Made by a program: the position numbers and the translations under genes. This document shows, in pieces, positions 1 to 64,000 of a DNA stretch of 64,000 nt (position 1 is the stretch's first letter; each line of letters begins with the position of its first letter). This DNA comes from Candidatus Cybelea septentrionalis (GTDB lineage: Bacteria; Vulcanimicrobiota; Vulcanimicrobiia; Vulcanimicrobiales; Vulcanimicrobiaceae). The stretch lies in the NCBI GenBank assembly GCA_003158175.1, contig PMHJ01000014.1:18661-82660 (forward strand), in the 5' to 3' direction. The notes beneath the pieces were generated by a model. The model searched no databases. It worked only from the letters and a program-made list of their open reading frames with translations, and was not told the origin of the DNA.

Positions 1-1332
1 GAGCCGATCGACCTCGGCTCGATCGCAACCGCAATCGGCGGCGGCCCGCTGATCTTGCACGACGGCGACTGGTACGACGACGTCGACGGCCCAAGCGGAA
101 GGGAGTTTTCCAAACGCATCCCGTGCTCGGGCGCGGCAATCGCACCGGACGGCCGGCTTTTTCTGATCGAGGTGGACGGACGCCAGGCCGACAGCGTCGG
201 TTTGAAACGGCCGGAGTTCGCCGCGTTGATGCGCTCGTTGGGTGCTACCGAAGGGCTGGCATTCGACGGCGGCGGCTCTTCGACGATTGCGGTCAGGCGC
301 TTAGGCGACAGCGAGGCCGTCATGACGAACTCGCCGTCCGATCGCCTCGAGCGCCCCGTTGGCGATGGCCTGTTCGTCTATAGCACCGCGCCGGTTGGAC
401 CGCCGGTGCGTTTAGTCGCACGGCCAACTGTCGTGCGGGCGGTTCCGGGCGCCGAAGTTTCGTTGCGCATCGCGGCGCTCGACGCCGCAAATCACGTTGC
501 GGCCGGGGAAGCCCCGATTCGAGTCAGCGTCTCTCCCTCGTCGCTGGGCGAGTTTCGAAACGGGGAGTTCGTCGCGCTGCATCCCGGCTCGGGTCATCTT
601 CTCTTGCGCGCCGATAATCTACAGGGCGACGTTGCGGTAGAGGTCGACGCAACGCCGGCCCGCACGCGAATTACACCCGCGCGCCCGAACGTCGATTCGG
701 ATTCGATCATCACGTTGCTGCCGCATGCCTACGACGCGCAGGGCTATCCGCTCGAACTGCCAGCCTCGCTGCCGTGGAAAGCCACCGCGGGTGCGATCGA
801 TGCACGCGGTGTGTTTCGCGCCGGATCGCACGATGCCGCTGTGACCGTTCGGATCGGAGATGCGTTGGCGGTCGCGAGGGTCACGGTGGGATCGCACGAC
901 GAGGCGTTGCCCTTTGCCCAGCTCGCCCACTTCGTAACGATTCCACGCGGCGGGCAGGGCGAGCTCGACAAGGATTCCGGATGCGGAAGCTGCATCGAGT
1001 TGCGTTTCTCCTTTTCCGGAAACGAACGCGCCGCATATGCCATGGCCGACGTACCGCTCCCCAACGATACGATCGGCCTCACGTTCGATCTGGAGGACGA
1101 CGGCAGCGCCGCGAGGCTGCGCGTTGCGCTTCGGAATGAAATCAATGAGGACGTCTTGCTCGATGCAACCCGGCTCGGCGAGGTTGGCTGGAGAAAAGTC
1201 GTCGTGCGCTTTCCTCCCGATTCGCAGGCGTCGCGCCTGATCGCGATCTACTTGCTTCCATCCAAAGGCATCGAGCTTTCCGAGGGAAGCCTCGTCCTAC
1301 GCAACGTCCGCGCGATCGTGGCGGGGCACTAA
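1..1332 (+). CDS. Phosphodiester glycosidase (NAGPA-like) family protein, 5'-truncated
   Basis: The reading frame is open from base 1, so the N-terminus lies outside the window. The first ~110 codons hold the core of the phosphodiester glycosidase/NAGPA fold: GGGPLI at bases 37-54, LIEVDGR from base 163 and the family hallmark DGGGSST from base 265. Known members remove sugar phosphodiester caps or act on extracellular polysaccharide. The remaining ~330 residues look like beta-sandwich accessory modules (alternating short hydrophobic strands, no membrane segment), perhaps for carbohydrate binding; that is inference. The last 36 bases overlap the convergent membrane-protein gene. Substrate is unknown. 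Confidence 0.8.
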   Translation, partial: EPIDLGSIATAIGGGPLILHDGDWYDDVDGPSGREFSKRIPCSGAAIAPDGRLFLIEVDGRQADSVGLKRPEFAALMRSLGATEGLAFDGGGSSTIAVRRLGDSEAVMTNSPSDRLERPVGDGLFVYSTAPVGPPVRLVARPTVVRAVPGAEVSLRIAALDAANHVAAGEAPIRVSVSPSSLGEFRNGEFVALHPGSGHLLLRADNLQGDVAVEVDATPARTRITPARPNVDSDSIITLLPHAYDAQGYPLELPASLPWKATAGAIDARGVFRAGSHDAAVTVRIGDALAVARVTVGSHDEALPFAQLAHFVTIPRGGQGELDKDSGCGSCIELRFSFSGNERAAYAMADVPLPNDTIGLTFDLEDDGSAARLRVALRNEINEDVLLDATRLGEVGWRKVVVRFPPDSQASRLIAIYLLPSKGIELSEGSLVLRNVRAIVAGH

Positions 1333-2250
1333 GAAATTTTTCCGATGGATTCCTAATCCCACGAGTCCGCCGAGCACGAGCAGCGTGCCGATCGTGACGA
1401 CTGCGATATTGGGGATCGAGATCACCTCGATCTCCGGATAGCTCGTAACGTCCGCGCGCAACCAGAGGCCGCCGGCGTGTACCGCTGCGCCGCCTGCGCT
1501 CAACGCAATGGCATGCGGCAACGGCCGATCGCTTTCGTCATCTACGGCGAAAAGAACCGCCGCTTGGCCGAAGGCGCTGGGGTCGTGGAGCACGACGGCC
1601 GCCTCTGCGGGAGTGAACAGAATCGCCTTGACGACGCGCCGCGCCGCGGGAATGTTGAAAGAATCGAAGGGCAAATTCATTCCGTCGATCGTTTGCCGTG
1701 CTTGCATCAACAGCACCGGCGACAGAAAGACGCTTCCACTCGGCTGGGTAACCGTTAGCCGGTTGCCGAGAAGATCGCGAACCTCCACGTCGACCACGTC
1801 GCGCGGCACCGCACGCAGGATGAAGTTCCCGGCATTTCGCGCGCGAGCGCCGATTTCTAACGGCGCGTGCAAAGCCCGCTCGAGCGTCACAACGACGGGT
1901 GCGGTTCGATCTTCGCCGGCGAGCGGAAAGGTGAGTGTGCCGAGCTCCTCAACGCGAATTCGCTCGCCCGGCGCGCCGACGACGTCGTGATTGTCCGGCG
2001 CGAAGAGCCCGGAAGCAACGCCGGCCACTCCCGTCGCGGCGGCACCAAATGCGATGGCGAGAATCGCCGGGCGCGAGCGCGAGGTCCGCGCTGCCTTCCA
2101 CTGCTTTCGTCCGTTCACGACAACGACGATCGCCAGCGCAGCCAGCGCGACGTTGTACCATCCGGCGTGATATGCCGGCCGGCCCGGCAGCCAAATCTCC
2201 ACGACGACGCCGGCGGCAACAACCAGCGCCGTCAACAGAAACCAAATCAA
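1297..2250 (-). CDS. Membrane protein of unknown function, coupled to a TlpA-like thioredoxin
   Basis: I do not recognise the family. The chosen start is a TTG at 2250 whose last two bases overlap the TGA of the upstream thioredoxin gene (TTGA), giving 317 residues. Two hydrophobic helices lie at the N-terminus (about residues 1-16 and 26-40), a third near 53-73, then a ~200-residue soluble beta-rich part and a final helix (VVTIGTLLVLGGLVGLGI) before a basic tail. The large central domain is probably outside the cytoplasmic membrane. The tight overlap with the anchored thioredoxin suggests a shared role in envelope redox or cytochrome maturation, but no ResB or CcsA motif is visible, so this is only a guess. 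Confidence 0.6.
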   Translation of the reverse strand: MIWFLLTALVVAAGVVVEIWLPGRPAYHAGWYNVALAALAIVVVVNGRKQWKAARTSRSRPAILAIAFGAAATGVAGVASGLFAPDNHDVVGAPGERIRVEELGTLTFPLAGEDRTAPVVVTLERALHAPLEIGARARNAGNFILRAVPRDVVDVEVRDLLGNRLTVTQPSGSVFLSPVLLMQARQTIDGMNLPFDSFNIPAARRVVKAILFTPAEAAVVLHDPSAFGQAAVLFAVDDESDRPLPHAIALSAGGAAVHAGGLWLRADVTSYPEIEVISIPNIAVVTIGTLLVLGGLVGLGIHRKNFLVPRHDRADVA

Positions 2251-2777
2251 CGCACGCGCACCTCGGCGACGGCAGCCCGCATTTCGTCGAGCGTCAATGG
2301 CCCATCGAATGCGCGAATCACTAGGCCCTGGCGATCGAGAATGACGGTCGTCGGTAAGCCGAGCGCATTGTACGTGCGACCGTACCGCTGAGCGCCGTCG
2401 ACCCAAATCGGGAAGCGAATTCCTAAAGAGTCGGCAAAGGCTCGCGCTCGTTGCGGCGATTCACCTTCGTTGACGCCGACGACTGCGATACCACGCCGCG
2501 CCTCGGCCTCCGACAAGCGTTGCAGGTCGGGCATCTCGGCTCGGCAGGGCGGGCACCACGATGCCCACAGGTTCATCACGACCAGGGATCCGCGATACTC
2601 ACGCAGCGAAACGGTTCGCCCGCGATCGTCGCGTAAATCGAAGGTCGGTGCCGGTTGGCCGGCCAGGCCGCTTGGACCCCCGCCCGCCGCTCGCTGGGTA
2701 ACGAAGTATGGCTCCCCTACGTAAACGGCGAGAGCTAGCGCCAGCGCGATGGCCGGCCAGATGATATAGCGATGCAC
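2247..2777 (-). CDS. TlpA/ResA-type membrane-anchored thiol-disulfide oxidoreductase
   Basis: A thioredoxin-fold protein of 176 residues. Residues 5-21 form a single N-terminal membrane anchor, so the catalytic domain faces the periplasm. The active site is WCPPC (Cys75 and Cys78), and a GLPTT segment near residue 140 carries the cis-proline loop. This is the standard layout of TlpA/ResA/CcmG proteins, which reduce envelope disulfides, for example on apocytochrome c. It is the first gene of a two-gene unit with the downstream membrane protein and is divergent from folD. No cytochrome-assembly genes lie nearby, so the exact client is unknown. Confidence 0.85.
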   Translation of the reverse strand: MHRYIIWPAIALALALAVYVGEPYFVTQRAAGGGPSGLAGQPAPTFDLRDDRGRTVSLREYRGSLVVMNLWASWCPPCRAEMPDLQRLSEAEARRGIAVVGVNEGESPQRARAFADSLGIRFPIWVDGAQRYGRTYNALGLPTTVILDRQGLVIRAFDGPLTLDEMRAAVAEVRVR

Positions 2778-2856
2778 GGGTCAGCGCGATTCTTCCGGCA
2801 TGCGGCGCGGGGAGCCTGTACTAGGAGCCTGTCTCCTCCAGACGAACGGCGACGGC

Positions 2857-3717
2857 GTGCCTGCCTCGATTCTCGACGGACGCGCGCTCGCCGCGGATTT
2901 GCGCACGGAGCTCTTCGCGCGCACGAACCTGCTGCGCGAGCGCGGCCTTGCGCCCAAGCTCGCCATCGTCTTCGTCGGCGAGAATGAGTCCAGCCTGGCG
3001 TACGTGCGCAATCTCGCGCGTACGGGAGAGCGAGCCGGCATTGGCGTCGTGGTCTCGCATCTCCCGGCCAACGCGTCGGTCGAGGAAGTGCGCGCCGAAC
3101 TCGAAAAGCTTCGTGACGATCCGACGGCGCACGGCGTCATGCTGCAGCAGCCGCTGCCGCCGCATCTTTCCATCCGCGAAATCGCCGACGCAATTCCGCC
3201 GCATAAGGACGTCGACGGTGCGCATCCCACCAACCAGGGCCACTTGGCCTTTGGAAGCGGCACGGAGTACGTGCCTGCAACGCCGGCGGCCGTGATGCTG
3301 CTGCTCGAGCGCAGCCCGCATTGGCCGCTCCGTGGACGGCGCGCGGCGATCATCGGGCGCTCGATCGTCGTCGGGGCGCCGGTCGCGATGCTGCTGCTGG
3401 CGCAAAATGCGACGGTCACCGTCTTGCATAAGGAATCGTCTGCGCTGCAGCCCTATGTCAAGCTCGCCGAGATCGTGGTGGTCGCCGCCGGGGTGCCGGG
3501 ATTGATTCGCGGCGAAGACCTGATGCCGGGCGCTACGGTTATCGACGTTGGCACGACGCTCGTGGACGGCGTTCTGCGCGGCGATGTTGACTTTGAAAGC
3601 GCCGCCGCCGTTGCCGGTGCGATCACGCCGGTTCCCGGCGGCGTCGGCCCGGTCACAAACGTTGCGCTGCTCCGCAACGTCGTTAAGGCAACGGAATACG
3701 CAGCGGGAGGTCGCTAG
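2857..3717 (+). CDS. folD: FolD-family methylenetetrahydrofolate dehydrogenase/cyclohydrolase with altered catalytic lysine
   Basis: Family signatures are clear: KDVDGAHP, GRSIVVGAP in the NADP-binding domain and the C-terminal PGGVGPVT. FolD interconverts 5,10-methylene- and 10-formyl-tetrahydrofolate in one-carbon metabolism. GTG 2857 gives 286 residues, the usual family length; an ATG at 2800 would add 19 residues without recognisable homology. The conserved YVxxK motif reads YVRNL here (Tyr49 to Leu53, codon CTC at 3013), so the lysine known to be needed for cyclohydrolase chemistry is replaced. The Gln (LQQPLP) and Asp (DVDG) partners remain. The gene may be dehydrogenase-only or a specialised paralogue. 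It is divergent from the TlpA-like gene. Confidence 0.88.
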   Translation: MPASILDGRALAADLRTELFARTNLLRERGLAPKLAIVFVGENESSLAYVRNLARTGERAGIGVVVSHLPANASVEEVRAELEKLRDDPTAHGVMLQQPLPPHLSIREIADAIPPHKDVDGAHPTNQGHLAFGSGTEYVPATPAAVMLLLERSPHWPLRGRRAAIIGRSIVVGAPVAMLLLAQNATVTVLHKESSALQPYVKLAEIVVVAAGVPGLIRGEDLMPGATVIDVGTTLVDGVLRGDVDFESAAAVAGAITPVPGGVGPVTNVALLRNVVKATEYAAGGR

Positions 3718-3760
3718 TGGCCTGCAACGCAGGCCACTCGTTACGGAGCGCCCAAAACGC

Positions 3761-4345
3761 GTGACAGTGAAACCGTCCGCGCACGATCTCGACACCATGC
3801 ATTCTGCACCCCATCCGCTACTGCTCGAACTCGACCAACGCGGGCGCAAGGACGGCGTGCCCGTCGTTTCGCGCGAATCGGGACGCCTTCTTTCGACGCT
3901 CGTCACGGCGATGCAAGCCAGTCGGATTCTGGAGGTCGGCACCGCCTACGGCTCTGCGACGCTGTGGATGGCACTGGCACAGCCACGGATGGGAAAAATC
4001 TGGACGATCGAATCGGACGCAGGCCGAACAGACGTCGCTCGGTCTTATTTCCAGCGCGCCGGCGAAGACGACTTCATTGAGGTCTTCAATACTCCGGCGC
4101 TGGAGTTACTGGAAAACTTTCCGCATCGCAACCTAGACATCGCGTTCGTCGCCGCCAACGAAGGGGAGTATCGCGCGTATCTCGAGCTGCTGATTCCCAT
4201 GCTCAAGCTCTCCGGACTCCTTATTTTCGACCACGCCCTGCGAGCGCCGCGCGATTTTAACGAAGCGTTCTTACGGCACCCCGATCTCGATGCAACAATA
4301 CTTGCCTTAGACGACGGGATCGCCATCGGCGCGCGCCGGCGATGA
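3761..4345 (+). CDS. Class I SAM-dependent O-methyltransferase family protein
   Basis: A Rossmann-fold methyltransferase of the COG4122 type. The SAM-binding strand-loop is ILEVGTAYGSAT, followed by an acidic ribose-binding residue in WTIESD and a later IFDHAL strand. Small O-methyltransferases of this class act on catechol-like or caffeoyl-CoA-like substrates, but the substrate here cannot be told. The frame is open far upstream into folD, so I chose GTG 3761 just past the folD stop; ATG 3797 is a possible shorter start. The gene ends in an ATGA overlap with the flavin reductase, suggesting translational coupling. Confidence 0.75.
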   Translation: MTVKPSAHDLDTMHSAPHPLLLELDQRGRKDGVPVVSRESGRLLSTLVTAMQASRILEVGTAYGSATLWMALAQPRMGKIWTIESDAGRTDVARSYFQRAGEDDFIEVFNTPALELLENFPHRNLDIAFVAANEGEYRAYLELLIPMLKLSGLLIFDHALRAPRDFNEAFLRHPDLDATILALDDGIAIGARRR

Positions 4346-4824
4346 CGAACCCGGAGACTTTCAAACATGCGATGCGCCACGTGCCCACGGGCGTCACCGT
4401 GGTTACCAGCCTCAAGGACGGCGAACCGCGTGGGATTACCGTCAACTCGTTCGCGAGCGTTTCGCTCGATCCGCCCTCGCTCTTGATCTGCGTCAATCGC
4501 GAGGCGCGGAGCTACTTGTTCATTTCGACGTCTCGCATCTTCTGCGTCAACGTGCTGGCCGGCAACCAGCGCAGCCTCGCCGAGCATTTTTCGGGAAAGG
4601 TGCGAGAGCTCCAGTTTGCCGACATCGGGTACGCTATCGATGCAACGGGCGCGCCGGTGCTCGATGGCTCGATCGCGCACTTCGATTGCGAGGTCGCGCA
4701 GGAGTACACCGTCGGCTCGCACTCGATTCTGATCGGCAACGTTCTCTCGTGCAAATCGCGGGCCGGTTCGCCGCTGGGATACTTCGACGGCGGCTTCCAC
4801 GACTTCGGCATCCACGTCGACTGA
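4342..4824 (+). CDS. Flavin reductase-like FMN-binding protein
   Basis: A 160-residue protein with the split-barrel flavin reductase domain across its whole length. Typical features are TGVTVVTS near residue 16, GITVNSFASVSLDPPSLLICV and the late GYFDGGFH segment. Such proteins use NAD(P)H to reduce FMN or FAD, usually to feed a flavin monooxygenase. No monooxygenase lies beside it, so it may act alone or serve a distant partner. It starts on the ATG of an ATGA overlap with the methyltransferase and is followed 13 bases later by the metallo-hydrolase. Confidence 0.85.
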   Translation: MTNPETFKHAMRHVPTGVTVVTSLKDGEPRGITVNSFASVSLDPPSLLICVNREARSYLFISTSRIFCVNVLAGNQRSLAEHFSGKVRELQFADIGYAIDATGAPVLDGSIAHFDCEVAQEYTVGSHSILIGNVLSCKSRAGSPLGYFDGGFHDFGIHVD

Positions 4825-4837
4825 AGGAACCCTTACA

Positions 4838-5479
4838 TTGCTGCGATGGGAGACTTTCGAAGCCGGTCGACTGGCTTGCAACTGCACGATCGTCGCCGAC
4901 GAGCGCACCGGTGAGGCGATCGTCGTCGACGGCGGGGACGGCGTTGACGAAGTCGTCTCGCGTCTACGCAAGAACAACTGGCATGCGAAGCTGCTGGTGC
5001 ACACGCACGCTCACATCGATCACATCGGCAACGCTGGGCGCCTCCGCGAGCTGACCTCGGGAAGCGTATTGCTTCATCCGGCCGACCTGCCGCTCTATCA
5101 AATGCTCGCGCTGCAGGCACGCTGGCTCGGTCTCGTCGACGCTCCGGCGGTCGTGAGCCTCGACGGCGACTTGCACGATGGTGACGTGCTCCAAGCCGGT
5201 GCGGTGCGTCTCGAAGTGCTTCACACGCCGGGGCATACCCCCGGAAGCGTCTCCTTCGCGCTGCGCGGTGACGCGGCGACGACGCTGCTGACCGGCGATA
5301 CTCTCTTCGCCGGAGCGATTGGCCGCTGGGATATGGGCGGCACGTCGATGGAAGATATCGTTCGCTCGATTCAAACCAAGCTGATGGACTTCGGCGACGC
5401 CACAACGGTCGTTCCAGGGCACGGCCCGTTCACTACGATCGGCACCGAGCGCCGCTCGAACCCGTATCTGCGTGGATGA
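4838..5479 (+). CDS. MBL-fold metallo-hydrolase (glyoxalase II-like)
   Basis: A metallo-beta-lactamase-fold hydrolase of 213 residues. The metal-binding HTHAHIDH motif is at about residues 52-59, with later ligands in HTPGHTPGS, TGDTLF and the C-terminal VPGHGP. This matches hydroxyacylglutathione hydrolase-like members of COG0491, which hydrolyse thioesters or related substrates. The TTG start at 4838 has GAAGGA about ten bases upstream. The gene overlaps the GTG of thpR by eight bases, so the run from the methyltransferase to thpR looks like one operon of small enzymes. Substrate is unknown. Confidence 0.85.
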   Translation: MLRWETFEAGRLACNCTIVADERTGEAIVVDGGDGVDEVVSRLRKNNWHAKLLVHTHAHIDHIGNAGRLRELTSGSVLLHPADLPLYQMLALQARWLGLVDAPAVVSLDGDLHDGDVLQAGAVRLEVLHTPGHTPGSVSFALRGDAATTLLTGDTLFAGAIGRWDMGGTSMEDIVRSIQTKLMDFGDATTVVPGHGPFTTIGTERRSNPYLRG

Positions 5480-6038
5480 GCGCGCGAAAAAACGCCGGCT
5501 TTTTGTAGCCATCCAGCTGAACGACGAGTCGCGCGCGGCCTGCGCGAGCGTCTCCGAAGGGTTGGAACGGAGCGGCTTCGCCGCCAAGTATGAGCCGGCC
5601 GAGAAGCTTCACGTCACGCTCGCGTTTTTGGGAAATGTCGGCGGCCATCACTTCGAGGCAATCGCCTCGGCGCTCGACGGCGTTGGCGCGCAGAACGCGC
5701 CGTTTGCGCTAACGCTCGATCGGATCGGTGCATTTCCCCACGAGCGTAAGCCGCGCATCGTCTATGTCGGAGCCCGCGAGCAAGGCCTGCCGTTTCGAAA
5801 GCTGGCGCAATCCGTCCGAGGCTCCTATGCGGCGCTTGGCTTTCAATTCGACGAGGATCCGGTTGCGCACGTCACGATCGCGCGAGTTAAGGATCCTCGC
5901 GCACCGCTCCGATCGGTCGACTTCCCCCCGATTAGTCTCGAGGTACGCGCGTTATCGCTCTTCGAGTCGCTATTCGACCAGAAGACTAACACCTCGCGCT
6001 ACGAGGTAACTCGCGTCGCGAGACTCAGCGCAGTTTGA
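5472..6038 (+). CDS. thpR: RNA 2',3'-cyclic phosphodiesterase (2'-5' RNA ligase family)
   Basis: A 188-residue member of the 2H phosphoesterase superfamily. Both catalytic H-x-T motifs are present: LHVTLAFLG near residue 44 and AHVTIARVK near residue 134. Bacterial ThpR opens 2',3'-cyclic phosphate RNA ends and shows weak 2'-5' ligase activity in vitro. Length and spacing fit the family. The GTG start lies inside the end of the metallo-hydrolase gene. The last 14 bases overlap the convergent NifU-like gene. Confidence 0.88.
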   Translation: MDERAKKRRLFVAIQLNDESRAACASVSEGLERSGFAAKYEPAEKLHVTLAFLGNVGGHHFEAIASALDGVGAQNAPFALTLDRIGAFPHERKPRIVYVGAREQGLPFRKLAQSVRGSYAALGFQFDEDPVAHVTIARVKDPRAPLRSVDFPPISLEVRALSLFESLFDQKTNTSRYEVTRVARLSAV

Positions 6039-6519
6039 TGAGGACCTTGCCGCTGTCGCTGCCGTTGTTCGAGGATGCTGCGGCAACGGGTTGCGGTTGC
6101 GGGACAGATGCCGGCCGCGGCATCGCCGCGTAATCCGGAATCGCTCCGGACGAAACTTTTTCGCGGTAGTCGGCGATGGTGACGTGCAGCGCCTCGAGGG
6201 CGCGCTCGGGGTAATCCTTCTTTTTCTCGGGGTAGCCGTCGAGCTGCGATTCGATCTCCCCGGCGGTGATCGCCGCCGCTTCGTCAACCGTCTTGCCCTT
6301 TGCGATCTCGACGACGAGGCTGCACGTAGCGGTACCGAAGCCACAGCCGGTTGTAAAATACGAGATGTCCTCGATGACGGCTCCGGGGCCGACCTTTAGG
6401 AAGAAATTATACATGTCGCCGCACGAGTCACTGAAGTACTCGCCGCTGGCGGTGGGGTTCTCCATCGTGCGAAAGCCGCTGCGCTCTTCGACGAGTTGCT
6501 GGAACTTGGGGAAGTTCAA
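6025..6519 (-). CDS. NifU/IscU-like iron-sulfur scaffold protein coupled to sufR
   Basis: Residues 20-125 match the IscU/NifU N-terminal scaffold fold, with the three cluster-ligand cysteines at Cys33 (FSDSCGD), Cys59 (TTGCGFG) and Cys66 (TATCS). The C-terminal ~40 residues are a Pro/Ala/Ser-rich tail absent from classical IscU. The TTG start at 6519 overlaps the sufR stop as TTGA and has AAGGAG eight bases upstream, which decides the start. It is co-transcribed with sufR. With SufU in the divergent operon, the locus encodes two U-type proteins, so this one may serve as a carrier or a specialised scaffold. Confidence 0.8.
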   Translation of the reverse strand: MNFPKFQQLVEERSGFRTMENPTASGEYFSDSCGDMYNFFLKVGPGAVIEDISYFTTGCGFGTATCSLVVEIAKGKTVDEAAAITAGEIESQLDGYPEKKKDYPERALEALHVTIADYREKVSSGAIPDYAAMPRPASVPQPQPVAAASSNNGSDSGKVLIKLR

Positions 6520-7157
6520 CCTACCATCTCCTTGGGATGCAGCTCGAAGCGGCACTCTTTTCCGCCATGCGCTAAAGATTCTGTTTGAGTATGCTCTCCG
6601 CCGAGCGTTTCGTCGATGACGTGATGGATAACCTGGCAGACTTCGGGATGCTCTTTGGCCGCGGTCGAATACGGGCAGCTCCGTTCGTGGAGAACGAATC
6701 CGTCGTCGATCAAACTATATTCGGCAACGACGCCGCTCTTGCGCAGCATCTCGGTAAGTTGCGCGACCCGCTGCTCGGGCTCGTCGGAAGTGATGCTGAG
6801 CCGCGCACGCGCGACGGCACGGCGGGAGAGTCCGTCAAAAATTTGCGTGATCGCCGGCGCCCCGAACTGGTCCTTGACCTCGCGCAGCACGGCCGTAAGC
6901 ATTTTGTCGTAGGACTGCGGGAAGAGCCGGTCGGCATCGGGGGTCAACGAGAACTCGTATGTAGGTTTTGTCGGACCGCGGCGCACCGACGTCTCGGCCA
7001 CCAGGCTGTCGCGCTCGAGAACCATCAGCTGTTGGCGCACGGCGTTGGGCGAGAGCCCGAACACTTGGGCCAGATCGGCGGCCGAAGCCGAGCCTCGCCG
7101 GCGGAGTTCGCTGACGATCTTTCCGCGTGTGGTCTGAAAAAAGCGGTCCGATTGCAT
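6516..7157 (-). CDS. sufR: SufR-type iron-sulfur sensing transcriptional regulator
   Basis: A 213-residue regulator. Residues 10-60 form a winged helix-turn-helix (SAADLAQVFGLSPNAVRQQL). The C-terminal part has Cys161, Cys174 and Cys202 in a C-x12-C-x27-C arrangement typical of SufR, which binds an Fe-S cluster and represses the suf genes when clusters are sufficient. It is divergent from sufC with only 86 bases between, where back-to-back promoters and an inverted repeat lie. It overlaps the NifU-like gene, so both should be co-regulated. Confidence 0.88.
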   Translation of the reverse strand: MQSDRFFQTTRGKIVSELRRRGSASAADLAQVFGLSPNAVRQQLMVLERDSLVAETSVRRGPTKPTYEFSLTPDADRLFPQSYDKMLTAVLREVKDQFGAPAITQIFDGLSRRAVARARLSITSDEPEQRVAQLTEMLRKSGVVAEYSLIDDGFVLHERSCPYSTAAKEHPEVCQVIHHVIDETLGGEHTQTESLAHGGKECRFELHPKEMVG

Positions 7158-7166
7158 TTTCTGGCG

Positions 7167-7194
7167 CTATCCTAGCACGAAGCGACCTAGATAG
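7167..7194. promoter_or_regulatory. Inverted repeat, candidate SufR operator
   Basis: CTATCCTAG (7167-7175) and CTAGATAG (7187-7194) form a near-perfect inverted repeat with an 11-base spacer. It covers the proposed -10 and touches the -35 of the sufR promoter. Position and symmetry suit a dimeric repressor; binding by SufR is inference. A weaker palindrome (CTTTCT/AGAGAG, 7211-7223) lies just after the sufC -35. Confidence 0.45.
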
Positions 7195-7198
7195 TAAA
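7169..7198 (-). promoter_or_regulatory. Candidate sigma70-type promoter of sufR
   Basis: On the minus strand TTTACT (7198-7193) and TAGGAT (7174-7169) are separated by 18 bases. The -10 ends 11 bases before the sufR ATG, which predicts a leader of only about five bases. Confidence 0.45.
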
Positions 7199-7206
7199 GT
7201 TTTTCC

Positions 7207-7236
7207 TTGACTTTCTAAGAGAGCCTCGGCTACGAT
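7207..7236 (+). promoter_or_regulatory. Candidate sigma70-type promoter of the sufCDSU operon
   Basis: TTGACT (7207-7212) and TACGAT (7231-7236) are separated by 18 bases. The -10 ends seven bases before the sufC ATG at 7244, so transcription would begin at or next to the A of the start codon, implying a leaderless message. No Shine-Dalgarno sequence precedes sufC, in agreement. Confidence 0.6.
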
Positions 7237-7243
7237 AAATTGC

Positions 7244-8014
7244 ATGCCCGACCAAGCTCTTCGTATCACGAACCTTCGGTGCCAAATCGCCGGCAAGGAA
7301 ATCCTCAAAGGGATCGATCTCACGGTCGATCGGGGGAAAATTCACGCGCTCATGGGCCCGAACGGGAGCGGCAAATCGACGCTCGCCTTCGCGATTACCG
7401 GCCACCCTCAATATGAGGTGACCGGCGGAAGCGTCGAGCTCGACGGCGAGGACATGCTGGCGCTTCCTCCTGATAAGCGCGCTCGCGCCGGACTCTTCCT
7501 TTCCTTCCAGTATCCGGCCGCGATCCCAGGGGTGAAGGTCGCAAACTTTCTTCACGCCGCTCGGCAGGCCGAACGGCCCGGCGATCTTCCGCCCGCCAAG
7601 TTCCGCGCGCTTCTGATGGAAAAGATGGAGCAGCTCGGCATCGATCCCTCGTTCATGGGCCGCTATCTCAACGACGGCTTTTCAGGCGGCGAAAAAAAGC
7701 GGGTGGAAATGCTGCAGCTGGCCGTCTTAGCGCCCAAGTATGCGATTCTCGACGAAACCGATTCGGGTCTCGACATCGATGCGCTTAAGGACGTCGGCAG
7801 CTCCATCGCCGCCCTGCGCGCGAGCGAAGAGGGACGCAACACCGGCTTTTTGATCATCACGCACTATCCGCGGATACTCTCGTACGTCGTTCCCGATGTC
7901 GTCCACGTTATGATCGACGGGCGCATCGTCAAGACCGGCGGGCACGACCTGGCGCATCGCATCGAGCGTGAAGGATACGACAAGCTTCGTGAGGAGAGTG
8001 CGGTCGTTGCCTAG
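7244..8014 (+). CDS. sufC: Fe-S cluster assembly ATPase SufC
   Basis: A 256-residue ABC-type ATPase. Walker A is GPNGSGKS at residues 38-45, the signature is FSGGEKKRVEM and Walker B is YAILDETDSGLD, whose DETDSGLDID form is typical of SufC. SufC powers conformational change of the SufBC2D scaffold for Fe-S cluster assembly in the cytosol. It opens the sufC-sufD-sufS-sufU run. Its usual partner SufB is not encoded in this window. Expression is probably controlled by the divergent SufR. Confidence 0.95.
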   Translation: MPDQALRITNLRCQIAGKEILKGIDLTVDRGKIHALMGPNGSGKSTLAFAITGHPQYEVTGGSVELDGEDMLALPPDKRARAGLFLSFQYPAAIPGVKVANFLHAARQAERPGDLPPAKFRALLMEKMEQLGIDPSFMGRYLNDGFSGGEKKRVEMLQLAVLAPKYAILDETDSGLDIDALKDVGSSIAALRASEEGRNTGFLIITHYPRILSYVVPDVVHVMIDGRIVKTGGHDLAHRIEREGYDKLREESAVVA

Positions 8015-9215
8015 TCCGGCTCCCGTCGTCGCCGGTCGCGACCACACGGCGCAAGAGCTTTACGACCGCGTCGCCGCCCTAGGTCCGTCACCCTTTTCCA
8101 TCGAGCAGCGGACGCGCGCTCTCGACCGCTTCATTTCGTTACGCAGCGGCCGCGAAAAGCCGGGGCGCTTCTGGCGCGTCGACTTCGAATCCGTCGCACC
8201 CGAGGCAAGAGCGATCGATCTGAGCGCCGCAAACGTGCGCGTGGAAAATAACGATCCGGCAATCTTTGTTTGCGACCTGGCGACCGCCGCGCGCGAATCT
8301 CCCGAGCTTTTCGCCCGCGCCTTCGGAACGACCGGCATCGCGGCCACAAAGTTCGGCTCGCTTGCAGCGGCCTTCGCGCAGTGCGGCGTCTTCGTGCACG
8401 TTCCAGCCGACCGCGCCTGTGACGACCCCGTCGTCATCCGTTATACTGCGCCTGCCGGAGCGGCAATCTTTCCGTGGAGCATCGTTCTCGCCGAGCGTGG
8501 TGCGCGCGTCACGATCGTCGAACGTCTCGAAGGCGGCGCCGGAGCCTTCCTCTGCGGTGCCACCGAGGTCGTTACGGAAGAACGCGCCGACGTGCATTAT
8601 GCCGCTCTCCAGCAAGTCGACGACGGCGCGCGGATTATCTGGAGCCGAGCCGCTCGTCCCGGACCCGAGGCGCGGATGTCATGGGCATCGGCCGAGCTCG
8701 GCGGCGAGCTTGCCGCCAGCGATCTCTCCGTTTCGATCGAAGCGCCCGGCGCCGAGGCGAATCTCACGGCAATCTTCTTTCCGCGCGGTTCGCAGCACGT
8801 CGATGTGGTGAGCACCGTCGAGCACCGTGCCGGTGACGCAACTTCCGAAACGATCGTGAAGACGGCCGCTCGGGAACGCGGACAGGCGCGCTTTCTCGGC
8901 AACATTCGCATCGCGCCCCACGCTCAAGGAAGCGATGCGCGTTTACGCGATGATGCGCTGCTGCTTTCGCCAACCGCTCACGTCGATTCGGTCCCGGCGC
9001 TCGAAATCGGCGCGAACGTCGTCAAGGCCTACCACGGCGCGACCGTCGGCGCGATCGATGCCGAGCAAATCTTCTACATGGAGAGCCGCGGGCTCGAACG
9101 CGGCGCCGCAGAACGCATGATCGCGCTTGGTTTTTTCGAGCCGGCCATCGAGCGCTTTCCGACCGCAGCGCTGCGCGATGAAATTCGCGCGTCCCTGGCG
9201 GCCAAGCTTTCGTGA
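8007..9215 (+). CDS. sufD: Fe-S cluster assembly protein SufD
   Basis: A SufB/SufD-family protein of about 402 residues. The C-terminal VKAYHGATVGAIDAEQIFY and ESRGL segments are of SufD rather than SufB type, since SufB has a different HEATTS-like motif. SufD partners SufB and SufC in the scaffold complex. TTG 8007 was chosen because GAGGAG lies ten bases upstream, overlapping the end of sufC; GTG 7998 or 7989 are alternatives. The usual Cys before the HGAT motif is Ala-Tyr here. No SufB gene is adjacent, so this protein may form a homodimer or pair with a distant SufB. Confidence 0.85.
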   Translation: MPSPAPVVAGRDHTAQELYDRVAALGPSPFSIEQRTRALDRFISLRSGREKPGRFWRVDFESVAPEARAIDLSAANVRVENNDPAIFVCDLATAARESPELFARAFGTTGIAATKFGSLAAAFAQCGVFVHVPADRACDDPVVIRYTAPAGAAIFPWSIVLAERGARVTIVERLEGGAGAFLCGATEVVTEERADVHYAALQQVDDGARIIWSRAARPGPEARMSWASAELGGELAASDLSVSIEAPGAEANLTAIFFPRGSQHVDVVSTVEHRAGDATSETIVKTAARERGQARFLGNIRIAPHAQGSDARLRDDALLLSPTAHVDSVPALEIGANVVKAYHGATVGAIDAEQIFYMESRGLERGAAERMIALGFFEPAIERFPTAALRDEIRASLAAKLS

Positions 9216-9233
9216 CGCAAACGCTGCGCGCCC

Positions 9234-9257
9234 CCTTCGACTCCGCTCACGGTGACA
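9234..9257 (+). repeat. Dispersed palindromic repeat, copy 1
   Basis: CCTTCGACTCCGCTCACGGT followed by GACA resembles the other copies (core CCTTCGAC..GCTCA.GATGACA). It lies in the short gap between sufD and the proposed sufS ATG. The right arm is slightly degenerate (GGTGA for GGATGA). Confidence 0.5.
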
Positions 9258-9262
9258 AGAGC

Positions 9263-10483
9263 ATGGAGCGCATCATTGCCGATTTTCCGATTCTGGCGCG
9301 GCCGACGTCGCGCGGGAAACGGCTGGTCTATCTCGACTCCGCAGCGACGTCGCAGAAACCGCGAGCCGTCATCCAGGCGCTCGTGGATTATTACGAGCAA
9401 TATAATGCGAACATCCATCGCGGAGTCTACGAGATCGCCCAACGCGCCACGGACGAGTACGAGCACGCTCGCGTCAAGCTCGCGCGTTTTATCGGTGCCC
9501 AGACCTCCGAGGTCGTCTGGGTCCGCAACACCACCGAGGCAATAAACTTAGTCGCCTACTCGTGGGGCGACCACAACATAACCGCAGGCGATGCCATCCT
9601 GCTCACCGAGCTCGAGCATCATTCGGATCTCGTTCCGTGGCAGCTTCTCGCGCAGCGAACCGGCGCGCAGCTGCGTTTCATTCCGGTCGACGCTCGCGGA
9701 ATCCACATTCTGGACGATCTCGACCGGCTGCTCGACGGCTGCAAATTCGTTGCCGTCTCTCACGTCAGCAATACGCTGGGAACCATAGCGCCGCTGGAAA
9801 CCATCATCCCCCGCGCGCACGCTGCCGGTGCGGTCGTGCTCGTGGACGGGGCGCAAGGTGCCCCGCATCTTCCTCTCGACGTCAAGGCACTCGATGCCGA
9901 TTTTTACGCCTTTAGCGGCCACAAGATGCTTGGGCCGACCGGAATCGGATGTCTCTACGGGAAGCGCGCACTCTTGGAAGCGATGCCACCGTTTCTCTCC
10001 GGCGGCGACATGATTCGTAAGGTCGAATACACTCGGACCACTTTTAACGATCCGCCGCGGCGGTTCGAGGCCGGGACGAGCAACATCGCCGACTCCATCG
10101 CATTCGGCGTTGCCGCCGACTATCTAACGGCGCTCGGTATGCCGTGGGTTCGCGAGCACGAGCGCGCGCTGACCGGTTACGCGCTCGAACGCCTTGCCGC
10201 GCTCGAGCCGCGCGGCCTTGCGATCTACGGGCCGCGGGATCCGCAGCGCAGCTCCGGCGTAATATCGTTCAATTTTGCCGACATTCATCCACACGATCTT
10301 GCTTCGATTCTCGACACCGAAGGCATTTGCATACGGGCAGGTCATCACTGCACGATGCCGCTGATGGAGAAATCCGGCTGGAGCGCCACCGCTCGCGCCT
10401 CGTTCTACATCTACAACACCGAGGCCGACGTCGACGCGCTTTATGAAGGCCTCGAAAAGGCCGCGCGCGTCTTTCACATCTGA
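9263..10483 (+). CDS. sufS: Cysteine desulfurase SufS
   Basis: A class V aminotransferase-fold, PLP-dependent cysteine desulfurase of 406 residues. The PLP lysine is Lys221 in FSGHKMLGPTG and the catalytic cysteine is Cys363 in RAGHHCTMP, both as in SufS. It takes sulfur from cysteine and hands it to SufU. I prefer ATG 9263, where the protein begins close to the conserved ADFPIL motif; an in-frame GTG at 9212 would place the dispersed repeat at 9234-9257 inside the coding region. The sufU ATG follows the stop codon directly. Confidence 0.93.
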   Translation: MERIIADFPILARPTSRGKRLVYLDSAATSQKPRAVIQALVDYYEQYNANIHRGVYEIAQRATDEYEHARVKLARFIGAQTSEVVWVRNTTEAINLVAYSWGDHNITAGDAILLTELEHHSDLVPWQLLAQRTGAQLRFIPVDARGIHILDDLDRLLDGCKFVAVSHVSNTLGTIAPLETIIPRAHAAGAVVLVDGAQGAPHLPLDVKALDADFYAFSGHKMLGPTGIGCLYGKRALLEAMPPFLSGGDMIRKVEYTRTTFNDPPRRFEAGTSNIADSIAFGVAADYLTALGMPWVREHERALTGYALERLAALEPRGLAIYGPRDPQRSSGVISFNFADIHPHDLASILDTEGICIRAGHHCTMPLMEKSGWSATARASFYIYNTEADVDALYEGLEKAARVFHI

Positions 10484-10873
10484 ATGGACGATTTCTACCG
10501 AGACTACATCCTCGACCATTACCGCAGTCCGCGCAACTTCGGAACTCTCGAGCAGCCCGACGTAGCGGCCGAAGACGTTAATCCGCTCTGCGGTGACCAA
10601 ATCCGCGTAGAGCTCAAGCTCGACGACGGCAAGATCAGCGACGTGCGTTTCTCCGGAAAGGGCTGCGCCATCAGTCAGGCTTCGACTTCGATGCTGCTGG
10701 AGACGGTGAAGGGAATGAAACTCACCGACGTCGCGCAGTTGCCTAAGGACGCCGTTTTGGAAAACGTCGGAATCGGAATCAGTCCAACCCGCATGAAATG
10801 CGCGATGCTTGGCTTGCGCGTGCTCAAGAGCGCCGCAATCGGCAAACTAGCCGACTGGCCCGACGAAGAATAA
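10484..10873 (+). CDS. sufU: SufU-type sulfur transfer/scaffold protein
   Basis: A 129-residue protein of the SufU branch of the IscU fold. Metal and sulfur ligands are Cys36 and Asp38 (NPLCGDQ), Cys61 (GKGCAIS) and Cys106 (MKCAMLG), matching the zinc-dependent sulfurtransferase SufU that accepts sulfur from SufS. The N-terminus YRDYILDHYRSPRNFG is classic. It is the last gene of the suf run, immediately after the sufS stop. A nested inverted repeat lies just downstream. Confidence 0.93.
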   Translation: MDDFYRDYILDHYRSPRNFGTLEQPDVAAEDVNPLCGDQIRVELKLDDGKISDVRFSGKGCAISQASTSMLLETVKGMKLTDVAQLPKDAVLENVGIGISPTRMKCAMLGLRVLKSAAIGKLADWPDEE

Positions 10874-10890
10874 ATAAATCACGGTTTCCG

Positions 10891-11027
10891 TAGGAAGCCC
10901 TGATTTAGTCCAGATCGCCCTTCGACTCGCTACGCTCGCTCAGGACAGGCATCGCCGAAGGGTGAAGTTTACTATGGTAAATGAGCCCCCGAGCCGACGA
11001 AGAGCTGGGCTAAATCAGGGCTTCCTA
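10891..11027. repeat. Nested inverted-repeat element (MITE-like) between convergent genes
   Basis: Perfect 18-base outer arms TAGGAAGCCCTGATTTAG (10891-10908) and its reverse complement (11010-11027) enclose a 137-base unit. Inside, CCCTTCG (10918-10924) and CGAAGGG (10956-10962) form a second hairpin containing one copy of the dispersed repeat. The right outer arm supplies the stop codon of the minus-strand gene ending at 11025. No coding capacity. It could also act as a two-way transcription barrier between the convergent genes. Confidence 0.75.
10918..10947 (+). repeat. Dispersed palindromic repeat, copy 2
   Basis: CCCTTCGACTCGCTACGCTC followed by GCTCAGGACA. Same outline as copies 1, 3 and 4, with a longer centre that can itself fold (CGCTACGCTCG). 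It sits within the larger nested inverted-repeat element. Confidence 0.55.
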
Positions 11028-11717
11028 CTGTGGTTTGATCCAGTAGTGGTCGGTAATTTGTAAACCACCCGGACCCGGCGCTACCGTGAACGTGGCGTAG
11101 TACTCCACTCCGCCCGATTTGACGTCGGCCGTCACCAGGTAGTTCGAGTTAGCCTGCGGGGTCGAACGAATGGACTCGATCTGTGACTCGCCGCTCATGA
11201 ACGTTTCGCTTGCGCTTCCGCTCGCGAGATACGTGCTCGCCGTCGCGCGGTCACCGCGCGCGAGCGCGCCGAGATAGGAGCGCACGACCGACGCGGCGGG
11301 GTCTGCAGCGGGCGCTTTAGGAGGCGCGGACGGTTCGGGCGTCACAACCGCGATCGGCCTCGCCGTCGCGACGATCGCCTTCCTCGTGGCCGTAGCGACC
11401 GGGGCCGGCGCTCGCGTCGGCGTCGCGCTGGGAGCCGGTGCGGCGCTCGGCGTTGACGTTGGCGTTGTCTTCGCCGGCTTCTTTGTGGGCGCGGGCGATG
11501 CGGTCGGCGGCGGCGTAGGCGTTGGAGTGGTCATCGGTGACGGCGTAGCCGACGCCATCGAGGTCGGCGACGGCAGAGGCGTCACTGACGGCATGGACGC
11601 TTGCGCGAGCGCGGGTTGCGCCGGGCGCTGGGGAGCGTTGGAGCCGCCGAAAAAGTGCGCGAGCACGCCCCCTAAAAGGAGGCCAGCCAGAATCACGACG
11701 ACGATGAGGGGGAACAC
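11025..11717 (-). CDS. Membrane-anchored protein with Pro/Thr-rich linker and small C-terminal domain
   Basis: Not assigned to a family. From GTG 11717 it has a membrane helix at once (FPLIVVVILAGLLLGGVLAHFF), a ~110-residue Pro/Thr/Ala/Ser-rich linker and a C-terminal ~80-residue domain (SVVRSYLGALARGDRATAS...HYWIKPQ) resembling the NTF2/SnoaL-like extracytoplasmic domains of envelope proteins. The frame continues upstream as an Arg-rich stretch to a CTG at 11783 that overlaps the preceding stop as CTGA. That would give a normal positive-inside cytoplasmic tail, so the true start may be there. The stop codon lies in the arm of the inverted-repeat element. Confidence 0.65.
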   Translation of the reverse strand: MFPLIVVVILAGLLLGGVLAHFFGGSNAPQRPAQPALAQASMPSVTPLPSPTSMASATPSPMTTPTPTPPPTASPAPTKKPAKTTPTSTPSAAPAPSATPTRAPAPVATATRKAIVATARPIAVVTPEPSAPPKAPAADPAASVVRSYLGALARGDRATASTYLASGSASETFMSGESQIESIRSTPQANSNYLVTADVKSGGVEYYATFTVAPGPGGLQITDHYWIKPQ

Positions 11718-11779
11718 TGGAAGTCCTCGGCCCGAGGGTTCGTCGTCGCCGCGTCGCCGGCGAGGCGGCTCCCTTCCGT

Positions 11780-12181
11780 TCAGGGTGTCAGCCGTTCGGA
11801 CAGCGCGTCGCGAAGCGCTGCGGGCAGCGCCGTAACGAGTTCCGGCCGCTCCGAGACAAAGAGCACCGTCGCTTCCTTGAGTAGGTCCGGATTACTTCGC
11901 GCGTACGCCAGCAATGCCGCGGCGGCTCCGTTTTCGCGCCGAGCGATGCTCTCTAACGTCGTGCCGGCACCCTCGGCCGCATCTTCGGAGGACTCCCCGC
12001 GTTCTCGAAACGCGGTAAAGACCGATTCGACGAACGCCGGATACGCTTCCGAAGGCATCGTCGAAATCCCGCGTTCGTAGAAAGCGGCGAGATCGGCCTC
12101 GTCAATCTTCGCGAGAAGCTTCTCGAATCTACCTACCAGCATATCGGCCGGCACGTTCCCGAAGGACATCGGTCGATTCAT
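11780..12181 (-). CDS. Hypothetical cytoplasmic protein
   Basis: A 133-residue, acidic, helix-rich protein with no signal peptide or membrane segment (for example FEKLLAKIDEADLAAFYERG and YARSNPDLLKEATVLFVSERPEL). I do not recognise a family. Its stop overlaps a possible CTG start of the membrane-anchored linker protein downstream, which suggests the two are expressed together. It starts at ATG 12181 and is divergent from the small plus-strand gene at 12231. Confidence 0.6.
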   Translation of the reverse strand: MNRPMSFGNVPADMLVGRFEKLLAKIDEADLAAFYERGISTMPSEAYPAFVESVFTAFRERGESSEDAAEGAGTTLESIARRENGAAAALLAYARSNPDLLKEATVLFVSERPELVTALPAALRDALSERLTP

Positions 12182-12230
12182 TTATCCTTGGCAGCAGGCA
12201 GCTCCTCGATGCGGCAGAAATTGTCTTTCC

Positions 12231-12548
12231 ATGATCCGAGTGAAGGTGCCGCTCGATCTCCACGCCGTCACCCAAGACGGCTCTGGTGCCTTCGCGCTTG
12301 CCACGCCGCTGCGCATTCGCGACCTCCTTGGATTCGCCGTTCGAGAAGCGATCGGGACGCGCGCTCCCGGTGATAAGTTCTCGCGTAGCGTCCATCGTAC
12401 GTTGGCCGGCCTTTGCGCCGGCGACTTTACGGTCGACGTCAACGGACGCACTTTTGCCGATCCGGACGCAGTGGTCGTCTGCGAGGGCAACGTTGATATT
12501 CGTTTCTTCCTGAGCCAGCGACGGAGGACAGCTCCGAACCGAAAGTAG
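12231..12548 (+). CDS. Hypothetical small protein
   Basis: A 105-residue open frame from ATG 12231. It has alternating strands and helices (MIRVKVPLDLHAV, IRDLLGFAVREAIG, FTVDVNGRTFADPDAVVVCEG) consistent with a folded alpha/beta protein, but no family is recognised. It is divergent from the hypothetical gene at 11780. No clear ribosome binding site is visible. Coding status is plausible from codon pattern only. Confidence 0.45.
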   Translation: MIRVKVPLDLHAVTQDGSGAFALATPLRIRDLLGFAVREAIGTRAPGDKFSRSVHRTLAGLCAGDFTVDVNGRTFADPDAVVVCEGNVDIRFFLSQRRRTAPNRK

Positions 12549-12662
12549 ACACAGCGGACGGTTGCTCTTGCAGCGGGTGATACTGTAGAAGAAAAGCTGT
12601 TCGAGCCAGAAACGGAGCACACAATCAAACTTGGCCTCGTCCTGGTTACCGCGCTCCTGGCG

Positions 12663-13379
12663 GTGCGACCGGCGCTCCCGGATATTCGGTACGATTTGGC
12701 AGGCGAGGACGTGTATCGGATCGAGTCTACCTCGACGGTTTCGAGAGTCTCCTATGCCGGTACCGAAAACCTATCGATCAAGCAAGACGGCAAGCGCACG
12801 CGTTTCGAAGCGCGAGCGCGATATCTTCGCTACTCTCCGGACGGCAAGAGCAGCGCGGACGCCCGATTCGTCACCGAACTTCTACCGAACGGCTCGTTCG
12901 AAGGCCGCGTTGACGACGACCCAGACTTTCTGACGATCCTCAACCAACCATTTGCCGTGCAGCTTGACCCTGCAACGCTACGAGATTTGCGCGAGTTGCG
13001 CGGTGCCGTTCCCTTCGCAGCGAACTCTCCGCTCGGCGGGGACTCGGTGCTCCACGGTTCCTTGCGGCCCGGTGCGAGCGGCTCGATCGACGGGCGTCCC
13101 AGTGTGGCTGTACGTTTCCAAGCCGTCGGACCAATGACCGGAACGTTGCCCCAAAGCACGGACGCCGGCATTTCGGGCACCATGCGGATGGAGGGCACGG
13201 CGTACTACTCGCTCGACGATGCGATGCTTCTGGGACTCAGCGCGAAGCTAACAATCGACGCGCGTCTTCGTCAAAGTCATCCGGCCGTCTTCATACCGGT
13301 GCACATCACCTATAGCCGAGCCATTCGCGTGGCGCAGCATGCGCGGGACGTCGGTCAGGCGGTCAAAATGCTCCGATGA
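12663..13379 (+). CDS. Secreted protein of unknown function, start uncertain
   Basis: From GTG 12663 the product is 238 residues, beta-rich, with repeated strand/turn segments and no recognised family. The frame is open upstream and reads IKLGLVLVTALLAVRPALP just before and across the GTG, a clear signal peptide. The first plausible initiation site for that peptide is ATC at 12624, preceded by GGAG with six bases of spacing (12614-12617); CTG 12597 is another option. A lumenal or outer-surface location is therefore likely. The last 17 bases overlap the convergent gene. Confidence 0.65.
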   Translation: MRPALPDIRYDLAGEDVYRIESTSTVSRVSYAGTENLSIKQDGKRTRFEARARYLRYSPDGKSSADARFVTELLPNGSFEGRVDDDPDFLTILNQPFAVQLDPATLRDLRELRGAVPFAANSPLGGDSVLHGSLRPGASGSIDGRPSVAVRFQAVGPMTGTLPQSTDAGISGTMRMEGTAYYSLDDAMLLGLSAKLTIDARLRQSHPAVFIPVHITYSRAIRVAQHARDVGQAVKMLR

Positions 13380-13758
13380 GCTCGACTTGCAGCGGATGAC
13401 GGAACGGCTGCTCGCGTAGCTCCGTCAACGGCGTTAAAGCCAAATGGTTTTGATGGCAGTCGATCAGCATTTCGATCGCACGCTTGACCGAGCCGGACTC
13501 TTCAACGTATTTAGCTAGCTTTTTCTTGAAGTAGGCCCGCGGATCGCGTAAAACCTTGGCGTAGTACGGGTCGTCGGTCAAGCCCGCGGAATCCACGCCC
13601 TCTTTGGGAACGAGCCACACGAACCACGGATCTTCGCTCTGGCGGTATCCGATCAGCACTAACGGGATGGCTCTTGCAGATGTCAGGTTCGGCACGAAAC
13701 TGCACATCGTGTAGGCATCCAGCGAGATTTCCGTGGGGTCGATCACGGCTTGTTGCAT
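13363..13758 (-). CDS. Hypothetical protein behind a structured leader
   Basis: A 131-residue cytoplasmic-looking protein of no recognised family (TMCSFVPNLTSARAIPLVLIGYRQ, then a helical charged C-terminal half). ATG 13758 is preceded by AGGTG with about eight bases of spacing, so the start is sound. Upstream on the same strand lies a strong intrinsic terminator at 13794-13837 with no gene before it, which suggests attenuation of this gene or a separate small RNA. The tail overlaps the secreted-protein gene by 17 bases. Confidence 0.6.
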   Translation of the reverse strand: MQQAVIDPTEISLDAYTMCSFVPNLTSARAIPLVLIGYRQSEDPWFVWLVPKEGVDSAGLTDDPYYAKVLRDPRAYFKKKLAKYVEESGSVKRAIEMLIDCHQNHLALTPLTELREQPFRHPLQVELIGAF

Positions 13759-13793
13759 TCAGTTTCACCTCTAACTCGGGAGAGGTTCCAAGG

Positions 13794-13837
13794 AAACAAA
13801 AAACCGCTTCTTCTCTGTAAAGGGAGCGAAGCGGTTT
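13794..13837 (-). terminator. Intrinsic terminator/attenuator on the minus strand
   Basis: A perfect 10-bp stem (AAACCGCTTC 13801-13810 with GAAGCGGTTT 13828-13837) and a 17-base loop is followed on the minus strand by a run of T residues. No minus-strand gene lies upstream before the sigma-factor gene, so it probably ends a leader or small RNA and sits about 40 bases before the ATG at 13758. Confidence 0.65.
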
Positions 13838-13940
13838 CCTACTGGGTTCGGGCCGGCGGCCCGAGCGAAATCGGCATGGCGACCTTTTAGAAACGAGGGT
13901 AAATTTCCCTGCGCCTGCGAGCGCACACCGGCGGTTTTGA

Positions 13941-14030
13941 GGAGTTTTCTCCCACGATGTGAAACCACCGGCCCTAGCGGTGGTGTCGGGGGCACTGTAT
14001 GAGCGCGCCTGCACCACTCCTTCGTGGGAG
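13941..14030 (+). promoter_or_regulatory. Structured leader with competing hairpins over the sigma-factor ribosome binding site
   Basis: CTCCCACGA (13949-13957) is the exact complement of TCGTGGGAG (14022-14030), whose GGGAG is the ribosome binding site for GTG 14036. The same CTCC can instead pair with GGAG at 13941-13944 (loop TTTT). Between the two long arms is a further hairpin, CCACCG/CGGTGG (13965-13970/13978-13983). The layout allows on/off control of sigma-factor translation; function is inference. Confidence 0.5.
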
Positions 14031-14035
14031 TATAC

Positions 14036-14686
14036 GTGCCATCAGCGACTCCATCGGGCCGGACGGCGGCCGCGCGGACGGCTGCGGTCGCGCAGACGGC
14101 GGCGGCCTCGATTCCGAGCGTCGAAAAGTTTGAGAGGATCGTCGACGACTACCAGCGCCGCCTCTACGGGTTTGCACTACGAATGACGGGAAACCGAGAG
14201 GACGCTGAAGAGATCGTTCAAGACGCTTTCGTGCGCGCCTATCGCGCCCTTGGCAAAATGTCGCTCGAGCAACGCGCCGATCTGCGGCTGCAGCCGTGGC
14301 TCTATACGATTACGCTGAACGTCACCCGCAATCGGCTCCGCAGCAAGCGCCCCGTCAACGTGGCCCTCGATGCGCTCGCCGACCCCGATGCTCTGTTGCG
14401 CGAATCGAACGAGGGGCCGCCTCAACCCGAGAGAATCGTCGAGCAAAACACTGAGATCGCGCTCGTCGAGCGCGCACTGCTCCAGCTACCGATGCATTTG
14501 CGTGCTGCGGCGACTCTACGCTTCATCGAAGGGCGCAGTCACCCGGAGATCGCCGAAATTCTTAACCAGCCGATCGGAACGGTGAAGTCGCACGTTCATC
14601 GAGCCGTACGCATCCTGCGACGCATTCTCGGCCCGCAGATCGGAAGATTCAACCCGGAAGGAGTTCCCGCTCATGCGTTGTCGTGA
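14036..14686 (+). CDS. ECF-type RNA polymerase sigma factor
   Basis: A 216-residue group 4 (ECF) sigma factor. Region 2 is YQRRLYGFALRMTGNREDAEE with VQDAFVRAYRAL, and region 4 is LPMHLRAAATLRFIEGRSH with IGTVKSHVHRAVRILRR. A ~25-residue Ala/Thr-rich extension precedes region 2. I chose GTG 14036 because GGGAG (14026-14030) sits five bases upstream; GTG 14024 is inside that element. It overlaps by 14 bases the gene for a zinc anti-sigma/alkyltransferase fusion, its likely cognate regulator. Target promoters are unknown. Confidence 0.9.
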   Translation: MPSATPSGRTAAARTAAVAQTAAASIPSVEKFERIVDDYQRRLYGFALRMTGNREDAEEIVQDAFVRAYRALGKMSLEQRADLRLQPWLYTITLNVTRNRLRSKRPVNVALDALADPDALLRESNEGPPQPERIVEQNTEIALVERALLQLPMHLRAAATLRFIEGRSHPEIAEILNQPIGTVKSHVHRAVRILRRILGPQIGRFNPEGVPAHALS

Positions 14687-15404
14687 CGTCGATGCATTAT
14701 GGGACGAGCTTCGCGGCGAGTGCCAAGCCTCGCTAAAGGAGACCGTCCATACTCATCTTCGAGCCTGTCCGTCCTGTCAGGCGGTTTACGAGCAATACGC
14801 TGGGGTTGCCTACTGCCTCTCCTGTCTGCCGCTTCCCGAACCTTCGTGCGACCTCACGAAAAAGGTCATCCAGCACCTTGCGATGCTCAAGGGCGCGATG
14901 GCCGCGCCGATCGTGCTCTCTGCGATCTCGACGCCGCTGGGACGCGTCTATGCCGGATTCAAAGACAATCGCATCGCCTACCTTAGCCTGGACACCGGCG
15001 ATTCACCCGAAGAAGTTGCCGCCCGGGCCGGGCGCCGTTTACGTCGCCGCGTCGTGCAGGGACAGGCGCCGCCATGGCTCGTGAGCGCCATCGAACGATT
15101 CTTCAGTACCTGGAAGGTCGATGACGAGGTCGTTGATATCAGCAATCTCACACCGTTCGAACAAGCCGTGCTCCGGGCGGCGGCCCGCATCCCGCCCGGT
15201 GAAGTTCGTTCGTACGCATGGGTCGCGACGCAGATCGGCCGGCCCAAAGCGGCGCGCGCAGTCGGCCGCGTGATGGCGCGCAATCCGCTTCCGCTGCTCT
15301 TTCCGTGCCACCGCGTCGTCGACTCGTCGGGAGAGCTGCACGACTATTTTTATGGACTGGAAATGAAGGCGCGGCTTCTTCAAATGGAGGGCTACCGCGG
15401 CTAG
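14673..15404 (+). CDS. Zinc-binding anti-sigma domain fused to O6-alkylguanine-DNA alkyltransferase
   Basis: A 243-residue fusion. Residues 1-60 match a zinc anti-sigma (ZAS/zf-HC2) domain: Cys3 followed by H28-x3-C32-x2-C35. Residues ~75-243 are an Ogt/MGMT-type alkyltransferase with the N-terminal ISTPLGRVYAG strand, the DNA-binding region TPFEQAVLRAAARIPPGEV and the suicidal PCHRV site at Cys212, then YGLEMKARLL. MGMT proteins irreversibly move alkyl groups from O6-guanine to that Cys. Co-encoded with an ECF sigma factor and overlapping it, the protein may hold the sigma until Cys212 is alkylated. There is no membrane segment, so sensing would be cytosolic. The signalling role is inference. 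Confidence 0.85.
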   Translation: MRCRDVDALWDELRGECQASLKETVHTHLRACPSCQAVYEQYAGVAYCLSCLPLPEPSCDLTKKVIQHLAMLKGAMAAPIVLSAISTPLGRVYAGFKDNRIAYLSLDTGDSPEEVAARAGRRLRRRVVQGQAPPWLVSAIERFFSTWKVDDEVVDISNLTPFEQAVLRAAARIPPGEVRSYAWVATQIGRPKAARAVGRVMARNPLPLLFPCHRVVDSSGELHDYFYGLEMKARLLQMEGYRG

Positions 15405-15448
15405 AAGCCAACCTTAGCGAACGTGGCGATTCGCGTACCTTTCATCAG

Positions 15449-17005
15449 ATGACCGATCCTCGGATCGCCGCCATCCCCGACATCCATGGTCACGCCAAAG
15501 GCGAACACCGGCCTTTTACAGAGGAACGGCCGCTCGCGTATTCCGCGCGAATGCTCTTCCTATGGTTTTACCACGCCTGCCGCCGCTTATCTCCACGCTT
15601 TTTGATGGTTGCCGACCACGCCAACTATTTGACATTCGAGGATCCTGGAGCAGTCTCCACGGTCCGCCGGGCACTGAAGCTGGCACAGGCCGGCGACCTG
15701 ATCGGCGCGGCCGAAACGGCCGGCGTCGACCTTCCGCACGCCGCGGCCGTCTCAGAGGGAATGCGCCGAGGGATGCGCTTCGCGATCGGCGCTGAGATGG
15801 ATAACGATCCCCGCGCACGGCCCGATGCGCAGAACATCGTGGACGCACTGCGCCCCGACGGGATTATCCGTTCGGTGCACTTCGTTCCGATCCAGCATCC
15901 GGAAAAAGGGGCCGACTGGCCGTGGCCCTTTGACAGTGAGGAGTTTATCGACCTCTACGAGACGATAAGCACGGAGACGCTCTGGGAACTCTACACCGCT
16001 AAGTTATTTGACGATCTAGAGAAGCTGCCCACGCACATTGCCGGGCACTTCTACGTTCCGGCCACCCTCGGGCGCTGGCCCGCCCAAAAGACGCTCGAGC
16101 AATACGAGGATCGTCTGCTCGATATCTGCCATCAGCGAGGCGTGGCCGTCGAGATCAACACGCGATTCCTCTACCGCGACCGTCCCGAAGATCGCAAAAA
16201 GAAGTATCTCGAAGCTAATGCAAGACTGATCCGCAAGGCCAAAGCCCGCGGAGTCGGAATTGCGATCGGATCCGACGCGCACAGTCCGAAGGATCAGGGC
16301 AATGCGTTCGACGTCATCCTCGGCTTACTCGACGATGCGCACATCAACGAGTTGGTCTTTCCGGTCGCGGGGAGGTTGGCGCGGGTTGCGCTGCGCGCGA
16401 CGCGAGAACATCTGGAGGCGCAGGCCCAAGCCGGGCGCCAACCGGCCGTGCCGGGCAGCAGCATCACGGGTTATGGCCGGGCCGAGCTTGGATTGCCCGA
16501 AGAGGAGCCGGTCCATCGCGAAGGTGGCCGAGCCACGCGCGAGAGCGGGCCGAAAAAGCGCGCCGGCGACTCGGCTCGCACGTCGAAGCGCCCGACCGTC
16601 ACGACTCCGCCGGCTGCGAGCACATCTCGTCGCAGCGCCGAGTCGACATCGTCGGCGACCAAGGCAAAGGCGGCGCGCGTAGCTAAACCGCCCGCTCCCG
16701 AAAAGAAAAAGCCCGCGCGACCGCCGGCCGCAGCGGCCAAAGCAAAGAAGTCCGCGGTAAAGCCGTCGCGACCCGTCGCGAAAAAGGCCCCGCCCGCCCG
16801 CAAGAGCGTTACCAAGAAGAGCTCCAGCAAGAGCGGCGGAGGCAAGAAGGTCGCGAAAAAAGTCTCCAGCAAGAAGGCTCCCGTTCGTAAGAAGCCGGCT
16901 GCAAAGACCGCGGCACCGCGCCGCCCGGCGAAGCCGAAGCGGACTGCCGCCGCAGCCGCGAAGAAGAGCGTCAAAAAGAAAAAAACCGCGGCAAAGCGCC
17001 GCTAA
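15449..17005 (+). CDS. PHP-domain phosphoesterase with long histone H1-like Lys/Ala/Pro tail
   Basis: 518 residues from ATG 15449; the longer open frame upstream is the overlapped alkyltransferase gene. Residues 1-350 are a PHP metallo-phosphoesterase: DIHGHA (His13, His15), VADHANY, AEMD, AGHFY and GSDAHSP carry the metal ligands. From about residue 355 to the end the protein is low-complexity, rich in Lys, Ala, Pro, Arg and Ser, with repeated KK/AAK blocks like bacterial H1-like and AlgP tails that bind DNA. It follows the sigma/anti-sigma-alkyltransferase pair by 44 bases, suggesting an operon. PHP domains occur in HisJ phosphatases and in DNA polymerase X nucleases; the tail favours a nucleic-acid role, which is inference. 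Confidence 0.8.
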   Translation: MTDPRIAAIPDIHGHAKGEHRPFTEERPLAYSARMLFLWFYHACRRLSPRFLMVADHANYLTFEDPGAVSTVRRALKLAQAGDLIGAAETAGVDLPHAAAVSEGMRRGMRFAIGAEMDNDPRARPDAQNIVDALRPDGIIRSVHFVPIQHPEKGADWPWPFDSEEFIDLYETISTETLWELYTAKLFDDLEKLPTHIAGHFYVPATLGRWPAQKTLEQYEDRLLDICHQRGVAVEINTRFLYRDRPEDRKKKYLEANARLIRKAKARGVGIAIGSDAHSPKDQGNAFDVILGLLDDAHINELVFPVAGRLARVALRATREHLEAQAQAGRQPAVPGSSITGYGRAELGLPEEEPVHREGGRATRESGPKKRAGDSARTSKRPTVTTPPAASTSRRSAESTSSATKAKAARVAKPPAPEKKKPARPPAAAAKAKKSAVKPSRPVAKKAPPARKSVTKKSSSKSGGGKKVAKKVSSKKAPVRKKPAAKTAAPRRPAKPKRTAAAAAKKSVKKKKTAAKRR

Positions 17006-17033
17006 CACCCGTTTTTATATAGGGGACTGAGCC

Positions 17034-19061
17034 GTGGCGGATATCGTGCGCCTAAGAAATATCGCATTCGTTGGACCCCATCACGCGGGCAAGACGACGC
17101 TCGTCGAAGCGATCCTGGCCCATTGCGCCGCCATCGGACGACGCGGATCGATCGCCGACGGAACGACCGTCACCGATCACGAGCCCGAAGACGTAAAGCA
17201 CCTCCAATCAACGACGGTAGGCTTCGCGCATACTATGGCCGACGACGTCGACATCACCATCGTCGATGCGCCCGGGTTCATCGACTTCTTCGAAGAGACG
17301 AAACAGGTGCTCGCGGGCGTCGACGCAGCGATCGTGGTAGTCGAGGCGGATCCCGGTCGCGTCGTGCAGACGCAAGCGGTCGTGGACCACCTAGAGTCGG
17401 TGCGGATGCCGCATATTTTCGTGGTCAATAAGATGGATCGCCCCGGCGCGGATTTTGCCGGAACCCTGGCCGCTCTTCAGAGCGCCTATGGCCGGCACGT
17501 CGTCGCGGAACAGTTGCCTGTCGGCAGCGCCGAACAGTTCTCCGGCTACGTGGACCTGGCGCAAATGAAAGCCTATCGGTTCGATGCGGGCGAGGAACCC
17601 ATTCCCGCCGATTTGCAAGATCACGCCGGTCGCATGCACGCCGAACTGCTCGAAGCGATGGCGGACTTCGACGATCATTTATTGGAGGAACTGCTCGAAG
17701 GCGTTGAGCCGCCTCTCGAAGAGATCGAGCGCGATCTTTGCGCCGAATGCTCGCACGACCAAGTCGTTCCCGTGCTCGTTGCAGCCGGACTCTCGGGCGC
17801 CGGTGTCGCGGCACTCGTGCGCGCGATCGAAACGTGGCTGCCTTCGCCGGCAGACGCGTCGCAAGTGGATGCCGAAGGACGGCCAATCGAATCGGACCCC
17901 GGCGCGCCGGTCGTCGCGCGCGTCATCAAGACCAGCATTCACCCTCAGAGCGGGAAGCTATCGATCGTCCGAATTCTCTCGGGAACGATCAAAGCAGACG
18001 CAACTCTTACCAACATTGCTAAACGCGACGAAAAAGTACGGCTGGGCGGCCTCTATCGGCTCCAGGGAAAAAAACAGGAGCCGCTTGCCGAAGCGGTCTC
18101 CGGAATGATCGTCGCGCTCGCGCGCCTGGAATCGGTCTCGACCGGCGATACGCTCACTTCGAACGGGCACAAGGTGCTGTTGGCCCGCGTACCGGTCGCC
18201 GATCCGGTCTTCGCGGTTGCCGTAAAGCCGAAGGAACGAATCGACGAAGCCAAGATGTCGCAGATGATGGCCCGTATCGTCGACGAAGATCCGGCGCTTC
18301 GATTGGAGCGCGCGGAGGTTACGCACGAGCTGCTTCTGCTCGGCCGTGGAGAACAGCACGTTTCGATCGCGGTCGAGCGTCTCGCTCGCAAATATAAAGT
18401 CGAGGTTGAAACGGCCGCGCCGACGATTCCGTATCTGGAAACGATCACCGGCGGCACCGAGGTTCATTCGCGCTACAAACATCAGACCGGCGGCCACGGG
18501 CAGTTCGGCGACGTGTGGCTGCGGTTCGAACCACGCGAGCGAGGCGCCGGCGTCACCTTCGAAGACAAGATTGTCGGCGGCGTCGTGCCGCGACAGTTCA
18601 TCCCGGCCGTGGAAAAGGGGGTTCGCGAAGCGCTCGCCCACGGCCCGAACGGCAACCCGGTTACCGACATGCACGTGACCCTCTTCGACGGTCAGTATCA
18701 CGACGTAGATTCGAGCGAACAATCGTTCAAGACCGCGGCAAGCATGGGCGTGCGCGAAGCGCTCCCGAAGTGCAATCCGGTCGTGCTCGAACCGATCGCG
18801 CACGTGCGCGCGATCGTGCCGACGAGCTACACCTCGGCGGTCATTCAGCAGCTCACCGGCAAGCGAGGGCAGATCCTCGGCATGAACCCCGACGAGCGCG
18901 CCGGATTCGACATCGTCGAGGCCTACGTGCCGGCCGTCGAGCTTTCGCGCTACATCACCGAGCTACGCACCGCGACGCAAGGCTTGGGCACGTATTCGTG
19001 GCGCCACGAACGGTACGACCCGGTTCCAGGGAATAAAGTCGGACCGAAAGCCGCGGTCTAG
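17034..19061 (+). CDS. Elongation factor G-like translational GTPase (paralogue)
   Basis: A 675-residue translational GTPase. The P-loop is GPHHAGKTTL (residues 14-23), G3 is DAPG, G4 is NKMD, and EF-G domains II-V follow (QTGGHGQFGDVWLRFEPRERG in domain IV, then TYSWRHERYDPVPG at the end). Switch I lacks the canonical RGITI sequence (LQSTTVGF here), which marks this as an EF-G-like paralogue rather than housekeeping FusA. No ribosomal protein or tuf genes flank it. Role (translocation under stress, recycling or other) cannot be told. GTG 17034 has a GGGGA-like site upstream. Confidence 0.85.
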   Translation: MADIVRLRNIAFVGPHHAGKTTLVEAILAHCAAIGRRGSIADGTTVTDHEPEDVKHLQSTTVGFAHTMADDVDITIVDAPGFIDFFEETKQVLAGVDAAIVVVEADPGRVVQTQAVVDHLESVRMPHIFVVNKMDRPGADFAGTLAALQSAYGRHVVAEQLPVGSAEQFSGYVDLAQMKAYRFDAGEEPIPADLQDHAGRMHAELLEAMADFDDHLLEELLEGVEPPLEEIERDLCAECSHDQVVPVLVAAGLSGAGVAALVRAIETWLPSPADASQVDAEGRPIESDPGAPVVARVIKTSIHPQSGKLSIVRILSGTIKADATLTNIAKRDEKVRLGGLYRLQGKKQEPLAEAVSGMIVALARLESVSTGDTLTSNGHKVLLARVPVADPVFAVAVKPKERIDEAKMSQMMARIVDEDPALRLERAEVTHELLLLGRGEQHVSIAVERLARKYKVEVETAAPTIPYLETITGGTEVHSRYKHQTGGHGQFGDVWLRFEPRERGAGVTFEDKIVGGVVPRQFIPAVEKGVREALAHGPNGNPVTDMHVTLFDGQYHDVDSSEQSFKTAASMGVREALPKCNPVVLEPIAHVRAIVPTSYTSAVIQQLTGKRGQILGMNPDERAGFDIVEAYVPAVELSRYITELRTATQGLGTYSWRHERYDPVPGNKVGPKAAV

Positions 19062-19063
19062 GT

Positions 19064-20689
19064 TTGCGTTACATCCTAGCGGGTGCGTTAGCATTTGCGT
19101 TTGTGGCGTGCACGAAGACCGGCGGTGAGGTTGCTGCCGGGAGGCATTCGTGGACTAAACCCCGTGTGTTGCGCGTCGCCGTTCAGAGCGATCTCAAGAA
19201 TCTCAATCCGCTGCTCAACTCGAATACGACCGACGTTTTCGTCGACCGGTTGATGTTCGAGCCGCTCTTGAGCGCCGATCCGAAAGGAAATCCGGTGCCG
19301 ATGCTGGCGGCAGCCGTCCCGACGCTCGAAAACGGCGGAATCAGCCGGGACGGCCTGCGGATCACCTATCATTTGCGGCGAGGAACTCGTTGGACGGACG
19401 GCGTGCCGTTGACGTCGCGCGACGTCAAGTGGTCGTGGCAGGCGATCATGAACCCGGATAACAACGTCGTGTCGCGCCACGGCTACGACGTCGTCTCGAG
19501 CATCGACACGCCCGATCCCTATACCGCGGTCGTGCATCTCAAGCAGAAGTTCTCGCCGTTTGTCAACTCCTTTTTCGCCGAGAGCGATCAGCCATATATG
19601 ATCGCTCCGGCTCACGTTTTAGCGCAATACCCCAACCTCAATCAGGTATCGTTCAACAACAACCCGGACGTGAGCGACGGTCCCTTCAAGTTCGCCGAGT
19701 GGGCACGCGGCGATCACGTTACGCTCGAGCGCAACGATGCTTTTTTCATGGGAAGACCTGGCTTGCAGCGCATCGACGTCAAGATCATCCCCGACGAGGA
19801 GACGTCGGTCAACCTCTTGCGCACGCATGCGATCGATTATATGTTCCAGGCGTCGATCGAAACGTACCTGTCCTTGCGCGGCGTCCCCGACGTGCGGATA
19901 GTTTGGGTAAACGTCAACGGCTACTACTACCTCCAGATGAACTGCTCGACTCCGTTCCTGCGCGATCCGCGCGTGCGGCTGGCCGTCGCCTACGCGATCG
20001 ACAAGCAAGAGCTCGCGCAAAAGCTCGCGTACAACATGCAGTCGGTCGCCACGGAAGACATTCCCGATTGGATGTGGGCCTTCAACCCGCACGTTCGTTC
20101 CTATCCGCACGATCCGGCAATGGCGCGAAAGCTGCTGGGCGAAGCGGGCTGGTCACCAGGCCAGGACGGAATTATGCGCAAGAACGGGCAGCGGTTGGAT
20201 CTCCTCATGATTACGAATAACTCGAGCGCGACGCGCCGGCGCGAAGCAGTCGAAGTGCAGGCGATGTTACGGCAAGCCGGGATCGATTCCGAGATCAAGT
20301 ACTATCCCGGCGACGTGCTCTACGCGCCGGCAGGAATGGGCGGCATCCTACAGCTCGGCCGATTCGACATCACCGTCTCGGGATGGTATGCGGGCATCGA
20401 TCCCGACGACAGCACGCAGCTGCAGTGTCAGAATTTCCCGCCCGGCGGCTACAACTATTCACGCTATTGCACCCCCGACATGCAAGCCGCCCAGCAGGCC
20501 GCGCTGACGCACTACGATCGGCGGTCGCGCACCGCCGCCTACTATCGCATTCAAGAACTGCTGGCGCGAGACAATCCGGCCGTCTTCACGATGTGGCTGC
20601 GCCAAATGGAGCCGATCAGCGTCGATTTCAAAGGCTTCGCTCCGAATCCGGTCGTCGAGTCGTGGAACGCCTGGCAGTGGACCATTTAG
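19064..20689 (+). CDS. Peptide/solute-binding lipoprotein (SBP family 5)
   Basis: A 541-residue family 5 extracellular solute-binding protein of the OppA/DppA type. The N-terminus has a lipoprotein signal ending in AFVAC (Cys16), so it is lipid-anchored in the envelope. Family features are LNPLLNSNTTD, TYHLRRGTRWTDGVPLTSRDV and DVKIIPDEETSVNLLRTHAID. The start is TTG 19064, two bases after the EF-G-like stop. No ABC permease or ATPase genes are adjacent, so it works with a transporter encoded elsewhere. It overlaps nothing and is followed by pyrE after two bases. Confidence 0.9.
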   Translation: MRYILAGALAFAFVACTKTGGEVAAGRHSWTKPRVLRVAVQSDLKNLNPLLNSNTTDVFVDRLMFEPLLSADPKGNPVPMLAAAVPTLENGGISRDGLRITYHLRRGTRWTDGVPLTSRDVKWSWQAIMNPDNNVVSRHGYDVVSSIDTPDPYTAVVHLKQKFSPFVNSFFAESDQPYMIAPAHVLAQYPNLNQVSFNNNPDVSDGPFKFAEWARGDHVTLERNDAFFMGRPGLQRIDVKIIPDEETSVNLLRTHAIDYMFQASIETYLSLRGVPDVRIVWVNVNGYYYLQMNCSTPFLRDPRVRLAVAYAIDKQELAQKLAYNMQSVATEDIPDWMWAFNPHVRSYPHDPAMARKLLGEAGWSPGQDGIMRKNGQRLDLLMITNNSSATRRREAVEVQAMLRQAGIDSEIKYYPGDVLYAPAGMGGILQLGRFDITVSGWYAGIDPDDSTQLQCQNFPPGGYNYSRYCTPDMQAAQQAALTHYDRRSRTAAYYRIQELLARDNPAVFTMWLRQMEPISVDFKGFAPNPVVESWNAWQWTI

Positions 20690-20691
20690 GA

Positions 20692-21207
20692 ATGCAGGAA
20701 ATTGCGTGGCTGCGCAAGATCATCGTCGAGCGCGCGTTAACCCAGGGCGATTACATTCTCGCCGGCGGCAGCCCCAGCGACTACTACATCGACAAATTCC
20801 GGCTCTTCTCCGACCCGCAGGTCCTGCGGAAAATAGCTCGGCTCTTTACTCCGGTCATCGCGGAAATAAGTCCCGACCTGATTGCCGGCACCGAGCTCGG
20901 CGGCGTGGTCATCGCGACGGCGGTCTCACAGATGTCGGGAATTCCGATGATCGCGGTGCGCAAGAAACCCAAAGGCTACGGCGCCTTCGCAAACGAGTAC
21001 GTCGAGGGGCCGTATCACGCCGGCCAAAAAGCGTTGCTGCTCGAGGATGTCGTTACCAGCGGCACCGAGTTGCTTGCGGCCGCGTCGCGCCTGCAAGAGC
21101 TGGGCTTGATCGTCACGCCATATGCCGTCGTCAGCCGCGGGCTCTCTCCGGTGCGAGCGCTGATCGCGTTCTCGCTCCCTCGCAGCGAGCCGAAACTGGA
21201 GAATTAG
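20692..21207 (+). CDS. pyrE: Orotate phosphoribosyltransferase
   Basis: 171 residues from ATG 20692. It joins orotate and PRPP to make OMP in pyrimidine synthesis. The PRPP-binding loop is LLLEDVVTSGTELLAA, and the catalytic loop with KKPKGYGAFANEYVEG is also typical. It is slightly shorter than E. coli PyrE but within the range of the family. It follows the solute-binding protein gene by two bases, and no other pyr genes are close, so it may be co-transcribed from upstream. Confidence 0.85.
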   Translation: MQEIAWLRKIIVERALTQGDYILAGGSPSDYYIDKFRLFSDPQVLRKIARLFTPVIAEISPDLIAGTELGGVVIATAVSQMSGIPMIAVRKKPKGYGAFANEYVEGPYHAGQKALLLEDVVTSGTELLAAASRLQELGLIVTPYAVVSRGLSPVRALIAFSLPRSEPKLEN

Positions 21208-21217
21208 CGAAGTTCCA

Positions 21218-22654
21218 TTATTCGGTGTCCGGCGGCAGACCCGACGGGGTCTGATGCAGGAAGAATGACTGCGAGTGCTCAGAGGGGATTACGCGGAACG
21301 AGCGCGGCGTCTGGGAGAAATTGAGCGAATCGCCGATGCTCGCGGCACGCGTGTCGGGCACTTGCAGCGGCTTTAAGCCCCAGTTTAACTCGATGAACTT
21401 CAGAATGCTGGCCGTCTCGTATTGTGTATGCGAAATGTAGCCCGGCTGGCTCGACGAGGTCTCGCGCGCGTATGGCGAGACGATCAGCATCGGCACGCGG
21501 AAACCCAGGCCGCCCAGATCGTCGAAAAATGCCGGCGACTCGTGATCGTAAAATCCGCCATAGTCGTCCCACAGGATAACGATCGCACTGCTCTTCCAAT
21601 ATTTGCTCTTGCCGAGCGCATTAACGATCGACGCCACCCACGAGGGTCCGTAGTCGACGTCCTTACCCGCTTTGAGTTCCTGCGGGTGATCGGAGTTTAC
21701 GGCGTCGGGCGTTATCCAGGAGACGGCCGGAAGCCGACCCGCCGAAATGTCTTTGAAGATCAGCTTGTCGCTGAAAGTGACCTTCTTTCCCCACTCCGAA
21801 CTATATCGGACCGCTGAGATTGCGTCGAACGCGTTCCAGATCCCGGGCGTATCGCCGTTCGGCGGAGGCACGACCTTCTCCGTATAATACTTCCACGAAA
21901 TTTTGGCGGCGTCGAGCCGATCGCGCAGCGTCTCGTACTGCGTAAAGCAGGGAAAAGGTCCTTTCCCCGGCTCGTATTGCCCGGCGGTCGTAAAGAGCGA
22001 GGTCGTAGTAGTACTCGAGGAGTCACAACCCCACGGAAAGCCCGACGGATCGTCGATGATGCTTTCATACGAGTCGATCGCCGTTCCGCCGGCAATTAAA
22101 TCCTGATGCGCGGTAAAGCTTCCACTGCCTTGCGTTTGGTACATGTGGTCGGCGAGAACGTACTGTTGCGCGATGTCCCAATAGGGCGCGATCTGGGACG
22201 GATTGACGTACTGATATGGGTGCAAACAGGCGATCTTGCCGTTACCGGCCGGAATAGGATCGACGTCGAAGCCGTCCATGTTTCCATCGTCGTAATCGAT
22301 TTGAACGTCGCTGTACTTGTGACCGAAATCGTCGCCAACCGCCAGATTCCCCTCGGTCAGACTAACCTTCTCCTCGTGATAGATGGGGCACTGACTTTGA
22401 TCCGATGGGGGAACGGCCTCGGCTTCTCCGGTCGTCGTCCCATCCGCTCCGGGAAAGGTTGCGAACAGGTTATCGAACGTGCGATTCTCTTGAATCACGA
22501 CGACGACGTGCTTGATCGGGCTGCTGTTGTCGCTGGAAATGCGCTTCGCGGGAATCGGCGCGTACGAGCCGTTTGGCGAGCCGCTGCCGGAGCAGCCCGA
22601 GATTCCGACGGCTGCCACGATGAGGGTGAGCCGGGCGGCATTCCAAGCGCGCAT
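21218..22654 (-). CDS. Secreted phosphoesterase lipoprotein (PF04185, phospholipase C/acid phosphatase family)
   Basis: 478 residues. The signal peptide ends in a lipobox (GISGC, Cys21). The catalytic domain opens with HVVVVIQENRTFDNLF, the conserved metal/nucleophile region of the PF04185 phosphoesterases, and ends with VPMLIVSPYARE and HTQYETASILKFIE. Characterised members cleave phospholipids or act as acid phosphatases outside the cell. A second paralogue lies at 50062-51285. It is divergent from nothing close and convergent with pyrE (10 bases). Confidence 0.85.
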   Translation of the reverse strand: MRAWNAARLTLIVAAVGISGCSGSGSPNGSYAPIPAKRISSDNSSPIKHVVVVIQENRTFDNLFATFPGADGTTTGEAEAVPPSDQSQCPIYHEEKVSLTEGNLAVGDDFGHKYSDVQIDYDDGNMDGFDVDPIPAGNGKIACLHPYQYVNPSQIAPYWDIAQQYVLADHMYQTQGSGSFTAHQDLIAGGTAIDSYESIIDDPSGFPWGCDSSSTTTTSLFTTAGQYEPGKGPFPCFTQYETLRDRLDAAKISWKYYTEKVVPPPNGDTPGIWNAFDAISAVRYSSEWGKKVTFSDKLIFKDISAGRLPAVSWITPDAVNSDHPQELKAGKDVDYGPSWVASIVNALGKSKYWKSSAIVILWDDYGGFYDHESPAFFDDLGGLGFRVPMLIVSPYARETSSSQPGYISHTQYETASILKFIELNWGLKPLQVPDTRAASIGDSLNFSQTPRSFRVIPSEHSQSFFLHQTPSGLPPDTE

Positions 22655-22660
22655 CTCTAG

Positions 22661-23113
22661 CTAAAGCGAAGCCAAGACTTCGTCGGCATGTTCGTCGACG
22701 TTGACCCTCGGCCAAACCTTGACGATCTGGCCGTTGCCGTCGATTAAGAAGGTCGAACGCGCGATGCCTTTGCTCTTCTTCCCGTACATATTCTTTTCGA
22801 CGATTACGCCGAAGGCGTCGCAGAGCTTCGATTCGGTGTCGGCCAACAGCTCGAACGGAATCGAGAACTTCTCCTTGAAGCGCCGATGCGACTCGGCCGA
22901 ATCCCGGCTGACGCCCACGATCCGCGCTTTCTTCTCTTGAAACTGCGGATAGAGATCGCGAAACTGCGAGGCTTCGCTGGTGCAGCCCGGCGTGTCGTCC
23001 TTGGGATAGAAATAGAGAATCAGCGGGCCGCCGAGGAGGTCGGTCGTCGTCAGTTGGGCTCCTCGATCGTCCAGTAGCGTGACGGCGGGAAGCCGGTCGC
23101 CTTCACCAAGCAA
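22661..23113 (-). CDS. bcp: Thioredoxin-dependent peroxiredoxin (Bcp/PrxQ)
   Basis: A 150-residue atypical peroxiredoxin. The peroxidatic Cys is in PKDDTPGCTSEASQFRD, the PrxQ/Bcp signature. A resolving Cys may be the one in KLCDAFGV. It reduces H2O2 and organic peroxides with thioredoxin. TTG 23113 has AAAGGA seven bases upstream, which supports that start. It lies six bases before the secreted phosphoesterase gene, so the two may share a transcript, and it is divergent from a methyltransferase gene. Confidence 0.9.
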   Translation of the reverse strand: MLGEGDRLPAVTLLDDRGAQLTTTDLLGGPLILYFYPKDDTPGCTSEASQFRDLYPQFQEKKARIVGVSRDSAESHRRFKEKFSIPFELLADTESKLCDAFGVIVEKNMYGKKSKGIARSTFLIDGNGQIVKVWPRVNVDEHADEVLASL

Positions 23114-23136
23114 GATTTCATCCTTTCGCGAAGATC

Positions 23137-23712
23137 GTGGGGGTGACTGCTCATCCGTTGGCCGTGAGCCTCATCGAGCACCTGCGAGGCGCGCCGGAAA
23201 TCCGTGTCCTGGAGTTCGCTTGCGGCTCGGGGCGTAACACCAGGGCCCTTCGCGAAGCGGGATTCGACGTCGCCTCAATCGACGATCGCGCCGCCGCATC
23301 GGAAGCGCCATTTGCCGGCGTCCACGGCAGATTCGCGGCCGCGATCTCGACTCACGGGCTGCTCCACGGCACGCCGGAGATAATCGGCGGACACCTCTTG
23401 CAGATCGCGCGGCTTCTGCGCAGGAACGGAGCGCTCTATGCAACCTTTGGATCCATCCGCGATGCGCGATTCGGCCGGGGAGAGCCCATCGACGCTTCGA
23501 CCTTCGCACCGGCCGAAGGCGACGAGCGCGGCGTAGCGCACGCTTTTTTCAGTCGCGACCAGATGCGAGCGCTGCTCGATCCCTATTTCGCGGTCGAATC
23601 GTTGGAGGAATTTGATGCCGATGAAATCGCGGGATCGTGGGCCCATCGAGAACGCCCACTCTCCGGCGCCGTCCACTGGTTCGCGGTCGCGAGGAGGCTG
23701 TACGGCTCCTAA
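23137..23712 (+). CDS. Class I SAM-dependent methyltransferase
   Basis: A 191-residue methyltransferase of the UbiE/tellurite-resistance type fold. The SAM motif is VLEFACGSGRNTRALREAGF, followed by an acidic VASIDD strand and a later LLRRNGALYATFGS segment. Substrate is unknown. GTG 23137 or 23143 are both possible starts. It overlaps the convergent small membrane protein by four bases and is divergent from bcp. Confidence 0.8.
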   Translation: MGVTAHPLAVSLIEHLRGAPEIRVLEFACGSGRNTRALREAGFDVASIDDRAAASEAPFAGVHGRFAAAISTHGLLHGTPEIIGGHLLQIARLLRRNGALYATFGSIRDARFGRGEPIDASTFAPAEGDERGVAHAFFSRDQMRALLDPYFAVESLEEFDADEIAGSWAHRERPLSGAVHWFAVARRLYGS

Positions 23713-23918
23713 GGCAAGATAAAGGCAGCGATAAACGCGACGATCAGGCCGGCGGCCACGATGCCGGCGGCCGTCACGTGAGTTATCGGCTGGCGGACGT
23801 GATGGTGCGGGTTTTCGCGCACCGCCTTTTCGTGGCGGTGCAGCGGGATGTAAACCGCCGCGATGGCGATGAGCACGACGAGCGGAGGGACGATGTACTT
23901 CAGCGGATGATGCATCAT
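23709..23918 (-). CDS. Small two-helix membrane protein
   Basis: A 69-residue protein with two membrane helices (YIVPPLVVLIAIAAVYIPL and VTAAGIVAAGLIVAFIAAFIL) separated by a His/Arg-rich loop (HRHEKAVRENPHHHVRQP). I chose ATG 23918, five bases after the thiG stop, rather than the longer frame that runs inside thiG. No family is recognised. Position suggests it is transcribed with the thiamine genes, though a role in thiamine synthesis is not evident. The His cluster could bind metal. Confidence 0.6.
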   Translation of the reverse strand: MMHHPLKYIVPPLVVLIAIAAVYIPLHRHEKAVRENPHHHVRQPITHVTAAGIVAAGLIVAFIAAFILP

Positions 23919-23923
23919 CGCAG

Positions 23924-24712
23924 TTATGGAGCCTGCGTCGCAATCAAATCCTGCATGGGACTCGAAGCGTTGGCGTACAGGCGCTTGGGCATCCGTCTGG
24001 CGAGGAAGGCTTGACGGCCCGCGATCACGGCATGGTTCATGGCGCGCGCCATTCGGACCGGATCGCCCGCTCCAGCAATTCCCGTGTTCATCAGCAGCGC
24101 GTCGATGCCGAGTTCCATGGCCAACGCAGCGTCGGAGGCGGTGCCGACGCCGGCGTCGACGATGACGGGAACTCCCGCGCGCTCTTTGATGATCCGGATC
24201 GAATAGGGGTTGCAGACCCCGAGGCCGCTGCCGATCGGAGCCGCGAGCGGCATGACCGCGGCACAGCCCATCTCTTCGAGCTGCCTGCACGCAATCGGAT
24301 CGTCGCCGATGTACGGAAGAACCGTGAATCCGTCGGCGACCAGCTGCTCGGCCGCGGCCAGCGTCCCGCGGGTATCGGGATACAGCGTCTGCGCGTCGCC
24401 GATCACTTCGAGTTTGATCAGATCCGTCGCGAGCAGCTCGCGTGCCAAGTGTGCGGTCACGATCGCGTCTTTCGCCGTGTAGCAGCCCGCGGTATTCGGC
24501 AGAATCGTAAACCGGTTGCGGTCGATGTAATCGAGCATCGTTCGTCCTTGCCGGTCGTCGAGGCTGATGCGCCGGATCGCCACCGTCACCATCGCGGCGC
24601 CGCTGGCCGCATGCGCCGCCTGCATAACTTCCATCGACGGATACTTTCCGGTTCCGACGATGAGGCGCGATGCAAGTTCCAGCGCGCCGACGCGCAGCGA
24701 ATCCTTTTCCAC
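23924..24712 (-). CDS. thiG: Thiazole synthase ThiG
   Basis: A TIM-barrel thiazole synthase of 262 residues from GTG 24712, which sits one base after the thiS stop. Typical segments are [37 protein letters not shown] and [17 protein letters not shown]. ThiG forms the thiazole phosphate from DXP, ThiS-thiocarboxylate and dehydroglycine made by ThiO. It is the third gene of thiO-thiS-thiG. The longer upstream frame overlaps thiS and is rejected. Confidence 0.93.
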
Positions 24713-24713
24713 G

Positions 24714-24914
24714 CTAGCCGCCCGCCACTGCGGTGATAATTTCCACACGGTCGCCGTCGCGCAGACGATCGGTGTCGTACTCCGCTCGCCGGACGACACG
24801 ATCGTTGCGAGCGACGGCTATCCCCGCGCGGGGAGAGCCTAGCAACTCAAGCAGGGCGCTGACCGTGAGCTCGTCGGGCAGGTCGCGCAGATGCCCGTTG
24901 ATTGTTGCCTTCAC
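24714..24914 (-). CDS. thiS: Sulfur carrier protein ThiS
   Basis: A 66-residue beta-grasp ubiquitin-like protein ending in the required Gly-Gly (ITAVAGG), the site of adenylation and thiocarboxylation. It carries sulfur to thiazole synthase. GTG 24914 overlaps the thiO stop, giving tight coupling of thiO, thiS and thiG. The open frame extends far upstream inside thiO in another phase, but only the last 66 codons resemble ThiS. No thiF gene is in the window. Confidence 0.9.
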
Positions 24915-26056
24915 ACGTAAGTGGTTCGGCCTGGCGACGATTCTTCCGTGCGCCGGCGGTCGATCGAGAAGGGTCGCAACTCCGCATCCGTTTTGGTTTC
25001 GATTGCATCGGCCATCAGGCGCGCGGTTGCCGGCGCGAGCAGAATGCCGTTCCGGTAATGCCCGCAGGCAAGAAAGAAGCCATCGATCGGCGTCGGGCCG
25101 AGGAAAGGAAGCCCGTCGGGCGTGCCCGGCCGAAGGCCGGCCCAGCTCTCCGTAACCGCGAACGAACGCAGCGACGGTGCCGCCGAAAGCGCGGCGTGCA
25201 ATAGTTCGTGCATCCCGTGGGCCGTGACGCGCTCGTCGAAGCCGGCGGACTCCATGGTCGCGCCAACGAGCAGCCGTCCGTCGTCCCGCGGAACGAGGTA
25301 GGCACCCAGCACCCACGTCGCGTGGCGCACGAAATCTACGGGCGCCGCCAGAGCGAACATCTCTCCTTTGATCGGCTCGATCGGTGGCACGCAGGCGGGC
25401 GGCACGCCTTGCAGTTGGGAGGCCCAGGCGCCGCACGCGTTGACGATTGCCCCGGCCGTTACGAAACCAAGGTCGGTGCGAAGACCGAGTACTCGCCGCT
25501 CATCACATTCCACGCGCAAGGCGGAGCTGCGGTCGATGAGCGCGCCGCGCGTTTGACACGCGCTTACCAATGCGCGCCCGAGGCGGCGATTATCCACGCG
25601 GCCTTCGCCGTTGACGAGCAGTCCGCCGGCGACGTGAGAACCGAGCCACGGTTCGGCGGCAAGCAGCGACAGCCGGTCGAGCATTTCCGTCGCGACGTTG
25701 CGGGCCGCAAGTGCCTGCGCGTGGTGCTTCAGCGCCTGCAAATCCGCATCGTTGAAAGCGGCGTGCACGACGCCGTCGAGACGCAGGCGTGGATCGATGC
25801 CGCTCGCCGCCAGCACCCGCTCGACGAAAGCCGGGTATTCACGCAACGAGGAAGCGCAGAACTCAAGCAGCGCTTCATCGGTCAGACGCTCCGTGTAGGG
25901 CGCCAGCATTCCGGCCCCGGCCCACGAGGCGGCGCGCCCCGGCTCGCCGCGGTCGTACACGCGCACCGTCGCGCCGCGCTCGGCAAGTTCGAAGGCAATC
26001 GCAAGGCCGATGAGCCCGGCACCGACTACGACGACGTCGCCGCCACGGTCATTCAT
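24911..26056 (-). CDS. thiO: Glycine oxidase ThiO
   Basis: A 381-residue FAD-dependent amine oxidase (DAO family). The dinucleotide-binding motif is VVVVGAGLIGLAIAFELAERG near the N-terminus from ATG 26056. Later family segments are EGRVDNRRLGRAL, NACGAWAS and AGLRPGTPDGLPFLGP. ThiO oxidises glycine to the imine needed for the thiazole ring in aerobic bacteria. It begins the thiO-thiS-thiG operon. The open frame extends 57 codons upstream but without homology. It is divergent from a serine hydrolase gene. Confidence 0.92.
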   Translation of the reverse strand: MNDRGGDVVVVGAGLIGLAIAFELAERGATVRVYDRGEPGRAASWAGAGMLAPYTERLTDEALLEFCASSLREYPAFVERVLAASGIDPRLRLDGVVHAAFNDADLQALKHHAQALAARNVATEMLDRLSLLAAEPWLGSHVAGGLLVNGEGRVDNRRLGRALVSACQTRGALIDRSSALRVECDERRVLGLRTDLGFVTAGAIVNACGAWASQLQGVPPACVPPIEPIKGEMFALAAPVDFVRHATWVLGAYLVPRDDGRLLVGATMESAGFDERVTAHGMHELLHAALSAAPSLRSFAVTESWAGLRPGTPDGLPFLGPTPIDGFFLACGHYRNGILLAPATARLMADAIETKTDAELRPFSIDRRRTEESSPGRTTYV

Positions 26057-26137
26057 CAGAGCACCGGGCTTTGACGCGACTCCATCGAGTCCAGCTTTTC
26101 CAGACCGTCCGTCCGCGCTATGGTATCGTTTGAGACG

Positions 26138-27550
26138 ATGAACCGTGCTCTGTGTTGCCTCGCCTTGTTCGGCCTCGCCGCACGCCCGCCGAGCGCCGCC
26201 CCGCCGCCGGATGCCGCGTTTCTTCAAAGCATTGGAAGCCGGGCATTAGCCACGGGCGCGGCGCCGGGCATCGCCTTGGCGGTCACTTACAAAGGGCGTA
26301 TCGTTTATGAAGGCGGCTTTGGCTTTGCGAACGTTGCTGCGAAGGATCCCGTCACCGCGAACACGCGCTTCGCGATCGGCTCGCTCACGAAGCAGCTCAC
26401 GGCGGCAGCGATCGTGTTACTCGTCCAAGAGCGCAAAATATCGCTGGGCGACGACATCTCGAAGTATGTGCCGTCGCTGCCGGGCGCGGGGCGGATTACG
26501 CTGCGGATGCTACTCGATCAGGACAGTGGCTTACACGACTATCCGTGGCTGCGCGAACATGCGTGGCCGACGCAGGGTGCCATCCCGCTTGCGAGCGTCG
26601 TCGCCCTCCTCGCCGCCGATAAGCTGGACTTCCCCCCCGGAACAAAGTGGGAATACAGCAACGCCAACTACGCGGCTCTTGCGGCGGTTGTGGAAAGAGT
26701 AAGCGGCATCCCGTTTGGAACCTTTCTTCGCGCACAGATATTCGAGCCGCTTCACATGACGGCGAGCGATTTCGGTTATGCGGCGCAGCAAAGTGGAGCC
26801 GTCGCCGTTGGCTACGTTAACGGCGAAGCCGAAACGCGACCGCTTAGCCTGGATCTCTACAGCGGAGCAGGCGGCGCTGTCTCCTCCGTGCACGATCTGG
26901 CGTTGTGGGATCTGGCCCTGATGCGCGGCGCTTTGCTTTCTACATCTTACTTAGCGCAGGTATGGCAGGACGGCATACCGGTCGGCCGCGGTACCGAACG
27001 CTATACAATGGGATGGGTGCTCGTGACGGTTGCGGGCCACCGCGAGCTCTGGCACAACGGACTGACACCGGGTGCCGGCGGTTATTGCTACAATGCAATC
27101 TTCCCCGATGACGGCCTCGCAGTCGTCATACTCACGAACGGATTCGGAGCCACAGGGCTTCCGGAGCGCATGGCCCGTGAGGTCGCCACCGCTTACGGCA
27201 TCGGCACGCCGTCGCAGCCTGCGGCGTTGCCGACCATCCCTCCGGGAAACGTTCCCGCTGTTGACATGCTTGTGCGGGCGTTCTGGAATCAACTCGCGAC
27301 GGGCAGTGTCGATCGCAGTAAACTTACGAGTGAGTTCTCGGCGGCCTTGACGCCGCAGCTTCTGGCACGAGTACAGCAGGGCATTGCGCTGCTCGGCCAA
27401 CTCAATTCATTTACTTTCTCGGGCAAGAGCGCGACGAACGGTTTAAGGACCTATCGCTACACGCTCACCTTCGCGAGCGGAGCCGAGCACGAATGGGACG
27501 TCTCGATAACGCGCGACGGGAAGATTGCGGCTTCCGGACTCGTTCGCTAA
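26138..27550 (+). CDS. Secreted serine beta-lactamase-like hydrolase (class C/PBP fold)
   Basis: 470 residues from ATG 26138 with a signal peptide ending near residue 21 (AARPPSAAP). The penicillin-binding fold motifs are SLTK (nucleophile Ser in FAIGSLTKQLT), YSN (EYSNANYAAL) and a late HNG triad (LWHNGLTPG). The C-terminal ~110 residues form a separate domain common in the beta-lactamase/esterase EstB group. It could be an esterase, D-aminopeptidase or peptidoglycan hydrolase; resistance function is not implied. It is divergent from thiO. Confidence 0.85.
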   Translation: MNRALCCLALFGLAARPPSAAPPPDAAFLQSIGSRALATGAAPGIALAVTYKGRIVYEGGFGFANVAAKDPVTANTRFAIGSLTKQLTAAAIVLLVQERKISLGDDISKYVPSLPGAGRITLRMLLDQDSGLHDYPWLREHAWPTQGAIPLASVVALLAADKLDFPPGTKWEYSNANYAALAAVVERVSGIPFGTFLRAQIFEPLHMTASDFGYAAQQSGAVAVGYVNGEAETRPLSLDLYSGAGGAVSSVHDLALWDLALMRGALLSTSYLAQVWQDGIPVGRGTERYTMGWVLVTVAGHRELWHNGLTPGAGGYCYNAIFPDDGLAVVILTNGFGATGLPERMAREVATAYGIGTPSQPAALPTIPPGNVPAVDMLVRAFWNQLATGSVDRSKLTSEFSAALTPQLLARVQQGIALLGQLNSFTFSGKSATNGLRTYRYTLTFASGAEHEWDVSITRDGKIAASGLVR

Positions 27551-27559
27551 CGGTCGCGG

Positions 27560-29212
27560 CTACATACCGGTGTAGACGGGACCCTCGCCGCCTTGCGGCG
27601 GCACCCAAGTGATGATCTGATAGGGATCGGCGATGTCGCAGGTCTTGCAGTGAACGCAGTTGGTGAAGTTGATCTGCAACCGACCCTCAAACTTGCCGTC
27701 GGTCTTTTCGAACAGCGGCTCGTAGACCGCTGCCGGACAGAAACTCCGGCATGGATTGCCATATTCGACGGTACAGCGGTCTCGGCAAATATTCGTATCG
27801 GCGACGATTAAGTGAGAAGGCTGATTCTCTTCGTGCATCGTGCCGCTGTTGTACACGTCGGTCAGCTTGTCGAAGGTCAGCACGTTGTCGATTTTTGCTC
27901 GCGGGGTTTGCTTTGGCTCCCAGCCCATCTTCGCCATCCGCGCATATCCCGGCTCGCCCGGGAGTTTATTGATGAATCCGAATCCGGCGCCACCGGTGAA
28001 CGTCGCAAGTCCCGCATTGATCAAACCGGGCAGGAGACCGTTATGGAATCCTTGGTGGAAGTTGCGCGCCGTGCGAAGCTCGGCGTAAGCCCACGATTCT
28101 TTGAACCGGCGTTCGTATGACGCGAGCGTCTCGCGATCGAACACATCGGCTTGCAGCGCTTCCCATAGCGTCTCGGCCGCGAGCATGCCGGACTTCATGC
28201 CCAGATGAATGCCTTTCAGACGCATTCCGTTCAGGAAACCGGCCGAGTCGCCGACAATCAGAAGACCGTCGGCATATGGGCGAGGCATCGCGAACAGGCC
28301 GCCCTCGGGGATCGCTTTTGCTCCGTAACGGATCAACGTGGCCCCGTCGAGCATGCGCGCGACGGCCGGATGCTCTTTCATCCGTTGCAGCTCGTTGTGC
28401 GGATCGGTCGTCGGATTTTTGTAGTCCAGCCCCGTGACCATGCCGATATCGAGCACGTTGGCCGCCATGCCGTAAATAAATCCGCCGCCGAACGTTTCCG
28501 GCGGAAGTGGATAGCCGAGCGTGTGTATGACGGAGCCGGCCTTAAAGCGATCGTCGGGTACCTGCCACAGCTCTTTGACGCCGGCCGCGTAGACTTGCGG
28601 CTCGCGTCCTTGCGTCAAGCCGAGACGCGCCTCGGCCTGCTTTGCAAGCGTCCCGCGCGGACCTTCGCCAAGCACGACGACTTTGGCGAGAATATCCGCG
28701 CCCGGCTCGTAGTTCGGCTTTGGCTGACCGTTGTGATCGAGACCCTTATCGCCGGTGCGCACGCCGATGACCCGCTCGCCATCCCACAGCAGCTCTTGCC
28801 CGGGAAAGGCCGGGAAGACTTGCGCCCCAGCCTCCTCGGCTCGTTCGCCGAGCCACACGCACAGTTTCTGCAGTGACGTCACATACTTGCCGGCGTTGCG
28901 CAGCGGCGGCGGCGTGAGCGGCGCTTTGATTTTACCGCGCGTCGTGAGAAACCACAGCTCGTCACTGGTAACGGGCGACTCCACCGGCGCGCTCTCACGC
29001 CAGGCCGGCAGCAGTTCCTCGATGGCACGTGGATCCATCACTGCTCCCGAGATCCCGTGATTCCCGACCTCGGCGGCCTTCTCGATCACCAGAATCTCGA
29101 GCGCGCGTCCCGCCTGTTGAGCGAGCTGACCGAGGCGAATCGCGCCGGCAAGACTCGCCGGACCCGCACCGACGAAAAGGACGTCGACTTCGAGTTGATC
29201 GCGTTGCGGCAT
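27560..29212 (-). CDS. Electron transfer flavoprotein-ubiquinone oxidoreductase (ETF-QO/FixC-like)
   Basis: A 550-residue flavoprotein. The FAD-binding motif VLFVGAGPASLAGAIRLG is near the N-terminus, quinone-binding/membrane-surface segments lie in the middle, and the C-terminus has a 4Fe-4S ferredoxin-like domain with cysteines in CRSFCPAAVYEP and CVHCKTCD. The family passes electrons from ETF to the quinone pool, for example during fatty-acid or amino-acid oxidation. No etfAB genes are in the window. Because menaquinone genes (mqnB, mqnD) are present, the acceptor is probably menaquinone. It is divergent from the threonine aldolase gene. Confidence 0.9.
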   Translation of the reverse strand: MPQRDQLEVDVLFVGAGPASLAGAIRLGQLAQQAGRALEILVIEKAAEVGNHGISGAVMDPRAIEELLPAWRESAPVESPVTSDELWFLTTRGKIKAPLTPPPLRNAGKYVTSLQKLCVWLGERAEEAGAQVFPAFPGQELLWDGERVIGVRTGDKGLDHNGQPKPNYEPGADILAKVVVLGEGPRGTLAKQAEARLGLTQGREPQVYAAGVKELWQVPDDRFKAGSVIHTLGYPLPPETFGGGFIYGMAANVLDIGMVTGLDYKNPTTDPHNELQRMKEHPAVARMLDGATLIRYGAKAIPEGGLFAMPRPYADGLLIVGDSAGFLNGMRLKGIHLGMKSGMLAAETLWEALQADVFDRETLASYERRFKESWAYAELRTARNFHQGFHNGLLPGLINAGLATFTGGAGFGFINKLPGEPGYARMAKMGWEPKQTPRAKIDNVLTFDKLTDVYNSGTMHEENQPSHLIVADTNICRDRCTVEYGNPCRSFCPAAVYEPLFEKTDGKFEGRLQINFTNCVHCKTCDIADPYQIITWVPPQGGEGPVYTGM

Positions 29213-29280
29213 GGCAAGTACTTACGCGACACGGTAGGGCTTGCCCCTTGCGCCCGCGCAACGTCAGCGCTGTGGAGTCA

Positions 29281-30312
29281 ATGTCCCGTCGCAGCTTCGC
29301 CAGCGACAATACCGCGCCGATCGCGCCCGAGATACTTCAGGCAATCCTCGATGCCAACGCCGGGGATGCGAACGCCTACGGCGCCGATCCCTGGACGGCG
29401 CTCGCCGTCGCTTGCTTGCGAGAGCATTTCGGCGAGGACGCGGATGTCTATTTTGCGTTTAACGGCACCGGTGCGAACGTGGCGGCGCTTAGCTCGCTGC
29501 TGCAGCCGTGGGAATCCGTGCTCGCGCCCGCAACGGCGCATCTGCAGACCGACGAGTGCGGCGCGCTCGAGCGATTTAGCGGTTCGAAAGTCGTCCCGAT
29601 CAACACAAGCGACGGCAAACTTCGTCCCAGCGACATCGAACCGTATTTGCGCGGCGGACACGACGTCCATTTCTCGCAGCCGCGAGCGCTTTCGATCTCG
29701 CAGGCGCCGGAGTTCGGCGGGATCTACGAAATCGAGGAGCTGCACGAGCTCTGTCGCTTCGCACACGATCGTGGACTGATCGTCCATCTCGACGGCGCTC
29801 GTCTCGCCAACGCCGCCGCCGCACTCGGCACGGATTTGCGAGCCGCGAGTCGCGGCGCCGGCGTCGACGTGCTCAGCTTCGGCGGCACGAAGAACGGCTT
29901 GATGCTCGGCGAGGCGATCTGCTTCTTCAATCCCAGTCTGCACCACGGGGCGGCGCCGTTCGTGCAGAAGCAATCGATGCAGCTCGCTTCCAAGATGCGC
30001 TTCATAGCCGCCCAGTTCGTCGCCCTATTGACCGATGACCGGTGGCTCCGCTATGCGGGACACGCTAACGCGATGTCGCAGCGCTTGTTCGAGCGCGTGC
30101 GGGCGATCGAAGGCGTGCGCGTGACGCGGCCCGTGCGGTGCAACGCGATCTTCGCGACGCTCGACCGCGACGCCATCAAGGCAATTCAGCGCGACTTCTT
30201 CTTCTATATCTTCGACGAAGCGCTGCCCGAGGTGCGCTGGATGACGCACTGGGCGACGACCGAGCTCGACGTGGATGAGTTCGCGGATTGCATCCAACGG
30301 GCGACCGCATGA
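29281..30312 (+). CDS. Low-specificity L-threonine aldolase-like PLP enzyme
   Basis: A 343-residue fold-type I PLP enzyme. The Schiff-base lysine is in SFGGTKNGLM, with DGARL upstream as the cofactor-binding aspartate; both are hallmarks of the threonine aldolase/beta-eliminating lyase family. It would cleave L-threonine or allo-threonine to glycine and acetaldehyde. I chose ATG 29281; the open frame upstream runs antisense to the ETF-QO start. It ends in an ATGA overlap with the TMEM175-like channel. Confidence 0.88.
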   Translation: MSRRSFASDNTAPIAPEILQAILDANAGDANAYGADPWTALAVACLREHFGEDADVYFAFNGTGANVAALSSLLQPWESVLAPATAHLQTDECGALERFSGSKVVPINTSDGKLRPSDIEPYLRGGHDVHFSQPRALSISQAPEFGGIYEIEELHELCRFAHDRGLIVHLDGARLANAAAALGTDLRAASRGAGVDVLSFGGTKNGLMLGEAICFFNPSLHHGAAPFVQKQSMQLASKMRFIAAQFVALLTDDRWLRYAGHANAMSQRLFERVRAIEGVRVTRPVRCNAIFATLDRDAIKAIQRDFFFYIFDEALPEVRWMTHWATTELDVDEFADCIQRATA

Positions 30313-30920
30313 ACAAGACTCGATTCGAAGCATTCTCGGACGGTGTTTTCGCTTTCGCGTTCACGCTGCTGGCGCTGGGCTTCGTTCTGCCGGAGCTGCA
30401 CGCGCCATCGAACCGGGAGCTCAGCACCGCCCTCCTCCGCCTCTGGCCCAATCTCATTGCCTACTTTCTCAGCTTCTCGGTCATCGGCATCATGTGGCAG
30501 AATCACCACGCGCTCTTCCGCCTCGTGCAGCGCGTCGACCGCAAGACTGTTTTCTGGAACCTTCTGCTCCTTGCGGGAGCCGTCTTAATCCCGTTTGCGA
30601 CGACGACGCTCGGCTCGTACCCTACACTCTCCGCCTCGGCGTTTTTCTACGGCGCCGTTCTATCGCTCTGCGCCACGTTCTATAATTTGTTGCTCCTGCA
30701 TCTCGCGCATTCGAACGCCTTCGTACCGGAGGTACCGCAGACGACGATCGCGTCTACGATACGGGGATATCGCATCGGATGGCTCGTCTACGTTGGCGCC
30801 ACGCTCGTCGCTCTCGTACTGCCGATCGTGAGCTTCGCGGCCTACTTACTGGTAGTCGTCTACTTTCTGGTACCGCGCGGCGCCGACTCCGACACCCACA
30901 TCAGCGCCCGCCATTGGTAG
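30309..30920 (+). CDS. TMEM175-type potassium channel family protein (DUF1211)
   Basis: A 203-residue integral membrane protein with about six hydrophobic helices. It opens with RFEAFSDGVFAFAFTLLAL, which fits the R-x3-FSD signature of bacterial TMEM175 channels that conduct K+. ATG 30309 overlaps the aldolase stop (ATGA). A bacterial TMEM175 forms a tetramer from such single-repeat subunits. Link to the aldolase is probably only positional. It is convergent with the MBL-cupin fusion gene. Confidence 0.85.
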   Translation: MNKTRFEAFSDGVFAFAFTLLALGFVLPELHAPSNRELSTALLRLWPNLIAYFLSFSVIGIMWQNHHALFRLVQRVDRKTVFWNLLLLAGAVLIPFATTTLGSYPTLSASAFFYGAVLSLCATFYNLLLLHLAHSNAFVPEVPQTTIASTIRGYRIGWLVYVGATLVALVLPIVSFAAYLLVVVYFLVPRGADSDTHISARHW

Positions 30921-30927
30921 CCGCCGA

Positions 30928-31986
30928 CTATTCCTCGCCATCGAAATAATCGAGTTCCGGCGTAGCGCGTAACAGAAACGATCGGCGATCGCCCTTGAGC
31001 GGCCTCTCCATATCGACGAGCAGTTTATCCGAATCGGGATAATAGCAGGATTCGAACGCTTCGGTGCGGCCCAGGAGCAGCACCGTCGCCGGCGCATCGC
31101 TCTCGTTGAGCAACTGGTGCGTCCCGCTCTCCCCAACCGGGAATGCGATAAAATCGCCTTTGCGGCAGCGCACGGTTCCGGTCAGTGTCCGAATGCTCGG
31201 CTCGCCCTCGAGAACGAAGAACATCTCCTCTTCACGTGCGTGACCGTGCAGCGGACAGAAATAATGCCCGGACGGCAGCGTACTCACGCGATAGCCGAGC
31301 TTGCGCGCTCCGATGACGAAGCCAACCTCGGCATCAAGGCAGTGATAACGCTCGCGCTGCTGCACGTGTTCGGCACGATCGTCGCGAAACTCCAGCTCGT
31401 CGAGGTTGATCCGGTGGATTTCGCCGCCTGCGCGGGCGTAGAGCGCATGGTAGAGCACGTCGTACGCGCCAGAAAACATCGGCTCGCCGACGGCGACCAA
31501 GAGCGTCTCCGGATCCTCTCGCAAAATTCGCCGCAAACCCAGAGCCGCTTTGCGCACGTCGGCGTACTCGCTATCCTCGAGCAGCGAAAGCGCGCCGGCC
31601 GGTGATCCGACCACCGAGTCGCCGGCCACGACCACCTGCTGCGCCGGTATGCCGATCGCGAACTCGCCGCCGCGGCGCTGATCGAGCAGCACAATGGCCT
31701 TCGCACCTTCAAAGAGCGCCTCGCCATTCGGGGGCGCGCTAATGACGCGCGCGCTGTAGCGCTCGGCGACCTCACGTACAGCGGCTTGCCGACCGGCCGA
31801 TAGGACGACGACGCGTTCGACGCCGCCGAGGCGCTCCAGCGCAGCGTACGTTGCATCGTCGAACGGGAGCGGGTCGACCAATACGTTTCCCGCGCCGGTA
31901 ATAAAGAGGTAGCAATTCTCGGAAAGCGCGCCGGGCATCCGCTGCGCGTACCAGAAAAGACCGGGGATCCTCGTCGTTTGAAACAT
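30928..31986 (-). CDS. Fusion of degenerate metallo-beta-lactamase-fold domain and cupin domain
   Basis: A 352-residue protein. Residues ~1-205 follow the MBL fold (ENCYLFITGAGNVLVDPLPFDD at the start), but the HxHxDH metal motif is absent, so this half is unlikely to be a hydrolase. Residues ~230-320 are a cupin with GHYFCPLHGHAREEEMFFVLEG, whose His/Glu set can bind a metal, and a second motif PVGESGTHQL. The combination suggests sensing or a cupin dioxygenase with a structural partner domain. It lies eight bases after the FAD oxidoreductase gene and is probably co-transcribed. Confidence 0.75.
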   Translation of the reverse strand: MFQTTRIPGLFWYAQRMPGALSENCYLFITGAGNVLVDPLPFDDATYAALERLGGVERVVVLSAGRQAAVREVAERYSARVISAPPNGEALFEGAKAIVLLDQRRGGEFAIGIPAQQVVVAGDSVVGSPAGALSLLEDSEYADVRKAALGLRRILREDPETLLVAVGEPMFSGAYDVLYHALYARAGGEIHRINLDELEFRDDRAEHVQQRERYHCLDAEVGFVIGARKLGYRVSTLPSGHYFCPLHGHAREEEMFFVLEGEPSIRTLTGTVRCRKGDFIAFPVGESGTHQLLNESDAPATVLLLGRTEAFESCYYPDSDKLLVDMERPLKGDRRSFLLRATPELDYFDGEE

Positions 31987-31993
31987 CGGACGC

Positions 31994-33229
31994 TTACGCC
32001 GTCCAATCGAGCATTGCGTTCCACTCGGGCTTTGGAAAGCGTTCTTTGCTCTTGATCGCTTCGACGTACTTGCGCTTGCCGGCGCGGTTGCCTTTGCCGA
32101 GCATCAAGCCCCCGACCAAGCGATCTTCCCAGAAAAAGAGCGCGCGGTACCACTTTTTCTCGCGATCGATCTTGCGCGCAATTTCCAGATCTTGGCGCAG
32201 ATCCGTCCCCAGGCCAAACTGCGTGATCGTTTGACCCTTGAAGAGCAGCGACGAATATTCCGGCACGTCGTGGTACTTCTCGCTGCCGCCCATCATGTTG
32301 AGCGCAACGACCTTGCCGTGCGCGCCGGCGTTGTTCCAAGTCCCCATCCGATACCTGATCTCGAGGATGGGATCGTAGAAGTCGGCGACGTCTCCAGCAG
32401 CGTAGACGTCTCTCACGTTGGTCTCCAAGTGATCGTCGCACATGATGCCGTTCTTACTCGTCTGGATTCCCGAGCCGTCGCAAACCTCGGTATTCATGGC
32501 TAGGCCGAATCCGTACGCGTAACACTGGGCCTCGATCTCGCGTCCCGCGCTCGTACGAACCTTCGTTATCGCGCCGTTGGAACGCACGAACTCCTCGACT
32601 TCTTCACCATAGTGCATGTGAACGCCGTCGGCCGCCGCGGCTTCGTGCAGCAACTCGCCCGCATCTTCGTCGATGATCCGGTGCAGGCCGCGCGGGCCGC
32701 GCATCAGCCAATGCGTCTCGAGTCCGCGCGAAGAGAAGGCTTCGGCCAGCTCGTAGGCGATAAACGAGCCGCCGATTGCGACCGCCGCTGTGCTCTCGTC
32801 GATCTGCTGCGAGATCGCGCGCGTGTCATCCAGATACTGAAACGGGAAGAGGTTTGCCGCGCCGTCGGCCCCCGGTTTGCCGGTGGGGTTGGGCCGCCCA
32901 CCGGTCGCGATCAGGAGGGCGTCGTACGGATAGGACTTGCCGTCGACGACGACGACGCGTTCCTGTGGAACGATCCGATCCACGTGCGTGCGGAGGCGCA
33001 GGTCGATGCGATGTTCCTCGTGCCACGCGAGGTTACGGATCATGACTTTCGCTTCCGGGATCTGCCTGCGCAGCATGGGCGGCAGGGAGATGCGGTTGTA
33101 GAGCGTGTACGGCTCGTCACCAAAAAGCGTTATCTCGCAGGCCGGGTCGTGCTTGCGAAGCTGCTCGGCAGCAGTGGTTCCGGCGAAGCCGTTGCCGACA
33201 ATGACATACCTGCGAACGTCTGAGTGCAT
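31994..33229 (-). CDS. FAD-dependent NAD(P)H oxidoreductase (rubredoxin/nitrite-reductase-like)
   Basis: A 411-residue pyridine nucleotide-disulfide family flavoprotein. FAD binds at YVIVGNGFAGTTAAEQL, NAD(P) at AVAIGGSFIAYELAEAF, and the second FAD motif is VYAAGDVADFYD. A C-terminal ~90-residue domain ends in EDRLVGGLMLGKGNRAG. No redox-active CxxC is present, so it is more like ferredoxin/rubredoxin reductases or NirB-type proteins than disulfide reductases. Partner unknown. It is upstream of the MBL-cupin fusion. Confidence 0.85.
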   Translation of the reverse strand: MHSDVRRYVIVGNGFAGTTAAEQLRKHDPACEITLFGDEPYTLYNRISLPPMLRRQIPEAKVMIRNLAWHEEHRIDLRLRTHVDRIVPQERVVVVDGKSYPYDALLIATGGRPNPTGKPGADGAANLFPFQYLDDTRAISQQIDESTAAVAIGGSFIAYELAEAFSSRGLETHWLMRGPRGLHRIIDEDAGELLHEAAAADGVHMHYGEEVEEFVRSNGAITKVRTSAGREIEAQCYAYGFGLAMNTEVCDGSGIQTSKNGIMCDDHLETNVRDVYAAGDVADFYDPILEIRYRMGTWNNAGAHGKVVALNMMGGSEKYHDVPEYSSLLFKGQTITQFGLGTDLRQDLEIARKIDREKKWYRALFFWEDRLVGGLMLGKGNRAGKRKYVEAIKSKERFPKPEWNAMLDWTA

Positions 33230-33270
33230 TGCCAGGCCGAGCTTCGCCGTCGGCAGAAGTCGTCATTCTG

Positions 33271-33618
33271 ATGGACCTCCGGTTGACGCAGCTTTTGGGT
33301 TCCTTCACCGCGGCGTACGAGCAATATGCGTTGGCGCGCCTGGAGTACGCGCTGCGTCATCCGGCCAAGCCCGCGCCGCCGCTCGTGACGTGCTTCGCCG
33401 ACCCCGGCGAAGGAACGGTGCGCGCGGACTGGCCCCAAATCGAAGCGCAGCTCGAAACGGCGCTTGCCTTCACGGAACGGCTCGAACGTTCTCGGCGCCG
33501 CCGGCGCGTTGCCGACCGCGCTTTTCGCTCCTTCGCGCGCTCTCTGCGCGAGTTGGACCGGTCCGCGCGTGCCGTACGCTGGGTGCTCACCATCACCGAG
33601 AGCAACTACGATCTCTGA
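33271..33618 (+). CDS. Hypothetical helical protein
   Basis: 115 residues from ATG 33271, almost wholly helical and basic in the second half (LERSRRRRRVADRAFRSFARSLRELDRSARAV). No family is recognised and no signal peptide is present. The frame is open 14 codons further upstream but that part overlaps the divergent oxidoreductase start. It is followed 15 bases later by a glyoxalase-fold gene. Confidence 0.5.
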   Translation: MDLRLTQLLGSFTAAYEQYALARLEYALRHPAKPAPPLVTCFADPGEGTVRADWPQIEAQLETALAFTERLERSRRRRRVADRAFRSFARSLRELDRSARAVRWVLTITESNYDL

Positions 33619-33633
33619 CGATCGGAGCCATCC

Positions 33634-34026
33634 GTGCTGCACCACGTAGATATCCACGTGCGAAATATTGACGCCGCTCAAACGTTGCTCGATGCATTGG
33701 CCGAGCACATCGGTTACCGCCGGATCACCGATTCGGACGAACCCGAGGAGCCCGGGTTCGTCGGTTACGAGACCGCGGCGGGAGGCCGTCCTCGGTTTGG
33801 CCTCATTCCCGATCCCGCTTCACTCCCGGGATCGACGAGGCTTGCCTTCGCGGTCGAAACACGTCGGCAGGTCGACGCCGCCGCGGGTATCGCACGCGAG
33901 CATGGGGCGAAGGCAGTGGAAGGCCCCGGCCTGCACCCCGAATACGGTGATTACTATGCGGTCTTCTTCGAAGACGCCGGCGGCAACAAGTTCGAGATCC
34001 TCGCCGACGGAGACGCTCGCCCCTAG
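33634..34026 (+). CDS. VOC (glyoxalase/bleomycin-resistance) family protein
   Basis: A 130-residue vicinal-oxygen-chelate protein. It starts with LHHVDIHVRNIDAA and ends with YYAVFFEDAGGNKFEI, the paired beta-alpha-beta-beta-beta modules with likely metal ligands at His (HHVDI) and Glu (KFEI). Such proteins include glyoxalases, dioxygenases and drug-binding proteins. Substrate is unknown. GTG 33634 is the start. The tail overlaps the convergent M20 gene by four bases. Confidence 0.75.
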   Translation: MLHHVDIHVRNIDAAQTLLDALAEHIGYRRITDSDEPEEPGFVGYETAAGGRPRFGLIPDPASLPGSTRLAFAVETRRQVDAAAGIAREHGAKAVEGPGLHPEYGDYYAVFFEDAGGNKFEILADGDARP

Positions 34027-35195
34027 CGAGTGCCCCGGAGCGCCAAGCCCATCATCATCCGGAACCCGACCTCGAGGGCGCGCTCGTCGATATCGAACCG
34101 TGCGCTGTGCTGCGGCTCGATTCCCTTGCGCGGCCCGCGCGCGCCGACCAAAAAGTAGGCGCCGGGGCGCAGCTCTTGCATGAACGACATATCTTCCGAC
34201 CACATGACGATCTCGTGCGGGTCGACGAGGTTCTGATCGCCGATGACTTCGCGCGCGACTTCGCGCACGACGTCATTCGTAATCGAATCGTTTACGGTGG
34301 GCGGATAGATCCAGTGGTAATCGAAGCGATAGGTGAGGCGCATTGCTTCGCAGACGCCTGCCAGCAGACGTTCGATCCGCACTGGAAGCTCGGCGCGAAT
34401 CGTCTCGTCAAAGGCTCGAACGCTTCCCTGTAACGTCGCCAGCTCCGGGATTACGTTGAAGGTCGTGCCGGAGTGCAGGGCGCCGACCGTCACGACGACC
34501 GGCTGATTCGCGGCGGTCTCGCGGCTTGCGACGGTTTGCAGCATCGTAACGAACTGAGCGGCCGCGACGATCGGATCGATCGCGCTTTGAGGCAGTGCCC
34601 CGTGGCCGCCTTTCCCCGTCAGCTCGATGTCGAAGCGATCCGACGACGCAAAGAACGCCCCGTCGCGTACGCCGATCTTCCCAACGTCCAGGCCGCTATA
34701 GAGGTGCAGCGCGAACGTACGATCGACGTGCGGCTTCTCGAGCGCCCCGTCTTCGATCATCAACTTGTTTCCGGAGTGACCCTCCTCGCCCGGCTGAAAG
34801 CAGAACACGATCGTCCCGGAGATCTCGTCGGTGCGACGCCGCAGGGCGCGGGCGGCAGCCAAGAGGATCGCCATATGGCCGTCGTGACCGCAGGCGTGCA
34901 TGACGCCCGGTGTCAGCGAGCGATACGGTTCGTCGTTGCGCTCATCAATCGGCAGCGCGTCCATATCTGCGCGCAGCAGTGTGACGGGACCCGGTTTAGC
35001 GCCTTGCAGCGTCGCGAGAATGCCGGTACTACCGACTCCGGTGCGAATCTGTTCGAAGCCCGCCTCGCGCAGTTCGCGCTCGATGAACTTTGCGGTCGCA
35101 AACTCGATCAGCGAAAGTTCCGGATGCGCGTGAAAGTGGCGGCGATAGCGGACGAGCTCTTCCTGCGGAGCGAGGGCGTCGAGCGTCGAGCTCAC
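34023..35195 (-). CDS. M20 family metallo-amidohydrolase (hippuricase-like)
   Basis: A 390-residue M20D-type amidohydrolase. The metal and catalytic motifs are HAHPELS, LRADMDALPI, HACGHDGHMA and FCFQPGEEG, followed by the dimerisation domain. The family removes N-acyl groups from amino acids (hippurate, N-acetyl amino acids) or indole-amino acid conjugates. It begins on a GTG that overlaps the stop of the TonB-C-like gene (GTGA). It probably forms a unit with the secreted protein upstream, though no functional link is evident. Confidence 0.88.
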   Translation of the reverse strand: MSSTLDALAPQEELVRYRRHFHAHPELSLIEFATAKFIERELREAGFEQIRTGVGSTGILATLQGAKPGPVTLLRADMDALPIDERNDEPYRSLTPGVMHACGHDGHMAILLAAARALRRRTDEISGTIVFCFQPGEEGHSGNKLMIEDGALEKPHVDRTFALHLYSGLDVGKIGVRDGAFFASSDRFDIELTGKGGHGALPQSAIDPIVAAAQFVTMLQTVASRETAANQPVVVTVGALHSGTTFNVIPELATLQGSVRAFDETIRAELPVRIERLLAGVCEAMRLTYRFDYHWIYPPTVNDSITNDVVREVAREVIGDQNLVDPHEIVMWSEDMSFMQELRPGAYFLVGARGPRKGIEPQHSARFDIDERALEVGFRMMMGLALRGTR

Positions 35196-36019
35196 TGAGC
35201 CAGGAACTCTGAGCGGAAAAGATAGTAGCCTTCGGCCTTTTGGCAGTAGGAGACCGCCGATGCAAACGACGACGTTCGGGCTGCCGACAGGGCGCTTGCG
35301 TCGAGGGCGGCAACGCCGGACGATTTATAGACCCAAGCGTCGAGCACGGCGTCTCTTTGGCCCACGGCAACCTCGATCTCCGACGTGTATGAGACGCCGA
35401 TTAGCCGTTGAGCGAATCGCGGAAAGCGCGGTTGTACCGCATACGTTACCTTCGCCTGCGTAAATGGATGCGGGCATTCCGTCGAAAAGAGCGGCGCAAT
35501 CGATGTGGCCGCTACGTGCCGCAAACCGTCGTCCGGCAGCGCTTTCTGGGGGCGTAAGGCCACGCCGCCGAACGCCGGTATCCCGCAGGGCACGTCGCCC
35601 AAAGTCTGCCAGCCAAACGCGTCGCCGGCGGTACGCGCGTGTAGGATCCACGCATGACGAACGAAGACGGCGTGAGGAAAGTCGACGGCGACCGACTCCG
35701 ACCGGACGAGCGGTATCGTTCCCGTCAGCGGCAGATTTGCGACATCCCATGAGTACCAGCCGGCATCGGTATCGGCAACCATCGTTGCAGAAACGATCGT
35801 TCTTGGTGACTCAGAATCTAACGTGAAGATCAGGCTCGCCGACCTGCCGGCGGCGTCGGCTGGCGTCGCAGGTGCGTACGAGACCGTGGCCGGGCAAAAC
35901 TCGGTTCGTGCTTCGGCCTGCGCCCAGCACGCCAACGTCAAGGCAGCGATCGCGCCGGCGGCGACGGCCAACGCCCTACTTGAAATCAATTGGTTTGAAC
36001 CATAACTGCGAGTCGGCAT
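35192..36019 (-). CDS. Secreted protein with C-terminal TonB-like domain
   Basis: 275 residues with an N-terminal signal sequence (ALAVAAGAIAALTLACWAQA). The central part is beta-rich. The last ~75 residues, from VSYTSEIEVAVGQRD through SALSAARTSSFASA to the end, look like the TonB C-terminal fold found in energy transducers and secreted relatives. Four Cys (CPAT, VPCG, TECPH, SYCQ) may form disulfides. ATG 36019 overlaps the upstream stop by 44 bases; TTG 35989 is a shorter alternative that still keeps the signal peptide. The gene sits between the retropepsin-like gene and the M20 gene. Confidence 0.6.
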   Translation of the reverse strand: MPTRSYGSNQLISSRALAVAAGAIAALTLACWAQAEARTEFCPATVSYAPATPADAAGRSASLIFTLDSESPRTIVSATMVADTDAGWYSWDVANLPLTGTIPLVRSESVAVDFPHAVFVRHAWILHARTAGDAFGWQTLGDVPCGIPAFGGVALRPQKALPDDGLRHVAATSIAPLFSTECPHPFTQAKVTYAVQPRFPRFAQRLIGVSYTSEIEVAVGQRDAVLDAWVYKSSGVAALDASALSAARTSSFASAVSYCQKAEGYYLFRSEFLAQ

Positions 36020-37508
36020 AATCGAAGATCAAATCGAAGTTCGAGAGGGTGTTGCGGCCGATCAGCCCATCGTAATCCCGGTCCTGTGCGTATTGCGCGG
36101 ACGGAACCACGACCTGGACGCTCCCGAAAACCCAATCGCCCAATACCATGCTGTGCATCGTGATGCCTTTAACTCCGAACGGGTGATTGCCCAAAGTAAT
36201 CATTTGAAACTGATCCGGCGTGCCTGGCGGAACGTGATTAGGATAGCGCGAGAAATAGTGCGGGTAGAGCGTCGTATCGGTGGCACCGAGGTCGGCAACG
36301 AAATAGCCGTCGAGCCCGCTAAAGTTGGCTTTGAGCATCGGAACGTCATAGTCGAGGCGAAGCGGCAGCGCCGACCATCCCTGCGCCGCCAAGCCCGCCG
36401 GCAGCGAACGATACATAGTCAGCTGACCCTTCTCGAAGTTGACCTCGAGCACACCGCTTGCGATAAAATCGGTCCCGAGCAACCCGACGACGCGCCTCCC
36501 CGGCAGCTCCTCCACAAATCCGGCGGTCGAAAAGGCGACGTTCGTCGCCAATAAGGGGCCGATGGTTACCGACGGCGCGCGGGCGTTTGCCAGATTGATA
36601 TCGCCGGCAAAGCTCAAGGTATACGCGCCGCTCGTTTCCATGCCGAGCTCCTTGGCGATACCCGGATCGAGCAGCATGTCGGAGGATCCCGAGTCGAGCT
36701 CAAAGTCGAGCTTCCGGCCGGCCACGATAACGGGCACGAAGATGCCGTCTGGCGTGAAGTCCGCGGGGATGGCGACCGATGCCGCGCTTCCCGGATCGAA
36801 AAGCGGATGGGAGAGCGGCATCGCTAAGCTTGGGACGCTGCCGGTAAGACGCTCGTAGCTCAGCAGCTGCGTCTGCTCCGTTACGGTCGAGCCATCTCGC
36901 TTATAGCGGACGAGATGCGCGGCGTTCCAGCCATAAACGCTGCGGTAATCGTCGTATTCCCATACTTGCCGGCGGCCGTCATAGTCGATCCTCTCGACCC
37001 GAGCCAGGAGGTAGCTATGAGCATCGTAATAGCGGCGTTCCACCAGACCGTTGCTCGGCGCCACCTCCACGACGTACCGCTGCGGCGTGTCGGCCGTCAC
37101 TCCCAACAGCTTGACGCCGCCGGTTGGATTCTCCGGCGCGCGCAACGCGACGGAGAATGGATCGACCTCCGAAAAAAGGTTGGACGATTGCCTCACCAGC
37201 CCGTTGGCGTCCTCGCTCCAACGGCGCCCACCGTCGGAGCCGTTGGCCCAGACGAAGTTGCCCAGGCGCTCCGTCGTCCGGTAATCGCCGCCGTCCCAAT
37301 AGCTCTCGGAGGTCCAGACGCCGCCCTTGGCCGATTGCGTCCGTTCAACGCTATGATAGGCGCCGCGCGGCAGCGACCCGGCTGCGTGCCGGGTCAGCGC
37401 GAAGAGCTGCGCGATCGAGAGCGTCGACGGCGCATACTGCTCACCGGCATCGGCGATTTGTACGAAGAGCAGCGACAGCGCTACAAGCGACACGCCGAAA
37501 CGCAACAT
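35976..37508 (-). CDS. Secreted retropepsin-like aspartyl protease family protein
   Basis: 510 residues from ATG 37508, with a signal peptide (VSLVALSLLFVQIADAG). Residues 22-240 form an N-terminal domain of unknown role. From ~255 on there are two aspartic-protease-like units. The first has the catalytic LDSGSSD (Asp272) and the partner GLLGTDFI. The second has ADLGATDT (Asp406) in place of D-T/S-G, followed by DGLIGRNTLSNFDLIFDY. The gene is divergent from the E1-alpha gene and directly upstream of the TonB-C-like gene. Proteolytic activity is likely but the altered second motif makes it uncertain. Confidence 0.75.
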   Translation of the reverse strand: MLRFGVSLVALSLLFVQIADAGEQYAPSTLSIAQLFALTRHAAGSLPRGAYHSVERTQSAKGGVWTSESYWDGGDYRTTERLGNFVWANGSDGGRRWSEDANGLVRQSSNLFSEVDPFSVALRAPENPTGGVKLLGVTADTPQRYVVEVAPSNGLVERRYYDAHSYLLARVERIDYDGRRQVWEYDDYRSVYGWNAAHLVRYKRDGSTVTEQTQLLSYERLTGSVPSLAMPLSHPLFDPGSAASVAIPADFTPDGIFVPVIVAGRKLDFELDSGSSDMLLDPGIAKELGMETSGAYTLSFAGDINLANARAPSVTIGPLLATNVAFSTAGFVEELPGRRVVGLLGTDFIASGVLEVNFEKGQLTMYRSLPAGLAAQGWSALPLRLDYDVPMLKANFSGLDGYFVADLGATDTTLYPHYFSRYPNHVPPGTPDQFQMITLGNHPFGVKGITMHSMVLGDWVFGSVQVVVPSAQYAQDRDYDGLIGRNTLSNFDLIFDYADSQLWFKPIDFK

Positions 37509-37586
37509 GCTGCTTCTTTCAATCAGTGCGGTGGCCGCCACTGCCTGGCGCAGGATTTTGCCGCACATAGCCAAGTAGGAGCAGCA

Positions 37587-38621
37587 GTGGCCATTAAGCC
37601 GGAAGCGCAATCGAAGGTCTCCTTGGAGCGTCACGGGCTGACGGACGAGCAGCTCGTCGCGATCTTCCGCACGATGCTCATGCAGCGCACCCTCGAAAAC
37701 CGGGGCTTTCAGCTGAATCGCCAAGGGAAGATTCCGTTTGCATCCGCGAGCGAAGGGCACGAGGCGGTGCAAGCCGGAGCCGCCATGGCCTTCGAGCGTG
37801 GCAAAGATATCCTCGTGCCCTATTACCGCGATCTCGGGCTGGCGCTGGGAATCGGCCTGACGCCGTATGAAGTGCTCCTGTCGCTCTTCGCGCGCGCAGC
37901 CGATCACTCGGCGGGACGGCAGTTTCCGCATCACTACGCCAGCCGGCGTCTGGGCCTTCACACAATCAGCTCGATAATCGCGGCGCAGCTGCCGCATGCC
38001 GTCGGCGCTGCGTTCGCGCTGCACTATCGCGGCGAGGCCGGCCGAACGGTCCTCACGACCTTTGGCGACGGAGCGACGAGCGAAGGCGAGTGGCACGAAT
38101 CGGTCAACTTCGCCGCGGTGCATAAGCTCCCGATCGTTTTTCTCTGCGAGAACAACGAATGGGCGATCTCGACGCCGCTCTCAAAGCAGATGGGCCAGCC
38201 CGACGTCGTTAAGCGCGCCGAAGGTTACGGACTGCCCGGAGCCGCCGTGGACGGAATGGATCCCGTCGCCTGCTACGCTGCGGTCGGCGCAGCGATGCAG
38301 CGGGCTCGCTCGGGACGCGGCCCGACTTTGGTGGAAGCCAAATGCTATCGCTTTCTTTCGCACACGACGGATGACGACGATCGCACGTACCGTTCGCCCG
38401 ACGAGGTCCGGGCGCGCCGCAAAGACGACCCCGTCCCATGCTTCGAGCGCCTCCTGGTCGAGTACGCCGTCCTGAGCGCCGAGCAGGTGGAAGCATTGAA
38501 GCGTGGCGTCCTCGAAGAGACCAACGATGCCACGGACCGGGCCGAAGCGATGGCCTATCCGGACGCAGCCGACCTCTATGAGAAGGTCTATGCTGAGGGC
38601 TGGGAACCGTGGACCCTATAA
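37587..38621 (+). CDS. 2-oxoacid dehydrogenase E1 component alpha subunit (copy 1)
   Basis: A 344-residue TPP enzyme subunit. The diphosphate-binding motif starts at FGDGATSEGEWHE and ends at LCENNEW, and the phosphorylation-loop region reads HTTDDDDRTYRS. E1 decarboxylates a 2-oxoacid (pyruvate or branched-chain) and passes the acyl group to lipoyl-E2. GTG 37587 has AGGAG five bases upstream; the longer frame upstream is antisense to the retropepsin gene. It is immediately followed by a close paralogue and then E1-beta and E2. Substrate cannot be decided from sequence. Confidence 0.9.
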   Translation: MAIKPEAQSKVSLERHGLTDEQLVAIFRTMLMQRTLENRGFQLNRQGKIPFASASEGHEAVQAGAAMAFERGKDILVPYYRDLGLALGIGLTPYEVLLSLFARAADHSAGRQFPHHYASRRLGLHTISSIIAAQLPHAVGAAFALHYRGEAGRTVLTTFGDGATSEGEWHESVNFAAVHKLPIVFLCENNEWAISTPLSKQMGQPDVVKRAEGYGLPGAAVDGMDPVACYAAVGAAMQRARSGRGPTLVEAKCYRFLSHTTDDDDRTYRSPDEVRARRKDDPVPCFERLLVEYAVLSAEQVEALKRGVLEETNDATDRAEAMAYPDAADLYEKVYAEGWEPWTL

Positions 38622-38641
38622 CCCGCGCAATAGGAAGAACG

Positions 38642-39670
38642 ATGGCTACGACGGATTTACGAACGGGAAGTCTCGAGCGTCACGGATTGAGCGACGAGCA
38701 GTTGCGCGATATGTTTCGCAACATGCTTCTGCAGCGGCAGCTCGACAATCGCGGATTTCAGCTCAACCGGCAAGGCAAGGTTCCCTTTGCGCTGGGCAGC
38801 GAAGGGCACGAAGCGTTGCAAGCCGGCGCCGCAATGGCCTTCAATCGCGGGGGTGACATTCTCGCTCCCTACTATCGCGATCTCGGCCTGTGCTTGGGCA
38901 TCGGACTCTCGCCGTTCGAAATCCTGCTCTCGATCTTCGCACGAGCGGAAGATCACAACGGCGGACGACAGTTCCCCAATCACTATTCTTCAAAAGCTGC
39001 GGGTCTGATGTCGTTCTCGTCGATTCTCGCGGCGCATCTGCCGCATGCCGTCGGTGCCGCTTTCGCGATCCAGTATCGCGGAGAGACTGGGCGCGCCGTC
39101 TTGGCAACCTGCGGCGACGGAACGACGAGCGAGGGCGAGTGGCACGAATCCATGAACTTCGCCGCCGTTCACAAGCTGCCGTTCGTTATGCTGGTCGAAA
39201 ACAATGAGTGGGCGATCTCGACGCCGCTGGAAAAACAAATGGCGCAGCCCGAGATTTGGAAGCGCGCGGCCGGGTACGGAATGCCCGGGCGGCGTTTCAA
39301 CGGCTTCGATCCGATCGAAACCTATGCGGCGGTGAAAGAAGCGATGGACCGCGCGCGCGCGGGAGAAGGCCCGACGCTCGTTGAGGGGACCTGCTACCGC
39401 TACCTCGCCCATTCGACCGACGATAACGATCTCACGTATCGCACGCGCGAGGCCGTGCAGGAACGGCGCAAAGACGACCCGGTGCCGGCCTTCGAAGCGG
39501 TGCTGCTCGAGCATGGCATCGTAACTCCCCAGGACGTCGCAGCGATGCGCAAAGACGTCTTGCATGAAACGAACGAAGCGACGGATGCGGCGGAGGCGCT
39601 GCCCTATCCCGAACCCACCGATCTTTACAAACACGTCTACGAAGGAGCGTGGGAACCGTGGCAGTCGTAA
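38642..39670 (+). CDS. 2-oxoacid dehydrogenase E1 component alpha subunit (copy 2)
   Basis: 342 residues, highly similar to copy 1 along its whole length (both share RHGL-DEQL, NRGFQLNRQGK-PFA, LPHAVGAAFA, EGEWHES-NFAAVHKLP and ENNEWAISTPL). The TPP motif is CGDGTTSEGEWHE with VENNEW. ATG 38642 has an AGGAAG site upstream. Copy 2, not copy 1, is adjacent to E1-beta. The tandem pair may give two complexes with different substrate range, sharing E1-beta and E2, or heteromeric E1. Confidence 0.9.
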   Translation: MATTDLRTGSLERHGLSDEQLRDMFRNMLLQRQLDNRGFQLNRQGKVPFALGSEGHEALQAGAAMAFNRGGDILAPYYRDLGLCLGIGLSPFEILLSIFARAEDHNGGRQFPNHYSSKAAGLMSFSSILAAHLPHAVGAAFAIQYRGETGRAVLATCGDGTTSEGEWHESMNFAAVHKLPFVMLVENNEWAISTPLEKQMAQPEIWKRAAGYGMPGRRFNGFDPIETYAAVKEAMDRARAGEGPTLVEGTCYRYLAHSTDDNDLTYRTREAVQERRKDDPVPAFEAVLLEHGIVTPQDVAAMRKDVLHETNEATDAAEALPYPEPTDLYKHVYEGAWEPWQS

Positions 39671-40665
39671 GCAGTGCAAACTCGACGGTGATGAACAACG
39701 TCGAGGCGGTTCGCGCGACGCTCTACGAAGCGATGAAGAACGACGAGCGAACGGTGATCCTCGGCGAGGACGTCGGCGCGCGCGGTAACGTCTTCTTGAT
39801 CACGAAGGACTTCATTGGCGAGTTCGGGGAGCGGCGCGTCATCGATACGCCGATCGCCGAGGCTTCGATCGTCGGGATCGCGGTCGGAATGGCGATGGAA
39901 GGCTTGCGTCCGATTGCAGAGATTCAGTTCGCCGACTTCATCTATCCTTCGTTCAACCAGATCGTCGGCGAGGCCGCGAAAATACGCTATCGCTCCAATG
40001 GAGAGTATACCTGTCCGCTCGTGATTCGCACGCCCTACGGTGGCGGCGTACGCGGAGCCCTCTCTCACTCGGTCTCCATCGAAGCACTCTTCTATCACGT
40101 TCCCGGTCTAAAAATCGTCGCGCCTTCATTTCCCGACGACGTAAAAGGTCTGCTCAACGCCGCGATCGACGATCCGGATCCCGTGCTCTTTTTGGAGCAT
40201 AAGAAAACGTACCGGCTGATCAAAGGCGAAGTGCCCGACGGCCATTACACGATTCCGCTCGGTAAGGCCAACGTTCGCAAGGCGGGCACGCAGTTGACCG
40301 TCGTGTCCTACGGGCTCTATCTGCACTGGGCGCTCGAAGCGGCCCAACGCTTACAGGAAGAGAACCTGTCTGTCGAGGTGATCGATCTCCGATCGATTCG
40401 CCCGATGGACAAGACGGCGATTCTCAATAGCGTCGAGAAGACGCGCAAGCTTCTAATCGTTCATGAAGACAACAAGTTTGGCGGCATCGGCGCAGAAATC
40501 AGCGCCATGGTGGCCGAAGAGGCGCTCTTTTCACTCGACTCGCCGATCCGGCGTCTTTGCGGCCCGGACGTGCCCTCGATGGGCTACGCCTTGCCGCTCG
40601 AGGAAGAGTTCATGTCGTCGCCTGCTGAAATGGCTGACGCAATGCGCGCAATGGTGAAGTTCTAA
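39658..40665 (+). CDS. 2-oxoacid dehydrogenase E1 component beta subunit
   Basis: A 335-residue transketolase-like subunit. Typical motifs are ILGEDVGARGNVF (TPP pyrimidine-binding Glu), RVIDTPIAEASIVGIAVG, IQFADFIYPSFNQI and the C-terminal VIDLRSIRPMD with VHEDNKFGGIGAEI. It pairs with E1-alpha. GTG 39658 was chosen since AGGAG (39643-39647) lies ten bases upstream; GTG 39649 would be too close. It overlaps the end of E1-alpha copy 2. E2 follows after two bases. Confidence 0.93.
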   Translation: MAVVSSANSTVMNNVEAVRATLYEAMKNDERTVILGEDVGARGNVFLITKDFIGEFGERRVIDTPIAEASIVGIAVGMAMEGLRPIAEIQFADFIYPSFNQIVGEAAKIRYRSNGEYTCPLVIRTPYGGGVRGALSHSVSIEALFYHVPGLKIVAPSFPDDVKGLLNAAIDDPDPVLFLEHKKTYRLIKGEVPDGHYTIPLGKANVRKAGTQLTVVSYGLYLHWALEAAQRLQEENLSVEVIDLRSIRPMDKTAILNSVEKTRKLLIVHEDNKFGGIGAEISAMVAEEALFSLDSPIRRLCGPDVPSMGYALPLEEEFMSSPAEMADAMRAMVKF

Positions 40666-40667
40666 GC

Positions 40668-41948
40668 ATGGCAACGACGATAACGATGCCGCAGCTGGGT
40701 GAAACCGTCACCGAAGGCACCGTGGCACAATGGCTCAAGAGCGTCGGCGATTCGGTCGACAAGTACGAAGACTTCGTCGAGGTTTCGACCGATAAAGTCA
40801 ACGCGGGCGTTCCGTCGCCGGTTACGGGAACGATTCGCGAGTTATTGGTCAAGGAAGGCGAGACGGTCGCTACTGGAACGCCGATCGCCGTGATCGACGA
40901 AGCCGGAGCGGCGAAGAGCGCCGCGACCGAGCCACCCGCCGCAACTGCCGCGTCCGCTCCAGTTGCGCCCATTGCTGCTGTGCCCGCTGCGCCGGCCGTT
41001 TCCTCACCCAACGGCGCGCCGGCCGCCGCCGGCTCGGAGAGCGTCGAAAGTGAGAGCGCCTTGCGCGGTGCTTCGCCGGCGGTTCGACGGCTGGCCCGCG
41101 AGCATCGCATCGACATTCGCGCGATCAAAGGGAGCGGTTCGAACGGGCGCGTCACCGCCGACGACGTGCTCGCGGCCGTCACTGCGGCGCCTTCGTCGCC
41201 GGCGACGCGAACCTCGACCTACGCACAACCGATCCCGGGAAGCACGGTTACGCTCACGCAGGCTCGCCGGATCATCGCCGAACGCATGGTCGAAAGCAAG
41301 CATACGGCGCCGCACGCATGGTCGATGGTCGAGGTCGACGTCACGGACGTTTGGAGCTGGCGCGTGCGCGAAAAGGACCGCTTCGAACGCGAGAGCGGCT
41401 ACAAGCTCACACTGCTGCCCTTCTTCATTCGCGCGGTCGTCGAGTCGCTGGCCGCCTTTCCGTTGATGAACGCCCGCTTCGTGCCGGCGAGCGGTTCGGG
41501 CCAACCGAGCATCTACGTAAACGCCGAAGTAAATGTCGGCATCGCGATCGGACTGGCTACCAATCTCGTCGTCCCGGTTATCAGGCGCGCCGACAAGCTT
41601 TCCATCAAGGGCATTGCGCTCGCAGCGGGCGAGCTCATCGAAAAGGCCCGGAAAGGCAAGCTCGGCGTCGACGATCTCGCCGGCGGCACGTTCACCGTCA
41701 ACAACAACGGCGCGAACGGCTCCTGGGCCTCCGCGCCAATCATCAACGGCGGTCAAGCCGGGATCGTCACCATGGAAGCCGTCGTCAAGAAGCTCGTCGT
41801 GCGCGACGACGACTCGCTCGCAATCCGGCGTATGATGAACTCGTGCCTGTCACTCGACCATCGCGTTGTCGACGGTTATGTCGCCAGCGGTTTCCTCGCC
41901 GACCTCAAGCAGCGCTTGGAGCGCATGGGCCCGCAAGGAGATCTGTAG
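40668..41948 (+). CDS. 2-oxoacid dehydrogenase E2 dihydrolipoamide acyltransferase
   Basis: A 426-residue E2 with one lipoyl domain (lipoyl-lysine Lys43 in VSTDKVNAG), an Ala/Pro-rich hinge, a peripheral subunit-binding domain (SPAVRRLAREHRID, GRVTADDVL) and the catalytic acyltransferase domain ending in SLDHRVVDGYVAS, with catalytic His and Asp. It forms the complex core and transfers the acyl group to CoA. No E3 gene is adjacent. The gene ends with AAGGAG that serves as ribosome binding site for queD. Confidence 0.94.
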   Translation: MATTITMPQLGETVTEGTVAQWLKSVGDSVDKYEDFVEVSTDKVNAGVPSPVTGTIRELLVKEGETVATGTPIAVIDEAGAAKSAATEPPAATAASAPVAPIAAVPAAPAVSSPNGAPAAAGSESVESESALRGASPAVRRLAREHRIDIRAIKGSGSNGRVTADDVLAAVTAAPSSPATRTSTYAQPIPGSTVTLTQARRIIAERMVESKHTAPHAWSMVEVDVTDVWSWRVREKDRFERESGYKLTLLPFFIRAVVESLAAFPLMNARFVPASGSGQPSIYVNAEVNVGIAIGLATNLVVPVIRRADKLSIKGIALAAGELIEKARKGKLGVDDLAGGTFTVNNNGANGSWASAPIINGGQAGIVTMEAVVKKLVVRDDDSLAIRRMMNSCLSLDHRVVDGYVASGFLADLKQRLERMGPQGDL

Positions 41949-41953
41949 CCTAA

Positions 41954-42319
41954 CTGCAAATCCGCAAGCAGTTCCGCTTCGAAGCCGCACACGTCCTGCC
42001 GTTCCATCCCGGAAAGTGCGCGCGCATGCACGGACACTCATACCGTCTGGAAGTCGCCATCAGCGGGCCGGTCCAAACGCAAGGGCCGACGCGAGGCATG
42101 GTCGAGGATTTCGATGAAATCGAACGCATCGTCGCCGAACGCATCGTCGATCGGCTCGACCACCAAAACCTCAACGACATCGTCGAAAACCCAACCGCGG
42201 AGAACTTGCTCCTTTGGATCTGGCAACATCTTGCGAACGACTTGCCCGGGTTGGACGAACTCGTATTATGGGAAACGACAACCGCCTGCGCCATCCTCCG
42301 CAAATCAATGTCATCCTGA
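41954..42319 (+). CDS. queD: 6-carboxytetrahydropterin synthase QueD, apparent CTG start
   Basis: The product makes 6-carboxytetrahydropterin in queuosine/7-deazaguanine synthesis. Zn-binding His are in FEAAH (His13) and MHGHSY (His26, His28), with KCARMHG carrying the catalytic Cys22. To include the conserved QIRKQFRFEAAH start, translation must begin at CTG 41954: a TAA stop lies directly before it in frame and the first ATG (42026) would remove the first His and the Cys. AAGGAG (41936-41941) is 12 bases upstream. The C-terminal MSS and stop codon come from the dispersed repeat. queE follows. Confidence 0.88.
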   Translation: MQIRKQFRFEAAHVLPFHPGKCARMHGHSYRLEVAISGPVQTQGPTRGMVEDFDEIERIVAERIVDRLDHQNLNDIVENPTAENLLLWIWQHLANDLPGLDELVLWETTTACAILRKSMSS

Positions 42320-42335
42320 GCCGGTCGAAGGATGG
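42311..42335 (-). repeat. Dispersed palindromic repeat, copy 3 (queD/queE junction)
   Basis: TCATCCTGAGCCGGTCGAAG followed by GATGG, with arms ATCCT (42313-42317) and AGGAT (42329-42333). It holds the queD stop codon, and its AAGGA lies seven bases before a CTG that fits the start of queE. Confidence 0.7.
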
Positions 42336-42339
42336 GCGT

Positions 42340-42915
42340 CTGCTTCAACTAGCTGAGATCTTCTACAGCATTCAAGGCGAGGGGATGTGGACTGGGACGC
42401 CGGCAGTCTTCGTGCGCCTGGCGGGCTGCAATCTTGCGTGTGATTTCTGCGACACGGACTATTCGACGAAGTCTTTCGCGAGCGTTCACGACGTCGTCGA
42501 GAAGGTGCGTGAAACCGGTGGGGATTGTCCGATGGTGATCCTCACCGGCGGCGAGCCGTTCGCGCAGTCCGAGACGCCGGCGCTCGTTGAGGCATTGCGG
42601 CGCGACGGCCGGCGCGTGCACATCGAATCGAACGGAACGATCTATTCCGACCTGCCGGACGACGTTTGGCTTTGCGTCTCGCCGAAGGAGCGCGTGGATC
42701 CTCGCATGGCGGCGCGCGCGAATGAAGCGAAGTTGATCGTTGACGAACGTGTGCCTGAGGAACACTTGCCGCTCTTTGCCGATAAACCGACGATCCTGTT
42801 GCAGCCAGAAGGCAACAAACCTGCGAACGTTGCGATCGCGCTCGAGTACGCGAAGGCACACCCGCAGCGTTTTCGCCTGTCGCTGCAAACCCACAAATTT
42901 ATCGGCGTACCGTGA
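42340..42915 (+). CDS. queE: 7-carboxy-7-deazaguanine synthase QueE
   Basis: A radical SAM enzyme; the cluster motif is C30-N-L-A-C34-D-F-C37, with EIFYSIQGEGMWTGTP before it and ILTGGEPF after it, both QueE hallmarks. It rearranges 6-carboxytetrahydropterin to 7-carboxy-7-deazaguanine. CTG 42340 gives MLQLAEIFYSIQGEG, equivalent to the usual N-terminus, with AAGGA seven bases upstream. A conventional start would be ATG 42268, which translates the dispersed repeat and overlaps queD. The product is 191 residues from CTG. It overlaps mqnB by four bases. Confidence 0.88.
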   Translation: MLQLAEIFYSIQGEGMWTGTPAVFVRLAGCNLACDFCDTDYSTKSFASVHDVVEKVRETGGDCPMVILTGGEPFAQSETPALVEALRRDGRRVHIESNGTIYSDLPDDVWLCVSPKERVDPRMAARANEAKLIVDERVPEEHLPLFADKPTILLQPEGNKPANVAIALEYAKAHPQRFRLSLQTHKFIGVP

Positions 42916-43526
42916 TTCTGCTCGCCTGCGCCGTCGAGAAGGAGTTCGCGTTTTGGCAGCCTCGCGCCGGGGTTGAAACGCTGGTGATGGGCGTCGGCCC
43001 CGTTGAAGCCGCCTCTGCGATCGCTGCGGCACTCGCCGCGCGGCGCTACGCCCTCGTCGTGAACGCGGGACTTGGCGGCGCTTTCGAGGGCGCCGCGCTG
43101 ATCGGCGATGGCGTCGCGATCGCCGAGGATGCGATGGAGATATCGCTCGAGGACGGCACACCATTGAATCTGCCGCGCGGCGAGCGGACCGTCGAGAAGG
43201 CGCGCTCGGAGCCGTCGCTCGTTGCGGGACTGCGAGCCAAAGGCTTTCCAGTGCTGCGCGGCATCACCGTCGCGCGCGTGACCTCGACGGAGGAGACGGC
43301 ACGGCGCCTCGCCGCGTCGTGCGGCGCAGGCGTGGAATCCATGGAGGGCTTCGCGGCATTGCGGGCCGCACAGCGCGCCGGCGTTCCCGCAATCGAAGTG
43401 CGCGGCATCTCGAACCGCTGCGGCGCGCGGGAATCGAGCGGTTGGGATTTTGCCGCCGGCATAGCGGGCCTAGCCCGCATTTCGAACGCTTTGTTCGACC
43501 TGTGCGATGGTATAAAGGACTCCTGA
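42912..43526 (+). CDS. mqnB: Futalosine hydrolase MqnB
   Basis: A 204-residue nucleosidase-fold protein (GVGPVEAA, NAGLGGAFE, ESMEGFAALRAA, EVRGISNRCG) of the MTA/SAH nucleosidase superfamily. With mqnD directly downstream the best assignment is futalosine hydrolase, which releases hypoxanthine from futalosine in the alternative menaquinone pathway. GTG 42912 overlaps the queE stop (GTGA), and its own stop overlaps the ATG of mqnD. mqnA, mqnC and mqnE are not in the window. Confidence 0.87.
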   Translation: MILLACAVEKEFAFWQPRAGVETLVMGVGPVEAASAIAAALAARRYALVVNAGLGGAFEGAALIGDGVAIAEDAMEISLEDGTPLNLPRGERTVEKARSEPSLVAGLRAKGFPVLRGITVARVTSTEETARRLAASCGAGVESMEGFAALRAAQRAGVPAIEVRGISNRCGARESSGWDFAAGIAGLARISNALFDLCDGIKDS

Positions 43527-44365
43527 TGGCTCCTTGTACGCTCGCCTATTCGCCCTGCCCGAACGATACCTACATCTTCGGGGCGCTGACCAACGGCCTG
43601 CTCGATGGTGCTCCCGAGGTGCGCGCTCACTTGGCCGACATCGAAGAACTCAATAATGCAGCGGCAAGTTCGCAGTTCGAGCTGACGAAGGTCAGTTACG
43701 GCGCAATCCCGTTTCTGATGGATCGGTATCGCATTCTTCCTTCGGGCGGCGCTCTGGGGCGAGGGTGCGGGCCGCTGCTGGTCGCGCGTCCGGCGGGATC
43801 GCCGCAGCTCTTCAGCGATTTCGCGCGGAAGCGCATCGCGATTCCCGGCGAGCGCACGACCGCCTTTATGTTGCTTCAACTCGCGCTGGGTTCGCGGCCC
43901 AAGAGCGTCCAGATGCGCTTCGATCGCATCGTCGATGCCGTCGCAAACGGTGAAGTCGATGCCGGGCTCATCATTCACGAATCCCGCTTCACCTACCGGG
44001 ACGCCGGGTTGATCTCCATTGCGGATTTGGGCGAATGGTGGGAGACGATGACGCTCTTACCGGTGCCGCTCGGCGCGATCCTTGTGCGCAACGATATCGG
44101 CGACGACGAAGCGAAGCGGCTGAACTCGGCGATTCGCCGCAGTCTCGCCTTCGCGCGAGAAGACGAAGACGCGGTCATGCCCTTCGTGAGAGAGCATGCC
44201 GTCGAGATGAGCGACGAGGTGATGAAGTCGCACATCGAGCTCTACGTCAACGGATTCAGCGACGATCTCGGCCATGACGGAAGGGAAGCCGTGCACGCAC
44301 TCTTTGCGCGCGCGCACGATGCCGGCATTCTGCACCGTCAAGCGGAGGCGGTCTTTGCGACGTAG
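43526..44365 (+). CDS. mqnD: 1,4-dihydroxy-6-naphthoate synthase MqnD
   Basis: A 279-residue periplasmic-binding-protein-fold enzyme. SPCPNDTYIFGAL at the N-terminus is the MqnD signature, followed by LTKVSYGAIPFL and AGLIIHESRFTY. It converts cyclic dehypoxanthine futalosine to 1,4-dihydroxy-6-naphthoate for menaquinone. ATG 43526 overlaps the mqnB stop and has AAGGA upstream. The last 11 bases overlap the muramidase gene. Confidence 0.92.
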   Translation: MAPCTLAYSPCPNDTYIFGALTNGLLDGAPEVRAHLADIEELNNAAASSQFELTKVSYGAIPFLMDRYRILPSGGALGRGCGPLLVARPAGSPQLFSDFARKRIAIPGERTTAFMLLQLALGSRPKSVQMRFDRIVDAVANGEVDAGLIIHESRFTYRDAGLISIADLGEWWETMTLLPVPLGAILVRNDIGDDEAKRLNSAIRRSLAFAREDEDAVMPFVREHAVEMSDEVMKSHIELYVNGFSDDLGHDGREAVHALFARAHDAGILHRQAEAVFAT

Positions 44366-45578
44366 CCGGTTTCTCGCGGGAACGGCTGCACTCGCTGCCG
44401 CAAGCACGGCGCGTGCAAACGCCGAGGCGTTACCACCGGCGCGGATCGAACTGGGCGATGACGTCTTCTTACGCCGCGCCTGGCGCGAGCTTGACGGGCG
44501 GACGATCGGCTTGATCGCCAATCAAAGCGGCGTTACCTCGCGGCTCGAATCGATCGTTGACGCGAGCATCCGTCACGGAGGTATTCGCGTGAAGGCGATC
44601 TATTCGCCAGAGCACGGCTTTCGCGGAGATCGAAATGCCGGCGCCTCCGTCGGTTCTTACGTCGATCCCGAGACGCACCTTCCCGTGTACAGTCTTTACG
44701 GCGCATCCCGTCACCCCAGCGCTGCAATGCTCGATGGAGTCGACGTGCTCGCCTTCGACATCCAAGACGTCGGCTCGCGCGCCTACACCTACGTCTCGAC
44801 GATGGCGTATGCGATGCAGAGCGCGAAGCAATACGATAAAGAGTTTTGGGTTTTCGACCGGCCCAATCCGATCGGCGGAACGATCGAGGGCCCCGTTCTG
44901 AAACCCGCCTTCGAATCGTTCATCGGGCTCTATCCCATTCCGATGCGCCATGGAATGACCGTCGGCGAGCTGGCCGCACTCTTCAACGACCATTTCGGTA
45001 TCGGCGCGCGGCTTCGCGTCGTACGAATGAACGGCTGGCAGCGCTCGATGATCTGGCCCGACACCGGGCTCCAGTGGGTTCAAACCTCGCCGAACATTCC
45101 GGATTGGCTAACGACCTTCGCCTACGTCGGCACCGGACTGCTCGACAGCGCAGGCATCAACAACGGCAGCGGATTCACCAAGCCGTTCTTGCTGGCCGGA
45201 GCTCCCGGCATCGAAGGAACGAAGCTGGCGGCGCACTTGAACTCACGCGACCTGCCCGGAGTATGGTTCAGGCCGGCGGCGTGGGCGCCGATGGTCGGCT
45301 TCTGGAAGGACAAAGAGCTTGCCGGCGTCGAGCTAATGATCTTCGATCCGCATCGCTTTGTCGCCGTACGAACCGCCGTCGAGATTCTCGTTGCGGTGCG
45401 CGATCTTTTTCCCCACGCGATCGATATCGCAAGCGTTTCGCAGATGGACCGCGACTGGGGCACCGACTCGATCCGACAGAGCCTATTGGCGGACAGGAAT
45501 CCCGCAGAGATTCTCGGCCAATGGTCCGACAGCGTCGCGCGGTTCGACTCGCTGCGCCGAAGGTATCTTCTGTACTAG
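44355..45578 (+). CDS. Secreted NamZ-like exo-beta-N-acetylmuramidase (DUF1343)
   Basis: 407 residues from TTG 44355 with GGAGG six bases upstream. The N-terminus RRSRFLAGTAALAAASTARA looks like a Tat or Sec signal. The body matches DUF1343: GLIANQSGVTS, YSPEHGFRG, DIQDVGSRAYTYVSTM, FDRPNPIGG and MRHGMTVGELA. Characterised NamZ releases terminal MurNAc from peptidoglycan fragments during cell wall recycling. It is the last gene of the long plus-strand run and is convergent with the TonB receptor gene. Confidence 0.88.
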   Translation: MRRSRFLAGTAALAAASTARANAEALPPARIELGDDVFLRRAWRELDGRTIGLIANQSGVTSRLESIVDASIRHGGIRVKAIYSPEHGFRGDRNAGASVGSYVDPETHLPVYSLYGASRHPSAAMLDGVDVLAFDIQDVGSRAYTYVSTMAYAMQSAKQYDKEFWVFDRPNPIGGTIEGPVLKPAFESFIGLYPIPMRHGMTVGELAALFNDHFGIGARLRVVRMNGWQRSMIWPDTGLQWVQTSPNIPDWLTTFAYVGTGLLDSAGINNGSGFTKPFLLAGAPGIEGTKLAAHLNSRDLPGVWFRPAAWAPMVGFWKDKELAGVELMIFDPHRFVAVRTAVEILVAVRDLFPHAIDIASVSQMDRDWGTDSIRQSLLADRNPAEILGQWSDSVARFDSLRRRYLLY

Positions 45579-45590
45579 GCTCCTGAACAA

Positions 45591-48362
45591 TCATAACCGA
45601 AAACGTAGACGGATCAGAGCAGTTCGAGCCATCGGATAGGCCTCGGGTACATATCCGGCCAGACCGTATTGCCACGGTACGGCCGGCGACTGGCCATCGT
45701 TAGTCGGTATGCCGTTGCCCAGCGTATAGAGACATTTCTTGCAGTACTGCGCGCCGTAGGCTTTCTCGTAGAGCAGGTTGCCGCCGCTGTATCCAGCCGG
45801 CCCGATGAGGTATGGATTGCCCTGAAGTTGCGTGGGGGTCGCAGTGGCGAACAGATTAACGACATCGAGCATCGCGGTTACGCGCGCCGAGAGGTCCCCC
45901 TCCAAATGCAGCGATACGAGCATTTGCGGCACCGTGTGAAGTGTGTTTGGATCTGCGCCTTCGTTCGTTCCTAAATTTGCGATGTACGGGTTCGCTGCGG
46001 CATTGTACGGAAGCGACGGGTTCTTCAGGAAGTAATAGTTGTATCCGGGATTGACGTAGTTGTCGTTGGGAACTTGCTCGGGCGTGCCGTTGACGATTTC
46101 CCAAACCTTCGTGCCGTTTCCGTACGGATAGCCGCTCTCGTAGGAGAGCATCGGCGCGACGCGCAGACGCCGGCGTAAGAAATCGAACTCGTACGACGCC
46201 GTCGCCGTAAAGTTCGGAATGTAGTTGGCCGGGAAGAGATGACCCGCGAGAATCGCGGGTGCGTTGAGGTCGTTGAACGCGAACTGATAGATGCTCGACG
46301 ACAGCGTGTGGTTGTAGTTTGCGTTGAGCGTAAAACCTCCATCGTGCACCCAGAGCTCCATTCCGTGCGAGCGTAGCTGGCCGGCATTGGTAGGCACGCC
46401 GATCGCGTTGGGGTTTTCGCCGGCATTGAGGGCGTCGCGATAGTTGCTCGGTAAGACGTCGATGACGTTCTGCTCTAACTCCACAAAGTAGGTGAGGCGC
46501 ACTTGCGTTTTTCCGCCGCGTTCGTAGGAGAAAGCGTAGTCGTCTGCGGTCTCGGGGGCGAGCGGAAAGCTCGGTACCGCGCCGTTGGACTTACCGCCCG
46601 AATCGTTACTGCAAGCGCTGGCGGGCACGCACGTCCGCTGGACCTCCAGCGGCAGCGGGGGAACCGAGTTGTGGTCGAAAGTCGCACGCAGCCCATTGAC
46701 TCCGGCGAACGCGTACGCGAGTGCCAGGTGCGGATCGAGCGCCCCATCGCCATAGATGACGGGCGGATTGTCGCTCGTCTGCGCGTGCTGACCCACGTAC
46801 CGCAGAGAGCCCATTGCAGAGAGACTTGGCGTTATGCTCCACGTATCGCTGGCGTAGACGAGGTATTGATTCAATCGCGGAGCAGCCCTGACGACCTGCG
46901 GTACCGTCGGGACGATCTGATAGATGGTACTCGTATTGACGTCGTACTGTGCGCCGGCGCGAAAGTCAGTTTGGGCGTTGGCTTGATCTTCGAAGTCGTA
47001 CCCGACGCCGTCTTCTCGCTGGAACTGCGTCGAGTAGAGCGAGATTACCCCGTCGGGGAAGGAGAGGTCGTCCCACTCGGGACCGTCGGCGACCGCGCCG
47101 ATCTGGGATTGGAAGAACTGAAGGCGCCCCAGCGAGTGCTGCCAATCGTGGACCCACTGGAGTTTCTCGACGCTGTAGGTTCCTCGCGCAATCGAGGGTG
47201 TATCGACTTGTTGATTCGGATTTGCCGGTTGGCCCGGAAAGGACGCGGTGGGGCTGTTGAAGGTGGACCACTGCAGCCCTTGATACGGCGAATCGTATTG
47301 TTGGTAGGCGGCCGCACCGGTGAGAAAGACCGCCGAGAGATCGTCCTTCGGAGTAGCGGCGAAGTGTACGTTACCGGCGATTGCGTATTGCGCCCGCGTC
47401 TGAAAGCCGAGACCGTACGTGCCGATCTCTGCTGGATAGAACGTGTGCCCGTCGCCGTAGGCGAAATATTCGCTGCCGCCCGTCGCCGAAAGCGCATACC
47501 GCCACCGTAGGTCGGGTGTCGCCTCCTGCGCGGTAAACTTCACCTCGCCGAGTTGCGCGCCTACTCCGTCGGCGACTTCGAGAGTCTCGGTTCCGGGATA
47601 CGTGCCGGTGAGCGGCACTTCGTTGACGACACCGCCCAGCGCGTTCTGACTGACGTCGTTGTACCCGCCGAGGGTAAGAGTCTCGGAACCCACGCCGGCG
47701 GTGCCCAGCTGCGCACCAACGATATTTCCGCCGGGTTCGGCGATAAGCCCCTGAGGCACGGGAACGGAATCGTAGTCGTAGACCGTGTCTTGCACTTTTC
47801 CGCCGCGCACGATCACGTTCGCGAATGAGTCTTGTTGGACGCCGGGCACATTCGAGATTGCACCCTGGACGGAGTCGCGCGAATAGTTGCCCAGCCCAGA
47901 TGAGGAAGCTTGCGGCGTACCCGCTTGGGCCTGCTCGCCCTGCACCGTGAAGACATCGCTCGTGTCGCCAACCTTGAACGCCTGATTCTTGGCTTCGACC
48001 TTGGCAATCTCTTTGAGCTTCGCGAGCAGTACGACCGTAAGGCGCTCGTGGTCGCCTGGCAGGACGATAACCGTCACATTCGCCTGCTCGAAACCGCTCG
48101 CTTCGACGCTAACGGTGTACGTATCCGGCGCAACGCCGAGAATCGTAAAATGGCCACCGGCATCGGTCGTGCCCGTGTAGCGACCCGATGGCGCGAACGC
48201 TAAGATGCGCGCGTTAGCGATAGGAGAGCGGGTGGTCGAAGAGACGGTTCCTAAGATCGCTCCCGTGACCAGCTCGGCAGCGCCGGCGCGTTCGAACGAA
48301 ATGACCAACATGAAAAGAACAGACAAGATGCGACCGATGGTTCGCAAGGAGTTCGCTCCCAA
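45591..48362 (-). CDS. TonB-dependent receptor with N-terminal carboxypeptidase-regulatory-like domain
   Basis: A 923-residue outer-membrane receptor. After a signal peptide (ILSVLFMLVISFERAGA), residues ~33-115 form a carboxypeptidase-regulatory-like beta-sandwich (GTVSSTTRSPIANARI, GHFTILGVAPDTYTVSV). The plug follows (SVQGAISNVPGVQQDSF, VIVRGGKVQDT), and the rest is a beta-barrel ending in ALIRLRFRL with a terminal aromatic/hydrophobic strand. It would import a large ligand at TonB's expense. Substrate is not evident. TTG 48362 is the start; it indicates a two-membrane envelope. Confidence 0.9.
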   Translation of the reverse strand: MGANSLRTIGRILSVLFMLVISFERAGAAELVTGAILGTVSSTTRSPIANARILAFAPSGRYTGTTDAGGHFTILGVAPDTYTVSVEASGFEQANVTVIVLPGDHERLTVVLLAKLKEIAKVEAKNQAFKVGDTSDVFTVQGEQAQAGTPQASSSGLGNYSRDSVQGAISNVPGVQQDSFANVIVRGGKVQDTVYDYDSVPVPQGLIAEPGGNIVGAQLGTAGVGSETLTLGGYNDVSQNALGGVVNEVPLTGTYPGTETLEVADGVGAQLGEVKFTAQEATPDLRWRYALSATGGSEYFAYGDGHTFYPAEIGTYGLGFQTRAQYAIAGNVHFAATPKDDLSAVFLTGAAAYQQYDSPYQGLQWSTFNSPTASFPGQPANPNQQVDTPSIARGTYSVEKLQWVHDWQHSLGRLQFFQSQIGAVADGPEWDDLSFPDGVISLYSTQFQREDGVGYDFEDQANAQTDFRAGAQYDVNTSTIYQIVPTVPQVVRAAPRLNQYLVYASDTWSITPSLSAMGSLRYVGQHAQTSDNPPVIYGDGALDPHLALAYAFAGVNGLRATFDHNSVPPLPLEVQRTCVPASACSNDSGGKSNGAVPSFPLAPETADDYAFSYERGGKTQVRLTYFVELEQNVIDVLPSNYRDALNAGENPNAIGVPTNAGQLRSHGMELWVHDGGFTLNANYNHTLSSSIYQFAFNDLNAPAILAGHLFPANYIPNFTATASYEFDFLRRRLRVAPMLSYESGYPYGNGTKVWEIVNGTPEQVPNDNYVNPGYNYYFLKNPSLPYNAAANPYIANLGTNEGADPNTLHTVPQMLVSLHLEGDLSARVTAMLDVVNLFATATPTQLQGNPYLIGPAGYSGGNLLYEKAYGAQYCKKCLYTLGNGIPTNDGQSPAVPWQYGLAGYVPEAYPMARTALIRLRFRL

Positions 48363-48405
48363 GGCGTGCGCACAAAGGTGTACGCAGCGCCGTTCGTCGA
48401 GTGAG

Positions 48406-49047
48406 TTAGGCTAGCGTTGGGAGCATGCGCGGCGGAGCACGAAGGCCGCGTGAATTGACAATTTCAGAAACGGCGTGCGAGCAACTCGTTTCGGGATGAC
48501 GGACCGCCGCATGCTTCGGAGTCGCCGCGTAGAAGCGCGAGATCCGCAGGAACGACGTCAAGAGTGCCGCGGCTACCTCGCCGGTGCGGGCCGCGCAGCG
48601 GATCGCGGCGCCAAGCCCCATTCGAGCTCCGACGGCGATCGTTAGGAATGACACGACGAGAATCGGGGCATGAGCGATCACGACCGAGCTCGCGTCGAAA
48701 GGCGCCAGGCCGCCGAAGTGCGTCTCGTAGCATTCGATCGCGACGACTGTGACGCCGCTCCCAACGAATGCGCCGAGCGCATCTACGATGCGAGCGCCGG
48801 CATCGTCGAGCCGGCGCAGAAGGGGATCGTTCGGCGCGATACGGGAGCCCACAACGTAAGCGGCGAGGCCAAGGGCCAGCATCAAGGTGATTGCGAGCGT
48901 TGGCAGGACACCCTGATGGTCGACGTCGCGCGTCACGCCACCCAGCCAACCAAGTGCGCCGAAAAGCTCGGTCCCGGCATCGCCAAGTACGCCGGCCAGC
49001 AGGGCGACGGTGAGTACGGCCCAGATCCGTACTAGCGCATACCGCAA
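48406..49047 (-). CDS. Integral membrane protein of unknown function
   Basis: 213 residues from TTG 49047, which has GGGAG seven to eight bases upstream; the open frame further upstream is antisense-type sequence inside the next gene. About four to five membrane helices are present (IWAVLTVALLAGVLGDAG, LAITLMLALGLAAYVVG, VVIAHAPILVVSFLTIAVG). It resembles DUF4126-type membrane proteins in layout, but I cannot confirm this. The C-terminal ~50 residues are hydrophilic with low complexity. Confidence 0.6.
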   Translation of the reverse strand: MRYALVRIWAVLTVALLAGVLGDAGTELFGALGWLGGVTRDVDHQGVLPTLAITLMLALGLAAYVVGSRIAPNDPLLRRLDDAGARIVDALGAFVGSGVTVVAIECYETHFGGLAPFDASSVVIAHAPILVVSFLTIAVGARMGLGAAIRCAARTGEVAAALLTSFLRISRFYAATPKHAAVRHPETSCSHAVSEIVNSRGLRAPPRMLPTLA

Positions 49048-49063
49048 TCGTTCTCTCCCGTTG

Positions 49064-50065
49064 CTATTCCTTGATTTCGGGCGAAGACGCGATGCCGACG
49101 GGGTTGCTGATGCTGGTGATCGTCGAGAAGGGTGATGTCTGACCCTTCTTATATCCGACGACGTTGTCAAACTGATTCACTTGAAAGAACATCTCGGATC
49201 GCGTGAACGCGTTGAACGTCGGGCCATTTTGCTCGATTCCGTTGCTAATCGAGCCTGACGGGATTGTCGAGCCATACGTATAGATTTCAACGGACGACGG
49301 TTGGGCGGCGAAGTTGGCAACGTAGGTCACGTCGCGCTCACCGAATGAGATGCCGATCGGCCCCGCGACGTCGCTGAAATTTGAGTTCTGCGGCTTCGAA
49401 GATCCAGCGGCAATCACGTAGATGGTGTTGGTGGAGTCGCAAGCCACCCAGAGGTTATCCTTGCTATCCGCAGCGAGGCCGACGGGTTGGCCGAAACTAG
49501 TGAAGTCGATCGTTTCAAACGGCGAGGTCGCTCCAGCCTTGTAGCCGACCACCGTGTCGTTTCCAAGGTTGGTCGCAAAAACATCGCCGCGCGAGTTGAC
49601 CGCCACGCCATAGTTCGAGTCCAGGCCGGTACTGATCGTCAAACTCGGCGAGCTCTGACCGGCCGGATAGATGGTAATCGTGCTGTTGCCTTCGTTTGAA
49701 ACGTAGAGCGTGCCCTTTTTATCGACGGCTAATCCGACCGGATAATTCATGCCGTTGGAAATCGATCCCTCCGGCGACGGATTTGGCGTTTTCGGATCGT
49801 ACATCTCGACCTCGTTCTCCGGAAGATTCGCAACGAAGAGAATAGGACGATGCTTCTTCCCAGGCCAGCCGCGCCGAAGATGGCTTTGATGCGGCACGGC
49901 CGGCACGACGATCGAACCCGAGACGGCCGGCCCGGGCAGGACCCGCGTCGCCTGCCCGGGCGCTACGGGCGTTGAGTTGCTCGAACAGGCGGCAACGAAC
50001 GCGAGAGCCGTCGCCGCGACCAGTGCTCGATGCGGAGGGGTCAAGGGATTGCGATCGATCCTCAC
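49064..50065 (-). CDS. NHL/SMP-30-type beta-propeller lipoprotein
   Basis: 333 residues from GTG 50065, which overlaps the upstream stop (GTGA). The lipobox is FVAAC (Cys27). About six propeller repeats follow with the pattern PVGLAVDKKGTLYVSNEGNSTITIY-like (for example NYGVAVNSRGDVFATNLGN and PVGLAADSKDNLWVACDS). Such lipoproteins are surface binding or scaffolding proteins; enzyme activity is not implied. It is coupled to the PF04185 phosphoesterase upstream, suggesting that the two act together at the cell surface. Confidence 0.8.
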   Translation of the reverse strand: MRIDRNPLTPPHRALVAATALAFVAACSSNSTPVAPGQATRVLPGPAVSGSIVVPAVPHQSHLRRGWPGKKHRPILFVANLPENEVEMYDPKTPNPSPEGSISNGMNYPVGLAVDKKGTLYVSNEGNSTITIYPAGQSSPSLTISTGLDSNYGVAVNSRGDVFATNLGNDTVVGYKAGATSPFETIDFTSFGQPVGLAADSKDNLWVACDSTNTIYVIAAGSSKPQNSNFSDVAGPIGISFGERDVTYVANFAAQPSSVEIYTYGSTIPSGSISNGIEQNGPTFNAFTRSEMFFQVNQFDNVVGYKKGQTSPFSTITSISNPVGIASSPEIKE

Positions 50066-51285
50066 GGCGAAGTCGGAACGAACGGTCGGGGCTTCTGAGA
50101 AAAGTTGAAGCAATCTGCGGCGGGTGAAGTTGCGCGGCTGTCGGCGACAGCGAGCGGATCGAGGCCGTAAAGGTCTTCCGCAAAGCGCAAAATGCTGGCG
50201 GTCTCGAATTGCACGTGCGAAACGTAACTCTGCTTGGCATATGGTGAGATCACCAGCAGCGGCACGCGGAAGCCGAGTCCCTCGCGATCCAGAGAGGGGG
50301 GCGCCACATGGTCCGCCCAACCGCCATAACCGCTCCACGTGATGAAGATCGCGGTCGAGTCCCAGAACTGACTCTCGCCGACCGCGTTCACGACCGCGGC
50401 GACCCACGCCGGCCCGTTCGCAGAGCGCGAACCCGAAAGATCCGAGTCATTAAGCTCCGGCGTCACCCACGTCACCCCGCTCAGATGACCGTTCGCAACG
50501 TCTGTCAGGAACTGGGTTGGCGGAGACGTGCCGGCTGGATAACCGTGAACCCATCCGAATGCATCCCACGTCGGCACAGAAGCGCCTGCGGCATAGTAGG
50601 ACCACGTCAGGCCCGCCGCGGTAAGCTCGTCGGCGAGCGTCTTATAACTCTCGCACGCCGGCTGCGGCGGACCCTTGAACTGCCGAACTTTGGCGAGATA
50701 AACGCAACCATCGGAGGAAGTGCTCCCGAATGGCTGATCGACTGCGCCGGCCGCCTGCGCGGCGATATCGAATTGGTGCGATTCGAATGTCGGGTTCCCC
50801 GTCGAGTCGAACATCCGGTCGCCGAGTACATAGCTCGCCGCGATACTGCGATAAGGCTGCGTCTCGCCCGGCGGCACCGTACGGTACTCCGGGCGCGTGT
50901 AGCCCGCGCAGTTCGTCTTCTCGTGCGAGAAATTGCCGCTCTTTCTGGCGCGTTCGAAATCCTGGAAGCTGTCGGAGAGCCTGCAATTCGCTTCGAGCGG
51001 AATTGCCTGCGAGCCACGCGAGCATTTCGCTGCGTTCGCGCCGCCGTAGCTGCAGAAGAGGTTGTCGAAGCTGCGCTGTTCTTGGACGATGTAAACGACG
51101 TGCGTGATCTTCCCGCGACCGGTCGCGATAATCGGACGCGATAGCACATTCCCCGCGATATACGGCACCGCGCCCGTCGGCGGCTGCATATCATCCTGAC
51201 CCTGTCGAAGGACTCCGCAACCCGCGAGCATCGCAGCGGCCACGCAACCGGTTAACGCACGGCGGCCGAAATCCGAGCTCTTCAT
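50062..51285 (-). CDS. Secreted phosphoesterase lipoprotein (PF04185), second paralogue
   Basis: 407 residues. The lipobox is MLAGC (Cys23). The domain opens with HVVYIVQEQRSFDNLF (Glu/Gln changes from the ENRSFDN consensus) and ends with VPLLVISPYAKQ and HVQFETASILRFAEDLYG. Family members cleave phosphoesters such as phospholipids. A dispersed repeat encodes residues just after the lipobox (VLRQGQDD), in a linker where an insert would be tolerated. Coupled to the NHL lipoprotein gene. Paralogous to 21218-22654. Confidence 0.83.
   Translation of the reverse strand: MKSSDFGRRALTGCVAAAMLAGCGVLRQGQDDMQPPTGAVPYIAGNVLSRPIIATGRGKITHVVYIVQEQRSFDNLFCSYGGANAAKCSRGSQAIPLEANCRLSDSFQDFERARKSGNFSHEKTNCAGYTRPEYRTVPPGETQPYRSIAASYVLGDRMFDSTGNPTFESHQFDIAAQAAGAVDQPFGSTSSDGCVYLAKVRQFKGPPQPACESYKTLADELTAAGLTWSYYAAGASVPTWDAFGWVHGYPAGTSPPTQFLTDVANGHLSGVTWVTPELNDSDLSGSRSANGPAWVAAVVNAVGESQFWDSTAIFITWSGYGGWADHVAPPSLDREGLGFRVPLLVISPYAKQSYVSHVQFETASILRFAEDLYGLDPLAVADSRATSPAADCFNFSQKPRPFVPTSP
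51191..51212 (-). repeat. Dispersed palindromic repeat, copy 4 (inside a coding region)
   Basis: TCATCCTGACCCTGTCGAAG followed by GA. It lies in frame within the phosphoesterase gene, directly after the lipidated Cys codon region, where it codes for a short linker. Confidence 0.6.
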
Positions 51286-51333
51286 CTTCTCCGCTCCTCG
51301 CTCGCAAAGCGATCATTTCTGCAATGTTCGTGA

Positions 51334-52302
51334 TTACCAACTGATAACGACGAGACCGTTGCCCTCCGCATTTTTCCACCCTTGCCACCCTCGGAAACTC
51401 TTAGCGCTGGGCTCGATATACGACGAACCACCCCCCCCGCCGCCACCGGCGAGATAGCAATAATAGCTATAAGCCGAGGAACCAGCGCCGCCGCCCCCGC
51501 CGCCGTAGTAGCCTCCGCCACCGCCGCCGCCGCCGGGACCGGTACCGTAAGAGGGTCCGCCCTCCCCGCCGGCTCCGCCGTCGAGGAGCGTTCCGCTGTC
51601 GCCTGGGTTGCCGCGGTAGGAGTCACAGTTGCTGCCGATTCCACCCGAGCCGCCGGCACTCTGCGTACCGCCATCTCCTCCTCCAGCAGACTGGTACCCG
51701 CTATAGTAGCCGCCATCGCCGCCAGAGCCGCCCGTGCTGCCGCCTCCTTTTCCGCCGCTGCCGGCTAGGGCGTGACTATAAGACCCACCGCCGGCTCCGC
51801 CGCCACCGCCCACCACCAGCACGCGGTCGACCAATCTATCACCACCTTGACGCACGTCCGACGCACCACCGCCGCCGGCACCGGGGCAGTTGCAGTAGTA
51901 TTTCAGTCCGCCATCGGCGCCGCCGTTGAAGCCGCCACTCATTCCTAAGCCCTCGCCGCCGACGTAGATTGCCAGCATCTCCCCGGGAGTGACGGGAATA
52001 TAGGCGTGCACGCGGCCGCCGCGGCCACCCGAAGCTCCGTAGCTACCACCGCCGGCGGCGCCGCCGCCACCGCGGGCCACGACTCCGACCCACTTAACGC
52101 CGGCCGGCACCCTGAAGTGCTGCTCTCTGCCCGTGTAGTAAAAACTTCGATGGTGTGAAGAACCTTTGCCGGCGCCGATGGGGGGCACCACTGCACCGTT
52201 GGACGGCAGCATCGCGCCGTTGTCCGAACGACCCCCGCACCCGATCATCGCGGCAACTGCGCAAATGCCTAGGGCGAAACGGCCAAACTCTAAAGTCCTC
52301 AT
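51334..52302 (-). CDS. Glycine-rich repetitive lipoprotein
   Basis: 322 residues from ATG 52302 with GGAGGAG six bases upstream. The lipobox is AMIGC (Cys22). After a short ~50-residue linker and a beta-rich segment (FRVPAGVKWVGVVARGGGG, YIPVTPGEMLAIYVGG), most of the protein is Gly/Ser/Tyr-rich with runs such as VVGGGGGAGGGSYS. It ends with SSYIEPSAKSFRGWQGW and VVISW. This is the layout of the bacterial glycine-rich/fibrous surface proteins (PF21722-like, structural role). An adhesin or surface-layer role is likely but not proven. Confidence 0.75.
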   Translation of the reverse strand: MRTLEFGRFALGICAVAAMIGCGGRSDNGAMLPSNGAVVPPIGAGKGSSHHRSFYYTGREQHFRVPAGVKWVGVVARGGGGAAGGGSYGASGGRGGRVHAYIPVTPGEMLAIYVGGEGLGMSGGFNGGADGGLKYYCNCPGAGGGGASDVRQGGDRLVDRVLVVGGGGGAGGGSYSHALAGSGGKGGGSTGGSGGDGGYYSGYQSAGGGDGGTQSAGGSGGIGSNCDSYRGNPGDSGTLLDGGAGGEGGPSYGTGPGGGGGGGGYYGGGGGGAGSSAYSYYCYLAGGGGGGGSSYIEPSAKSFRGWQGWKNAEGNGLVVISW

Positions 52303-52491
52303 TGGCACTCCTCCCGCAGCGCGAACGGCTGGGCCAGCTACGTTCAACGCAACGCCGTACTCACCCTCACCCGCGCAGCTAAGCCCGTAGCCGGAACTAC
52401 AAATACGAGATTTTTCCGAGTGGACCGACAACATTATCCCAAGGCTGTGACGTCATCGACACGAAAAGCGAACTGGAGGACGATTTCCTAT

Positions 52492-53019
52492 ATGGCCACG
52501 TTTCGAACGAAGCTCGCGAGTGTCAACGAATGGGGAACGATGACATTCATCGCGGTGCCCGAAAGGGCGATGCGAGAGTTTGACGGGCACCGGCGGGTGC
52601 CGGTGGTCGCGACGATCGACGGGTATGCATACCGAACGACCATCTGCGATATGGGGAACGGCCCATGTATTCCGGTTCGGCGTTCGGTTCGCGAAGCCGC
52701 CGGGATCGCAGCCGGCCGACGCGTCACGGTCACGCTAGCATTTGACGGCGACGAGCGGACCGTCGCCGTTCCGGCATTTCTCGCAAAAGCGATGACGAAA
52801 GCCGAGCGAAGGGCATTCGACTCCATGTCGTACAGCCATCGTAAAGAGTACGTCGACTGGATAACGGCAGCGAAGAAGCCCGAAACCCGTGATCGCCGCG
52901 TTGAGAAAACGCGCGAGAAGCTGCGTGAGCGCGTTACTCGGGCCGCTGCGCCGCCAGTTCGTCCGCCGCAAGTTCCAGCTCGGCGGCGAGACGGCGCAGA
53001 TCGCTCTCAACGTTCGTAG
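52492..53019 (+). CDS. YdeI/OmpD-associated family protein with DUF1905 domain
   Basis: 175 residues from ATG 52492, with GGAGGA upstream. Residues 1-90 form the DUF1905 barrel (FRTKLASVNEWGTMTFIAVPE, RVTVTLAFDGDERTV). Residues 95-140 match the YdeI/OmpD-associated bacteriocin-protection helix pair (FLAKAMTKAERRAFDSMSYS, HRKEYVDWI). The function of this family is unclear. The last 86 bases overlap, antisense, the end of tyrA; both proteins have plausible low-constraint C-terminal tails there. Confidence 0.8.
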   Translation: MATFRTKLASVNEWGTMTFIAVPERAMREFDGHRRVPVVATIDGYAYRTTICDMGNGPCIPVRRSVREAAGIAAGRRVTVTLAFDGDERTVAVPAFLAKAMTKAERRAFDSMSYSHRKEYVDWITAAKKPETRDRRVEKTREKLRERVTRAAAPPVRPPQVPARRRDGADRSQRS

Positions 53020-53704
53020 CGTTGGCCGAAAGGGTCTCGCGCCACATCACCGGGTCCATGCTCGCGATCCGTAATAGCTCCCCCGCAACCGGCCCACAGA
53101 GCCTTTCGGCGCCGTCTTCCTCCTGCAAGAGCCGCGCGTAACGATAGGCGATAACCTGGGGAACGTGCGAGGTGATCGCCACGATGCGATCGTGATCTTC
53201 CGCCGCGATCGCCAGCGGCAATCCCCCGAAGGAAACGATAAAATCGCAAGCGCGCGCATCGAGCTGCGCGTCGTCCGTCGGCACGTAAGCCCAGGGGCGC
53301 CCGTCGAAAAGATCGCCGCGCGCGTTGCTCGCGCCGCTGCGCTCGCTCCCGGCCATTGGATGCGACGCCACGAAGTTCTTTAATCCACGGGCAGCCGCAA
53401 CCACGGGAGCCTTCACCGACGCGACATCGAGAATGAGCGTGCAAACCGCGTCACCTCGCTCGCAGATGCGTTCGATTTCACTCAGCGTTGCGCCGAGATG
53501 CGCCGCGATCACCAGCACGTCGCTTCGGCGCGGGAGCTCGTCGAGAGTTTCGACGGCGTCGACGGCGCCGGCAACGCGCGCTTGTTCGAGGGCGGACGGA
53601 TCGGAATCGTAACCGATTACATGGAGCCCGTTGCGTCGCGCGCGAAGCCCGATTGAGCCGCCAATCAGCCCGACGCCGAAGATTCCCAGAACCTTCGCAG
53701 TCAA
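52934..53704 (-). CDS. tyrA: Prephenate/arogenate dehydrogenase TyrA
   Basis: A 256-residue NAD(P)-dependent dehydrogenase. The Rossmann motif is GIFGVGLIGGSIGL, and catalytic-site segments are ILDVASVKAPV, SHPMAGSERSGAS and ITSHVPQVIAY. It oxidatively decarboxylates prephenate or arogenate in tyrosine synthesis. TTG 53704 overlaps the aroH stop as TTGA, so chorismate mutase and this enzyme are made together. No ACT domain is present. The 3' end overlaps the YdeI-like gene by 86 bases. Confidence 0.92.
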   Translation of the reverse strand: MTAKVLGIFGVGLIGGSIGLRARRNGLHVIGYDSDPSALEQARVAGAVDAVETLDELPRRSDVLVIAAHLGATLSEIERICERGDAVCTLILDVASVKAPVVAAARGLKNFVASHPMAGSERSGASNARGDLFDGRPWAYVPTDDAQLDARACDFIVSFGGLPLAIAAEDHDRIVAITSHVPQVIAYRYARLLQEEDGAERLCGPVAGELLRIASMDPVMWRETLSANATNVESDLRRLAAELELAADELAAQRPE

Positions 53705-54120
53705 GACTTGGTGCGCACTAAATCCGGGCGCAACACCGCGGCGCCGTCCAGGTAAACGTGCTCGATCTCAGCGGCCGTTCGTGTGGTGTTGACGTGCATG
53801 AGCACGCGGATGCATTTGCCGAGCGCTCCGGGAACGGCGATCTCCACCGCGTGAAGCATCGGCACGGTCACCCAGCCCATGTCGCGCGCGGCCAACGCGG
53901 GAAAACAGGCGTGCAAGTCGGGCGTTAAAGTGAAGAGCACCGAGGCGATGTCGTCGAGCTCGATCTCGTTGCGACCGATGATCTCTTCGAGAAGGCGCTC
54001 CGTCGCACGGGTTATCGCGGCATTCTCGTCGGCGTCGACCGTGATCGCCCCGCGGATTCCTCGGAAAACGCGAACCCCCGCCGAATCGACGGGGGCCTGC
54101 GTAACACGTTCCCTCACCAA
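53701..54120 (-). CDS. aroH: Chorismate mutase, AroH type
   Basis: A 139-residue chorismate mutase of the trimeric AroH class, not the helical AroQ class. Family segments are FRGIRGAITVDADE (active-site Arg), ARDMGWVTVPMLHAVEI and PGALGKCIRVLMHVNT. It converts chorismate to prephenate for tyrA directly downstream. The first ~18 residues before FRGIRGA are extra relative to B. subtilis AroH; TTG 54120 or GTG 54117 could be the start. It is divergent from glcD across a 118-base gap. Confidence 0.9.
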   Translation of the reverse strand: MVRERVTQAPVDSAGVRVFRGIRGAITVDADENAAITRATERLLEEIIGRNEIELDDIASVLFTLTPDLHACFPALAARDMGWVTVPMLHAVEIAVPGALGKCIRVLMHVNTTRTAAEIEHVYLDGAAVLRPDLVRTKS

Positions 54121-54238
54121 CTTCGAGTGTGGCGATTACAGAACGAGAGATAGCACCTCCACATGATGTTCAACCATGCAATCATAACGTCTCTTAATTG
54201 TCAAGGTCCGCGCCTCTTCTCGTTGAAGGCGAGTAAGC

Positions 54239-55624
54239 ATGCTGCGCGAGCGGTTAATCGCGGCACTTGGACCGGATGCCGTAAAGACCGAGCCCGAAGA
54301 CCTCGCGGTCTATTCGTTCGACGCCTACACCGATGGCGGACGGCCCGCAGCGGTCGTCCTGCCAAAATCGACGCAAGAAGTCAGCGCCGTCGTTAAGATC
54401 GCGCGCGACTGCGGCGAACCCATCGTTGCGCGCGGCGCCGGCACCGGGCTCTGTGGCGGCGCCGTCCCGACGGCCGGAGGTGTGATCGTTTCGCTGATGC
54501 GGATGAACCGAATCCTGGAGCTCGACCTTCAGAATCGGCGCGTTCGCGTTCAACCCGGCGTCATGAATTTGGACGTATCCCGGCAGGCTGCGCCTGAGGG
54601 TCTCTTTTATGCTCCCGACCCTTCGTCGCAGCAGATTTCTACGATCGGCGGCAACATCGCAACCAATGCCGGGGGCCCGCACTGTCTCTCGTACGGCACG
54701 ACGGTCAATCACGTGCTTGGCCTCGAGGTCGTGGACGACGCCGGCGAGGTCTTCACGACGAGCATCGACGACGCCGGTTACGATTTGACCGCAGCATTGG
54801 TGGGCAGCGAAGGAACCTTAGGTCTCGTGACCTCAACTTGGCTTCGGCTGCTCGCCCTCCCGGAAGCCGTGCGCGTTTGGGTCGCAGCATTCGACGAGAT
54901 GGATGCGGCTTCGGAGGCCGTCTCGGCAATCATCGCGGCCGGGATCCTACCGACCGCGCTCGAGATGATGGATGCCGAGATCGTTGCAGCGGTTGAAGCC
55001 GCCTTTCACGCGGGATATCCGACCGACGCTGCGGCGCTGCTCCTCGTCGAGAGCGCGGGGTTTGAGGAAGACGTAGCGGCCAGCGAGTCGGCGATTCACG
55101 CAATCGTCACGGCGCACGGTGCGCGTTATTGGAAAAGCGCTCGTACGCTCGCCGAGCGCAACGCGCTTTGGGCGGGACGCAAAGGCGCCGCGGGCGCGAC
55201 CGGACGGATCGCACCCAACTACTACACGCAAGACGTCTGCGTCCCGCGCAGCAAACTTCCTCAGGCACTTCGCGCAGTGGAAGCGGCGGCACGCTCGAAC
55301 CAGATCACGGTGGGCAACGTCTTTCACGCCGGCGACGGAAACTTGCACCCGCTTCTGATGTACGACAAGAGCGACGCGCGCCAAGTCGCGGCGGTCGTTG
55401 AAACGGGTAACGTTATCTTGCAGGCGGCAATCGAGCTGGGCGGCACGATTAGCGGCGAACACGGCATCGGCTGGGAAAAGCGTGACGCGATGACGCGAGT
55501 CTATTCGACCGCCGACCTCGCGGCGATGGGCCGCGTTCGCGAGGTCTTCGATCCACGCGGCATGCTCAATCCGGAGAAAATCTTTCCCAGCGGCGCGCGC
55601 TGCCCGGAGGTCGCGCCGCCATGA
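54239..55624 (+). CDS. FAD-linked oxidase, glycolate oxidase subunit GlcD-like
   Basis: 461 residues of the vanillyl-alcohol-oxidase fold. FAD-binding segments are VARGAGTGLCGGAVPTAGGV and GGNIATNAGGPH; the C-terminus has GEHGIGWEKR and DPRGMLNPEKIF. It matches GlcD or related D-lactate/2-hydroxyacid dehydrogenases. It ends with an ATGA overlap with a GlcE-like gene. The iron-sulfur subunit GlcF is absent here. ATG 54239 is the start. Confidence 0.88.
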   Translation: MLRERLIAALGPDAVKTEPEDLAVYSFDAYTDGGRPAAVVLPKSTQEVSAVVKIARDCGEPIVARGAGTGLCGGAVPTAGGVIVSLMRMNRILELDLQNRRVRVQPGVMNLDVSRQAAPEGLFYAPDPSSQQISTIGGNIATNAGGPHCLSYGTTVNHVLGLEVVDDAGEVFTTSIDDAGYDLTAALVGSEGTLGLVTSTWLRLLALPEAVRVWVAAFDEMDAASEAVSAIIAAGILPTALEMMDAEIVAAVEAAFHAGYPTDAAALLLVESAGFEEDVAASESAIHAIVTAHGARYWKSARTLAERNALWAGRKGAAGATGRIAPNYYTQDVCVPRSKLPQALRAVEAAARSNQITVGNVFHAGDGNLHPLLMYDKSDARQVAAVVETGNVILQAAIELGGTISGEHGIGWEKRDAMTRVYSTADLAAMGRVREVFDPRGMLNPEKIFPSGARCPEVAPP

Positions 55625-56844
55625 CGGCGCGCGGCGAGTCGGTCGCGCCGGAGACGGCAACGCAAACCGGCGAGATACTCGCCCGCTGCGATCGCGCCGG
55701 CGAAAAAATCTCGATTGTGGGTGGAGCGACGCTCTCGGGAATGGGCTTTCCGCCGGAACGCTTGGACGTTAGCCTTTCGACGCAGCGGCTTTCCGGCATC
55801 GTTGCAAACGAGCGAGCCGATCTCACGATCGCCGTGCGCGCCGGCACGCCTATTCAGAGTCTCACCGCATTGCTGAGCACTCAAGGACAGTCCATTCCCT
55901 TTGACGCCCCGCGACCGCAGTACGCCACCGTCGGCGGCACGTTAGCCGCGGGATGGCTCGGCCCGCGCCGGCATCTCTACGGCCGTGTGCGCGACTACCT
56001 AATCGGCTCGACGATCGTTCTCGCCGACGGAACGATCGCGCGAGCCGGCGGCATGGTCGTAAAAAACGTCTCGGGCTACGACATGAGCCGCTTATACGTC
56101 GGCTCGTTCGGCACGCTGGGCGTCATCGTGCAAGCGAACTTCAAGACCGTACCGCTGCCGAAGCAGGCCAGACTCTTTCTCGCACGTCTTCCGGAGCGGA
56201 CTCGCGCTCGAGCCTGCGCGCAGCTGGCAGCGGCACCGATTCGTCCGGCCGCAGCCTTTTGGATCGACGGTTTTCACAACGCAGTGGACGGCGATGACGG
56301 GCCGGAGGGGCGCCTCGCCGTCCTGCTCGAGGGCAGTGAGGCGATTCTCGAGCGCGCGACGCGCGAGCTGCGCTCGGCGCTGGGACGCGCCGGCGTGCCG
56401 GAGACGCGCGTGCTCGACGCCGGCGCGCGGGAATCGTTTCAACGCGTCGTCGATGCGTATGTCGCTTGCCTGGGCGAACGCTCGGTCACCTATCGTATTG
56501 CTTCGTCGCCGCAGGCCTCCGAGCCAAACGCGCTACGGGCCAACGAACTCACACGCCGGTTCGAGTTGCGCGCGGACACGATCGTCGACGTGATCAATGG
56601 CGATATCGTCCTGCGCGTGAGCGATTTCGATGCTCGCGCGCTGGGAGCAAAGATCGAACCTTTCGACGACGCCCTTCACGAAATCGAGCCGCACGCACAA
56701 GTAATCGCGAGCGAGCATCCGAATCGCATCTATCTACGCGTGTGGGGCGAACCGCCGCCGGCCGTCGCGCAAATGCAAGCGCTAAAAACGCGGTTCGATC
56801 CCAATGGTACGCTCAATCCGGGCCGCTTCGTCGGCGGAATCTAA
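55621..56844 (+). CDS. FAD-binding GlcE-like subunit
   Basis: 407 residues. The N-terminal half is an FAD-binding domain (SIVGGATLSGMGFPPERLDVS, TVGGTLAAGWLGPRRHLYG, GMVVKNVSGYDMSRLYVGSF), the GlcE pattern. It ends with FDPNGTLNPGRF. It is coupled to the GlcD-like gene by ATGA. The pair likely oxidises a 2-hydroxyacid such as glycolate, with an unknown electron acceptor because no GlcF is adjacent. It is convergent with trxB, overlapping by four bases. Confidence 0.87.
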   Translation: MTARGESVAPETATQTGEILARCDRAGEKISIVGGATLSGMGFPPERLDVSLSTQRLSGIVANERADLTIAVRAGTPIQSLTALLSTQGQSIPFDAPRPQYATVGGTLAAGWLGPRRHLYGRVRDYLIGSTIVLADGTIARAGGMVVKNVSGYDMSRLYVGSFGTLGVIVQANFKTVPLPKQARLFLARLPERTRARACAQLAAAPIRPAAAFWIDGFHNAVDGDDGPEGRLAVLLEGSEAILERATRELRSALGRAGVPETRVLDAGARESFQRVVDAYVACLGERSVTYRIASSPQASEPNALRANELTRRFELRADTIVDVINGDIVLRVSDFDARALGAKIEPFDDALHEIEPHAQVIASEHPNRIYLRVWGEPPPAVAQMQALKTRFDPNGTLNPGRFVGGI

Positions 56845-57788
56845 AAGGAGGATCGAGCCAGCGAATCCATTTTAAACTCGAGCGCCTCCAGATATTTCTC
56901 CGCGTCCATGGCGGCGCGGCAACCTGCGCCGGCAGCCGTCACCGCTTGACGGTAGCGATGGTCGTTAACGTCGCCCGCAACGAAAACGCCTTCGACATTC
57001 GTTACCGATCCGTCGGGCGAGTCGATGTAGCCGCGTTCGTCGAGATCGAGCTGGCCCACAAAAACACCTGTGTTCGGCGTGTGACCGATCGCGACGAAGA
57101 GCGCGTCGGTTTCGAACTCGTACGTACTGCCATCCGCCACGTTACGAAGGCGCAGCCCCGTTACGTGATCGTCGCCGCGGACTTCCTCCACCACCGTGTT
57201 CCAAATCATATCGATCTTCTCGTTGGAACGCGCGCGGTCGGACATGATTTTGCTCGCACGCAACCGATCGCGGCGATGTATCAAGGTCACGCGGCGGCCG
57301 AAGCGGGTGAGGAAGAGCGCTTCTTCGAGGGCCGAATCGCCGCCGCCCACGACGACGATGTGCTTGTCGCGAAAGAAAGCGCCGTCGCAAGTCGCACAAG
57401 TCGAAACGCCTCGGCCGCGCAAGCGTTCCTCGCCCGGAATGTCGAGCCAGAGCGCGCTCGCGCCCGTCGCGACGATTACCGTCCCGGCTTCGTACTGCTC
57501 GTCGCACGTGCGCACCAAGAGCGGGCGCCTTGCGAAGTCGACTGCGGTGACGTCGACGTTTTCGATGCGGGCGCCAAAGCGCTCGGCCTGTTCGCGAAAG
57601 CGAATCATCAGATCCGGTCCCATGATGCCCTCGGGAAAGCCCGGATAGTTTTCGACCTCGGTCGTCAGCATGAGCTGCCCGCCGTAGAGTCCGCCGGCAA
57701 AGACGAGCGGCCGAAGATTCGCTCGCGCCGCGTAGACGGCGGCGGTTAGCCCGGCCGGCCCCGAGCCGATGACGATCACGCGTTCCAT
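56841..57788 (-). CDS. trxB: Thioredoxin-disulfide reductase
   Basis: A 315-residue low-molecular-weight thioredoxin reductase. FAD binds at VIVIGSGPAGLTAAVYAARA, the redox pair is CATC (STCATCDG), NADPH binds at VVVGGGDSALEEALFL, and GVFVAGDVNDHRYRQAVTAAG closes the fold. ATG 57788 has AGAGG upstream; the frame is open ten codons further. It recycles thioredoxin for the peroxiredoxin and other thiol enzymes. Confidence 0.94.
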   Translation of the reverse strand: MERVIVIGSGPAGLTAAVYAARANLRPLVFAGGLYGGQLMLTTEVENYPGFPEGIMGPDLMIRFREQAERFGARIENVDVTAVDFARRPLLVRTCDEQYEAGTVIVATGASALWLDIPGEERLRGRGVSTCATCDGAFFRDKHIVVVGGGDSALEEALFLTRFGRRVTLIHRRDRLRASKIMSDRARSNEKIDMIWNTVVEEVRGDDHVTGLRLRNVADGSTYEFETDALFVAIGHTPNTGVFVGQLDLDERGYIDSPDGSVTNVEGVFVAGDVNDHRYRQAVTAAGAGCRAAMDAEKYLEALEFKMDSLARSSF

Positions 57789-57862
57789 TCCGGGCCTCTT
57801 CGACTCCGCGGGATGCATGCCCGGTTGCAGACGGTCGGACGCGAGGCGTCGAAAGTGCGGCT

Positions 57863-58696
57863 ATGCCCAACGCGCTGCCATTAGAAGACACCTTCGGCGA
57901 CATCGTAAAAAAGGCGATGCGCGGCACCGGCTCCGCAAGCGCGCAACTTGCCCGCGCGACCGGTATCCCGGCAGAGCAGATCGAGCAGTGGCTCAAGGAC
58001 GAGGGCGCGGCTACCGACGAGCAGGCGCGGGCAATCGCCACCGTCTTAGCGCTCGATGGCGGAAAGCTCGCCGACAGCGCAGCCCAGCGATGGCATCCGC
58101 CGCCGATCGAGCGTCCCGGCGTGCGCCGCCATTCCCAAGATCCACAACCCAGCAACGGCTACGTGTTCTTTCTCGAACAGGGTCGCCGTGCCGCGCTCGT
58201 CGATCCGGCGGGCATCCCCGAGAATCTCCTGCGGATGCTGCGCGAGGGCGATTATCATCTGCAGTACGTGCTGATCACGCACAAGCACGCCGATCACTGC
58301 GATGCGACGAGCGACGTTGCGAAGGCGTTTCCGCAAGCGCAGATCGTGATGCACTCGCTCGACGTCCACGCGATCGGACCGCTCGCAAAGAACGCGCTGC
58401 CGTTGCGCGATGGCGAGACCCTCCCATTCGGGAACGATGCGGCGATCCGCATGCTGCATACGCCCGGCCACACCGATGGTTCTTCCTCGTTCCTCTTTCG
58501 GGGATCGCTCTTTTCGGGCGATACGCTCTTCGCCGGCAGCGTTGGCGGCGCGTACGGCGACAACAGCACCTACCGCGACATTCTCAACAGCGTGCGCGGC
58601 AAGTTTTTCACGCTCCCCGACGATACGGTCGTGATGCCGGGCCACGGACCGCCGAGCACCATTGCGCTGGAGAAGCAACACAATCCGTTTTTTTAA
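57863..58696 (+). CDS. MBL-fold metallo-hydrolase with N-terminal HTH-like domain
   Basis: 277 residues. Residues ~10-70 look like a small helix-turn-helix (ASAQLARATGIPAEQIEQWL, ATDEQARAIATVLAL). Residues 90-277 are a metallo-beta-lactamase domain with THKHADHCD, HTPGHTDGS, SGDTLFAG and PGHGPPS metal motifs. The fold is that of persulfide dioxygenase/glyoxalase II-type hydrolases. A DNA-binding HTH on such an enzyme would be unusual; it may instead be a protein-protein helical hairpin. It overlaps the DUF3311 gene by 35 bases. Confidence 0.8.
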   Translation: MPNALPLEDTFGDIVKKAMRGTGSASAQLARATGIPAEQIEQWLKDEGAATDEQARAIATVLALDGGKLADSAAQRWHPPPIERPGVRRHSQDPQPSNGYVFFLEQGRRAALVDPAGIPENLLRMLREGDYHLQYVLITHKHADHCDATSDVAKAFPQAQIVMHSLDVHAIGPLAKNALPLRDGETLPFGNDAAIRMLHTPGHTDGSSSFLFRGSLFSGDTLFAGSVGGAYGDNSTYRDILNSVRGKFFTLPDDTVVMPGHGPPSTIALEKQHNPFF

Positions 58697-58886
58697 GCGG
58701 CAAGCGTGGTACGTGCTCCTGTTGATCCCCTTCGTCGGGACGCTCTGGGTGCCGTTCTACGCCAGGCTGGAACCCGCGCTCTTCGGGATTCCATTCTTCT
58801 ATTGGTACCAGATCGCGTGGATCGTGCTCGGTTCTCTCATCATCGGAGCGGTGCTGCTCTTAACGCACGATCGACGCGATGTCTAG
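58662..58886 (+). CDS. DUF3311 small membrane protein
   Basis: About 74 residues with two membrane helices (WYVLLLIPFVGTLWVPFY and FYWYQIAWIVLGSLIIGAVLLL). The IPF-G-LWVPFY-R-EP-LFG-PFFYWYQ pattern is DUF3311. This family is usually found directly upstream of sodium:solute symporters, as here, and is thought to be an accessory subunit. TTG 58662 is the proposed start, inside the preceding gene; a start closer to the first helix is possible. It overlaps the symporter by eight bases. Confidence 0.75.
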   Translation: MRWRSNTIRFFKRQAWYVLLLIPFVGTLWVPFYARLEPALFGIPFFYWYQIAWIVLGSLIIGAVLLLTHDRRDV

Positions 58887-60375
58887 CGCGTTCGCCGTTT
58901 TCGCGATCATCTTCGTGGGCGTGAGCGTACTGGGATTCGCGGCGTCGCGGTGGGGTTCGGGCGACCGCACTTCGCTCGAGGAGTGGGGCCTCGCCGGACG
59001 AGGCTTCGGCACGATCGTGAGCTGGTTTCTGCTTGGCGGCGATCTCTATACCGCCTACACGTTCGTTGCGCTTCCGGCCTTTCTCTATGGGGCGGGCGCG
59101 ATCGGATTCTTCGCGGTCCCATACACAACGCTCGCCTTCATCTTTTTTTTCGTGGTGGTGACGCGCTTTTGGGTCGTGGCGCGGAATCGCGGCTACGTGA
59201 CGCTGGCCGATTTCATTCGCGATCGCTACGGGGACCGACGCCTCGAGCTCGCCGTGGCGCTCACGTGCTTTGCCGCGGCGATGCCGTACATCGCCTTGCA
59301 GCTCGTCGGCATGCAGGCCGTTCTCACGCAGTTTGGCGCCGGGTCCCGGCTCGTGCAGGGCTCAGCGCTCTTCGTCTCCTTCGCGATCGTCGCAGCGTAC
59401 ACGTACATCTGCGGCTTGCGCGGGCCCGCGTTGGTCGCTTTTGTCAAAGACGCACTGATGTATGTGACGATCGCCGCCGCAATGGTGATCATTCCCGCGA
59501 AACTCGGCGGTTGGGGACACGTTTTCAGCGCCGCGAGCGTCGCGCTGCGGACGCATTCGCCGCCCGGTACGCTCCTCGTCCCACCAAACATGTATTTCGC
59601 CTATGGGACGCTGGCACTCGGTTCGGCATGCACGCTCTTTATGTACCCCCACTCGATTACGAGCGCGCTTAGCGCAAAGAGCAAGTCCGTGATCCAGCGC
59701 AACGCCGTTTTCTTGCCACTCTATTCGATCTTGCTGGCGATGCTCGCACTCATGGGTTACTGCGCGCTGGCCGCGGGGATCCATCTGGACGCCAAGCACA
59801 CGAGCCTTGCGGTTCCGCTGCTTCTCACGGCGCTCTTTCCGGGTTGGCTGGCCGGCGTGGGTTTTGCCGCGATCGTCACGGGCGCGTTGGTTCCTGCCGC
59901 AGTTATGGCGATCGGCTCGGCGAACCTATTTGCCAGCAACGTGCTAGCGGAGTTCACCCAAGAACGGCCTGCCGCCGAAACGCGGCACGCGAAACTCCTT
60001 TGCCTCGGCGTACTCGCGGCGGCACTCGTCCTCGTGCTCACGGTTCCCGTTCCCTTCGCGATCAACTTTCAGCTTCTCGGAGGCGCGTGGATGATGCAGA
60101 TCTTCCCCGTAGCAGCGATGGGCCTTTACACGCGCTGGTTCAACCCGGCCGCATTGCTTACCGGTTGGGGCTGTGGGATCGTTTGCACGACCGTCATGGC
60201 CGTAGATACCGGCTTCAAGTCGACATTCGCCCTCTGCGGAAACGGTTTGGTCGGATATATCGGCTTCTACGGTCTCGCGCTCAACCTCGCCGTCGCGGCC
60301 GGCTTGACGCTGCTCTTTAACGCAACGGGCACCGCGCCTGGGGTCGATCGAACGGTGCCGGCGGACTACGCATAG
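58879..60375 (+). CDS. Sodium:solute symporter (SSS) family transporter
   Basis: A 498-residue polytopic membrane protein with about 13 helices. The N-terminus has GLAGRGFGTIVSWFLLGGDLYTAYTF, the SSS region that contains substrate/Na+ site residues, and a central FVKDALMYVTIAAAMV region. SSS members import sugars, carboxylates, amino acids or vitamins with Na+. With DUF3311 upstream it fits the monocarboxylate (MctP)-like group. ATG 58879 overlaps the DUF3311 stop. Confidence 0.88.
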   Translation: MSSAFAVFAIIFVGVSVLGFAASRWGSGDRTSLEEWGLAGRGFGTIVSWFLLGGDLYTAYTFVALPAFLYGAGAIGFFAVPYTTLAFIFFFVVVTRFWVVARNRGYVTLADFIRDRYGDRRLELAVALTCFAAAMPYIALQLVGMQAVLTQFGAGSRLVQGSALFVSFAIVAAYTYICGLRGPALVAFVKDALMYVTIAAAMVIIPAKLGGWGHVFSAASVALRTHSPPGTLLVPPNMYFAYGTLALGSACTLFMYPHSITSALSAKSKSVIQRNAVFLPLYSILLAMLALMGYCALAAGIHLDAKHTSLAVPLLLTALFPGWLAGVGFAAIVTGALVPAAVMAIGSANLFASNVLAEFTQERPAAETRHAKLLCLGVLAAALVLVLTVPVPFAINFQLLGGAWMMQIFPVAAMGLYTRWFNPAALLTGWGCGIVCTTVMAVDTGFKSTFALCGNGLVGYIGFYGLALNLAVAAGLTLLFNATGTAPGVDRTVPADYA

Positions 60376-60387
60376 CGGACTATGCGT
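60368..60387 (+). other. Hairpin at the end of the symporter gene
   Basis: ACGCATA (60368-60374) and TATGCGT (60381-60387) form a perfect 7-bp stem with a six-base loop spanning the stop codon. No T-run follows, so it is not a classical terminator. Confidence 0.4.
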
Positions 60388-60512
60388 AAAGGGTCGTTTT
60401 CGTACGCCGCCTCGAGTACGATGAGCAGCGTGAACCCGATCAGGCCGTCCCTCGCTCGGGCATCCGGGCAGGAGAAGCTCCGGCATCTCCGCTATAGCGT
60501 AGGTACCAGGCG

Positions 60513-60534
60513 TTCGCCCGCAGGCGGGTTTTTT
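60513..60534 (+). terminator. Intrinsic terminator
   Basis: TTCGCC (60513-60518) pairs with GGCGGG (60523-60528) around a four-base loop (four GC/CG pairs plus two GU), followed by six T (60529-60534). It may end the symporter transcript or a leader/small RNA starting in 60388-60512. The lipoprotein gene begins 35 bases later. Confidence 0.5.
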
Positions 60535-60569
60535 GAGCCACCCCAGTTACACATTTAAGGAGAGTCGGA

Positions 60570-61025
60570 ATGCGTTTTCTCAAGATGTCGCTCGTCCTCG
60601 TTGCCGCAGCCCTCGCTATCACGGCCTGCGCGAGCAAATCCTCATCGAACGATCAGAGTCAATCCAGTGCGGAGGCTACCACCGCGGCCTCGTCTGCCGC
60701 CACGACCACCGACAACACCGCCGCGAGCCCAGCAGCCGCGGGTGAAGCGCCCGCGTACCCAGGGGCGAGCACGGAGGCATCGGGAAGCAACTCGAGCATG
60801 GGCCAGAGCGCGGCCGGCACGGTCATGACGACCGATGACTCGTTCGACAAAGTCTACTCGTGGTATCAGAAAAACATGCCGAGCGGTTCCGAGAAGTCCC
60901 ACACAACGGCACCGGTACAGAGCGCGGTTTTCATGGTCGGCGATCCGGGTTCAGGGCAGACCTCGGTAACGATTACCGTGTCGGGCGGCAAGACGATGAT
61001 CACGACCGCCAAAGTAAAGATGTAA
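60570..61025 (+). CDS. Small Ser/Thr/Ala-rich lipoprotein
   Basis: 151 residues from ATG 60570 with AAGGAG seven bases upstream. The lipobox is ITAC (Cys20). A ~55-residue Ser/Thr/Ala-rich linker follows, then a compact C-terminal domain (TTDDSFDKVYSWYQKNMP, AVFMVGDPGSGQTSVTITVSGGKTMI). The VYSWYQKNMP segment resembles small envelope domains seen in many soil bacteria, but no function is known. It is convergent with the GloVer protein gene. Confidence 0.75.
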   Translation: MRFLKMSLVLVAAALAITACASKSSSNDQSQSSAEATTAASSAATTTDNTAASPAAAGEAPAYPGASTEASGSNSSMGQSAAGTVMTTDDSFDKVYSWYQKNMPSGSEKSHTTAPVQSAVFMVGDPGSGQTSVTITVSGGKTMITTAKVKM

Positions 61026-61039
61026 AGAGCCAGCCCCTG

Positions 61040-62308
61040 CTACGGCGCGAACTCGTAGACGGTGCCTTGGCCGAAAGAACCACCAGCCACGGTCGCGCCG
61101 TAGAAGTTGCCGCTCGCATCTTGGATCAATCCATAATAGGGATACGCCCCGTCGGTGCCGCTGCCAAAGGTATGTAGCACCGTTTCACTTCCGGATCTTG
61201 CGTCGACTTTGAAGACCGTGCCGCAGCCGCAGCTTCCGCCGCCCGCGGATGTCGTTCCGTAAAGTTCCCGGCTTTTAAGAAGCAGCGTGGCCGTCGGAGA
61301 GCTTCCGTCGTTGCCTCCCAGGAAACTGTAGAGCACGCGCTCCCGATACCGTCCGCGCGTACTGCGAGCGAGCTCAAAGACGCTGCCCAGTCCATCGGCG
61401 CCACCGTAGTACGTCGTCCCGTAGATATCCCCGGCTGCATCGGCGACCAGGCCTCCGTACGGGGAACCGGCATCGGGCTGACCCTTGAAGGCGTAGAGCG
61501 TCGTCAGGTTCCACCGCTTCCTTGACGTCGCGTGCAGTTTGAACACGGTACCGGCGCCGCGAGCCCCGCCGATCTCCGCGACGCCGTACAGATTGCCCGA
61601 CGCATCGCGCAGCAAAAGGCCGAGTGACCCGACGCCCCCATCCGTACCGCCGGTAAACGCGTGAATAACGTGTTCGTGCCATTGCCGCCGGGAACGCCAA
61701 AGCTCGTAGATCGTACCCTCGGAGTGCGAGCCGCCGTCGGGGGTCATTCCGTATATGCTGCCCGTCGGATCGAAAACGACGCCGTCGCCCGGTCCGAATC
61801 CGTCGCTGCCGGCACTAAAATTGTGCAGGACGTTCTCGGTCTGTGGGGTCAACTGGAAGACGATTCCGCAGCCGTCGCTGCTGCACGATCCGCCGGAACC
61901 GCCGGCGACGGTCGTACCGTCGAGGTTTCCGCGCCGATCGAACGTCACTCCGCCGTGCGGATTCTTCCCGTCGGCGTAGCAGCCGAAATTATGCAGCACC
62001 GTTTCAGGCCACGGCGGACTCGCTTGCGCCGTCAATTTAAAGATCGTGCCGCACTGCGACGTTCCGCCGGTGACGGTCGTGCCATAGAGATTTCCGTTGC
62101 CGTCGCGAACCAGCCCGGTTGCGGCATTGCCGCCGTCGTTGCCACCGGTGAAACTATAGAGAGTTTGCTCGGAGGCCTCCGAGGAGCGACTGCCCGCGGC
62201 GACGGCGTGCGCCGGATCGTACGCCCCCGCGTTCGCTGCGCAGCCGGAAAGCATCATCGCAAAAACCATGCCCGCGAGACCGCAAAGCGCGGCCGATCTC
62301 GCTCTCAT
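61040..62308 (-). CDS. GloVer-type tandem-repeat lipoprotein
   Basis: 422 residues with a lipobox (MLSGC, Cys23). Seven repeats of about 45-50 residues follow, each with the GNLYGTT-x-GG-GTIFKL type pattern (for example SGNLYGVAEIGGARGAGTVF and SGNFYGATVAGGSFGQGTVY). This is the choice-of-anchor GloVer repeat, a predicted beta-propeller found in surface proteins of soil bacteria. The ligand is unknown. It starts on ATG 62308, overlapping the stop of the small secreted protein gene (ATGA). Confidence 0.85.
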   Translation of the reverse strand: MRARSAALCGLAGMVFAMMLSGCAANAGAYDPAHAVAAGSRSSEASEQTLYSFTGGNDGGNAATGLVRDGNGNLYGTTVTGGTSQCGTIFKLTAQASPPWPETVLHNFGCYADGKNPHGGVTFDRRGNLDGTTVAGGSGGSCSSDGCGIVFQLTPQTENVLHNFSAGSDGFGPGDGVVFDPTGSIYGMTPDGGSHSEGTIYELWRSRRQWHEHVIHAFTGGTDGGVGSLGLLLRDASGNLYGVAEIGGARGAGTVFKLHATSRKRWNLTTLYAFKGQPDAGSPYGGLVADAAGDIYGTTYYGGADGLGSVFELARSTRGRYRERVLYSFLGGNDGSSPTATLLLKSRELYGTTSAGGGSCGCGTVFKVDARSGSETVLHTFGSGTDGAYPYYGLIQDASGNFYGATVAGGSFGQGTVYEFAP

Positions 62309-62670
62309 GGGACGCTAACGCTGGTGCCGCCGTTTTCGCTGATCGTCGCGCCGCTGCGCTTCGGCGCGGTATCCGATTCGCGGATGAGCTCGAACTGCAA
62401 GACGGCTTCGCCCGAGGAAGGGATCGCGACGTCAACGCGTTGCGGCGAACAGACCTTCGGCGTGCAAAAAGCAGCGAGCCAACCGTTCGCCACGCCCGAG
62501 GCTTGCAAATGGACGACGGATTCCGGCGCGCCGGTGACTTTCAAACGGTATTTCGCAGCGGCGGCGCTCGTCGTCTGAAGCTCGCTACCCGTCCAAGGCT
62601 GGATCGAGAGATGCGTTGCGGCCTGCGACAACGCCAGCATCATCCCGATAGCGGAGATCGAAAGACTCAT
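62305..62670 (-). CDS. Small secreted beta-rich protein
   Basis: 121 residues with a short signal peptide (LSISAIGMMLALSQAATH). The mature part is beta-rich with two Cys (AAFCTPKVC) that may form a disulfide, and a KVTGAPESVVHLQASGVANGW segment typical of an Ig-like domain. No family is recognised. Its stop overlaps the GloVer protein ATG, and its ATG overlaps the stop of the ABC permease, so all form one minus-strand unit with the ABC exporter. Confidence 0.65.
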   Translation of the reverse strand: MSLSISAIGMMLALSQAATHLSIQPWTGSELQTTSAAAAKYRLKVTGAPESVVHLQASGVANGWLAAFCTPKVCSPQRVDVAIPSSGEAVLQFELIRESDTAPKRSGATISENGGTSVSVP

Positions 62671-63428
62671 GTACGCAGCTTATATCCGATTGCCGTCAAG
62701 CGCAAGATAATGCCCAGCGAAAGCGCGGTAAGCAGCACGACCATCCCAATCGAGAACGCGGGCGCGAGATAGCTCTGCCCGGTGTAACTGCGTCGAAAGG
62801 CGTCGATCGTATAAAAGATCGGGTTGAACAGCTCTAAGGTCTGCAACGCCGGCGGCAGCATTTTTGCCGAGGTGAACACGCCACCGACGAACGTGAGCGG
62901 CGTAATGACGAACGTCGTGAGGATCGCGATGTGATCGAACTTGTCGGCGAGCAAACCGAAAATAAGGCCGAGGGCCGAGAATAAAATCGAGACAAGTGCG
63001 ATTACCACGAAATAGGTCAACCAGTCGTGAGGAACGCTGTGGACGAGGATGACGCCGAGGACGGTGATGAGGCCGGCGATCAGCATCGAACGGGCCAAAC
63101 TCCCAACGACGTATCCGCCGACGAGCTCGTACGCAGACATCGGCGCGATCAGCAACTCCTGAATCGAGTTCATGAACCGCCCCTGGAACAGCGAGCTCGA
63201 GCACTCGCCGTATGACGAGTCGATCACTTGGAGCATAATGAGTCCGGGAATTAGGAACTGCGCATAGCTGACGCCGTCGACGACGGGTATGCGGCTCCCC
63301 AGTGCGAGGCCGAAGACGAAGACGTAGAGCAACGTCGTGATGATCGGCGGCCAGATCACCTGGTTGATGATCTTGAGGCTGCGAACGATCTCGCGCTTGA
63401 CTAGCGTCCATAAGCCGACGGTATTAAT
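62667..63428 (-). CDS. ABC-2 type exporter permease, apparent ATT start
   Basis: About 253 residues with six membrane helices and the ABC-2 family segments GVSYAQFLIPGLIMLQVI and ELLIAPMSAYELVGGY, ending GIILRLTAIGYKLRT. An annotated start at GTG 63359 would lose the conserved cytoplasmic N-terminal helix. The frame is open upstream to a TGA at 63437-63435 and reads NTVGLWTLVKREIVRSLKII, just as these permeases begin. The only plausible start is ATT 63428, overlapping the ATPase stop, with GGAG ten bases upstream. It pairs with the ATPase that runs off the window edge. Confidence 0.82.
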   Translation of the reverse strand: MNTVGLWTLVKREIVRSLKIINQVIWPPIITTLLYVFVFGLALGSRIPVVDGVSYAQFLIPGLIMLQVIDSSYGECSSSLFQGRFMNSIQELLIAPMSAYELVGGYVVGSLARSMLIAGLITVLGVILVHSVPHDWLTYFVVIALVSILFSALGLIFGLLADKFDHIAILTTFVITPLTFVGGVFTSAKMLPPALQTLELFNPIFYTIDAFRRSYTGQSYLAPAFSIGMVVLLTALSLGIILRLTAIGYKLRT

Positions 63429-64000
63429 TGCGAGTCAGCTCCAAGAATACGTCCTGCAAGGACGCGCCTAACGCGACGAGCTCTTCGGTCGGCTTTTCCG
63501 CGACGATTCGGCCGGCACGCACGATCGCGATGCGCCGGCAGAGCTCTTCGGCTTCTTCCAAGTAGTGTGTCGTCAGAAAAATGGTCAGCCCCTCGGCGTT
63601 GAGTTTTTGCAGCCACTCCCAGAGCGCTAAGCGAAGCTCGACGTCGACGCCGGCGGTGGGTTCGTCGAGAATCAAGAGCTTCGGTTCGTGGATCAAGGCG
63701 CGCGCTAACGAAAGCCGGCGCTTCTGGCCGCCCGAAATCTTCGTGTACTCGAGATGCGCGTGCGAGGTCAAACCGAAGCGATCCAGCAGCATGTCGGCAC
63801 GCTCGGCCACGGGCTTTCCGCGCAGGCCGTAATAACCGGCGGCGTAAATGAGGACGTCGCGCAGCGACAGATACCGGTCGAAGTTGAACTCCTGCGGCGA
63901 AAGGCCGATGAGACGCCGAGCCTCGCGCCATTGCCGTTCGTTGTCGTGGCCGAAGATCCGGATGCTCCCGGCGCTAGTGCGAGCTAAACCGACGATCGCG
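63424..64000 (-). CDS. ABC transporter ATP-binding protein, 5'-truncated by the window edge
   Basis: The frame is open to the right edge, so only the C-terminal ~190 residues are visible. The Q-loop (LSPQEFNF), signature (ISGGQKRRLSLARAL), Walker B (LLILDEPTAGVD) and the H-loop (LTTHYLEEAEEL) are all present. Walker A lies outside. It is the ATPase of the ABC-2 exporter whose permease overlaps its stop codon. Cargo (drug, lipid or polysaccharide) is unknown. Confidence 0.93.
   Translation of the reverse strand, partial: AIVGLARTSAGSIRIFGHDNERQWREARRLIGLSPQEFNFDRYLSLRDVLIYAAGYYGLRGKPVAERADMLLDRFGLTSHAHLEYTKISGGQKRRLSLARALIHEPKLLILDEPTAGVDVELRLALWEWLQKLNAEGLTIFLTTHYLEEAEELCRRIAIVRAGRIVAEKPTEELVALGASLQDVFLELTRN

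Follow-up and report, generated by a model that had tools for sequence, protein, structure and literature searches.

The question and the locus

Zinc anti-sigma factors and Ada represent the two textbook routes from damaged thiols to transcription. There are precedents both for a zinc anti-sigma equipped with an additional sensor domain (ChrR) and for transcription control by an alkyltransferase (Ada). The locus described here raises the question of whether the two routes may have been joined, i.e. whether a suicidal DNA alkyltransferase fused to a zinc anti-sigma domain could itself govern the release of an ECF sigma factor; we know of no earlier case of DNA-repair chemistry itself driving a sigma factor. 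The stretch analysed (64,000 nucleotides, hereafter the window) is part of contig 15 of a 3.19 Mb Candidatus Eremiobacterota MAG, the label that its close relatives in public genomes also invariably carry. Two genes are central to the question:

14024–14686, + strand: gene for an ECF sigma factor of 220 aa (putative GTG start; Pfam Sigma70_r2/r4_2)
14673–15404, + strand: gene for a fusion protein of 243 aa (zinc anti-sigma domain plus O6-alkylguanine-DNA alkyltransferase, MGMT), overlapping the sigma gene by 14 bp

A profile scan matched the sigma gene product to Pfam Sigma70_r2 (E = 1.6e-15) and Sigma70_r4_2 (E = 5.5e-13), and its membership of the ECF group follows from the presence of the sigma2 and sigma4 domains, the absence of sigma3 and a score above the cut-off of NCBIfam sigma70-ECF. 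In a phylogenetic tree the protein falls in an order-specific clade, and a search of other classes of the phylum found no orthologue. A preliminary description of this DNA had placed the start of the gene at 14036; the longest frame with a usable start instead opens at the GTG at 14024. The sigma protein of relatives begins MSALAPLL..., an ancestral start that corresponds to the ATG at 13999. In the present genome this ATG is out of frame (13999–14024), a frame change common to the nearest relatives, indicating that translation proceeds from a GTG further in, the exact position of which is uncertain.

The overlap that the preliminary description had reported, between the sigma gene and a gene joining an anti-sigma domain to an MGMT, was borne out: both domains are recognised by profiles, and the 14-bp overlap recurs in most relatives. 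Searching 149 genomes of the phylum recovered the fusion, from residue 1 to approximately residue 242, in 93 genomes, all of which belong to two sister families of one order, a little-studied group of soil bacteria; other classes and families of the phylum yielded ordinary MGMT matches only, with no fusion. The same description had proposed looking for the fusion beside ECF genes elsewhere, and at every one of the 61 loci compared a sigma gene (75–100% identity) lies directly 5' of the fusion gene. Among the fusion members none was found with the enzyme split from the anti-sigma domain. The 93 full-length fusions, taken together with the constant upstream sigma gene, rule out chance association or an assembly chimera.

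No whole-length match to the fusion protein was found outside this lineage in the collections searched, which covered one phylum through MAG data and other phyla thinly; the fusion may thus also occur in other phyla. In a plasmid search the best 15 matches were ordinary MGMT or Ada-type proteins, none reaching the N-terminal zinc motif of the query. Structure prediction from nine sequences returned four N-terminal helices, with a mean pLDDT of 53 and a pTM of 0.41, and was rejected as evidence on account of this poor quality.

The N-terminal zinc domain

14673–14897, + strand: zinc anti-sigma (ZAS) domain, residues 1–75, with predicted ligands C3/H28/C32/C35 (CHCC) and an extra C48-x2-C51; RsiW, RsrA and antisigma profile matches

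The zinc ligands named in the preliminary description, Cys3 and H28-x3-C32-x2-C35, proved to be invariant in 60 of 60 sequences. Both members of the additional C48/C51 pair are present in 49 of the 60 and both are absent in nine, as would be expected of a functional pair that is dispensable.

Taken singly, the window protein scores 18.7 bits against zf-HC2 (E = 0.0019), below the 22.2 cut-off, and its residues 1–40 match the RsrA model at E = 0.0074. Across the family, NCBIfam 'antisigma' matches 55 of 59 members scanned singly (best 1.9e-7), the RsrA model 38 of 59 (best 6.4e-6) and zf-HC2 34 of 59 (best 2.9e-5), whilst the family profile matches the anti-sigma RsiW, for which a structure bound to its sigma factor exists, over residues 12–75 (E = 6e-4). 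Furthermore, a model built from residues 1–75 recovers the ORF adjoining unrelated ECF genes at 10 of 14 loci, mostly in other families. The preliminary description had made its reading depend upon a match of residues 1–60 to ZAS or zf-HC2 profiles, and at the family level the domain passes this point by way of the antisigma, RsrA, zf-HC2 and RsiW matches. The features of a class I ZAS domain are likewise present, i.e. Hx3Cx2C with an N-terminal ligand in 60 of 60 sequences and an adjacent ECF gene at 61 of 61 loci. On this sequence evidence the N-terminal domain is a class I zinc anti-sigma domain with putative sigma-binding function. Against TIGR03988, the RsrA equivalog model, the window protein reaches 16.4 bits where the cut-off is 62.5, indicating a distant relative of RsrA and not an orthologue.

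The alkyltransferase domain

14898–15401, + strand: MGMT domain, residues 76–243, comprising an RNase-H-like N-terminal half and a catalytic C-terminal half; the profile aligns to Ada-C (1sfe) over positions 80–243, and to human AGT
15306–15308, + strand: codon of the alkyl-acceptor Cys212 (PCHRV), C212 in 60/60 sequences

The match to DNA_binding_1 (MGMT) covers residues 161–240 (E = 4.9e-30), with PCHRV located at Cys212, and the window protein scores 93.6 bits against TIGR00589 (cut-off 46.4). The first of these matches, in combination with the Ada-C alignment over 80–243, indicates that the whole two-part alkyltransferase is present. The intact PCHRV motif noted in the preliminary description stands, Cys212 being invariant, as are H213, N204, Y181 and E239 (all in 60 of 60 sequences), with R195 retained in 59 of 60. 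We take Y181, N204, C212, H213, E239 and R195 to be the counterparts of Tyr114, Asn137, Cys145, His146, Glu172 and Arg128, respectively, of human AGT. Residues that contact DNA in MGMTs are also conserved across the family.

In the pocket, 58 of 60 sequences have Tyr where human AGT has Gly160, and 59 of 60 have His at position 156. We considered, and rejected, the possibility that the replacement of Gly160 by Tyr kills the enzyme, since a Trp is found at this position in E. coli Ada-C and also in the AraC-type Ada of the present genome; the pocket is accordingly Ada-like and without evident inactivation. Contig 46 of this genome (locus L002) encodes an Ada variant, a further MGMT joined to a DNA-binding domain of AraC type and showing no sign of Ada's zinc domain.

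Promoter and predicted regulon

13960–13987, + strand: sigma-operon promoter, -35 TGAAACC (13960–13966) and -10 GGTGTC (13982–13987); conserved, 21.5 bits

The sigma operon is preceded by the best-scoring site of the whole window (21.5 bits). The consensus [TC]G[AC]AACC - 15/16 nt - GNKGTY is found at all 48 loci with a readable start, and the spacer sequence diverges between them; the operon is thus predicted, from its promoter, to be autoregulated. A weight matrix was trained on sigma-operon promoters alone and applied to held-out genes, with 608 upstream regions of neighbouring genes as controls. Scores above the 99th control percentile were obtained for trxB in 27 of 30 genomes, htrA in 25 of 28 and cysK in 12 of 18. 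In the present genome the corresponding scores are 12.7 (trxB), 11.8 (htrA) and 6.7 (cysK), set against 7.8 and 3.6 for the 99th and 95th control percentiles, respectively. One of these predicted targets lies inside the window:

56856–57788, - strand: trxB, thioredoxin reductase, an orthologue of the genes with 27/30 promoters above the 99th percentile
57801–57829, - strand: promoter-like site TGCAACC-N-GGAGTCG before trxB, 12.7 bits with the sigma-operon-trained matrix

Pattern scans gave a wider set of candidates. The promoter layout was found before cysK in a genus-wide scan, and before trxB, pirin, uvrB and a cytosolic HtrA-like protease in a family-wide scan. The site preceding uvrB occurs in two genera and reaches 21.5 bits, a score attained by no control; single sites also precede pirin (three genera), aldo/keto reductases (three), a short-chain dehydrogenase (two), old yellow enzyme and clpB. 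Having been found by pattern, these single sites, that of uvrB included, do not constitute independent evidence. Scanning with wrong spacers (13–15) still gave more sites than the reversed-pattern control, which therefore underestimates the noise, and for this reason we base the regulon on the matrix scores of held-out genes and on recurrence among orthologues. The motif is absent from the two other ECF genes recognised in the present genome.

The preliminary description had also suggested that a sigma-dependent promoter might be found upstream of DNA-repair genes. Such a promoter was found before uvrB in two genera; at the separate Ogt and AraC-type Ada genes of the present genome it was looked for and was absent. 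As predicted from promoter motifs, the regulon is a thiol/electrophile-stress and protein-quality set of the SigR/SigH type, and not a set of alkylation genes.

The HtrA-like serine protease (loci L165, L175, L176 and others) has a PDZ domain and no apparent signal peptide, and is apparently cytosolic. The same type of promoter precedes it in nearly all genomes having the gene.

A sister sigma/MGMT-Ada pair

Other MGMT matches within this order led to a second pair, present in at least 14 of its genomes (loci L411–L424), in which a related sigma gene abuts or overlaps the gene for a protein of approximately 255 aa. One example is as follows:

locus L416, 6996–7538: sigma factor gene of the sister pair
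locus L416, 7546–8319: MGMT-Ada gene of the sister pair

The approximately 255-aa protein begins with a short segment, which is followed by an intact MGMT and, at the C-terminus, by the Ada metal-binding domain (PF02805; best E = 4.7e-15, with four of eight scanned proteins above the Pfam cut-off and four slightly below). The four zinc cysteines (CxxxC...CxxC) and PCHR[VI] are kept in 14 of 14 proteins, and a match to an AraC domain is absent. In one member the short first segment can be aligned to the final helices of the anti-sigma domain, a resemblance that is no more than suggestive.

In phylogenetic trees with outgroups drawn from this phylum alone, the sigma factors of the two systems formed sister clades to the exclusion of 13 other ECFs (support 100/99), as did their MGMTs to the exclusion of nine others (support 96/88), with each individual clade well supported. 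As both trees pair the sister systems, the partnership of sigma factor and MGMT probably existed before the two pairs split. The Ada metal-binding domain takes the methyl group from methylphosphotriesters, and the presence of this methyl-accepting zinc domain in the sister pair makes alkylation sensing clearly more likely than could be seen from the preliminary description.

At one sister locus (L415, genome G076) the pair lies approximately 5 kb from ORFs resembling DNA ligase D domains of end-joining repair.

Proposed mechanism and its alternatives

We consider the chances to be about even that the locus encodes an autoregulated switch that responds to stress through two thiol inputs, i.e. 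RsrA-type sensing at the zinc centre and irreversible alkylation of Cys212, that would replace its own consumed enzyme. In unstressed cells the anti-sigma domain would hold the sigma factor. Thiol-oxidising or electrophilic stress would strike the zinc-cysteine centre, as in RsrA, and the MGMT domain, in taking an alkyl group off DNA, would become permanently alkylated at Cys212. Alkylation of the active-site Cys is reported to destabilise MGMTs, disrupting contacts between the two halves and marking the protein for degradation (PMC10779285, PMC4605297). In the fusion, the alkylated MGMT domain would be destabilised and the protein would release the sigma factor or be degraded, and free sigma would then transcribe a thiol, protein-quality and repair regulon (including UvrB in some genomes) together with its own operon. 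A consumed repair molecule would thereby call for its own replacement. Consumption of the MGMT would be the counterpart of Ada methylation, with a sigma/anti-sigma pair in place of the AraC-type activator.

A wider reading, which we advance more tentatively, extends this to both sister systems: an ECF sigma factor would be freed by irreversible alkyl transfer from DNA, which in type I (the fusion) would go to Cys212 and in type II (the sister protein) to the cysteines of the MGMT and of the Ada-type zinc domain, such that this order would have rebuilt the Ada response on sigma release and merged it with an RsrA-type thiol regulon. The main argument for an alkylation input is indirect, namely that the fusion is never found split and that the sister pair carries the one domain known to have evolved as a methylation sensor. 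The main argument against it is that the best-supported predicted targets (trxB, cysK and htrA) are not alkylation genes. These thiol and protein-quality targets could be explained by RsrA-type sensing alone, which counts against a switch responding purely to alkylation, as do the CHCC ligand set, shared with the redox sensor RsrA, and the lack of the promoter at the Ogt and AraC-type Ada genes of the present genome.

The same observations lend substance to a simpler explanation, that the CHCC domain alone senses oxidants or electrophiles in the manner of RsrA, with the MGMT a co-made repair passenger and Cys212 taking no part in signalling. The invariant CHCC ligands, a predicted regulon that comprises trxB, htrA and cysK as well as individual sites before genes for pirin, old yellow enzyme, aldo/keto reductase and ClpB, and the absence of any classical alkylation gene of the present genome from under the promoter are all consistent with this account, which we regard as doubtful, though a serious contender; it leaves unexplained why enzyme and anti-sigma are covalently joined in every genome, and why the sister pair has retained a sigma factor and an MGMT together with Ada's methyl-accepting zinc domain. 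Alternatively, the MGMT domain might sense something besides O6-alkylguanine, whether through reaction of Cys212 with small electrophiles or oxidants, or as a DNA tether recruiting nucleotide-excision repair in the way of ATL proteins. The pocket residues (Tyr at the Gly160 position, His at 156) and promoters before electrophile genes and uvrB would fit such a role, but the Trp of E. coli Ada-C marks the pocket as Ada-like and not dead, the family has retained the acceptor Cys that ATLs lack, and the DNA-contact residues are conserved; we consider this explanation improbable. That residues 1–75 form a zinc domain without sigma-binding function, and that co-transcription is all that connects the two genes, could be argued from the failure of the single window protein to reach the Pfam zf-HC2 cut-off; it appears very improbable in the face of the family-level antisigma, RsrA and RsiW matches, the recovery of ECF-adjacent anti-sigma ORFs by the domain model and the strict sigma linkage over 61 loci.

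Relation to known systems

RsrA/SigR of Streptomyces and RshA/SigH of Mycobacterium likewise combine a soluble CHCC zinc anti-sigma with an autoregulated ECF sigma factor. They resemble the present system, for which the regulon is a prediction, in promoter layout and in targets, which similarly include trxB, cysteine synthesis and protein quality control. For SigH the promoter is GGAAYR-N17-GTT, and direct targets include trxB2, cysteine synthesis, clpB and a DNA-repair gene (PMC4803200). RsrA differs from the fusion protein in being only 105 aa in length and without an enzyme domain, but its ligands C11-H37-C41-C44 are spaced almost as are C3-H28-C32-C35 in the fusion (26 residues from C11 to H37, 25 from C3 to H28), and redox release of sigma from RsrA depends on this CHCC set and requires Cys11 in particular (PMC4960319). 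ChrR, the partner of RpoE in Rhodobacter, is likewise a soluble zinc anti-sigma whose chain continues into a distinct sensor domain at the C-terminus; unlike the fusion protein it has HHCC ligands and senses singlet oxygen through a cupin that has no DNA-repair activity.

In E. coli Ada and in AdaA/AdaB a suicidal alkyltransferase is likewise tied to transcription control, and the bulky aromatic pocket residue is common to Ada and the fusion. Ada, however, is an AraC-type activator acting on DNA, whereas the proposed output here is a sigma factor. The window protein shares only the MGMT part with Ada, type I being without the Ada zinc domain, whereas the sister protein has both MGMT and PF02805.

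The author of the preliminary description knew of no such system, and our search of published full-text literature likewise brought up neither a fusion of anti-sigma and MGMT nor a pairing of a sigma factor with an Ada domain. The nearest was a remark on ECF122 of Actinobacteria, ECF sigma genes with a 6-O-methylguanine DNA methyltransferase gene as neighbour and no cognate anti-sigma listed (PMC8999054). No fusion is reported for ECF122, and we liken it to the present sigma factor by its published description alone; the system described here may account for such ECF groups adjoining MGMT genes. Should Cys212 signal, this would be the first such case known to us, and would connect alkylation directly with thiol stress and repair. 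Conservation across the order, and the existence of the sister pair, bring the proposal within reach of a test that needs one promoter and two small soluble proteins.

Flanking genes

Downstream of the fusion lies a gene for a PHP-domain-like protein with a C-terminal tail very rich in lysine, alanine and proline (15449–17005). Nearly all loci have it in synteny with the fusion, and a pyroglutamyl-peptidase-like gene frequently intervenes between the two; we regard it as a syntenic neighbour and not as a component of the system. Upstream of the sigma operon, two genes without a Pfam match (12663–13379 and 13363–13758) hold their place in 51 and 34, respectively, of 60 loci of relatives.
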